Positions 1-36,949 of a stretch of 36,949 nucleotides of DNA are shown piece after piece (within the stretch, counting starts at the first letter, position 1; each line of letters begins with the position of its first letter). The position numbers and the translations under genes were made by a program. The stretch is from Gammaproteobacteria bacterium (GTDB lineage: Bacteria; Pseudomonadota; Gammaproteobacteria; CAIRSR01), in the NCBI GenBank assembly GCA_963575715.1, contig CAUYTW010000099.1:1-36949 (forward strand). The letters run 5' to 3'. The notes below the pieces were generated by a model. That model ran no database searches. It was not told the origin of the DNA and saw only the letters and a list, made by a program, of their open reading frames with translations.

Positions 1-120
1 CGCTGGTGCTGCCACCGCTGGTGCTGCCACCGCTGGTGCTGCCACCGCTGGTGCTGCCACCGCTGGTGCTACCGCCGCTGGTGCTGCCGCCGCTGGTGCT
101 ACCGCCGCTGGTGCTACCGC
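1..120. repeat. 15-bp tandem repeat, 8 copies
   Basis: Eight contiguous copies of a 15-base unit (CGCTGGTGCTGCCAC on the plus strand) run from position 1 to 120. Copies 1-4 are identical and copies 5-8 differ by A/G changes at two positions. On the minus strand each unit encodes Gly-Gly-Ser-Thr-Ser in the lipoprotein. The array probably continues beyond the edge and is likely length-variable by slippage. Confidence 0.93.
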
Positions 121-1204
121 CGCTGGAACTACTACTACTAGTAATTTCAGAAGTAATACCGCCATTTTCTTCAATAGAAGTAGTCGCGCTGCTTACTTCA
201 GCTTTAATAGCTTCCAGAATAGATGCAAGAAGGGTACCTTCCACCACTTTATTGGTAAGTGGGGTTCCGTTTTGAATCGCCATATTTATGATCTGTGTGG
301 CTACCGCCTGGACAGCCATAGTTATGGAATTTTGGATAGCTACAAGGTTAGAAATATTAATTTTAGCGCCATTTACCCCTTCGGTGGTTATCGAGACCAG
401 TGCGTTATAAACCGCTTGCCCGATCTTGTTGGCAAGAGTAGCAGGATCGGTTAGACCGATTCCATCTTTGGTTTGCATTGCTATTTGGCGCAGAATAACG
501 CGCTGGATTTGATTTTTTACCGAAGTTGGCAATCCACCAGAAGTTGCAGCCAAAATATTTCGTTGCGTTTCATTTTTTACCGACTGTGGCTGTTCATTAG
601 GAGTTGATACCGACGCGTTTAATGCCTTGGTCAGCGCGACAACCGCAGTTTGAATACCCTGAACAAAGGCCGCCGCTGCGGGAGTGATACCTTCCGAAAT
701 ATCATCATCAACGGACATACCAAGGCTTTCAATGGATTTTTTGATGGCTTCTTTATCCGTTGGGTCTACAGTCAATGCCACCAAGGTCGTCAATGGCGTA
801 ATATTCATGATCGCCTCCGTGCTGGCTATACCTTCTGAAGAAACCATCTGCATGGCCTCCTCATTAGTAAGGGAATCTGTCCCTTCGCTACTTATAAGTG
901 AATAAACACTACTAGGAGCATTAATTTCAAATTTACCTTCGCTACCTTGTTCAGTACTAGTAGTCGTTTCTGTTCCAGACTCACTATCATCCATTACATA
1001 ATCTTGAGAACCTTGGACCAGGTTATCCGCAAATACCTTTGCTCCTGACACCTTGCCTTGGGCGACTACACCGGAAACTTTTTTTACATTATCGTCGCCA
1101 CCGCCATCACTACCACAACCAGCCATCAAAGTTAGAGATAGTAATGAAATGCTTATACCTTTGCTTTTATGACTTAACGTTTTAATTTTAGAAGTATTTT
1201 TCAT
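1..1204 (-). CDS. Putative lipoprotein with (GGSTS)n tail, C-terminus cut by the window edge
   Basis: The frame is open without a stop from ATG at 1204 to the left edge, about 401 codons. The N-terminus has basic residues, a hydrophobic segment (residues 17-27) and a lipobox-like LMAGC with Cys30, so it is probably a lipid-anchored envelope protein. A Gly/Asp-rich spacer follows, then VSGVVAQGKVSGAKVFADN, which resembles the start of surface proteins with carboxypeptidase-regulatory-like folds, and then an Ala/Val/Ile-rich, probably helical region. The visible end is a poly-Ser run leading into eight GGSTS units, a flexible linker to an unseen domain. A weak AAGG lies about 10 bases before the start. 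I do not recognise the family and infer function only from the lipobox and linker. Confidence 0.72.
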   Translation of the reverse strand, partial: MKNTSKIKTLSHKSKGISISLLSLTLMAGCGSDGGGDDNVKKVSGVVAQGKVSGAKVFADNLVQGSQDYVMDDSESGTETTTSTEQGSEGKFEINAPSSVYSLISSEGTDSLTNEEAMQMVSSEGIASTEAIMNITPLTTLVALTVDPTDKEAIKKSIESLGMSVDDDISEGITPAAAAFVQGIQTAVVALTKALNASVSTPNEQPQSVKNETQRNILAATSGGLPTSVKNQIQRVILRQIAMQTKDGIGLTDPATLANKIGQAVYNALVSITTEGVNGAKINISNLVAIQNSITMAVQAVATQIINMAIQNGTPLTNKVVEGTLLASILEAIKAEVSSATTSIEENGGITSEITSSSSSSGGSTSGGSTSGGSTSGGSTSGGSTSGGSTSGGSTSGGSTS

Positions 1205-1230
1205 TAGAATGATACCTTAAGATAAAAATT

Positions 1231-1248
1231 AAAAAACCTTACTAAGGT
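1231..1248 (-). terminator. Weak hairpin plus T6 in the lipoprotein 5' region
   Basis: On the minus strand ACCTT-AGT-AAGGT is followed by six T residues, about 30 bases before the lipoprotein ATG. The 5-bp stem is short, so it could be a weak attenuator or chance. Confidence 0.25.
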
Positions 1249-1288
1249 AGTAACAACACCACCATAATTGTACACGACCAAAAAACAT

Positions 1289-1634
1289 TTAATCTGTGCA
1301 TTGATTAATCAACACCTGAAAAATTACTGATCCTAGAGATAATACCTTCGCCAATCTAGCCAGTTGGTAGCTATGAAGAATCGCCAAATTGTAACCGTTT
1401 GACGCAGACGCTGATTAATTAAAATGCGATCAGCGAATCCCGTACCAGATTTTATCGGCGCGCTATCGGTCAGCTTGTCGTACTATCTCGAACTTATGGT
1501 GTTCCGAGGAACAAAAATTGGCGAAGGTATTGTAGAGATTGATTGAATTTTACAGTTTTCATCAGTATCTCCGAAAAACCTCGTTTTTTAAGGTTAAATA
1601 GTTGACAGTGCCGCTTAACCAATGCACAGATTAA
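1289..1634. repeat. Nested pair of 15-bp inverted repeats in the 650-bp gap before the polyamine operon
   Basis: The outer pair is TTAATCTGTGCATTG at 1289-1303 and its exact complement at 1620-1634. The inner pair is AATACCTTCGCCAAT at 1341-1355 and its exact complement at 1517-1531. No gene of convincing length lies between them and no target duplication is clear. The nesting suggests a small non-autonomous element or two inserted one in the other. The rest of the 1205-1854 gap shows nothing else I can assign except the cassette relic at 1549-1609. Confidence 0.6.
1549..1609 (-). repeat. Relic of hairpin cassette, subfamily B
   Basis: Read on the minus strand, this copy holds an AT-rich hairpin-like stretch and the subfamily B tail TTTTTCGGAGATACTGATGA. 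That tail matches the ones before hynD, isp1 and (reversed) at 30058. A 22-codon frame starts at the tail's ATG but resembles no gene I know. The cassette points toward the lipoprotein gene, about 345 bases downstream. Confidence 0.5.
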
Positions 1635-1854
1635 CTTAATATTTTACATCAGCCTTTAATTATTATCTAGGTATTATACAATAGCTTTACCAAATTCGGT
1701 AATGATGCCACAACAAGCCTGTGGGTCACGCCAACGGGTTAATTTGGTTAGCCCGTGATGAACTGAGGTAACCAACCAAAACACGATAGCGATGCGATCG
1801 CAGCTATCTCTTAAATATGGTCTGAAGGCCAGTGGCCTTATGTGGAAAATTCTA

Positions 1855-3189
1855 ATGAAAAAAAATGTACTGATTATTGGCGCTGGTGGTGTGGCTTATG
1901 TCGCAGCTCACAAATGCGCGATGAATAATGATGTGCTTGGTGATATCTGTATTGCCTCTCGGACGCTATCGAAGTGCGAGGATATCATCACCAGTATTCA
2001 CGCCAAAAAGCATATAAAAGATTCAAGCAGACGGTTGTATGCTCGTTCGCTCAATGCCTTGGATATTCCAGCAACGATCAGGTTAATTCAAGAAACAAAC
2101 TCTGAGATAGTGATTAATCTTGGCGCTGCATTCATCAATATGTCGGTGCTAGAGGCCTGTCTTGAGACTGGAGCTGTGTATATGGACACTGCGATTCACG
2201 AGGAGCCTGACAAGGTTTGTGAAAATCCTCCCTGGTACGCCAATTATGAATGGAAACGCAAGGAGCGTTGCGCCTCTAAGGGTCTTACAGCGATTCTCGG
2301 CGTTGGTTTCGATCCCGGTGTGGTCAATGCCTATTGCGCGTTGGCGGTCAAACGCTATTTCGACACAATCGACACCATCGACATTATTGATGTCAATGCT
2401 GGCAGCCATGGTAAATATTTTGCAACGAATTTCGACCCAGAAATTAATTTCCGTGAATTTATCAAGGTCTGGACCTGGATCGACCGGCAATGGAAGGAAT
2501 ATCCCACTCATTCCGTCAAACGAATTTATGATTTGCCGGTGGTTGGGCCGTGTCCAATTTATCTCAACGGCCATGATGAACTGCATTCTTTGTCGAAAAA
2601 TATTAACGCCAACAGCATTCGTTTTTGGATGGGTTTTGGTGATCATTACATCAATGTTTTCACTGTACTCCGCACCCTAGGATTTCTTTCCCATCTACCG
2701 GTTGTTTTAACCACAGGTCAGGAGGTAATACCACTCCAGGTCGTCAAAGCGGTGTTACCCGATCCCATGACACTGGCACCGGGCTACATCGGTAAAACCT
2801 GCATTGGTAATTTCGTCAAGGGTTGGAAGGATGGTCGATCACGCGAGGTCTTTATTTATCAGGTTTCTGATCATCGACAATGCTTCGAGGAGATTGGCTC
2901 GCAAGGTATTAGTTACACCGCTGGCGTGCCACCGGTCGCAGCAGCCATATTGGTGGCTCAAGGCGTCTGGAATCCTCAAACAATGGTGAATGTCGAGGAA
3001 CTCAACCCTGAACCTTTCATTGCAATTCTTGATCGAATCGGCCTACCCACCGAAGTCAAGGAAATCGAACCAGGCAGCGCGACATCCTTTAATGGCACAG
3101 TTGGTCCGCTTAACGAGGAACTCCTCCGTTCGACCGCGACAGTCACCATCTCAGCGGCCAATCCGATGATTGCTTTGACCAAAAAATGA
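1855..3189 (+). CDS. LYS1-family dehydrogenase (carboxynorspermidine/carboxyspermidine synthase-like)
   Basis: A 444-residue NAD(P)-dependent reductase of the saccharopine dehydrogenase (LYS1) superfamily. The N-terminal Rossmann motif VLIIGAGGVAYVAAHKCA is followed by ICIASRTLSKCEDI, typical of carboxynorspermidine synthases, which reductively condense aspartate semialdehyde with a diamine. A mid-protein LGVGFDPGVVNAYCA segment is also characteristic. I chose ATG 1855 because the dinucleotide-binding strand begins right after it; an in-frame ATG at 1792 would add 21 residues that look non-native. The gene overlaps the ornithine decarboxylase gene by ATGA, so the two are translationally linked and a polyamine role is likely. 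Substrate (putrescine or diaminopropane) cannot be read from the sequence, and no carboxyspermidine decarboxylase follows. Confidence 0.8.
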   Translation: MKKNVLIIGAGGVAYVAAHKCAMNNDVLGDICIASRTLSKCEDIITSIHAKKHIKDSSRRLYARSLNALDIPATIRLIQETNSEIVINLGAAFINMSVLEACLETGAVYMDTAIHEEPDKVCENPPWYANYEWKRKERCASKGLTAILGVGFDPGVVNAYCALAVKRYFDTIDTIDIIDVNAGSHGKYFATNFDPEINFREFIKVWTWIDRQWKEYPTHSVKRIYDLPVVGPCPIYLNGHDELHSLSKNINANSIRFWMGFGDHYINVFTVLRTLGFLSHLPVVLTTGQEVIPLQVVKAVLPDPMTLAPGYIGKTCIGNFVKGWKDGRSREVFIYQVSDHRQCFEEIGSQGISYTAGVPPVAAAILVAQGVWNPQTMVNVEELNPEPFIAILDRIGLPTEVKEIEPGSATSFNGTVGPLNEELLRSTATVTISAANPMIALTKK

Positions 3190-4349
3190 AGCAGAGGTAT
3201 CTAAATTATTATTCCCATGACGAATGGAATAACCTGTTACGTTTTTCAAAAAACCTGGAAACGCCATTCCTGGTCGTTTTCAAGGACAAAGTTCGGAAAA
3301 AATTTGAAAGTTTCCGTAATTGTTTTCCCCAAGCCAAGATTTATTACGCCGTCAAAGCCAATCCTGGTACTCCATTATTAGCCCTGCTTCGAGATTTAGG
3401 ATCTTGTTTCGATGTTGCTTCCATTCATGAACTCAATCAAGTGCTCGCACTGGGAGTTTTGCCAGATCGCGTGAGTTTCGGCAACACCATCAAAAAAGCC
3501 AGGCACGTCAGCGAAGCTTACGAAAAAGGTGTAAGGTTATTCGCCACCGACAGCGAAGCGGATGTTCGTCAATTAGCTAAAGCTGCTCCAGGATCGAGAG
3601 TGTTTTTTCGGCTCCTTATGGATGCAGTTACTTCGGATTCCGATTGGCCCTTGTCAAGAAAATTTGGTTGTCAACCGCGAATGCTTGCGGATTTAGTAGC
3701 ATTGACCGCTGAACTGGGTCTTGAACCTTATGGAATTTCTTTTCATGTGGGATCACAACAGCGGGAAATTCAAGCTTGGGACGCTGCAATCGCCAAGGTC
3801 AGCGGCCTGCTTGAACTATTGGCGGGTGCCCAGCTTCCTCTACAGGCCATTAACATGGGAGGAGGGTTTCCGGCAGATTATTTAGTTAAATGCAATTCAC
3901 TCATGGTCTACGCCGAGGAAATCAATCATTACTTGACAACCCATTTTGGCGATGCAATACCGAAGATTTATTTGGAACCGGGACGTGGGTTGGTGGGCGA
4001 GTCTGGAGTATTGGTCAGCGAGATTATTCTCATTGCCAAAAAAGCCAGGACTGATCTAAAACGTTGGGTCTATACTGATGCGGGAGTTTTTTCCGGTCTC
4101 ATGGAAACCTTGGGGGAATCCATTAAATATCCCATTCATACTCACCGTGAGGGCGAAAGAGGAACGGTTATTCTGGCCGGTCCAACTTGCGACAGCATTG
4201 ACATCATGTATGAGGAATATCCCTATCAGTTACCTTTATCGTTAACTATTGGCGACCGCCTTTATTGGCTCGCTACTGGAGCTTATACCGCTTCTTATAG
4301 CGCCATTGAATTTAACGGTTTTCCCCCATTGAAAACCTATTATTTATAA
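3186..4349 (+). CDS. Ornithine decarboxylase-type PLP enzyme
   Basis: A 387-residue fold-III (alanine racemase-like) PLP-dependent decarboxylase. It shows the PLP lysine in YYAVKANP (about residue 58), FHVGSQ, the phosphate-binding GGGFP, EPGRGLVGE and the second-subunit active-site motif GPTCDSID. The Cys-Asp-Ser-x-Asp arrangement is the ornithine/lysine decarboxylase signature and differs from diaminopimelate and carboxynorspermidine decarboxylases. Expected reaction: ornithine to putrescine in the cytoplasm, as an obligate dimer. Its ATG overlaps the stop of the upstream dehydrogenase gene (ATGA), so putrescine may feed that enzyme. The length is normal for the bacterial L/ODC group. Confidence 0.85.
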   Translation: MKQRYLNYYSHDEWNNLLRFSKNLETPFLVVFKDKVRKKFESFRNCFPQAKIYYAVKANPGTPLLALLRDLGSCFDVASIHELNQVLALGVLPDRVSFGNTIKKARHVSEAYEKGVRLFATDSEADVRQLAKAAPGSRVFFRLLMDAVTSDSDWPLSRKFGCQPRMLADLVALTAELGLEPYGISFHVGSQQREIQAWDAAIAKVSGLLELLAGAQLPLQAINMGGGFPADYLVKCNSLMVYAEEINHYLTTHFGDAIPKIYLEPGRGLVGESGVLVSEIILIAKKARTDLKRWVYTDAGVFSGLMETLGESIKYPIHTHREGERGTVILAGPTCDSIDIMYEEYPYQLPLSLTIGDRLYWLATGAYTASYSAIEFNGFPPLKTYYL

Positions 4350-4571
4350 GTAGTGGCCGAGGCAATACCATCAATCGTGCAATCCAGGCGCGTAATTCAT
4401 GGATAGCTTATCCATGGCCAAGCCACGAGAAGAACGATTGCGTCACTGTGCCGCTTACGGTCTGATAGCCGAGAAAGACCGGCAGCTGTAACGATTTTGC
4501 TATCCAAAGGGGCGGATAAAACCGTCCCCTTTCTTACCCGCCCTGCAGGGAGGAATTTTTCGGGGACACTG
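4350..4571 (+). repeat. Hairpin cassette B upstream of the hydrogenase protease gene
   Basis: The gap opens with a hairpin ATGGATA-GCT-TATCCAT near 4400. The cassette proper runs from about 4461 to 4571: left motif GAAAGACCGGCAGCT, an AACCGTCCCC stretch, the palindrome CCCTGCAGGG (4541-4550), then the tail TTTTTCGGGGACACTG, which abuts the ATG at 4572. It aligns with the copy before isp1 over its whole length. GGGGA, 5-9 bases before the ATG, is the only ribosome-binding-like sequence. A 25-codon frame (4414-4491, MAKPREERL...KDRQL) also lies here and may be fortuitous. Confidence 0.65.
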
Positions 4572-5054
4572 ATGAGCAAAATTTTAATATTAGCCATCGG
4601 TAATATTTTACTATCCGATGATGGTATCGGGATCCATATCCTTCGCGCATTGCAAAATCAAGTGGAATCTTGGGATGATGTATCGCTAATGGATGGAGGT
4701 ACATTGAGCTTTACGTTGGCAGCATCCATTGAAAAAACTGCAGCACTAATCGTGGTGGACGCCGCGCGACTTGAGGCTGAACCTGGTACTGTGCAGATTT
4801 TCTGTGGCGAGGAGATGGATCGCTTTCTTGCCAAGAGTCGCAAGTCCAGTGCGCATGAAGTGAATTTAATGGATCTAATGCTGATCGCACAGCTTGAAGG
4901 TTATTGGCCAGATTATCGAGCACTCGTAGCCATTCAACCAGAAAAAATGGAATGGGGGGAATTTCCGACGCATCGTGTCGCACTCGCGATACCTGTCGCC
5001 TGTCAGCGGATTAGGGAAATTATTGAGAATTGGCGTCGTAAATCACTTGATTGA
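4572..5054 (+). CDS. hynD: [NiFe] hydrogenase maturation endopeptidase
   Basis: A 160-residue member of peptidase family M52 (HyaD/HybD/HupD). It removes the C-terminal tail of the large subunit after nickel insertion. The N-terminus has the glycine motif AIGNILLSDDGIG. Asp16, Asp63 (in VVDAA) and His95 (in AHEVN) occupy the positions of the three nickel ligands of HybD (Glu/Asp, Asp, His). I chose ATG 4572 because the family starts there. A TTG at 4497 would read in frame through the upstream cassette and add 25 unrelated residues. It is the first gene of the hydrogenase cluster, and its expected substrate, the HynL tail, is encoded at the far end. Confidence 0.88.
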   Translation: MSKILILAIGNILLSDDGIGIHILRALQNQVESWDDVSLMDGGTLSFTLAASIEKTAALIVVDAARLEAEPGTVQIFCGEEMDRFLAKSRKSSAHEVNLMDLMLIAQLEGYWPDYRALVAIQPEKMEWGEFPTHRVALAIPVACQRIREIIENWRRKSLD

Positions 5055-5074
5055 GAGGCGTTTTCCTCAACTCT

Positions 5075-5330
5075 AGGCACTGAAAGCGGCAGCGGCAGAG
5101 AATCTTGAGGGCAGAACAAAACGTTTTTGCGCAAGGTTCAAAACACAGAACCAAGCTGCGTTGCAATTCTGGCGATGGGGGAGCGAATGCCGAAAGTCGC
5201 TTCGTCACCAGGCTATTTATGGGTTGACAGCCGTAAAAGAGCGGCAACCTTCATTTTACAGTCAACAAACAGGAGGACGGCGTTTCCTTCCCATGGCTAA
5301 AGCCAGTGGTTTGCGCGCCGAATTAGGATG
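5075..5330 (+). repeat. Long hairpin cassette A upstream of hynS
   Basis: Two modules fill the gap after hynD. The first (about 5075-5200) begins GGCACTGAAAGCGGC and is homologous to 30237-30110 on the minus strand. The second (5221-5330) is the cassette proper: GGGTTGACAGCC, a small GCCG/CGGC stem, AGGAGG at 5271-5276, the hairpin around CCATGGCTAAAGCC and the tail CGCGCCGAATTAGG, which ends flush at the hynS ATG. It matches the cassettes before the SPOR and LysM genes. A reading frame with no stop runs from about 5077 through the leader peptide. Confidence 0.7.
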
Positions 5331-5331
5331 A
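5293..5331 (+). CDS. Putative 12-residue leader peptide overlapping the hynS start
   Basis: ATG at 5293 opens MAKASGLRAELG, and its TGA (5329-5331) overlaps the hynS ATG (5328-5330) as ATGA. AGGAGG lies 16 bases upstream of the leader ATG, longer than usual. The ATG sits inside the cassette hairpin. The same peptide, spacing and overlap recur before the SPOR and LysM genes. hynS has no Shine-Dalgarno sequence of its own, so coupled translation is likely. Confidence 0.5.
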   Translation: MAKASGLRAELG

Positions 5332-6455
5332 ATGAACAATCCTTGGTTTTATTGGATCAGTTAGCGCAACATGGAATTTCCCGCCGCAAATTTTTAAGGT
5401 ATTGCGCCACCCTAGCCTCGCTAATGGCGTTACCACACTCGGCGGGGCGTGCCTTTGCCGAGGCACTTGTCAAGGCACCACGCCCGTCAGTTATCTGGCT
5501 TTCCTTTCAAGAATGCACTGGTTGTACTGAAGCAATTACTCGCTCGCATTCGCCTACCCTGGAGGGATTACTTTTTAATAGTATTTCTCTGGATTATCAC
5601 CATACCCTCCAGGCCGCTGCCGGTAATGCCGCCGAGGCCGCCCGCGAGGAAGCCATGAAAAGGCATTGGGGAAAATATTTGCTGGTGGTTGATGGATCAG
5701 TGCCAATGAAGGATGGTGGTATTTATTCCACGATTGCCGGAGTTTCCAATTACGATTTACTCATGGCGACTGCTAGGGGTGCCGCAGCGGTAATAGCCGT
5801 GGGTAGTTGCGCCGCTTTTGGTGGATTGCCCAAGGCGAATCCAAATCCTACCGGTGCGGTAGCTATTGCCGATTTAGTAAAGGATAAACCAGTGATCAAC
5901 CTTCCGGGTTGCCCACCCATCCCGGTCGTCATGACTGGCGTGCTTGCTTATTATCTTACCTTCGGCGCGTTACCTGAACTGGATACGATAGGAAGACCGA
6001 AATCTTTTTATGGAGAAACAATTCATGATCGATGCTATCGACGACCTTTTTATGATCAAGGAAAATTCGCCAAGAGTTTCGATGACGCAGGGGCACGTCA
6101 AGGTTGGTGTTTATTCGAACTAGGTTGCAAGGGACCGATCACCCATAACGCCTGCGCCACGGTAAAGTGGAATGATTCACTTTCATTTCCGATTGGTTCA
6201 GGGCACGGTTGTTTAGGGTGCTCTGAACCAGGTTTCTGGGACGGTGGTGATTTCTACCGTGCCTTGTCCCTGCCAGCCAACCCGCTAAATGACATGACTG
6301 GCTCAGTGGCGGTAGGGTTAGCTGTGGGAACGTCCATGGCGGTTTCCAATCGTTTGCTCAAAAAAATGGCGGTCGCTGTTCATACGCCAGCAGTACTGGC
6401 CGACCTAAAACAAGAAAAGTCAACTATTTCACCTTTAGAAGGGCGATGCTTGTGA
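5328..6455 (+). CDS. hynS: [NiFe] hydrogenase small subunit, Tat-exported
   Basis: A 375-residue small subunit that carries the electron-relay Fe-S clusters of an uptake hydrogenase. The twin-arginine signal SRRKFLRYC is at residues 18-26, with processing expected near residue 45. Cluster ligands are visible in order: ECTGCTE (Cys63, Cys66), VGSCAAFGG, NLPGCPPIP, HDRCYRRPFYD, GWCLFELGCKGPITHNAC and GHGCLGCSEPGFWD. Gene order (small subunit, Isp1, Isp2, large subunit) places it in the Isp-type group 1 hydrogenases such as Thiocapsa HynSL. The C-terminal 60 residues are mildly hydrophobic, without a clear anchor helix. The start is fixed by the Tat signal and by the ATGA overlap with the leader. 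Confidence 0.93.
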   Translation: MNEQSLVLLDQLAQHGISRRKFLRYCATLASLMALPHSAGRAFAEALVKAPRPSVIWLSFQECTGCTEAITRSHSPTLEGLLFNSISLDYHHTLQAAAGNAAEAAREEAMKRHWGKYLLVVDGSVPMKDGGIYSTIAGVSNYDLLMATARGAAAVIAVGSCAAFGGLPKANPNPTGAVAIADLVKDKPVINLPGCPPIPVVMTGVLAYYLTFGALPELDTIGRPKSFYGETIHDRCYRRPFYDQGKFAKSFDDAGARQGWCLFELGCKGPITHNACATVKWNDSLSFPIGSGHGCLGCSEPGFWDGGDFYRALSLPANPLNDMTGSVAVGLAVGTSMAVSNRLLKKMAVAVHTPAVLADLKQEKSTISPLEGRCL

Positions 6456-6502
6456 AAGCAGACATCACGGTTGACCAGCTTCATCACCTTGCGACGAGAT
6501 AC

Positions 6503-6616
6503 AGGCTGATCGTTGAGAAAGACCGGCAACTTTAAAAAAATTTTGCTATTCAAGGGGCGGAGAAAACCGTCCATTTTCTCCCCACCGTCAAGGGTGGGGT
6601 TTTTCGGGGACACTGA
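6503..6616 (+). repeat. Hairpin cassette B upstream of isp1
   Basis: The copy starts near GGCTGATCGTTGAGAAAGACC just after hynS, continues with CAAGGGGCGG and AAAACCGTCC, and has a strong stem CCCCACC-GTCAAG-GGTGGGG (6580-6599). It ends with the tail TTTTTCGGGGACACTGA directly before the isp1 ATG. The stem followed by T5 could also act as an intercistronic terminator or RNA stabiliser for the hynS 3' end. It is the closest relative of the cassette before hynD. Confidence 0.68.
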
Positions 6617-7276
6617 ATGAATGAACTCCAATTTCTCTCTTGGGTACGCGGTACCGGCTTACAAATCGCGGTAACGTTCTTTCTGATGGGAATGACCTGG
6701 CGACTGATTGAGATTTATACGTTGGGTCGTAAGGTGAGTCTCGCTGAATCACGTCACGTGAGCGGTGCTTCTGGCTGGCATACGATTTATCGGCGTTTTT
6801 TACCTCCAAAAGGCATGTTCCAATCCTCTCCAATCACTTATGCAGGTGGCTATGTGTTCCATATTGGTCTGGCCGTGGTATTTTTTCTATTTGCACCACA
6901 TATCAAACTAATTCAGGATATCACTGGTTTTTCCTGGAGCGCGCTACCCTCACGGATAATAGACATGGTAACCGTGATAACCTTAGCAGCGATGGTTGTG
7001 GTGATAGCGGATCGAATAAAATGTCCAACGAAGAGATTCTTATCTGGATTTAGTGAATATTTTGCATGGATAATTACTTTTTTACCCGTATTGACTGGTT
7101 ATCTAGCAGCGAATCATCTCCTATTTCCTTATACCAGCATGTTTGCCTTACATATCCTCAGTGTAGAATTATTATTAATCATGATTCCATTTACCAATCT
7201 AGTGCATGTCGCTACTGTATGGCCATCGCGTTGGTTTAATGGGGATGTCAATGGTCACCGTGGTGTTCCGGTCTAG
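6617..7276 (+). CDS. isp1: Isp1, integral membrane cytochrome b-like hydrogenase partner
   Basis: A 219-residue polytopic protein with about five membrane helices: near residues 15-33, 76-94, 115-135, 148-166 and 173-197. Histidines in YVFHIGL, FALHIL and NLVHVAT are candidate haem b ligands, as in NarI/DsrM-type subunits. In Isp-type hydrogenases Isp1 with Isp2 is thought to pass electrons from periplasmic HynS to the quinone pool or the cytoplasm. Position between hynS and isp2 supports the name. The start follows the cassette tail, with GGGGA six bases upstream; a second ATG four bases later is out of frame. Confidence 0.85.
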   Translation: MNELQFLSWVRGTGLQIAVTFFLMGMTWRLIEIYTLGRKVSLAESRHVSGASGWHTIYRRFLPPKGMFQSSPITYAGGYVFHIGLAVVFFLFAPHIKLIQDITGFSWSALPSRIIDMVTVITLAAMVVVIADRIKCPTKRFLSGFSEYFAWIITFLPVLTGYLAANHLLFPYTSMFALHILSVELLLIMIPFTNLVHVATVWPSRWFNGDVNGHRGVPV

Positions 7277-7295
7277 GAAAAACACTGGTAAATCA

Positions 7296-7447
7296 CCCTA
7301 CGGCTAAAGCCGGGGGCTTGAATAAAATTAAAGCCTGATTTACCAGCCTGAGCCACAAAACATCGTGTTTTGACTGACGGTTTTTTCCGCTAAAACCGTC
7401 TTCTTTCCTCCCCCATGGCTAAAGCCAGGGGTATCTCGGGGACAATA
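7296..7447 (+). repeat. Compound hairpin cassette upstream of isp2
   Basis: Four stems are stacked: CGGCT-AA-AGCCG (7301-7312), CAAAACA-TCG-TGTTTTG (7356-7372), GACGGTTTT-TTCCGCT-AAAACCGTC (7376-7400), and CCCC-ATGGCT-AA-AGCCA-GGGG (7411-7431). The tail TATCTCGGGGACAATA leads into the isp2 ATG. The last hairpin is the subfamily A type and the tail is type B, so this copy is a hybrid. The frame from the hairpin ATG (7415) runs in frame into isp2 as MAKARGISGTI. Confidence 0.65.
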
Positions 7448-8752
7448 ATGAGCGCTTCATTAAGCCGGGCGATTAATGTTCTGAAGGAAGTTATTGACGC
7501 TCCGATTGCTAGTTACTTTAATAGCTGCGTCCATTGTGGATTATGCGCTGAGGCCTGTCTATTTCACACCGAGACGGGAGATCCGAAGTATGCGCCCATT
7601 TATAAACTGGAACCACTACGCCGGATTTACGAGCAAGAGTATACCTTATTAGGCAGACTCGCAAAATTACTTGGATTGTCAAAACCAATTACAGACAAGG
7701 AATTATCATCGTGGCGAGAATTAGTTTATGACAGCTGCACGATGTGCGGTCGTTGTTCCTTGATTTGTCCGATGGGAAATGATCTTGTTTATATGATACG
7801 ACGACTTCGAGAAGGAATGGCGATTGCTGGCTATGCCCCACCTGGAGTCATTGAAGCCACCAGGCGCGCGGTCGAAATCGGCAGTCCGATGGGCATAAAA
7901 TTATCAGCACTTAAGGTGCAAATCGCTCATGTTCAGGCGGAAACTGGCTTAGAAGTACCATTGGATCGGGAAGGCGCGGAATATATGTTGATCCTTTCCT
8001 CTATGGAGATCATTAATTTCCCCGAGTTCATGGCCGCAATTGCTAAAATTATGCGTCAGGCGGGTAAAACTTGGACACTATGTTCAGAGGCGTTTGAGGC
8101 TACCAACAGCGGAATTCAAATCGGGGTTTCAGATATTGCCAAGATAATTGTTTCACGAATTGTCGCCGGAGCCGAGAAACTAAAGGTAAAAACGGTCATC
8201 AGCCCTGAATGTGGCCATGCCTTCACGGCTTTACGTTGGGAGGGACCTAATCTTATTGGTCGACCGTATCAATTCAAGGTTCAACATATTTTAGAAGTAT
8301 TGGATGAATTCCGTGAACAAGGTATTTTAAAAGTCTCCCGCCTGAAAGAAGGTCGATTCACGTTTCATGATCCGTGCCAAATTGTCAGAATGGGAGGAGT
8401 AATAGAACCTCAACGCAATTTGATGAAATTGTTGGTTCAAAAGTTTGTGGAGATGCCGGATTCAGAAAAATACAATTGGTGTTGCGGTGGCGGTGGCGGA
8501 GTATCGGCTAATGAAGATACTAAGGCATTACGGCTCGTAGCCTTCAAGCGTAAAAAGACTCAATTAGAGGCCATTAATGCGGATCACTTGGTAACTGCTT
8601 GCGCTAATTGTCGAATTATACTGGAGGAAGGAATAGAATATTATCGAATGGATCCACTTTTGCAAGGACTGACTGAACTAATCGCTGATAATTTAGTCAT
8701 GAACCCCACGACTAAAGCTGGAGTGGCTCTCTCGCGGGCATCCGATGACTGA
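7448..8752 (+). CDS. isp2: Isp2, HdrD/DsrK-like Fe-S protein of the hydrogenase
   Basis: A 434-residue protein with two ferredoxin-type [4Fe-4S] motifs: CVHCGLCAEAC at residues 27-37 and CTMCGRCSLICP near 98-109. Two cysteine-rich CCG domains follow, with HDPCQIVRMGG, CCGGGGGVSAN and TACANCRII. This is the architecture of heterodisulfide reductase HdrD and sulfite reduction protein DsrK, and of Isp2 in Thiocapsa-type hydrogenases. It is expected on the cytoplasmic face with Isp1. I prefer ATG 7448; ATG 7415 is in frame and would add 11 residues encoded by the upstream cassette, so the true N-terminus is uncertain. Confidence 0.88.
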   Translation: MSASLSRAINVLKEVIDAPIASYFNSCVHCGLCAEACLFHTETGDPKYAPIYKLEPLRRIYEQEYTLLGRLAKLLGLSKPITDKELSSWRELVYDSCTMCGRCSLICPMGNDLVYMIRRLREGMAIAGYAPPGVIEATRRAVEIGSPMGIKLSALKVQIAHVQAETGLEVPLDREGAEYMLILSSMEIINFPEFMAAIAKIMRQAGKTWTLCSEAFEATNSGIQIGVSDIAKIIVSRIVAGAEKLKVKTVISPECGHAFTALRWEGPNLIGRPYQFKVQHILEVLDEFREQGILKVSRLKEGRFTFHDPCQIVRMGGVIEPQRNLMKLLVQKFVEMPDSEKYNWCCGGGGGVSANEDTKALRLVAFKRKKTQLEAINADHLVTACANCRIILEEGIEYYRMDPLLQGLTELIADNLVMNPTTKAGVALSRASDD

Positions 8753-8770
8753 TGATATAAAGGGCATAAA

Positions 8771-9220
8771 ATGAATATCACGAATGATAATGAATTCAAG
8801 GCTATCCTGAATGATTTGGATATAGTTCGGAAACGCAAGGTGGCGGCGGCTTTCGTGGAGAGTGTATTGCCCTTGTGTACTGATCCACGCGTCAACAACG
8901 TCATTGCTACAGCCAAGCGCGAAGGTGTCACAGAACTAGAGCTGATTGCTGCTTATCAAATGGCAAATACCGCGCGCGTAGAGAGTTTCTGTCACTGTGG
9001 AAAAGAAATAGACTGGCAAAATCAAGCCAGCCATTTTGTAGCCAGGGCCGCACTTGATTGTGTAAAGCCAGCGAAGGAAAACACCAATTTAGCCTGGGAT
9101 GCCGCAACGGATGCACGCATCGCCCGTAGCTGTCAAGGTATCGCTAACGGTGGTGAGTGTATTGAACAACGTGAATCCGAAAAACAGTATCTCATCCTTG
9201 CCGATTTCATGAGTCAATAG
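8771..9220 (+). CDS. Unknown protein between isp2 and hynL
   Basis: A 149-residue soluble-looking protein, charged and probably mostly helical, with no signal peptide or membrane segment. Cysteines occur at LPLCTD, FCHCGKE (a CxC pair), LDCVKP, SCQGI and GGECIE, so a metal or redox role is possible but unproven. It lies 18 bases after isp2 and 8 bases before hynL with no hairpin cassette between, so all three are surely cotranscribed. I do not recognise the family. It is not HyaE, HyaF, HypC or a b-type cytochrome by any motif I can see. Candidate roles are an accessory, assembly or extra relay subunit specific to this hydrogenase. Confidence 0.7.
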   Translation: MNITNDNEFKAILNDLDIVRKRKVAAAFVESVLPLCTDPRVNNVIATAKREGVTELELIAAYQMANTARVESFCHCGKEIDWQNQASHFVARAALDCVKPAKENTNLAWDAATDARIARSCQGIANGGECIEQRESEKQYLILADFMSQ

Positions 9221-9228
9221 GAAAAACT

Positions 9229-10995
9229 ATGGCCAGCACGCAACGGATCGTCGTGGATCCAGTTACTCGTATCGAAGGGCATTTACGTATTGAAGCGGAA
9301 ACGGATGATTCCGGGAATATTACCCACGCATCGAGTGCCGGCACCATGGTACGCGGTATTGAAATTATTCTGCGTGGTCGTGATCCCCGCGATGCTTGGG
9401 CTTATACACAACGAATTTGCGGCGTCTGCACTCTCGTCCATGCCATGGCCTCGATTCGGGCTGTGGAGGATGCACTGCATTATTCTATTCCAAAAAATGC
9501 TCAATTAATTCGCAATCTGATGATCGGAGCGCAATACATCCATGATCATGTCATGCATTTTTATCATTTACATGCACTGGATTGGGTGGACGTAGTCTCA
9601 GCCCTAAAAGCTGATCCAAAGGCTACATCGCAATTGGCTCAAAGCATTAGCGCCTGGCCGAAATCATCACCCGGCTATTTTTCGGATATGCAAAAGAAAA
9701 TTAAGGGGTTCGTAGAGTCTGGACAATTAGGTATTTTCGCTAATGGCTATTGGGGACATCCAGCGTATCAGTTGCCGCCCGAGGTGAATCTTTTAGCAGT
9801 CGCTCATTATCTGGAAGCGCTGGCTTGGCAGCGTGACGTAGTTAAATTGCATACTATTTTTGGTGGAAAAAATCCTCATCCCAATTTCGTAGTGGGAGGA
9901 GTGCCCTGCGCGATTAGTGTCAATCCTGATTTCCCCGATTCTGCCGTGCGTGGTGGTCAAGATGCCACAGCGCTTAACATGATAGGTTTACAGATTATTC
10001 AAAACGTTATTCATCAGATGCAGGAGTTTGTCGATCAAGTATATGTTCCCGATACCTTAGCAATCGCCAATTTTTATAAGGATTGGGGAGCACGGGGCGA
10101 GGGTTTGGGAAATTTTCTGTGCTATGGTGATTTACCTGAAAAGGATATGAATACACCAGATTCATTTTTATTTCCACGCGGAGTAATTTTGAATCGCAAT
10201 CTCGGTGAGATTCATCCTCTCGATCTTAATAACGCCGATGAGATTCAGGAATTCATCACTCATTCCTGGTACAAATATGGATCAGGTGACACCCACGGAC
10301 TTCATCCCTACGCTGGTGAAACAGAGCTACATTATACTGGCCCTAAACCACCCTATGAATATTTGGACACAGAAGCTAAATATTCTTGGCTCAAAAGCCC
10401 GCGTTGGAAAGGAAAATCCATGGAAGTCGGACCACTCGCACGGGTGTTGATGCTTTATGCCAAGGGCCATGAGCCAACTAAAGAATTAGTAACGATGACA
10501 TTATCTAAATTGGCGGTTGGTCCCGAGGCTCTTTTTTCAACCTTGGGACGCACCGCCGCTCGCACCCTGGAAACCAAAATTCTCGCGGATGCGATGCAGG
10601 GTTGGTTCGATAACTTGATTGCCAATATCAAGGCTGGGGATGTTCGGACTTTCAACGAAACTCACTGGGATCCGTCCACTTGGCCCAAAGAAGCGCGCGG
10701 AGTGGGTTTCACCGAAGCGCCACGGGGTGGATTAGCGCATTGGATTGTAATTCGGGATGGACGGATCGCCAATTATCAAGCAGTAGTTCCTAGCACCTGG
10801 AATGCCGGCCCGCGTGATGCACTTGGTCAACCTGGTGCCTACGAAGCAGCCTTGCAGGATCGTCATACGTTATTCGATCCCAAGCGTCCCATTGAAATTC
10901 TTCGTACCATTCACAGTTTCGATCCCTGCATTGCCTGTGCGGTGCATGTAACCGATCCCACCGGGGAAGAATTAGTTCAGGTAAAAATTACCTAA
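9229..10995 (+). CDS. hynL: [NiFe] hydrogenase large subunit
   Basis: A 588-residue subunit that houses the NiFe(CN)2CO active site. The N-terminus VVDPVTRIEGHLRIE is typical. The first nickel ligands are in RICGVC (Cys64, Cys67) and the second pair in DPCIACAVH (Cys567, Cys570, His573). The 15-residue tail beginning VTDPTGEE after His573 is the expected substrate of the maturation protease encoded at 4572. The length fits group 1 periplasmic uptake enzymes. It has no signal of its own and should travel with HynS through the Tat system. It ends the hydrogenase cluster, convergent with pabBC. Confidence 0.95.
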   Translation: MASTQRIVVDPVTRIEGHLRIEAETDDSGNITHASSAGTMVRGIEIILRGRDPRDAWAYTQRICGVCTLVHAMASIRAVEDALHYSIPKNAQLIRNLMIGAQYIHDHVMHFYHLHALDWVDVVSALKADPKATSQLAQSISAWPKSSPGYFSDMQKKIKGFVESGQLGIFANGYWGHPAYQLPPEVNLLAVAHYLEALAWQRDVVKLHTIFGGKNPHPNFVVGGVPCAISVNPDFPDSAVRGGQDATALNMIGLQIIQNVIHQMQEFVDQVYVPDTLAIANFYKDWGARGEGLGNFLCYGDLPEKDMNTPDSFLFPRGVILNRNLGEIHPLDLNNADEIQEFITHSWYKYGSGDTHGLHPYAGETELHYTGPKPPYEYLDTEAKYSWLKSPRWKGKSMEVGPLARVLMLYAKGHEPTKELVTMTLSKLAVGPEALFSTLGRTAARTLETKILADAMQGWFDNLIANIKAGDVRTFNETHWDPSTWPKEARGVGFTEAPRGGLAHWIVIRDGRIANYQAVVPSTWNAGPRDALGQPGAYEAALQDRHTLFDPKRPIEILRTIHSFDPCIACAVHVTDPTGEELVQVKIT

Positions 10996-11016
10996 ATTAT
11001 TCAAGCTCTATTGCCT

Positions 11017-11033
11017 ATAGTCAAGGCGACTAT
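11017..11033. terminator. Hairpin between convergent hynL and pabBC
   Basis: ATAGTC-AAGGC-GACTAT forms a 6-bp stem in the 37-base gap between the two convergent genes. There is no T-run on either side, so it is only a possible bidirectional terminator. Confidence 0.3.
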
Positions 11034-12937
11034 CAGTAATGCGCTGAAGGGTCGTTTTCCTTTCTTGGCTCGCTGCGATGCAAAATTGTTGCATGTCGCC
11101 AACCTCGCAATGAATTGATCACCCAAAGTGTTTTTGCGCGGGAGAGATCGGAAACTTTAATAGTTTTTTCACGAATCTCTCCTTTTTCCAATAGAGTGCG
11201 ACGATACGTTCCCGCCAGCAAGCCAGCACTGACAGGGGGAGTAACGCGCTCGTTGTCAAATTCGACAACCACATTGGCGGTTGTTGTTTCAGTAATCTCA
11301 CCTCGTTCGTTCCACAACAATACATCTGTTCCCTTTGGACATGCACAACACGCACGTTCGTATTCCACCCTATGAGTCGTTTTGTGATAAAAAAAAGGAT
11401 TCGATGAATTAATTGCCATCTCGGCGAGAGTAATGACTGCATCAGTGGTGTATTCCTCAAGAACAGTCGCTTCAGTGTGAATAGTGCCCTCTTGATCAAG
11501 AAGCAATCGTACCCGTTGGGGAATGTTGGAAAACCGCCTCGAGATTTCATCGAGTGCGAGACACATTTTTACTGGATCAGCACGATAGCCAAAATAATTT
11601 GCTGATCCAACAATCCGTTCGATGTGCTCATTCAAAAGGAAAAAGCCGGTGGTTGGTGTCCATAATAACGTTTCCAACAATGAGAAACGAGGTTGTGTTT
11701 CCCATAATACTCGTGTTTTAGCAAGACATTCTGCGTATTCGTCTTCACTCCCTGAATCCCACACGATGCCACTACCAACACCATATTGGGCGCTTTCAGT
11801 CACGCGATTAACGACCACAGTACGAATTGCAACATTAAATTCAGCACGTCGCCCAGGCGCAATAAAACCAATAGCTCCCGTGTAGAGTCCGCGCGGAGTT
11901 GTTTCAAGGTCGGCAATGATTTTCATAGTATTCACCTTGGGTGCGCCGGTCACTGATGCTGCGGGAAATAATGCACGAAAAATTTCTGGAATCGAATAGT
12001 CGGTAAGGGTCTCGACTGTGGAAGTCATTTGCCATACCGTTGGATACTGTTCAATTTCAAAAAGGCGGGATACTTGAACACTGCCGGGTACTGTAATACG
12101 GCCCAGGTCATTACGCATCATATCAACGATCATGAGATTTTCGGCGCGATTCTTGATCGATTGGCGTAGCGCCACGGCGCGCGCCGTATCCATGAATGGT
12201 TCGGGTGCGCGTGCGGCAGTCCCTTTCATGGGACGGGTAATCAATCGCCGACCATTGAGCGTGAAAAATAACTCGGGTGATACGGAAAGGATGACAAATT
12301 GTCCAATATCAAGATAGGCTGCATGTCGTGAACATTGCGCACTGACCATTTTTTTGAACCAGGCTTTTGGGTCTGCCGTGAATTTTTTAATCAAGCGCCA
12401 GGTGTAATTTACCTGGTAAGTATCCCCGGCTGCGATGCGCCGTCGAATAGTATCAATAGCTATGCCATACGCATTTCGATCCACGGACGGTAACCAGGAC
12501 TCCGGCATGTTAACCATTTCATCCAGAATTGCGGGAGCAGCCCTGGCATTCATACCAGGTAGTGATAGCGCATCGCCCGTAAAGCGATTCAAATATTCAG
12601 GTTCAGCGACAAGGTCGCATTCATCATCTTTGTAAAAGTCCAGAAATGTTTTGGATGCAGGTAACACCTCGGGTGCCGCGTACAGCGTAAAATAAAGCAA
12701 TGGTGGATCCGAAGCAGTAGGTTTTCGCACCTGGAGCGCATTGTCGAATCCCGGCGCAGCCTCGTAACTGACGAATCCAACTGCGTGATAATTCTGTTGA
12801 ACTAGGTATTCGATCTCACGCAACGCAGGAAGTACGTCATCTGGAGCGCGGGCTTCAATAATATGCAGTGGAGTTTGAAAATATAACCAAAGCCCAGTTG
12901 CGCTTTGCTGCAACAAAGCTTCACCCATGGTAGACAT
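11033..12937 (-). CDS. pabB-pabC: Fused aminodeoxychorismate synthase component I / aminodeoxychorismate lyase
   Basis: About 634 residues. The first two thirds are a chorismate-binding PabB domain with AAGDTYQVNYTWRL, RPMKGTAARAP (the PIKGT-type motif whose lysine distinguishes PabB), SRLFEIEQYPTVWQM and FPAASVTGAPKVNTMKI. The last third is a class IV PLP aminotransferase-like PabC domain with LLWNERGEITETTTANVVV and PPVSAGLLAGTYRR. The fusion makes 4-aminobenzoate for folate, needing only a glutaminase (PabA) from elsewhere. TTG 12943, ATG 12937 and ATG 12928 are all possible starts; all overlap the 3' end of the upstream radical SAM gene. I chose 12937 without a decisive ribosome site. Confidence 0.87.
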   Translation of the reverse strand: MSTMGEALLQQSATGLWLYFQTPLHIIEARAPDDVLPALREIEYLVQQNYHAVGFVSYEAAPGFDNALQVRKPTASDPPLLYFTLYAAPEVLPASKTFLDFYKDDECDLVAEPEYLNRFTGDALSLPGMNARAAPAILDEMVNMPESWLPSVDRNAYGIAIDTIRRRIAAGDTYQVNYTWRLIKKFTADPKAWFKKMVSAQCSRHAAYLDIGQFVILSVSPELFFTLNGRRLITRPMKGTAARAPEPFMDTARAVALRQSIKNRAENLMIVDMMRNDLGRITVPGSVQVSRLFEIEQYPTVWQMTSTVETLTDYSIPEIFRALFPAASVTGAPKVNTMKIIADLETTPRGLYTGAIGFIAPGRRAEFNVAIRTVVVNRVTESAQYGVGSGIVWDSGSEDEYAECLAKTRVLWETQPRFSLLETLLWTPTTGFFLLNEHIERIVGSANYFGYRADPVKMCLALDEISRRFSNIPQRVRLLLDQEGTIHTEATVLEEYTTDAVITLAEMAINSSNPFFYHKTTHRVEYERACCACPKGTDVLLWNERGEITETTTANVVVEFDNERVTPPVSAGLLAGTYRRTLLEKGEIREKTIKVSDLSRAKTLWVINSLRGWRHATILHRSEPRKENDPSAHY

Positions 12938-13865
12938 GGTCAAACACCGACCGTCTGTTCAACCACTGGCATATCCCGCGTCGCTTGAGTTCAGCGGTAA
13001 TCCCATTAATTACCACCCATTTTTTAGAACACCAGGCAGGTGCCAGCAGCAATTCAGGTTCTACGGTACCTGTGAGGCGATGAAAAATAACTTCGGCAGG
13101 GGTTAATTCCACTAAATCCGCTACCGCCGCGAAATATTCGGCAAGCGTCAGCGGCAGATATTCACCACGACGCCATTCATCAGCAAGCTGCGTGCCACGA
13201 ACTACATGTAGTGGGTGGAGTTTGAGTCCATCGACTCCGATCTCCAATACTTTTTCCAAAGTAGTACGATAATGCCATGGTGTCTCTCCGGGTAATCCTA
13301 CAATCAAGTGAGTACACACAGACAATCCCGCCGCACGCGCCGCACGCAAGGTAACGCAATATTCGGCGAAGTCATGACCGCGATTGACGCGTGCCAAGGT
13401 AGTATCAAAAGCTGATTGCAGCCCTAGTTCCAGCCACACTTCCTTACCTGCCTGGCGATACTCCGCCAACAAATCGATGACTTCAGGGCCGACACAATCC
13501 GGTCGTGTTCCCACCGACAAGCCCACTACATCTGATTCCGCCAGTGCCGCGTCGTAGAGGGCACGCAAGGTTTCAAGCGCAGCATAAGTATTGGTATAGG
13601 TCTGAAAATAAGCGAGATACCGTTGTGCCCCAGTTCGTTTGCGAATCACCGCACGTCCAGCCGCTATCTGTTCCGTCACGCTCAATGGGTGCCGTGCATG
13701 GGGATTGAATGACGCGTTATTGCAGAAGACGCAGCCTCCCCACCCCTTACTGCCATCGCGGTTGGGGCAGGTCAGACCAGCATTGATGGCGATTTTGTGT
13801 ACCCGTTCACCATGGCGACGCAAGAGAGCTTGGCCAAAGGTATGGACATAATCCGCTAAAGTCAT
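12921..13865 (-). CDS. yhcC: Radical SAM protein, YhcC/TIGR01212 type
   Basis: A 314-residue protein with the cluster motif in [16 protein letters not shown] (CxxC end), preceded by ITxLTCP-like GLTCPNRDG. Also visible are [27 protein letters not shown] and [10 protein letters not shown], the order seen in the YhcC/Elp3-like group. The substrate of this family is not established to my knowledge. Its ATG overlaps the gcvPA stop as ATGA and its 3' end overlaps pabBC, so the three genes form one minus-strand operon. The start is fixed by the 4-base overlap. Confidence 0.85.
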
Positions 13866-15247
13866 GACGGATTCAGAATAACCATTTGAAGATGCTTGAA
13901 ATAAGTTTCGATATCGGCAGAATCACGTTGTTCGGTGGCACACACCAAGAGACCTTCACCAAGTTCAGGATAATCATGCCGCAGCGGATAGCCTGCTACG
14001 AGCTTGTCCGCCGCCAGGGCGCGGACCACTGCATCCACAGCGACCGGTAGGCGCAAGGCCACTTCGTGAAAAATGGCGCGTTCAAAGATGGGTTCGACTC
14101 CATCAAGACAGGTAAGCCGTTCTTGTAAGCGTCGCGTATTGGCGCGGCAGGCCATCGCCACCCGTTCTAGGCCACTTGGCCCGAGCAGCGAAAGATAAAT
14201 AGTTGCGGCGGTCATCATCAATCCTTGATTGGTGCAAATATTGGACGTGGCCTTGGAACGACGGATGTGTTGTTCTCGTGCCTGAAGAGTCAGGGTAAAA
14301 CCTGGTTTGCCTGCGAGATCCACGGTACGGCCCACGATCCGCCCCGGTAGTTGACGGACCAGCTCCTGACGACAGGTCATAAAACCGAAATAGGGACCAC
14401 CAGACGACAGGGGCGCGCCAAGAGGTTGACCTTCGCCGCAGGCAATATCCGCACCCTGCGTTCCCCATTCTCCGGGCGGCTTGAGTAGCGCCAGGGACAC
14501 AGGATTGACCACGGCAATAACGCGCCCGCCGTGGGCGTGCGCCCAGTCAGTGAGGGCATCCACTTCTTCCAGCACTCCGAAGAAATTAGGCTGAGGCACC
14601 ACCAACGCTATGAATTCCCCAGGTGCAGTCGGCAGAGATGCGGGATCAATATGGCCGCCGCGCCGGTCGTAGTCCAATTCTTCCAGAATAATACCCTGAG
14701 CACCGACAATGGCATTGACCACCCGCCGGTAGATGGGATGCACTGTGCGCGGCATCAAGACGCGACCACCTCGGGCACCATGGGCTGCTTTTCGTTTCAT
14801 GGGGCCAACGCGCACCGCCATGAGCACCGCTTCGGCCAAGGCCGATGCCCCGTCGTACAGCGAGGCGTTGGAGACCTCCATCGCGGTAAGAGCAGCCATC
14901 ATCGATTGATATTCATAGATAACCTGTAACGTCCCCTGGCTGGCTTCAGCCTGATAGGGCGTATAGGCACTGTAAAACTCGCCACGGCTTAAAATTTGCC
15001 ACACCGCAGCCGGAATATAGTGGTCATAGGCACCCGCCCCCGCGAAACAGAGCGGCGTGCCATCGGCTGCCGCACGCGTTTGCAGCAGCCGGATTACCTC
15101 CATCTCCGATAATCCCGCCGGAACCTTGGACAGGCCATGTGCGCGGAGATCAGCCGGAATCTCATCGAACAGATCATTAATTTGTTCGATGCCAATAATA
15201 TCAAGCATTTCCCGAACATCATCGGGTGTATGAGGAATAAAGGGCAT
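13862..15247 (-). CDS. gcvPA: Glycine dehydrogenase (decarboxylating) subunit 1
   Basis: A 461-residue N-terminal half of split P-protein of the glycine cleavage system. It opens [19 protein letters not shown] and carries [40 protein letters not shown] and TSNICTNQ. The PLP lysine belongs to the partner subunit GcvPB, so none is expected here. gcvPB usually lies directly downstream, but here the next genes are yhcC and pabBC, so the partner must be encoded elsewhere. No clear ribosome site precedes the ATG. A TTGACAGCCG string lies 20 bases upstream on the other strand and resembles the left end of the hairpin cassettes. Confidence 0.9.
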
Positions 15248-15318
15248 ATTAGATCTAATGATTTTTGACAGCCGTCCGAGGATATGGACTCAAAAAACTG
15301 ATTAAAAAATAAATTTGG

Positions 15319-17838
15319 CTACGGTGCCGGCGTGGCGCTGACCTCGTTCGACCACGCGCTCGTACCGCCGGCGTTGACAGCGGCCATAGTAAAGAAATAA
15401 GTCGTGCCGTTGGTCAATCCAGTAATCACCACGCTGGTTGCAGTAACTCCGGTTTTTACCGGAGTCGGGGCTTCCGCGCTCGCTGTTGTTCCCTGAAAAA
15501 CTTGATAACTTGTGGCACCGGTCACCGCTGTCCATTTCAGCGTCACTTTGCCGTTGCCCTTGACCACGCTAATGGTGGGCGGCATTGGCACAACGGTATA
15601 AGTCCGAATGAATTGGTTATTGGTTTCATTGGATTCAGCGATTTCACACCAGCTATCGACGAAGGCGCGTAGTGTCCGTGGCCCGCCAGTAGTATCTGCC
15701 TTCAAGGTGAACGTGAAGTCACGGTGCTGGCCCGCCGCTAGGATGCCAATCTCCTTCCAGGCGTCGCCCTCCCAGCCACACTTTTGTGTTGTGGGTTGAT
15801 TAGCCCAGATATCCAGAAAGCCACCCGCCGCTTCTGTGATGCCCTGATTGGCAACGGTAACGAGAATGTCAAAATTGCCTGTGTTCAGGTTGACGGGACG
15901 CCAGGAAAGGCTAGTAATCACGAAATCAATTTGACGTGTCCTGGGCGTAGCGCTGACTTCGTTTGACAGCGGACTGGTACCAGCCGCGTTGACAGCGGCT
16001 ATCTTGAAAAAATATTTCGTGCCGTTGGTCAATCCGGTAATCACCACGCTGGTTCCAGTGACGCCAGTTTTTACTGGAGTCGTGGATTCACCGCTTGCTG
16101 TCGCTCCCTGAAAAACTTTGTAACTCGCAGCTCCCTCCACCGTTGCCCAGTTCAGCGTCACCTGAGAATAGCCCACGACCGCGACGGCAAGCACCGGCGC
16201 TGCCGGACGCGCCAGGAAGTTCGCGGTCGTTGTTTTGTTTGTGTCCATGATTACGACGCAGGAAGTGCTGGTTACGGTGCAGGCACCGGACCATTTCTTG
16301 AAAATCGACCCCGTGCTCGGTGTCGCCTTCAGCGTCACGTTGGTTCCCGGTGCGTAGTTTTCGCTGCAATCCGTGCCGCAAGTAATTCCCGCCGGAGTGC
16401 TGCTTACCGTGCCATTGCCAGATTTGACCACGTTTAGGGAATACACTGATGGATCGAAGGTCGCGGTCACGGTCGTGGTTGCGTTCATCGTTACCGTGCA
16501 GGTGCCCGTTCCTGAGCAGCCGCCGCCGCTCCAGCCCGCGAAGGTCGATCCGGTTTCCGCTGTCGCGGTCAGCGTTACGCTCGTGCCGTTAGCATAATTC
16601 TCGCTGCAATCACTACCACAATTTATTCCTGTCGGATTGCTGGTTACGGTTCCACTCCCCGTGCCCAGCTTGGCGATATTCAAATTAAAAGCCAAAAAAT
16701 CAAATGACTGTCCAGCGCGCACGAGGCGCACCTGGAACGCGCCATTCTTATCGTCGTCGTGGGCGTTACCATCGTAGAAATAGACGTCCCACGCGTCATC
16801 CGAATCGTAGGCGAAGGCCGAAGCCGACCAAAAATACTCACTCGGAGTGTTGGGAAAATAGTTGACATCAATACTGGGATCAAAACTACTATAATCAACC
16901 AGTGATATCAGTTCTTTGATATTGGGCAGACGCCAGTCGCTGTAATTGGCCAGTGTTGAATTTTTAGCTGCTACCAGGGCTTTTGACCAGGCCATGGAAG
17001 AAACAGTACCGGTACAGGTCCCGGCAATGTAAGTCTGCCCTACGCTGCACGCGGCCCACATTAGTCCAGTGCAGCCATCCGTGACGGTTCCGTCCAGATT
17101 GTCAGTCAAATTGCCAATACACTGTCCAGCGCGCACGAGGCGCACCTGGAACGCGTTACTCTTATCGTCGCCGTAGGCGTAACCATAGCCGAAATTGACG
17201 TACCACGCGCCATCTGAATCGTAGGCGCCGGCCGAAGCCGACCAAAAACCCGACGCGAGCGTATTTGGAAAATAAGTAAGGTTAATGGTGGGACCAGGAT
17301 AGCCAATTCCATAATGCACAATGCCGGTCAGTTCCTTAATGGTGGGTAAACGCCAATCGTTGAAGCCGCACAAGCCAGTGGCATTGACAGCGGTGACAAG
17401 CGAGCCGGTGTCGTCCCAGGTATAGGTGTTGTACTTGTCACGGACACCGCCATCGTTGGTTTTTACTTCCCAAAGAAAACCAGTGACGTTGTCGCGGGTG
17501 CAGGCCCAATCTTTGGGACCGGTACCAAGAACAGCGGAGGCGGGAAGCTCGCTGCCGTCGTTAGCAATTTTTGTGAAATCAAAACCAGCCGCACCAGCAC
17601 CGATTTTGGTGAGTTGACCGGCGGCGGCAGCAGCATCGCGCCCGTAGCGGCCATCCTGGCGTGGATTGACGGCGCTGTCACCGCTGGTCGCGGCGGTGCA
17701 GGTACCCCAAATACCACCGTCATCCTGGCATTGAGTGATGCCAGTATCGTTCAGAGCACCGAGGGTGCCGACGGCGGAGGAAATGCCTGGAAGGGTCAAA
17801 AGGCAAATAAAAACTAAGTGTGATAGTAAGGAAAACAT
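15319..17838 (-). CDS. Secreted multidomain protein with two DUF1566 (Lcl) domains, Cys-repeats, Fn3 and CARDB; probable DGR target
   Basis: An 839-residue exported protein. The signal peptide MFSLLSHLVFICLL ends near Ala22. DUF1566/Lcl domains lie at about residues 100-240 and 245-377, each closing FQVRLVRAGQ. Two glycine/Cys repeat domains (about 386-540) contain CGSDCSENYA and CGTDCSENYA. Then come Fn3 (about 541-633), CARDB (about 634-746) and a second Fn3 to the end. The set suggests a cell-surface binding protein. I chose ATG 17838 because GGAG sits 8 bases upstream and a signal peptide follows; the longer frame to 18042 is repeat DNA. Each DUF1566 domain contains a 129-bp segment with DGR-type variation. 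The DUF1566 fold is, as I recall, among known DGR targets. Confidence 0.85.
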   Translation of the reverse strand: MFSLLSHLVFICLLTLPGISSAVGTLGALNDTGITQCQDDGGIWGTCTAATSGDSAVNPRQDGRYGRDAAAAAGQLTKIGAGAAGFDFTKIANDGSELPASAVLGTGPKDWACTRDNVTGFLWEVKTNDGGVRDKYNTYTWDDTGSLVTAVNATGLCGFNDWRLPTIKELTGIVHYGIGYPGPTINLTYFPNTLASGFWSASAGAYDSDGAWYVNFGYGYAYGDDKSNAFQVRLVRAGQCIGNLTDNLDGTVTDGCTGLMWAACSVGQTYIAGTCTGTVSSMAWSKALVAAKNSTLANYSDWRLPNIKELISLVDYSSFDPSIDVNYFPNTPSEYFWSASAFAYDSDDAWDVYFYDGNAHDDDKNGAFQVRLVRAGQSFDFLAFNLNIAKLGTGSGTVTSNPTGINCGSDCSENYANGTSVTLTATAETGSTFAGWSGGGCSGTGTCTVTMNATTTVTATFDPSVYSLNVVKSGNGTVSSTPAGITCGTDCSENYAPGTNVTLKATPSTGSIFKKWSGACTVTSTSCVVIMDTNKTTTANFLARPAAPVLAVAVVGYSQVTLNWATVEGAASYKVFQGATASGESTTPVKTGVTGTSVVITGLTNGTKYFFKIAAVNAAGTSPLSNEVSATPRTRQIDFVITSLSWRPVNLNTGNFDILVTVANQGITEAAGGFLDIWANQPTTQKCGWEGDAWKEIGILAAGQHRDFTFTLKADTTGGPRTLRAFVDSWCEIAESNETNNQFIRTYTVVPMPPTISVVKGNGKVTLKWTAVTGATSYQVFQGTTASAEAPTPVKTGVTATSVVITGLTNGTTYFFTMAAVNAGGTSAWSNEVSATPAP
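16708..16836 (-). other. Putative DGR variable region 2
   Basis: Codons 335-377 of the DUF1566 protein. It aligns without gaps to the copy at 17122-17250 and is identical except at 17 bases. Variable codons here are TAT, TTC, GAC, GAC, TAT, TAC, GAT, AAC, CAC, GAC, AAT and GGC. The 3' part, GCGTTCCAGGTGCGCCTCGT and beyond to GGACAG, is identical and GC-rich, like an IMH. Sequence outside the segment differs at third positions too. Confidence 0.7.
17122..17250 (-). other. Putative DGR variable region 1
   Basis: Codons 197-239 of the same protein. Variable codons are GGT, GGC, GGC, TAC, AAT, GGC, TAT, TAC, TAC, GGC, AGT and AAC, in the same order as those of region 2. In every pair the third base is the same, so each could derive from an AAY template codon. 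The only other change is TCA against TCG at Ser208/Ser346. Confidence 0.7.
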
Positions 17839-17929
17839 AAAGTATCTCCAGAACATAGCTATTGTGGAAATTACGCTAACTTTAATCATTCTATACGAAG
17901 TGAAGTCGCAGAATCCATCTACATAGATT

Positions 17930-18165
17930 CTGCGTTCTGCGACTGCGCGCAGAATGACACGGGCGCTAACGCGTCCTCCGCGCAGAATGACAGAAAAAAA
18001 CTCAATCCTGTTAGGAGTTACGCAGTTGAAAAATAGGTTCAAAATTTTCAGTCAGTTACATCAGATACCTATCTGATGACTTTCCATGGAAATCAAACGA
18101 TTAAAATTCAACTGCGTAACTCCTATCCTGTATAGAGTTACAAATTCAACTGCGTAACTCCTAAA
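17930..18165 (+). repeat. Dispersed intergenic repeat, interrupted copy
   Basis: The repeat reads ATTCTGCG...CTGCGCGCAGAATG, GGCGCTAACGCGTCCTCCGC, GCAGAATGACAG, an A-run, CTCAATCCTG, then (after an inserted MITE) TATAGAGTTACAAATTCAAC and TGCGTAACTCCTAA. An uninterrupted copy lies at 29321-29416 in reverse and a 3'-truncated copy at 18268-18332. It lies directly upstream of the DUF1566 gene. The remaining DNA to 18267 holds CCCCTCTCCCTTTGGGAGAG, a short palindrome, and no gene. Confidence 0.75.
18012..18125. mobile_element. 114-bp MITE with 19-bp TIRs and target duplication
   Basis: TAGGAGTTACGCAGTTGAA (18012-18030) and its exact inverse (18107-18125) flank 76 bases that include a perfect hairpin ATCAGATA-CC-TATCTGAT (18060-18077). 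TCCTGT occurs on both sides (18006-18011 and 18126-18131), extendable to ATCCTGT. The empty site CTCAATCCTGTATAGAG is preserved in the copy at 29347-29363, read in reverse. There is no coding capacity, so it would have moved in trans. Confidence 0.8.
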
Positions 18166-18267
18166 CCTAATTAACTCAAGTTGCTAACTATTTGCCTTTC
18201 TCCCCTCTCCCTTTGGGAGAGGGGCTATTTGGTTATCCACCATAATAGGTAGCAACTTGGATTACTT

Positions 18268-18332
18268 ATAGAAATTCTGCGTTCTGCGACTGCGCGCAGA
18301 ATGGCACGGGCGCTAACGCGTCCTCCGCGCCT
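18268..18332 (+). repeat. Truncated dispersed repeat reaching into the Rpn gene
   Basis: It carries the ATTCTGCGTTCTGCGACTGC to CGTCCTCCGCGC part of the dispersed repeat and breaks off at 18330. The last codons and stop of the neighbouring Rpn gene (ARRTR, TAG at 18313-18315) are read from it, so it arrived at or in the 3' end of that gene. Confidence 0.7.
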
Positions 18333-19362
18333 TGATGCGTTTAATTTCGGCCAGAGCCGTTTCTTTTTCACGTAGTGCGAATTCCTTTTCTAGCATGGCT
18401 TGATTTTCACGCTGAAGGGCTGTTTCCTTCTCTTTCATAGCTGCTTCTTTCTCTTTCATAGCTGCTTCTTTCTCTTTCATAGCTGTTTCCTTTTCTTTTA
18501 TAGCTGCTTCCTTTTCTTTCATAGCTGTTTCTTTTTCTTTTATAGCTGCTTCCTTTTCTTGCAAAGCTTGATTTTCACGCTCAAGGGCTGCTTCCTTTTC
18601 CTTTAACGCTGCCTGTTCGCGCAATAACGCATGAAGTTTTTCTCTCCGCTCTTCATCCATTTCTCTCTGTATCGTTTTCTGCTCACGCAGGTAGTTCTGA
18701 CGAGCCTGATAGGCATGATAATTACGCTCCTTTTCGGAAAATTGACGCAAGGTGGTCATCGCCTGTTTCATCTCCAGGGTAGTCATCCAGTCGGGTAGTT
18801 CATCATCATCGAATTGTTCCGCTTTGTTAAAAAATTGCAACCAACGCTCTTGTTCATTTTTTACCACGCTTGCCTTGAATTTATTCAGTTCCAGCAACCA
18901 GATTCCACCATGATTCAACAATGTTCGACCTTTTGTATCGCGGAGCAGGTGACAAGCATGGATGTAGTCATTATCGGTTGCAATTAAATTTTCAGCCAGC
19001 AGCCAGATGGAATAGGTTGGTTTTAGCAGGCCATAATCATCGCCGCTTAGAAGCTGCTTGCTGTAAATATCCGCCCAAGTATAAAGAATTCTGGCTAGCA
19101 GCGAGCTGTGGCTAATCATCTGGATTTCAATTTGATATATTTGTTTCCGCTCATCCCTAGCTTTGACATCGACGATGCTGAGTTTATCGTCAAGAAATTC
19201 CTTTTCGTTATAGGGATTAAGGATTTCAACGGTGGTGATTGGAGCAGCTAGGTCACCTGCGAGGATGGCGTTGAGAAAATGCGCAAGAAGGTTGCGATTT
19301 TTCCGCGAGCCAAGCAGCGCCTTAAAGACACAATCAATTTTTGGATCTATTCTGTGTTTCAT
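18313..19362 (-). CDS. Rpn-family PD-(D/E)XK putative transposase/nuclease with coiled-coil tail
   Basis: A 349-residue protein. The N-terminal domain (residues 1-200) has DPKIDCVFKALLGS, FLNAIL, and the nuclease core LSIVDVKARDERKQIYQIEIQ, with Asp65, Glu79 and Gln81 in the D...ExQ pattern of the Rpn/transposase_31 group. These proteins promote RecA-independent recombination in E. coli. Residues about 220-335 are an extreme coiled coil built of 7-residue units (KEKEAAM and KEKETAM types). The last five residues come from a dispersed repeat, so the original C-terminus may have been different. The start ATG at 19362 has no strong ribosome site. It stands alone between repeat DNA and a GNAT gene, typical of accessory genes. 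Confidence 0.82.
   Translation of the reverse strand: MKHRIDPKIDCVFKALLGSRKNRNLLAHFLNAILAGDLAAPITTVEILNPYNEKEFLDDKLSIVDVKARDERKQIYQIEIQMISHSSLLARILYTWADIYSKQLLSGDDYGLLKPTYSIWLLAENLIATDNDYIHACHLLRDTKGRTLLNHGGIWLLELNKFKASVVKNEQERWLQFFNKAEQFDDDELPDWMTTLEMKQAMTTLRQFSEKERNYHAYQARQNYLREQKTIQREMDEERREKLHALLREQAALKEKEAALERENQALQEKEAAIKEKETAMKEKEAAIKEKETAMKEKEAAMKEKEAAMKEKETALQRENQAMLEKEFALREKETALAEIKRIKARRTR
18419..18565 (-). repeat. 21-bp tandem repeat inside the Rpn gene
   Basis: About seven 21-base units (AGCTGCTTCTTTCTCTTTCAT on the plus strand lacks only minor changes) encode the heptads of the coiled coil. Two adjacent units are identical and others differ at C/T positions, pointing to recent expansion by slippage. 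Because the unit is 21 bases, length changes keep frame and add one heptad each. Confidence 0.85.
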
Positions 19363-19488
19363 AAATTTTTTGTTTTATCTATGGAATGATTGACAATTTT
19401 GTTTTCTTAAAATTGAGGGTGTAAAATGTTCTTTATCACAAAAAACAAGTTCAGACAAGATTGATGGAAATAATTTTCAAAATCGATT

Positions 19489-19956
19489 TTAATTGAATAG
19501 GGTGCTACTAATTAATTTACTCATGCGCAAGGCGGCAATTCCGTCATCGTAATAATCGAGAACACGTCCAATTTTATGGTAATCAGCGCGATGGTAAAGG
19601 TTCTGGGCACTGTCGTTGTCTTCCCTCACTTCCAAGACCATGCTTGTTCGACCATAATCACGGGCGGCAAGCTCGCCGGCGTTCAACAACGCGCGCCCGA
19701 TGCCTTGTCCGCGCGCAGACTGATCCACAACGATTGAGTAAAGATATGCTTTACTGCTATTGCGACGGTAAAGTATCACCACATTTCCTATCAATGTGTT
19801 TGTTCCTTCCGCAACCAACAAGTCTGCGTGTCCATGCCGTAGTAAGTACAAAAAACCGCGTCGGCTGATGCGATCTCCGTGAAACCAACTCTCTAAGCGG
19901 AGCAGTTCGTTAAGGTCGCAGCGACGGGCGCGACGGATCAGGTAGTGATTAGACAT
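19489..19956 (-). CDS. GNAT-family N-acetyltransferase (RimI-like)
   Basis: A 155-residue acetyl-CoA-dependent acetyltransferase. The pyrophosphate-binding motif is RGQGIGRALL (about residues 83-92), after the strand AYLYSIVVDQSA. A conserved tail strand with SMVLEVREDNDSAQNLYHRA resembles RimI, where Asn-x-x-Ala-x-x-x-Tyr shapes the active site. The substrate may be a protein N-terminus, but this is not provable here. It is divergent from the chemoreceptor gene, with a 236-base gap. Confidence 0.8.
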   Translation of the reverse strand: MSNHYLIRRARRCDLNELLRLESWFHGDRISRRGFLYLLRHGHADLLVAEGTNTLIGNVVILYRRNSSKAYLYSIVVDQSARGQGIGRALLNAGELAARDYGRTSMVLEVREDNDSAQNLYHRADYHKIGRVLDYYDDGIAALRMSKLISSTLFN

Positions 19957-20010
19957 GATTTGATCTGAATAATTGTTGAATAATTTTATTAAGAAATAAC
20001 CGTGTTTGTC

Positions 20011-20045
20011 GTCTCCATCCTAGTTTGATACCCTATAATGGAGAC
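20011..20045. promoter_or_regulatory. Inverted repeat over a TATAAT box
   Basis: GTCTCCAT (20011-20018) and ATGGAGAC (20038-20045) flank a perfect TATAAT (20034-20039) in the divergent GNAT/chemoreceptor gap. No good -35 box at 17 bases is seen. It could be an operator over a -10 element or a chance palindrome. Confidence 0.3.
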
Positions 20046-20192
20046 AAAAAATTGCAAATAACGTTATGATATACTTAATAATGGTAGTTTATCATTTTAA
20101 CGTTCATTGTAATCCACCCTGATTTAGTTAACGCTAAAAATGGTTAAAATAAAATTAGGATTTGAATTTCATACTTTTTCAAGGAATTTATT

Positions 20193-22148
20193 ATGTTTCA
20201 ACGCATAAAAATAGGTACAAGGCTCTGGGGGGGATTTGGTCTGGTATTGATATTGTTCGCTGTGGTGATTGGCATCGGAGTGAACAGCATGATCAATCTC
20301 GATGAGACCATCGATAAAATAGTTAATGACCGCTACCCAAAAACGGTACTGGCCAACGATGTCATCCATCAGGTTAATTTTGTTGCCCGTAAGATTCGAA
20401 ATATTTTACTAATGAAGGACCATGAGAAGGAAAAACCGGAGCTAGAAGGTATTTTTGAGGCACGTCGAATCATTAGCGAAAAACTGGACGCGCTGGAAAA
20501 AACCGTGGTATCCGAAAAGGGCAAGGAACTGTTGTCCAATATTCGTGGTAATCGCAAAGCGTATCTTGTCCTTCAGGAACGCTTTTTGGAAATGGTTAAG
20601 GATAACCTTTGGGATGAAGGAACAAAATTGGCGCTTAACGATTTGAGGTCCGTGCAAGAAACCTACAGGAAGAGCGTTGAGGCACTGATCGCTTATCAAG
20701 GAAAATTGATGGAACAGGAAGGAACAAACGCTCTGGAACTTGAAAAACAATCAATTACCTTAGTGCTGTTACTTGGAGGGGTTTCATTGGCATTGACCAT
20801 GGGCCTGGCGTTGTGGATCGGATTAAGTGTAACCAGGCCACTGAGCAAGACCGTTGACCTCATCAGTCGCATTGGACGCGGAGACATTCCCGATCCGGTG
20901 CAGGAAACCTGGCCGGGAGAATTCGATGTCGTTCGAGAAAGCATCAATAACGCCGGAGTTTCCGTTCATACTCTCATTGCTGACGTTCGCACCCTCACCC
21001 AAGCGGGAGCTGAGGGAAATTTGATGGTGCGCGCCGACGCCAGCCGTCATCAAGGTGATTACCAACGCATTGTGGATGGATTCAACGCCACGCTCAACGC
21101 GGTGGTCGCGCCGGTCACCGAGGTGATGCGTGTCATGGCAGCAGTCGAAAAAGGTATCCTCGATCAACAGATTGCCAGCGAGTACCAGGGTATGCTGGGT
21201 CAACTGCGTGATTCGGTCAACAACACCGTCGCCCAACTCGGGCACACCATTGAGGAAGTGACTCGCACAAGTGGTGAATTGGCCAACGCTGCCTCGCAGG
21301 TCGAAGCTACTGCCCAGGCATTAAGTCAGGCTACCAGCGAGCAGGCGGCCAGCGTCGAAGAGACCAGTGCTGCCGTGGAAGAAATGAGCGCCTCCATCAC
21401 TCAAAATGCCGATAACGCCCTGGTTACCAACACCCGTGCGATTCAAGCGGCCACCGAGGCCAGTGAAGGCGGTACCGCAGTGACCGCAACAGTTGCGGCC
21501 ATGAAACAGATTGCCACTAAAATTGGGATCATCGATGACATTGCCTACCAGACCAATCTACTTGCCTTGAACGCCGCCATTGAGGCGGCGCGCGCTGGAG
21601 AGCATGGCAAGGGCTTCGCAGTGGTGGCCGCCGAGGTGCGTAAGCTCGCCGAGCGCAGTCAGGTCGCAGCCCAAGAGATCGGTGAATTGGCAATCAGCAG
21701 CGTGGCGCTTGCTGAGAAAGCAGGAACCCTGCTAGGTCAAATTGTCCCCGCGATCACCACTACCTCGGATTTAGTCCAAGAGATCGCGGCGGCTTCTAAG
21801 GAACAATCGGGCGGTGTTAGTCAAATCAACACTGCCATGGGTCAGTTGTCGCAACTCACTCAGACCAACGCCAGCTCCGCCGAACAACTCGCAGCGACCG
21901 CCGAAGAATTGGGTGCCCAAGTTACTCAACTTCAGGATTTGGTCGGCTTCTTTCAGATCACCGAACAAACAAACGTCCGCCGGGGAACCACCACGCAACG
22001 TGCTGAACCCAACAAGAAGGCTCAAAGTCATTCACTACGTCCAAACGTCTCTCCCCGGCTGCTCGCCCGTGCGCAAGGGATAGTGAAAGGCAAGCCCGAG
22101 GCGAAAGGAAAATCAACCGTTACCATGGACAACTTTGAGGAATTTTGA
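20193..22148 (+). CDS. Methyl-accepting chemotaxis protein
   Basis: A 651-residue chemoreceptor. TM1 is at about residues 12-33 and TM2 at about 184-208, with a helical four-helix-bundle-type periplasmic domain of about 150 residues between them. A HAMP domain follows (about 209-262), then a linker with a second HAMP-like helical stretch. The cytoplasmic signalling hairpin has its tip [20 protein letters not shown] and [20 protein letters not shown]. Methylation-type Gln/Glu-rich helices flank it. No NWETF-type CheR tether ends the protein. AAGGA lies eight bases before the ATG. It sits 52 bases before a cheW gene, an obvious functional pair. The ligand is unknown. Confidence 0.93.
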
Positions 22149-22200
22149 GTATCAGCAATCGCTGTTGTTAATTTCATAGTTTTTTAGCGAGACGATAATC

Positions 22201-22752
22201 ATGCATCACTTAACCAAATCCGGGTCCAGTTTACCAACCAAAGGTGGAACGTTAGCTACGCAGGCCGCCGCGTTCGCGGTCGAGATTCAACAGTATCTAA
22301 GTTTTGTTGTCGCCGGCGAGACCTACGCTATTGGAATTCTCGATGTAAAGGAAATTCTTGAATACGTTGGAGTGGGACGAGTGCCGATGATGCCGCCGAC
22401 CATTCGTGGAATCATTAATTTACGTGGCAAAGTAGTTCCTGTGATCGACCTTGGGGTGCGTTTTGGCGGTATGCCTACTGAACCCTCGCGGCGTACCTGC
22501 ATTGTGATTGTCGAAGTCGAAACCAACGGTGAACGACACGATATGGGGGTAATGGTGGACGCGGTCAACGAGGTGCTTGATATCTCCTCGGAAAACATCG
22601 AACCGCCGCCCACTTTCGGCACAACCATCCGTACCGATTTCATTCGAGGCATGGGGCGGGTGGGTGAACGTTTTGTCATCCTGCTGGATGTGAAAATGGT
22701 ACTGTCGGTGGAAGAACTATCTCAAATCCACGCATTAATGTCGGCACACTAA
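22201..22752 (+). CDS. cheW: Chemotaxis coupling protein CheW
   Basis: A 183-residue CheW-domain protein linking receptors to the CheA kinase. After a 30-residue variable N-terminus come YLSFVVAGETYAIGILDVKE, VPMMPPTIRGIINLRGKVVP, VIDLGVRF and VMVDAVNEVLDI, the standard order of the two beta-barrel subdomains. It follows the chemoreceptor gene and is probably cotranscribed with it. No cheA, cheY or cheB is in the window, so it serves a system encoded elsewhere. Confidence 0.93.
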   Translation: MHHLTKSGSSLPTKGGTLATQAAAFAVEIQQYLSFVVAGETYAIGILDVKEILEYVGVGRVPMMPPTIRGIINLRGKVVPVIDLGVRFGGMPTEPSRRTCIVIVEVETNGERHDMGVMVDAVNEVLDISSENIEPPPTFGTTIRTDFIRGMGRVGERFVILLDVKMVLSVEELSQIHALMSAH

Positions 22753-22805
22753 CAATTTGATGCCCTAGCACTTTTTTCGAGATAGCTTTATTAAAGGTAA
22801 TTCTC

Positions 22806-24602
22806 TTGAAGCATTTTCTGGAAAATTTACTGACTGTCGCCTTGGCGCAATTACGAATCGAAGGGTGGTTGCCACCTCCGGGCGATGATACGCACACGGT
22901 GGTTGTGGAACGCACCCGAGATCGCGTCCATGGAGATTTTGCGAGCAATTTGGCGCTAACCCTGGCAAAACAGGCCAAACGAAAACCGCGCGAGCTGGCT
23001 GATGCGCTGCGTGCGCGACTGCCATCCGATCCACGACTGGATCGCGTGGAAGTGGCTGGGCCGGGCTTTCTAAATTTTTTTCTGACCTCACGCGCTTATC
23101 AGGATGTAGTGGCGCATATCCTGGAGGAAGGAAAAAACTTTGGGCGGTTAAACCTCGGGGCTGGTCGCCTGGCCCAGGTTGAATTTGTCTCCGCCAATCC
23201 TACTGGCCCATTGCATGTTGGACACGGACGCGGCGCGGCTTATGGTGCAGCAGTCGCCGATTTGCTGGCGGCGGTGGGCTTCCGCGTGCAGCGGGAATAC
23301 TACGTTAATGATGCTGGTCGCCAGATGGATATCCTGGCAATCAGTGTCTGGTTGCGTTATCTAGAACTGTGCGGCGAAACTTTGCGCTTTCCCAGCAATG
23401 GTTATCAGGGCAACTATGTCTGGGACATCGCGGCGACGCTCCATCGAACCCATGGAGAGGATCTGCGGATTGCTGCCGAGGTGGTCTTCACCGGGGTACC
23501 CGAGGATGCCGCGAACGCGGAAGAGCGCGCTGCGGGAATTGGACCAAACGGAGACATGGAAACCCATGTTGACGGCCTGATCAGTCGAGCCAAGCATTTG
23601 TTGGGAGACAAAATTTATCGAATGCTGTTTGACCTGGGACTCAACACCATCCTGAATGATATCCGTGATGACCTTGCCCATTTTGGGGTTTATTATGACA
23701 AGTGGTATTCAGAACGTTCGCTAATGGAAAGCGGCAAGGTAGAAGAGGTAATCAATCGTCTGAAGGATGCCGGGTATCTTTACCTCAAAGATGGTGCCTG
23801 GTGGTTTCGGTCAAGTGACTTTGGCGATGAGAAAGATCGGGTGGTGGTGCGCGAAAATGGTCAGATTACTTATTTTGCCTCCGATATCGCCTATCACATA
23901 GACAAAATGGCGCGGGGTTTTGAGTGGATTGTCGATATTTGGGGTGCCGATCACCACGGTTATGTACCACGAGTCAAGGCGGCGCTTGCCGCTCTTGGTA
24001 ATGACGCAGAGAAGCTGCATGTCCTTTTAGTGCAATTCGCCATTCTTTATAAAAATGGCGAAAAAATGCGCATGTCCACTCGTAGCGGTGAATTCGTGAC
24101 TCTGCGCGAGCTACGCAAGGAAGTCGGCAAGGATGCGGCGCGTTTTTTTTATGTACTCCGTTCTTCGGAGCAACACATGGATTTCGATTTAGATTTGGCC
24201 AAATCCCAGTCCAATGATAATCCCGTGTACTATTGCCAATATGCCCATGCTCGGGTGCGAAGCGTTTTTCGGACTTTGACTGAAAAGCGGCTTTCCTGGG
24301 AGCGCGCCGCTGCCGTGGCGCACCTGCCACGTCTTACCGAAAACCACGAGCAGGCGTTGATGACAACCCTGTCGCGCTATTCGGAAATGCTGGCAGGGGC
24401 GGCGCTTAACCATGCGCCACATTTGCTCGCCAACTATTTACGTGAGCTGGCCACCGACTTTCATACCTATTACAACGCCCACCTTTTCCTCGTGGAGGAT
24501 GCAGAACTGCGCGCTGCTCGTTTGGCGCTCATCGAAGCTACCCGCCAAGTTCTCTCCAATGGGCTGGAATTGTTGGGAGTCTCTGCTCCCGATACCATGT
24601 AA
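22806..24602 (+). CDS. argS: Arginyl-tRNA synthetase
   Basis: A 598-residue class I synthetase that charges tRNA-Arg. Residues 1-110 form the Arg-specific N-terminal domain. The HIGH-type motif is in [19 protein letters not shown] and the KMSK counterpart in [11 protein letters not shown]. The anticodon-binding helical domain closes with the family ending [14 protein letters not shown]. The start is TTG at 22806 with AAAGG about ten bases upstream; no ATG is suitably placed and the N-terminus [12 protein letters not shown] matches the family. The SPOR gene follows after a hairpin cassette, an order also seen in pseudomonads. Confidence 0.95.
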
Positions 24603-24624
24603 TAACCGTCACTAGGCCCATAAG

Positions 24625-24738
24625 GGTTGACAGCCGGGAAAGACCGGCAACTTCACTTCAACTTCAACAGCAAGAAAAAACAGGAGGCGGCGCTTTCTCC
24701 CCCATGGCTCAAGCCAGGGGTTTCCGCGCTGAATTTGG
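24625..24738 (+). repeat. Hairpin cassette A upstream of the SPOR gene
   Basis: It opens with GGGTTGACAGCCGGGAAAG and a GCCGG-GAAAGA-CCGGC stem. AGGAGG lies at 24682-24687, the hairpin CCCC-ATGGCT-CA-AGCCA-GGGG (with a bulged A) at about 24700-24720, and the tail TTTCCGCGCTGAATTTGG touches the ATG at 24739. It is about 94% identical over some 112 bases to the cassette before the LysM gene. TTGACA resembles a -35 box, but no matching -10 is present. Confidence 0.78.
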
Positions 24739-24742
24739 ATGA
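24704..24742 (+). CDS. Putative 12-residue leader peptide overlapping the SPOR start
   Basis: MAQARGFRAEFG runs from ATG 24704 to TGA 24740-24742, overlapping the SPOR ATG (24739-24741) as ATGA. AGGAGG is 16 bases upstream, as in the hynS and LysM copies. The downstream gene lacks its own Shine-Dalgarno sequence. Confidence 0.5.
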   Translation: MAQARGFRAEFG

Positions 24743-25602
24743 CTACCAATCCTCGCAAGCCCTCGCCACCGCCGGATTACAAACCTTCTTTGTCATCCAA
24801 AAAACCTAAGCCATCGAAGCCGCATGCGGCTGGCTGGTTTTTGATCATGATTGGCATGTCGATCAGCATGATGGGCGCAGCGGGTTACCAATTCTGGAAC
24901 CGTCCCCGGCATGTCGATACCGCCATCACTACGGCTACTCCGGCATCCACAGCTCCGTCCAATCAGGAAGCGGGGAAAGCCGGAATCAAGCCATCCACCG
25001 ATAAGGTACCTGTTCCTACCGGGAAGGAACCAGCGACTGCGAACGCACCCGAGGCCAGGAAGGAAGCGGCTCGTCAGCCAAAGCCACGTCCGGTGATAGA
25101 AGGAACCTCCAATACTTCCTTTGATTTCTATAAGCTCCTGCCGGATATGAAAGTGGGGGAAACGCCCGAAATTCCCGGCGATCCCGCTAATAAGCCTGTG
25201 GTCAAAGAGGTGTCGGTGCCCAAGCCGGTAGCGAAGGATTCATCCAAGCCGGTCGTCAAAGAGTCACCCAAACCCCCGGTCAAGGAAACCACCACCAGAC
25301 AGCTATCCCCTCCTACACCCAAGGACTCGGCGAAGAACCCCGCCCGCACGACATCATCCACCACGATCTACATGCTTCAGGCGGGCGCCTTCCGCACTTC
25401 CGAGGAAGCCAGCCGTTTACGCGCCAATCTTGCTTTCAAAGGATTGGAATCGACAACCCAAATTGTAGGCGCAGGTACCGCCGAGGTCTGGCACCGAGTT
25501 CGCCTGGGTCCCTTCCAGGATTTCAATCAAGCGGCGCGGATTCAACAAAATTTACGCGAGGAGCATATACCCGTTATATTAAGTCGAGAATACCGGAATT
25601 GA
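24739..25602 (+). CDS. FtsN-like SPOR-domain membrane protein
   Basis: A 287-residue bitopic protein. A Pro/Lys-rich cytoplasmic tail (1-31) leads to one membrane helix (about 32-50, GWFLIMIGMSISMMGAAGY). A long Pro/Lys/Val-rich linker with repeated KPVVKE/KPVAKD units follows (about 55-205). The C-terminal SPOR domain (about 210-287) contains YMLQAGAFRTSEEASRLRAN and VRLGPFQDFNQA. SPOR domains bind glycan strands stripped of stem peptides at the septum. Position after argS matches the FtsN-like gene of pseudomonads. Translation probably depends on the overlapping leader peptide, since no ribosome site is adjacent. Confidence 0.88.
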   Translation: MTTNPRKPSPPPDYKPSLSSKKPKPSKPHAAGWFLIMIGMSISMMGAAGYQFWNRPRHVDTAITTATPASTAPSNQEAGKAGIKPSTDKVPVPTGKEPATANAPEARKEAARQPKPRPVIEGTSNTSFDFYKLLPDMKVGETPEIPGDPANKPVVKEVSVPKPVAKDSSKPVVKESPKPPVKETTTRQLSPPTPKDSAKNPARTTSSTTIYMLQAGAFRTSEEASRLRANLAFKGLESTTQIVGAGTAEVWHRVRLGPFQDFNQAARIQQNLREEHIPVILSREYRN

Positions 25603-25614
25603 TGGTGATTGTGG

Positions 25615-25803
25615 CTATCGGCAACTCAAACCAACAATCCAGGCAGTCGATTTAATTAATTCCCTGAAAATTAATACGACTGGGTTTATGGGTGACTGTA
25701 CAAACGGAAGAATAATGAAAAATAGGATGGCAAGATAATGCCATCCACCGATTAAACGCGATAATGTGTGAGTAATTTGAGAAAACAGTTGACCGACGGT
25801 CAT
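25615..25803 (-). CDS. Possible small membrane protein
   Basis: A 62-codon frame between the SPOR and clpS genes, with one clear hydrophobic helix (WHYLAILFFIILPFV, about residues 21-35) and a second weaker one. AGGA stands five to nine bases before the ATG. It is divergent from clpS. I recognise no family, and the length is short enough to occur by chance, so it stays tentative. Confidence 0.35.
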   Translation of the reverse strand: MTVGQLFSQITHTLSRLIGGWHYLAILFFIILPFVQSPINPVVLIFRELIKSTAWIVGLSCR

Positions 25804-25851
25804 AACAATTCCTATTTAGGGTTATTTCAGGTTTAGGGATAGGTGAAATTT

Positions 25852-26175
25852 ATGGCGGAAAAACGACATTCCCAAATGAATGATGAGGATTCGATCCTTC
25901 AGGAGGATCGACCAAAATTTAAGCGCCCACCGATGTATGCGGTTTTTTTGCTGAATGATGACTATACCCCGATGGATTTCGTAGTTAAGGTTCTGGAACA
26001 ATTTTTCGGGATGAATCACCGCAAAGCAGTACAGGTGATGTTACAAGTTCATGCTCATGGCCAAGGAATGTGCGGGACATTTTCTCATGAAGTGGCTGAA
26101 ACCAAAGTAGCCCAGGTCAACGAATATTCACGGAAAAATCAGCATCCATTGCGGTGTGTGATGGAAAAATCCTGA
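25852..26175 (+). CDS. clpS: ATP-dependent Clp protease adaptor ClpS
   Basis: A 107-residue N-degron adaptor that delivers substrates with destabilising N-terminal residues to ClpAP. The binding pocket segment [21 protein letters not shown] and the helix [13 protein letters not shown] are standard. The N-terminal 25 residues are the flexible arm that enters ClpA. I prefer ATG 25852 (AGGTG about eight bases upstream) to the GTG three codons earlier. It lies 30 bases before clpA, the usual arrangement. Confidence 0.93.
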
Positions 26176-26205
26176 TACGTCCAGATCCAAAGAAGGTTTT
26201 GAAAA

Positions 26206-28482
26206 ATGCTCAATAAAGATCTCGATCACACCTTGAATCAGACCTTCCGCGAGGCGCGGGAGAAGATGCATGAATTCATGACCGTGGAACATCTTTTACT
26301 GGGGCTGATCGACAACCCAGAAGCAGCTAAGGTGTTACGGGCCTGCGCCGCCAACCTGGAAGTGCTGCGTCGAGATCTGACTATTTTCCTGGATGAAACC
26401 ACGCCGCTGCTATACAAAACTAATGGACGCGAGACGCAACCAACTTTGGGTTTTCAACGCGTATTGCAACGCGCTGTGTTTCATGTCCAGTCCGCAGGGA
26501 AGCGAGAAGTGACCGGAGCCAACGTGCTGGTAGCGATCTTCGGCGAAAATGACTCTCAAGCAATCTATTTTTTAAGCAAGCAAAATATTACCAGACTAGA
26601 TGTAGTTAATTATGTTTCTCATGGAATTTCTAAGCTTGAGGGAGATAACGACGGGGATGTTTCTCAGGCGAATGCTGAAGAGGGCGGAAACGAAAATTCT
26701 GGGCGTAGTCCGCTGGAGGTTTTCGCCACTAATCTTAATCAACTTGCGAGTAAGGGCAAGATTGATCCCTTAATTGGGCGTGAAGTTGAGATTGAACGTA
26801 CTCTTCAGATTTTGTGTCGGCGGCGCAAAAATAATCCTCTTTTCGTGGGTGAGGCTGGAGTGGGTAAAACCGCGATTGCCGAGGGACTGGCCAAAATGAT
26901 CGCGGATGAAAAAGTGCCCAAGGTGCTCGCCAAGAGCACCATTCATGCCCTGGATCTCGGCACATTGCTGGCGGGTACCAAATATCGCGGTGATTTTGAG
27001 AAGCGTCTCAAGGCGGTACTCATGCAAATCAAGCGTGAAGCGGGAGCCATCCTGTTCATTGACGAAATCCACACCATTATTGGCGCGGGCGCTGCCTCTG
27101 GCGGGGTGATGGATGCCTCCAATCTGATTAAACCCATGCTTGCTTCTGGTGAATTGAAGTGTATCGGTTCGACTACCTATCAGGAATATCGTGGCATTTT
27201 CGAGAAGGATCGAGCACTTGCGCGCCGTTTCCAGAAGATTGATGTTGGCGAGCCAAGCGTGGAAGAGACGGTACGTATCCTGGAAGGACTTAAAACCCGT
27301 TTCGAGGAATATCACGGAATACGTTACATGCGCTCCGCGCTGCGCGGCGCGGCGGAGTTATCGGCACGGTACATTACCGACCGGCATCTTCCCGACAAGG
27401 CGATTGATGTCATCGACGAGGCTGGAGCGAGTCAGCGTCTGCTTCCCCTGTGGAAACGCAAAAAAGTGATTGGCCCGCAGGACGTGGAATCCATTATCGC
27501 CAAAATCGCACGCATTCCACCCAAGACGGTGTCTAGCTCGGATCGTGAACATTTGCGCACCCTGCAATCAGATCTTCACCGGGTCATTTTCGGTCAGGAC
27601 GAAGCGATTGATACGCTCGTAGCCGCGATTAAAATGTCGCGATCTGGTTTGAGCAATCCCATCAAACCCATCGGTTGCTTTCTGTTCGCCGGTCCCACGG
27701 GAGTTGGCAAGACCGAGGTTACCCGCCAGCTTGCGCTCATCATGGGAATTGAATTAGTGCGTTTTGATATGTCCGAGTACATGGAACGCCATACCATTTC
27801 CCGGCTGATCGGTGCTCCTCCTGGTTATGTCGGCTTCGATCAGGGTGGCCTGCTCACCGACGCCATCATCAAGCATCCCCACGCAGTGCTGCTACTTGAT
27901 GAAATCGAAAAGGCGCACCCGGATGTCTTTAATCTGCTGCTTCAGGTGATGGATCACGGCACGCTCACCGACAACAACGGACGCAAGACTGATTTCCGTA
28001 ATGTGATTATCGTAATGACCACCAACGCTGGTGCTGATCAGATGAGCCGTTCTTCGATTGGTTTTACTCACCAAAACCATGACGCCGATGGCATAGAGGT
28101 GATTAAGCGAACTTTTAGCCCGGAGTTTCGTAATCGCTTGGACGCAACCATTCAATTCAAATCGCTGAATTCCGCTACTATCGCCCATGTAGTCGATAAA
28201 TTCATCATGGAACTGGAAGGACAGCTTCAAGATAAAGGCGTCACCATCGAGATCGGTGAAGCTGCACGTCATTGGCTGGCGGAGAACGGTTACGATCCGA
28301 CGATGGGCGCACGACCAATGGCACGTCTAATTCACGAGCGAATTAAAAAACCACTGGCGGAGGAGCTGCTGTTTGGGAGCTTGGTGAATGGTGGGCAAGT
28401 ACATGTAGACGCGAAGGAAGGCCAATTACATTTTGTTTTCAATAAAAAAGCGAATATGGCTCTTCAGGTGCTGGAAAACTAA
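26206..28482 (+). CDS. clpA: ATP-dependent Clp protease ATP-binding subunit ClpA
   Basis: A 758-residue AAA+ unfoldase. The double Clp-N domain (1-145) binds ClpS. D1 has Walker [11 protein letters not shown] and Walker [11 protein letters not shown]2 has Walker [11 protein letters not shown] and Walker [14 protein letters not shown] ClpA-type IGF loop (SSIGFTHQ) for docking to ClpP precedes the C-terminal small domain. There is no long middle coiled coil, which separates it from ClpB. AAGG is seen about eight bases upstream of the ATG. It pairs with clpS; clpP is not in the window. Confidence 0.95.
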
Positions 28483-28503
28483 ACAAGCGGCGCTATTTAG
28501 ATA

Positions 28504-28528
28504 CGGACAGGCATCCTCTGCCTGTCCG
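28504..28528. terminator. Strong hairpin between convergent clpA and hsp20
   Basis: CGGACAGGCA-TCCTC-TGCCTGTCCG is a perfect 10-bp stem 22 bases after the clpA stop and 42 bases from the end of hsp20. No T-run follows on either strand, but position and stability suit a bidirectional terminator. Confidence 0.6.
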
Positions 28529-28569
28529 CTACAACGAGAATTAAATCATTATAAATCAGGAACTATGCG

Positions 28570-29010
28570 TTATCCTTCCACCACGATCCTACGCGGCTGA
28601 ATGCGTTCATGCTTGGGTATGGTTATTTCCAGTACACCATTAGAGCCGCGCGCAGAAATGCGCTCGGAGTCAGCGGTGTCTGGAAGCACGAAACGGCGAT
28701 GGAATATACCCCGTGGCCGTTCAATTCGCTTGAGGGCATTATTTTCCTCAATCGTGATCCGACGGTCGCCGCGAATGCTGAGTATGCCTTTTTCCATAGT
28801 GATATCGATATCCTTCGGGTCTACTCCAGGGATATCGGCGAGCAGAATAAAACGATTGCGCTCTTCGTGAATATCCACTGCGGGAGTCCATTCAGCGGTG
28901 GCGACGCTGCCATTTTCCGCTTCGGGAGTAGCCGTGCGTTCAAAAAGCCGGTTCATTTCCTCTTGAAGCTGGTTAAGGGTGAACCAGGGATGCTGACGGA
29001 CAATTGCCAT
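28570..29010 (-). CDS. Small heat shock protein, Hsp20 family
   Basis: A 146-residue alpha-crystallin-type chaperone that holds unfolding proteins. The N-terminal arm IVRQHPWFTLNQLQEEMNRL is followed by the alpha-crystallin core (about 40-130) with WTPAVDIHEERNRFILLADI and GVDPKDIDITMEKGILSI. It has the strand GSNGVLEITIPK and a short tail ending RRIVVEG. A strong TAGGAGG lies five bases before the ATG. I see no convincing heat-shock sigma factor promoter in the upstream DNA. It is convergent with clpA, another proteostasis gene. Confidence 0.92.
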   Translation of the reverse strand: MAIVRQHPWFTLNQLQEEMNRLFERTATPEAENGSVATAEWTPAVDIHEERNRFILLADIPGVDPKDIDITMEKGILSIRGDRRITIEENNALKRIERPRGIFHRRFVLPDTADSERISARGSNGVLEITIPKHERIQPRRIVVEG

Positions 29011-29188
29011 GGTAACCTCCTAACGTACTATTTTGTTGGTAATGTTTTAATCCGCATCCGACCTCATCTGCCGAATGACAAAGCCATCAACATCAATTGA
29101 CATTAACCCTTGCCGCGTTTTTATCCGCATTCGCAACATGTCCACAGCAGACACATTGAAAACGAGATTGGGTTTTGCGCAGTGCGCT

Positions 29189-29231
29189 ATCCCTCCCCAT
29201 CATAAATGTCGGGGCTTCTCGCGCAATTCGG
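29189..29231 (+). repeat. Degenerate hairpin cassette A, without a known gene behind it
   Basis: TCCCCATCATAAATGTCGGGG is followed by CTTCTCGCGCAATTCGGGTGA, the same layout as the cassettes before hynS and SPOR. The matching frame reads HHKCRGFSRNSG and stops at TGA just before an ATG. A 24-codon frame follows (29231 on) and ends in the next repeat. The remaining hsp20 upstream DNA (29011-29188) shows nothing I can assign. Confidence 0.45.
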
Positions 29232-29320
29232 GTGAATGGATGTTCGGGATGACTTCATAGAAACCAAAATGGGGGCACCATTGCAAGTTTCAAGAGCCAC
29301 TACTAAGTAACTTATAGCGT

Positions 29321-29416
29321 TAGGAGTTACGCAGTTAAATTTGTAACTCTATACAGGATTGAGTTTTTTCTGTCATTCTGCGCGGAGGTCGCGTTAGCGA
29401 CCGGAGTCGCAGAATA
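29321..29416 (-). repeat. Dispersed intergenic repeat, uninterrupted copy
   Basis: This is the reverse-oriented counterpart of 17930-18165 without the MITE: it reads on the minus strand from the CTGCGACTCC end through GCAGAATGACAG and CTCAATCCTGTATAGAG to CTGCGTAACTCCTA. It serves as the empty-site reference for the MITE at 18012. It lies just beyond the end of the carbonic anhydrase gene. Confidence 0.75.
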
Positions 29417-29435
29417 CATATGAAGTTTGAAGCAG

Positions 29436-29972
29436 TTAAATCGCCGTTATGGATCGGTATTCCTGTCCGAGCAAGGCATACTGTTTTACACGATGATCGA
29501 ACTCTGCCCGATCATCAGGAGTTAAATCACGCAAAAATCTAGCGGGCATTCCCGCCCATAATTGCCCCGAGGGAAGGATTTTGCGTGGAGATAACAAGGC
29601 ACCCGCAGCGAGCATGGCATAGCTCTCGACGCGTGCCCCATCCAGTACCGTGGACTTCATGCCGATGAAAGCATGATCGTCCACTTGACATTCGTGTAGC
29701 AAGGCACAATGCCCAATTGTCACGTCATTGCCGATATGGGTTCCTTGCCCCAACGAGGCAACATGAATTACCGTGCCATCCTGAATATTGGCGCGCGCCC
29801 CGATACGAATAATATTCACATCGCCCCGAATCACGCAGCCAAACCAAATCGAGCTTTCCGGTCCGATGACCACGTCGCCAATTACCACTGCGCCGGGGGC
29901 GAGAAAGGCTGTGGTGTCGATGCGCGGTAGAATGCCACGATAGGGCAGAATAATGGGAACAAGGGTAGACAT
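29436..29972 (-). CDS. Gamma carbonic anhydrase family protein (YrdA-like)
   Basis: A 178-residue left-handed beta-helix protein built of hexapeptide repeats. VIGDVVIGPESSIWFGCVIRGDV starts the helix, and the metal histidines are in TVIHVAS, IGHCALLHEC. The C-terminal helix carries YALLGQEYRSI. The family binds zinc or iron as a trimer; many bacterial members, including YrdA, have weak or no proven carbonic anhydrase activity, so the reaction is uncertain. No ribosome site is visible before ATG 29972. A hairpin cassette of subfamily B lies about 85 bases upstream in the same orientation. Confidence 0.88.
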   Translation of the reverse strand: MSTLVPIILPYRGILPRIDTTAFLAPGAVVIGDVVIGPESSIWFGCVIRGDVNIIRIGARANIQDGTVIHVASLGQGTHIGNDVTIGHCALLHECQVDDHAFIGMKSTVLDGARVESYAMLAAGALLSPRKILPSGQLWAGMPARFLRDLTPDDRAEFDHRVKQYALLGQEYRSITAI

Positions 29973-30057
29973 CGTGTTTTTTTTTGATTATTTCTTGTTC
30001 GAGGGCAACTTATGAATAGACGCACTCTTGTTGCCGGATAGCAAGCCTGGAAACCGT

Positions 30058-30237
30058 CATCAGTGTCTCCGAGAAACCTCGTCCTTTAGGGTGGACGGTT
30101 TTAACGGAACCTTTCGGCCCGCTCCCCTCGCCAATGTTGCAATGCAGCTTTTAGTTTTTGCGAACTTTGCAGCAGACCGTTTCGTAGTTACCCGCACCGT
30201 GTCTGCATCCGCCGCTTTCAGTGCTTGGAGTTGAGGA
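30058..30237 (-). repeat. Long hairpin cassette B upstream of the carbonic anhydrase gene
   Basis: Read on the minus strand it begins GCACTGAAAGCGGCGGATGC, continues with GCTGCATTGCAACATTGGCG and AGCGGGCCGAAAGG, then an imperfect CCACCCTAAAGG hairpin, and ends with the tail GGTTTCTCGGAGACACTGAT. The first 120 bases are homologous to 5075-5200 upstream of hynS. A 55-codon open frame runs through it. The tail is not flush with a known gene; the carbonic anhydrase ATG is about 85 bases further on. Confidence 0.6.
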
Positions 30238-30323
30238 AGCGCCCCAAGGTGAGCTCCTGCGACTGCGCGCAGGACAAGCTTTTACTTCGTTGCAACGTAG
30301 TTCGATTTCTTGAACTAAAGCTG

Positions 30324-30377
30324 GTCAATCTCGGACTTGTTTTCACAAGTCCCGCCCTTTAGGGCGGGGTGATTGAC
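30324..30377. repeat. Stacked hairpins inside a 7-bp inverted repeat
   Basis: GTCAATC (30324-30330) and GATTGAC (30371-30377) enclose ACTTGT-TTTC-ACAAGT (30335-30350) and the perfect CCCGCCCT-TT-AGGGCGGG (30351-30368). The last is like the CCCACCCTAAAGGGTGGG type of IS200/IS605 ends. No transposase gene is present. Confidence 0.5.
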
Positions 30378-30479
30378 GGACAATTCTATTTCTTCAAATA
30401 GGCTAATACTATTTTAAGGGCTAAAAGGCATCTGCTTCCTAAAATGAGCACATAAGTGTTTATGTACGCAAATTAAAGA

Positions 30480-30720
30480 TAATTCGCTCTCCGTTGATAG
30501 GTATTTCGCCTGCAACTGGAGTCCGGGTTGGGCAGTCTCAACCGGAGGCTAGCCTACGCTAGCAAGATCGGATGTTACTTAACATTAGACCCCGGCCCTG
30601 CCGTGAAAGCCATCCCGTTGATCGTCCCTGGACGGAATGATTTTGCGATCCAATCTAGTAAACACTCGACGGCACGTGAAACTTTCACGTTATGGGTAAC
30701 CTACCCATGAGTACATAATA
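30480..30720. other. Structured gene-free stretch
   Basis: Within the 853-base gap between the carbonic anhydrase and DUF2892 genes I see no credible ORF. There is instead a run of stems: CCGGGTTG/CAACCGG (30526-30546 region), GCTAGC-CTAC-GCTAGC (30548-30563), CGTCC-CT-GGACG (near 30625-30640), ACGTGAAA-C-TTTCACGT (30674-30690) and ATGGGT-AACCT-ACCCAT (30692-30708). The density suggests a structured RNA or the end of a mobile element. The rest to 30825 holds only the palindrome CACTATAGTG. Confidence 0.35.
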
Positions 30721-30825
30721 AAATTATCTATGATCAAACATCAAGGCCGAACTTTATCGTGATGGCTATGATGTGCACTTGAATACACTATAGTGCATAT
30801 CATGCATTACTAGAGTCTAGCTCCA

Positions 30826-31023
30826 TTAGTCGGAATGAGGGGCGGCGCAAGTGTCAAAATTGATAATTTTATAAAGAGGACAAAAACTGATAAATGCCGT
30901 TGCTAATGGCACGAGACCAATCCAGCCCCACACGGTTTTTGGTCCAAAAAAGACCAGTGAAGTCAATACGATTCCAATTACAATTCGCAGAATGCGATCA
31001 ATGTTACCAATGTTTTTTTGCAT
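30826..31023 (-). CDS. DUF2892 small membrane protein
   Basis: A 65-residue protein with the DUF2892 pattern: N-terminal QKNIGNIDRILRIVIGIVL, two membrane helices (about 11-26 and 30-47) and the ending ISFCPLYKIINFDTC with its two cysteines. The same module forms the membrane part of YgaP, a rhodanese, but here it stands alone. GGAG lies seven bases before the ATG. A hairpin cassette lies 115 bases upstream in the same orientation. Confidence 0.85.
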   Translation of the reverse strand: MQKNIGNIDRILRIVIGIVLTSLVFFGPKTVWGWIGLVPLATAFISFCPLYKIINFDTCAAPHSD

Positions 31024-31138
31024 GACAAAACTCCGGTTAAAATTTATAAAAAAATTAGCAAAGAATCCTGCAATTTCGAAGAGTTGCAGGAATGAATACC
31101 GACAAATCCACGCTTACCGAATGCCCGCGATAGAGCCA

Positions 31139-31217
31139 CCCATGGCTTTAGCCATGGTAAGGAAAGCGAGCGGTTTTCAAGCGTCAGTAAAAACCGGTCT
31201 TTCCCAGCTGTCAGCCT
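31139..31217 (-). repeat. Hairpin cassette upstream of the DUF2892 gene
   Basis: On the minus strand GGCTGACAGCTGGGAAAGACC is followed about 45 bases later by the perfect palindrome CCATGGCT-AA-AGCCATGG (31140-31157). The ATG in the hairpin opens a frame MAKAMGGSIAGIR that ends in TAA far from the gene, so the leader overlap is lost. The rest of 31218-31482, to the topA stop, holds nothing I can assign. Confidence 0.6.
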
Positions 31218-31482
31218 GTAAAGGCGGCTCGGGCGCTATCGTCCTCCACGCGCATTACGTTCGTGGCCTCTCGCCCGTAGCGACTTAATCGTCGACGCTG
31301 CCGGGGGTTTTACCTGATCTTCCGGGTCTTATTGACAGAACCGCATACCCTAACCCCACTCTAACCATAACACCCTCCAACGGTGCAGACAATCACCAAA
31401 ATCTGCCGACGACCGCCCTGCTTCACTACTACGCTTCGCAATGGCTTACATCGTCACAGTCGCTTGCCATCCATGGCGCGCT

Positions 31483-33777
31483 TCAAGCTGCTGTAACTGT
31501 GGAAACGGTATATCCGCATTCTTTACATGGACACACTTTTTCCGTACCACGACGTTTAGTAGTTTTAAGCGTGAGCAACGGCCAGCTACATTTGGGACAG
31601 GGTTCAGCCAATGGTTCGTTCCACACCGCATAATCGCAACCAGGATAGCCGGAGCAGGAAAAGAAAAATTTCCCGAATCGGGACTTACGTTGAAGCAAGG
31701 TTCCATTGTGGCATTTTGGACACGATATTTGCATATCACGCGGTTTTTCTATCGGTTCAATAAATTTACATTTTGGATATTGACTGCAACCGATAAACCG
31801 TCCATAGCGTCCCTGTTTGATGTTAAGGGGTGCTGCGCACTCAGGACAGGAGCGCCCTTCCAACACGATGGGTTCAATGGTTTTTTCAGAATTTTCTCCC
31901 AGATTGCGGGCGTAATCGCATTCGGGATAGCCAGTGCAGCCAACGAAACGTCCGCGTCGTCCTAAACGGATGGAAAGCGGTTTACCACATTGGGGACAAT
32001 TCTCATCCATGGCCTCGTGGGTGACATCCTTGCGGTCGACGCTTTTTTCTTTGAGCTTTACTAAAGCATGAAACGGTTTCCAAAAAGCCTCCATAACTGG
32101 AATCCAGTCCTTTTCCCCGCGCGAGACTGCATCCAGTTCATCCTCCAAAGTTGCGGTGAAGCCGTAATCGACGTAGCGATTGAAGTGCTCAGTCAGAAAA
32201 CGATTTACTATTTTTCCAACATCGGTAGGCTGAAAACGTTTATTTTCCAGCACTGCATATTCGCGTTGCTGAAGAGTAGCAAGAATTGAAGCGTAGGTAG
32301 ATGGTCGACCAATACCAAGTTCTTCCAAGGATTTAACCAATGTGGCTTCGTTATAACGCGGAGGTGGTTCGGTAAAATGCTGTTCAGCGCGAATTTCGCG
32401 CAGTTCAACCTGTTTTCCAACTTTCAGTGGCGGTAATAACGATTCCTTCTCCTCGGCGATATCGTCAACTCCTTCCTGATAGACTGCCATGTATCCCGGT
32501 TTGGCGATACTCGAACCCGTAGCGCGGAATATATCCTCCTCGCCGGTCGCCATCCCTGGGGAAAAATCAACGGCCACGGTATTAATCACTGCCGGGATCA
32601 TCTGGCAGGCCACAGTGCGTTTCCAAATCAAATCGTAGAGTTTCCACTGCTCTGGTTTTAGAATTCCTTGTAATTGCTCGGGAAGCCGATGCGCGTCGGT
32701 GGGACGAATCGCTTCATGGGCTTCCTGGGCATTTTTTGCAGTGGTGCGATAGACGGGTGGCTGCTCGGGAAGTTTATCCTCGCCATAGCGAGAGCTAATC
32801 AAAACGCGTAGATCCGTAATTGCTTCAGCGGCAAGGCTGGTCGAATCGGTACGCATGTAGGTAATCAGTCCCACTGCACCGCTACCTACGTCAATGCCCT
32901 CATAAAGTTGCTGGGCGACAATCATAGCGCGGCTCGCGCTAAAACCGAGCTTGCGCGCTGCTTCCTGTTGCAGCGTCGAGGTAATAAAGGGCGGTGCGGG
33001 ATTGCGTTTACGACTTTTCTTTTCAACCCGAACCACTCGTAATTTTCCAGCAGCCCGAGCAATCAGCGCGTCACGAATGACGTGTGCTTCCTCATCACGG
33101 GTGATGGAAAATTGAGAGATTTTTTCTTCTTGATACAGACTGAGTTTGGCAATAAAAGTATTCGGCGCACTAACCCAATCTGCTTCAATGGTCCAATATT
33201 CACGCTGCTCGAAGAGTTCGATTTCATTTTCACGCTCCACAATTAGACGTAACGCCGGGCTTTGGACGCGGCCCGCCGAAAGTCGTCCACGGATCTTTTT
33301 CCACAACAAAGGTGAAAGATTAAATCCTACCAAATAATCCAGAGCGCGACGCGCCTGTTGAGAATTCACCAGATCACGGGAAAGTTCCCGTGGATTGTCC
33401 ATGGCTTCATTGACAGCACGTTTAGTGATTTCATGAAAGGCTACGCGCCACACATCTTTATTCTTGAGTAAATGACGTTGCAATAAAATTTCATGGATAT
33501 GCCAGGAAATCGCCTCTCCCTCGCGATCCGGGTCAGTAGCAAGATAAATTGCTACTGATTCCTGGGCGGCCTTGGTAATGGCATCGAGATGTTTTTTATT
33601 ACGCTCGATAATTTCGTATTTCATCAGAAAGCCATTTTCCGTATCCACCGCCCCACTTTTCGGTAAAAGGTCGCGGACATGTCCATAGGAGGCCATGACT
33701 TCAAAACCGGGGCCTAAATATTTTTTGATAGTCCTGGCCTTAGCCGGTGATTCAACAATTACAAGCTTTTTATCCAT
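31483..33777 (-). CDS. topA: DNA topoisomerase I
   Basis: A 764-residue type IA topoisomerase that relaxes negative supercoils. The Toprim domain shows LVIVESPAKARTIKKYLG and ATDPDREGEAISWH. The catalytic tyrosine is in GLITYMRTDS. Four C-terminal zinc-finger modules follow, each with paired CxxC: CPQCGKPL, CPECAAPL, CPKCHNGT and CPKCSWPL. I chose ATG 33777 because the family starts MDKKLVIVESPAKA. The earlier ATG at 33822 lies inside a hairpin and would add 15 unlikely residues. Downstream of smg and dprA, as in many gammaproteobacteria. Confidence 0.95.
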   Translation of the reverse strand: MDKKLVIVESPAKARTIKKYLGPGFEVMASYGHVRDLLPKSGAVDTENGFLMKYEIIERNKKHLDAITKAAQESVAIYLATDPDREGEAISWHIHEILLQRHLLKNKDVWRVAFHEITKRAVNEAMDNPRELSRDLVNSQQARRALDYLVGFNLSPLLWKKIRGRLSAGRVQSPALRLIVERENEIELFEQREYWTIEADWVSAPNTFIAKLSLYQEEKISQFSITRDEEAHVIRDALIARAAGKLRVVRVEKKSRKRNPAPPFITSTLQQEAARKLGFSASRAMIVAQQLYEGIDVGSGAVGLITYMRTDSTSLAAEAITDLRVLISSRYGEDKLPEQPPVYRTTAKNAQEAHEAIRPTDAHRLPEQLQGILKPEQWKLYDLIWKRTVACQMIPAVINTVAVDFSPGMATGEEDIFRATGSSIAKPGYMAVYQEGVDDIAEEKESLLPPLKVGKQVELREIRAEQHFTEPPPRYNEATLVKSLEELGIGRPSTYASILATLQQREYAVLENKRFQPTDVGKIVNRFLTEHFNRYVDYGFTATLEDELDAVSRGEKDWIPVMEAFWKPFHALVKLKEKSVDRKDVTHEAMDENCPQCGKPLSIRLGRRGRFVGCTGYPECDYARNLGENSEKTIEPIVLEGRSCPECAAPLNIKQGRYGRFIGCSQYPKCKFIEPIEKPRDMQISCPKCHNGTLLQRKSRFGKFFFSCSGYPGCDYAVWNEPLAEPCPKCSWPLLTLKTTKRRGTEKVCPCKECGYTVSTVTAA

Positions 33778-33819
33778 TGGTTTTTTTGATAAAAAGGAAA
33801 ATAATCGATACAGAACGAA

Positions 33820-33843
33820 CATGCCCGCCGGAAGGCGGGCATG
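33820..33843. terminator. Perfect GC hairpin between smg and topA
   Basis: CATGCCCGCC-GGAA-GGCGGGCATG forms a 10-bp stem with a GNRA-like tetraloop (plus strand) or TTCC loop (minus strand). It is 24 bases beyond the smg stop and 43 before the topA start. No T-run follows on the minus strand, so it may be an RNA processing or attenuation element instead of a terminator. Confidence 0.5.
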
Positions 33844-33867
33844 TCACTAAAGACTTGGGAGCGACTT

Positions 33868-34344
33868 TTAGTGAAGGTAGCCGTGGACTTCGTTGAATAC
33901 CAAATTTTCCATCCAGGCCAGAGCCGCTTCCTGACCAGGCCGATTAAACAACACCATGAGAACCACCCATTTTAATTGATCCAGATCAATATCATCCGCT
34001 TCCAATGCCATGACTCGATCAATAACTAATTCACGGGTTGTATGATCTAATACCTCAATTTGCTCCAGGAACAGAATAAAACCACGGCATTCGACAGTAA
34101 GCCGTTCCAGCTCCGCGTCGGTATAAATCCGTAACGAATTGGCGGTGGTAGCGACCGGTAGCGAACCCTGTTGCTCGGAAAGTCCCTCAAGCCATTGAAA
34201 AGCCTTGCTAATTTCCGCATCAGAAAAACCAGCATCAATAAGTTCCCGGTGCAAGGATTCCTCATCCGTACCATATTCTGAATCAGCATCCATATAGTTA
34301 TCGAACAGGTACATCAACACATCCAGGACCGTCTCTTTTATCAT
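33868..34344 (-). CDS. smg: Smg family protein (DUF494)
   Basis: A 158-residue acidic helical protein of the Smg family. It opens MIKETVLDVLMYLFDNYMDAD, then ELIDAGFSDAEISKAFQWLE, and ends in the conserved DIDLDQLKWVVLMVLFNRPGQE block. The biochemical role is unknown; the gene sits next to dprA in many gammaproteobacteria. I chose ATG 34344 because GAGGG lies seven bases upstream; the TTG two codons earlier is less likely. Nine bases separate it from the dprA stop, so the genes share a transcript. Confidence 0.9.
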   Translation of the reverse strand: MIKETVLDVLMYLFDNYMDADSEYGTDEESLHRELIDAGFSDAEISKAFQWLEGLSEQQGSLPVATTANSLRIYTDAELERLTVECRGFILFLEQIEVLDHTTRELVIDRVMALEADDIDLDQLKWVVLMVLFNRPGQEAALAWMENLVFNEVHGYLH

Positions 34345-34353
34345 GGCCAACCC

Positions 34354-35451
34354 TCACATGGCACGGGTATAGAGGCCGCCCGGCTGCAAGGCGACGAGTT
34401 CCCGAAGTTCTAAGATTAGGAGCATGGAGGAAACATTCGCCGACGTCAATCCACTCCGCTCCACCAGAGTGTCAATCGGCAGGGGATCGTAACCGAAACA
34501 TTCCAGCAGTTTACGGTAATCGTCATCCAAGGACGATTCTTTCTCGCTGGTAGCGGCAGATGCGGTCACGAGAGCAGTTAGTTGCGTCAATTCTTCCTGA
34601 ATATCCTGGGCTGTTTCCACCAGTTTCGCCCCTTCACGGAGCAGGGCATGACATCCGCGTGCCAGCGGATTGTAAATGGAGCCGGGGATGGCAAAAACTT
34701 CTCGTCCCTGCTCCAGCGCCAGGCGCGCGGTGATCAAACTGCCACTGTGGATCGCCGCTTCGACCACTAGGGTTCCAACGCTCAATCCGCTGATGATGCG
34801 GTTGCGACGCGGAAAATTGGCTGCTAGGGGCGGGGTTCCCGGAGGATACTCTGAGACCAGCGCGCCACGCTCGACGATGCGGTGGGCAAGATCGCGATGA
34901 CGGGCGGGATAGACGCGGTCGAGACCCGTCCCGGCAACCGCCACGGTGAGTCCTCCACCGGCTTCCAGGGCACCTTCATGTCCGGCACCATCAATGCCAT
35001 AGGCCAAGCCGCTGGTAACCACCAATCCAAACGTAGCCAGTTCATGGGCAAAGCTACGCGCCGTGTCGCGTCCTACCGTACTGGGGTTGCGTGTCCCCAC
35101 GATGGCGATCTGCGGCTGCTTGAGAACCGCCGGTTCGCCACGCACGAAGAGAACTGGCGGTGGGTCGGATATCTGGCTCAAGAGATGCGGATAACGTGGG
35201 TCATCGCGCATGAGAATCAAGTTACCCGAACGCTGTCCCCATTCCAAGTCCGCGTCCACCGCCGCCCAATCAGGAACCGCCAAGGATGCGATCACCGATT
35301 CCGTCAGGCGCCCTTCTGTTTTCAGCATGGAACCGGCAGCGAGAACCGCCGCCGCTGTGCCAAAACGGGCAATGAGTTTCTGGAATAAGACAGGCCCTAC
35401 CCCAGGTACGCGATGCAGAGCCAAAACACAACGTAGCTCGTCTTCCATCAT
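34354..35451 (-). CDS. dprA: DNA-processing protein DprA
   Basis: A 365-residue protein that loads RecA onto incoming single-stranded DNA during transformation. It begins with a SAM/HhH-like region (VPGVGPVLFQKLIARFG). The Rossmann-fold core follows with VGTRNPSTVGRDTARSFA, SGLAYGIDGAGHEGAL, VAVAGTGLDRVYPARH, NFPRRNRIISGLS and GSLITARLALEQGREVFAIP. A C-terminal winged-helix domain (PIDTLVERSGLTSANVSSML) ends the protein. Its presence hints at natural transformation, but no com genes are in view. Confidence 0.94.
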   Translation of the reverse strand: MMEDELRCVLALHRVPGVGPVLFQKLIARFGTAAAVLAAGSMLKTEGRLTESVIASLAVPDWAAVDADLEWGQRSGNLILMRDDPRYPHLLSQISDPPPVLFVRGEPAVLKQPQIAIVGTRNPSTVGRDTARSFAHELATFGLVVTSGLAYGIDGAGHEGALEAGGGLTVAVAGTGLDRVYPARHRDLAHRIVERGALVSEYPPGTPPLAANFPRRNRIISGLSVGTLVVEAAIHSGSLITARLALEQGREVFAIPGSIYNPLARGCHALLREGAKLVETAQDIQEELTQLTALVTASAATSEKESSLDDDYRKLLECFGYDPLPIDTLVERSGLTSANVSSMLLILELRELVALQPGGLYTRAM

Positions 35452-35475
35452 TTTCCGTTCAGGGTCTTGACGACT

Positions 35476-36537
35476 TTAAGGTTGCGGTGGACGGACCATA
35501 TCAAGAAGTTGCATTTCCCTTTGTGCTTCCAGAACCAGGGCATAGCTTAACTGGTCAAAGACGCGGAACACCATGAGCAATCCAGATCGTTCCTCGGGAA
35601 GAGTTATATATTCCTGGGTTACTGGATCTTTGATTACATTTCCTGCTTGATGAATGGCGAGGACATGACCAACATCGAGATTGTCATAACGCCCTTTATC
35701 AATGACCACGGTTTGAAAGCGACTTACCCTAGATAACCCCCCCAGAACATCAATGATGCGACCCTCGACCGGAAAATCAGGCGCATGAGGCATAAAGTTA
35801 CGGTCAAAGGTGTCGGATTCCGCTGGTAATAAACGATCTCCGGCAAGAATTTCACTTGATGACCGAGTCACTAAAAGACTAGCGGGATCGCCACAGCGTT
35901 TTAATTCTGCTTCTCCCACCGGAATAGCTTCGATACCCAGCAAGCTGGCTTTACCATTTTCTGCCTGACCGTAATAAGGCCGCCCTGCTCGATAAATATC
36001 GTAATGAGTTGCTTTCTCTGCGATTTTTTCCGAAATGATACCGCGTGCGTAAACATAATCGCCCGTGGTGGAGGTAAGGCGCTGGTCGATTTGACTGACG
36101 ATGTAAGGTGCCTGCTCCAGTTCTCCCGGGGCAGTCACTCGTACCCGAGCCAGAAAAGGTTGAATGGCATTTAATGGGATAGTGGGAATTGCTTCAACCA
36201 ATGCTGTCTTACGGATAGTGGGGGAAAGCTTGATCACTGCCCCGCCGCGTGTGATCCCCGCCATTGCCTGGCCATCGACGATACGAATGGAAATGATATC
36301 TCCCGGATAAATAAGATTAGGATTATCGATCTGTGGATTGGCGTGCCACAGATCCTGCCAGTGCCAGGGATGAACAAGGAAGCGTGCCGCGATTTCCCAC
36401 AGGGTATCGCCTGCGACCACCGCATAATTTTCAGGATGGCGAGGATTGATTTCCAGATCTGCGGCATTGCCGATTGGTGCGGCGATCAGCGGGACGGCAA
36501 AAAAAATCAGGCTAAAAAATTTTTTCAGGGACATCAT
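35476..36537 (-). CDS. LysM peptidoglycan-binding protein
   Basis: A 353-residue exported protein. A signal peptide (about residues 1-25, FFSLIFFAVPLIAAPIGNA) precedes one LysM motif (about 37-86) with YAVVAGDTLWEIAARFL and LIYPGDIISI. The remaining 260 residues form an uncharacterised domain found with dprA in many gammaproteobacteria. The likely site of action is the periplasm or inner face of the outer membrane. ATGATG begins the gene and the first ATG overlaps the stop of the leader peptide. No Shine-Dalgarno sequence is adjacent. Confidence 0.88.
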   Translation of the reverse strand: MMSLKKFFSLIFFAVPLIAAPIGNAADLEINPRHPENYAVVAGDTLWEIAARFLVHPWHWQDLWHANPQIDNPNLIYPGDIISIRIVDGQAMAGITRGGAVIKLSPTIRKTALVEAIPTIPLNAIQPFLARVRVTAPGELEQAPYIVSQIDQRLTSTTGDYVYARGIISEKIAEKATHYDIYRAGRPYYGQAENGKASLLGIEAIPVGEAELKRCGDPASLLVTRSSSEILAGDRLLPAESDTFDRNFMPHAPDFPVEGRIIDVLGGLSRVSRFQTVVIDKGRYDNLDVGHVLAIHQAGNVIKDPVTQEYITLPEERSGLLMVFRVFDQLSYALVLEAQREMQLLDMVRPPQP

Positions 36538-36572
36538 CCAAATTCGGCGCGGAAACCGCTGGCTTTAGCCAT
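36534..36572 (-). CDS. Putative 12-residue leader peptide overlapping the LysM gene start
   Basis: MAKASGFRAEFG is read from ATG 36572 to TGA 36536-36534, overlapping the LysM gene ATG (36537-36535) as ATGA. AGGAGG (36594-36589 on the minus strand) is 16 bases before the leader ATG, as in the hynS and SPOR copies. Confidence 0.5.
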   Translation of the reverse strand: MAKASGFRAEFG

Positions 36573-36655
36573 GGGGGAGGAAGCGCCGCCTCCTGTTTTT
36601 TCTTGCTATTGAAGTTGAAGTGAAGTTGTCGGTCTTTCCCGGCTGTACAGCCCTT
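36535..36655 (-). repeat. Hairpin cassette A upstream of the LysM gene
   Basis: On the minus strand: GTACAGCCGGGAAAGACCG, ACAACTTCACTTCAACTTCA, an A-run, AGGAGGCGGCGC, the CCCCATGGCTAAAGCC hairpin and the tail TTTCCGCGCCGAATTTGG at the ATG. It is nearly identical to the copy before the SPOR gene and ends at the same base relative to the start codon. Beyond it, 36656-36869 has no gene; ACCACCTTGC (36673-36682) and its near-inverse GCAAGGTGGG (36808-36817) form a long-range inverted repeat. Confidence 0.78.
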
Positions 36656-36869
36656 AGAAGCTGTACAAAAACTACCACCTTGCGAATCAGCATCCTACTC
36701 GCATGGATACAGATAAAAAACGATAACGAGGACTTAATCTTGTAATTATACTTTAATAATCAACAGATTAGTTTTTATACAGCCTCTCAGGCTAGTGAGA
36801 AAGCATGCAAGGTGGGTGACATCTGACCGTAGCCGATACATTTTTGTTAACAAAGGCTAACAAATGCAC

Positions 36870-36949
36870 ACTGAAGATAACTCTTCAGTGAGGAGGTATC
36901 TCCCAATGGTTGTGAAAAGTTACCTTTCCACAACCGCGTATAAAATAAA
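36870..36949 (+). other. Hairpins, strong ribosome site and a frame cut by the right edge
   Basis: ACTGAAGA-TAAC-TCTTCAGT (36870-36889) is followed by GAGGAGG and, nine bases on, ATG at 36906, whose frame stays open to the edge (14 codons, MVVKSYLSTTAYKI). The same bases form a 12-bp stem GGTTGTGAAAAG-TTAC-CTTTCCACAACC with one mismatch (36908-36935). It may be the start of a gene or the palindromic end of an insertion sequence; the visible part is too short to decide. Confidence 0.35.

Follow-up and report, generated by a model that had tools for sequence, protein, structure and literature searches.

IscB/HEARO transposon remnants as probable translation leaders of hydrogenase genes

We analysed a window of 36,949 nucleotides from a gammaproteobacterial genome (G000; 3.70 Mb in 363 contigs) in which four genes of a hydrogenase (hyn) operon are each preceded by a DNA cassette. 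Judged by their alignments, these cassettes are deletion derivatives of a non-autonomous IscB/HEARO (omega-RNA) transposon of the IS200/IS605 type, about 380 nt long, so that each of hynD, hynS, isp1 and isp2 now stands, on this assignment, behind an element-derived leader. The explanation that we favour, and consider likely, is that transposon remnants were placed directly 5′ of the tetranucleotide ATGA and that their right end now serves as a translation leader.

The hyn operon and its four cassettes

The operon lies on the plus strand and begins with hynD (4572..5054), a hydrogenase maturation protease (TIGR00072, 4e-36), followed by hynS (5328..6455), the NiFe hydrogenase small subunit (TIGR00391, 3e-124), isp1 (6617..7276), a membrane cytochrome b-like subunit resembling TmcC/HmcE (NF045723, 1e-34), and isp2 (7448..8752), a DsrK/HmcF-like Fe-S (CCG) subunit (NF045796, 1.5e-68; PF02754). 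Downstream are orfX (8771..9220), a conserved gene that gave no Pfam or NCBIfam match and that some 40 related operons also place between isp2 and hynL, and hynL (9229..10995), the NiFe hydrogenase large subunit (NF007550, 1e-212). Neither carries a cassette; orfX starts with ATGA and hynL with ATGG. The NCBIfam profile matches bear out the gene names of the initial annotation, which had also described cassette-filled spacers before the first four genes and close packing after isp2. Remeasuring confirms this layout: the spacers are 222 nt between a lysA-like gene and hynD, 273 nt between hynD and hynS, 161 nt between hynS and isp1 and 171 nt between isp1 and isp2, each terminating in a structured element that touches the start codon, and the following gaps are 18 nt (isp2-orfX) and 8 nt (orfX-hynL). 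The distance of 138 nt given earlier for isp1-isp2 has to be corrected, since it rested on an ATG at 7415 inside the cassette; this start was rejected in favour of the one conserved with relatives, at 7448.

The right ends of these elements fall into three classes, A (...CGGRGACAnTG), B (...GCGCCGAATTTGG) and C (...GCGGGCATTTG), and the operon cassettes, all on the plus strand, show 75-89% identity to full elements along defined segments. Cassette S1 (4439..4571), a 5′-truncated class A copy whose right end CGGGGACACTG touches the ATGA of hynD, corresponds to the final ~131 nt of a 377-nt element in blastn comparisons with full elements of the same genome (81% identity; nhmmer class A, E 4e-14). 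Cassette S2 (5063..5327), a 5′-truncated class B copy ending in GCGCCGAATTAGG at the ATGA of hynS, matches positions 116-380 of a 385-nt full element (blastn 75%, nhmmer class B 2e-19) and contains the 3′ part of HEARO, the basal hairpin and an AGGAGG some 59 nt before the hynS start. Cassette S3 (6504..6616), again a 5′-truncated class A copy, ends in CGGGGACACTGA at the ATGA of isp1 and matches positions 267-377 of a 377-nt element (blastn 82%). Cassette S4 (7288..7447) is a class A mini-element that keeps both ends around an internal deletion, matching positions 1-77 and 259-338 of a 339-nt copy (blastn); when its flanks are joined, TAGGAAAAACACTG|ATGAGC reads as an ordinary short gap with an AGGA motif.

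Just before S3, positions 6456-6503 hold a HEARO-like fragment, GGTTGACCAGC. The stop codon of hynS lies within HEARO-like sequence (window 6440-6503, CTTGTGAA...GGTTGACCAGC), and the element may therefore have supplied the 3′ end of hynS.

The element family and the empty operons of relatives

Assignment of the cassettes to IscB/IS200-IS605 remnants follows from the alignment of the spacers to full elements, from a class A copy elsewhere in the genome that retains an IscB fragment, and from the similar right end of an intact autonomous element. Copies number in the hundreds, with 129 HEARO matches (Rfam), 63 of them above the gathering score of 83 bits and the best at 166 bits, and about 200 genome-wide matches to the right-end motif; there are also four Y1 transposase matches and five IscB RRXRR matches. 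A full element of ~380 nt runs from GTCAAyCACCCC (the HEARO 5′ helix) through TTGGCGAGGGGAGCC and GACAGCCGGGAAAGACCGGC to a two-stem right end. The same two-stem architecture was recognized by inspection in the intact autonomous HEARO-IscB-TnpA element of contig C351 (L062, L065), in which the right end is followed by ATAA, not ATGA. We also sought an autonomous element bordering ATGA, and found no matching right end near the Y1 genes of contig C342. Short TnpB zinc-ribbon fragments occur at 21 places in the genome and are traces of decayed TnpB elements.

Other members of the family lie in the window itself. A class A element on the minus strand (30061..30377), with its right end at a non-start ATGA, contains a full HEARO RNA (RF02033, 30116-30377, 91 bits, above the gathering score). 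Class B cassettes touch the ATGA starts of a SPOR-domain gene (24625..24738, plus strand) and of a gene with a SafA/ExsA-type domain (36538..36646, minus strand), and the latter copy is a 95% inverted-repeat match to the copy at 24630-24742. A class C element lies at 31118-31225 on the minus strand, with the right end GCGGGCATTCG. The window carries further repeats: a dispersed family at 17920-18330 and 29315-29403 (GTTAGGAGTTACGCAGTTGAA and CGGGCGCTAACGCGTCCTCCGCGCAGAATGACAG), 21-nt tandem repeats at 18345-18617 within an open frame on the minus strand (18313-19362), and 15-nt tandem repeats (GCTGGTGCTGCCACC) at 1-142, inside a minus-strand gene.

HEARO homology, together with the IscB genes of the genome, would fit a role of the cassettes as working guide RNAs (omega RNAs) that serve IscB or a TldR-like repressor in trans. 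We regard this as highly improbable for the operon copies, because truncation or deletion has affected the HEARO scaffold of every one: none attains the RF02033 gathering cut-off, and S4 alone scores at all, weakly (31 bits, E 6.6e-4).

The initial annotation had proposed serial insertion and comparison with a cassette-free relative. Both are well served by a genome of the same genus (G001), whose hyn operon has the same genes, spacers of 55/12/65/74/8 nt and no element, and by the lack of class A/B elements at any of 84 related loci. The operon of a member of the same family (G003), with spacers of 12/13/42/41/-4 nt, is likewise element-free, and empty hyn operon sites were found in G001, in G003 and in a sister genus (G002). 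In G001, hynS, isp1, isp2 and orfX start with ATGA, hynD with GTGA and hynL with ATGG; thus three of the four starts occupied in the window are already ATGA in the congener, and hynL, with its ATGG, stays free. A search of 369 genomes of the class finds the exact right-end motif in G000, G001 and G002 alone, and G003 gave no match to HEARO or to the right-end motif. The further claim that genes of other Isp-type operons are close together is borne out by hynS-isp1 (median gap 1 nt) and by most isp1-isp2 pairs (median gap -4 nt, yet at least 100 nt in 19 of 77), but fails for hynD-hynS (median 437 nt).

It was suggested earlier that the cassettes are regulatory leaders specific to this operon, each selected for hydrogenase subunit stoichiometry or mRNA stability. 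Four different element types or deletion forms do precede four consecutive genes, terminator-like hairpins lie at 4509 and 6580, and the isp1-isp2 cassette folds much better than its shuffles (z -4.4 and -3.1). We nevertheless consider the suggestion unlikely, given that many unrelated genes have these elements in front of them too, that relatives have the operon without cassettes and that there is no excess of clustering. A permutation test that assumes the genomic rate, at which roughly one ATGA-start gene in four has an element, yields p about 0.11 for four cassettes in one operon, which is not beyond chance. Nor is it more probable that a separate transcript begins in each cassette; we give this even less credence. 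S3 holds one weak promoter-like match (6513-6541, 9/12), but such matches lie mostly outside the cassettes and their number (11 vs 7.8 in shuffles, sd 2.5) is not clearly higher than expected. Taken with the remaining three operon spacers, which on their own fold no better than shuffles (z -0.3 to -1.4), the chance test and the lack of clear promoter enrichment leave operon-specific tuning unsupported. Since the cassettes belong to a genome-wide mobile family, no operon-specific role is needed to explain them.

The ATGA target and its enrichment at gene starts

ATGA follows nearly all class A and B right ends, and GTGA follows class C; HEARO integration beside ATGA or GTGA is said to have been noted already by Weinberg in 2009. 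Because the element targets ATGA, every ATG start codon followed by A offers it a ready-made site. In 770 kb of contigs picked from those with matches, an element lay exactly at the start of 42 of 208 ATGA genes, compared with 0 of 242 ATG[C/G/T] genes and 0 of 26 GTGA genes. In this genome class C copies border GTGA, and none of 13 is at a gene start. Gene starts were taken from a home-made coding-potential caller, with one rule applied to all genomes, elements and controls alike.

Non-coding junctions are at gene starts in 58 of 92 cases (63%) in G000, against 24% of element-free non-coding ATGA (OR 5.5, p 2e-14). The corresponding figures are 10 of 22 (45%) against 23% in G001 (p 0.02) and 17 of 21 (81%) against 26% in G002 (OR 12, p 5e-7). 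The enrichment at starts over non-coding ATGA is 3- to 12-fold, and it could reflect an insertion preference instead of retention. Furthermore, the left end is missing in 45 of 58 copies at starts, compared with 18 of 34 non-start copies (p 0.02), a more frequent loss that would be expected were the right end retained to act as a leader.

The main competitor to our explanation is that the elements are purely selfish, and that ATGA specificity and purging from genes leave copies at starts without any new control of the hydrogenase genes. ATGA is indeed all that the junctions have in common, few insertions fall within genes (4 of 96, though most ATGA sites are intragenic), four cassettes in one operon are within chance, and the young copies of G001, near-identical, 377-395 nt long and with clean flanks, are enriched only mildly at starts. 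Against it stand the size of the start enrichment and the tendency of copies at starts to keep their right end and lose their left, as well as the position of essential-type genes. For dapC and gltA, the conserved N-terminus or homology starts precisely where an element ends, at the junction, which implies that translation would initiate directly there; both sites are empty in G001. With such genes depending on initiation immediately after the element, we find the purely selfish account somewhat improbable, though it keeps appreciable weight.

Right ends as candidate translation leaders

Class A right ends present an SD-like sequence 5-9 nt from the host start, which class B ends do not have linearly. 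Median anti-SD energies are -6.6 kcal/mol for class A, -3.8 for ordinary genes, -2.2 for random ATGA and -0.1 for class B, and energies of -4 kcal/mol or lower are reached by 94% of class A ends, about 50% of ordinary genes and 5% of class B ends. The class A GGAG/GGGG doubles as the 3′ arm of a basal stem, GTCYCC/GGRGAC. Gaps in the MAFFT alignments of the right ends kept RNAalifold from yielding a consensus, and we therefore used arm pairing and a 2x2 covariation test instead: GGGGAC is found opposite GTCCCC, and GGAGAC opposite GTCTCC (p 9e-5). The swapped-arm control is weak, with 0.915 for the observed arms and 0.902 for the swapped ones, since most arms are GC-rich and interchangeable. 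In the predicted fold the class A SD is mostly paired, with an unpaired probability of 0.17-0.19 at its first two bases, and translation from these ends may be reduced as a result. For S1 and S3, on the other hand, the predicted fold has an upstream hairpin, in which GGGGCGG pairs with CCGTCCCC (S1) or CCGTCC (S3), and the SD lies outside the GTCYCC stem. In class B, most copies have AGGAGG at about -59 and a hairpin in the stretch that separates it from the start; a mini-ORF of 12-13 codons, its TGA overlapping ATGA in 18 of 35 copies, is lost in diverged ones.

These features suggest how a transposon end could become a leader. The non-autonomous element, presumably mobilised in trans by a Y1 transposase, would insert directly 5′ of ATGA, as seen in the junctions, sparing the start codon and displacing the native ribosome-binding site by about 100-400 nt. 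A class A right end would then substitute its own GGAG/GGGG, present in the sequence at the correct distance, for use by the ribosome. This signal could be sequestered in the basal stem; in some copies the hairpin of GGGGCGG with CCGTCCCC is predicted to compete for the 5′ arm and so to free the SD, and the end might switch between the two states. For class B, either of two rival routes could drive initiation: the conserved AGGAGG is probably moved near the start by the bridging hairpin, or ribosomes may re-initiate after a mini-ORF of 12 codons. Once at a start codon, the right end would be kept and the rest of the element would erode as that end becomes the translation leader of the gene, a process that we infer for hynD, hynS, isp1 and isp2. 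A local effect of the cassettes on the hyn genes is plausible, given that a cassette has replaced the native ribosome-binding site.

The family shares with the HEARO RNA (RF02033)/IscB omega RNA system its full copies of up to 166 bits, the 5′ helix, IscB and TnpA, the boundaries and the ATGA/GTGA junctions; the operon copies differ from it in being right-end remnants fused to start codons, without an ORF or most of the RNA scaffold. Like non-autonomous Y1 elements of the PATE/REP type, ours have no ORF, hairpin ends, high copy number and no target duplication at clean insertions, but they target ATGA, and the end that is kept places a Shine-Dalgarno-like sequence before host genes. TldR proteins are nuclease-dead TnpB regulators with guide RNAs, an example of domesticated IS605-type transposon parts that affect host genes. 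The hyn cassettes would be comparable in this respect; unlike TldR, they have no protein or intact guide RNA, and would act, if at all, in cis on translation. A literature search for start-codon-targeting miniature IS605 elements returned nothing relevant.

IscB-type elements have been studied as Cas9 ancestors, and the effect of their solo ends on host genes is little described. Landing on start codons and substituting the host translation signal would explain how a high copy number is tolerated. The many copies are natural replicate experiments in which transposon ends turn into host regulatory sequence, and the cassette-free G003, of the same family, makes the comparison direct. More tentatively, and with less confidence than for the leaders themselves, we suggest that this transposon lineage uses start codons as safe harbours through its ATGA target and its own ribosome-binding site, lockable by alternative hairpins. 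A sizeable share of the genes of one family may then be translated from such leaders and could be co-regulated.
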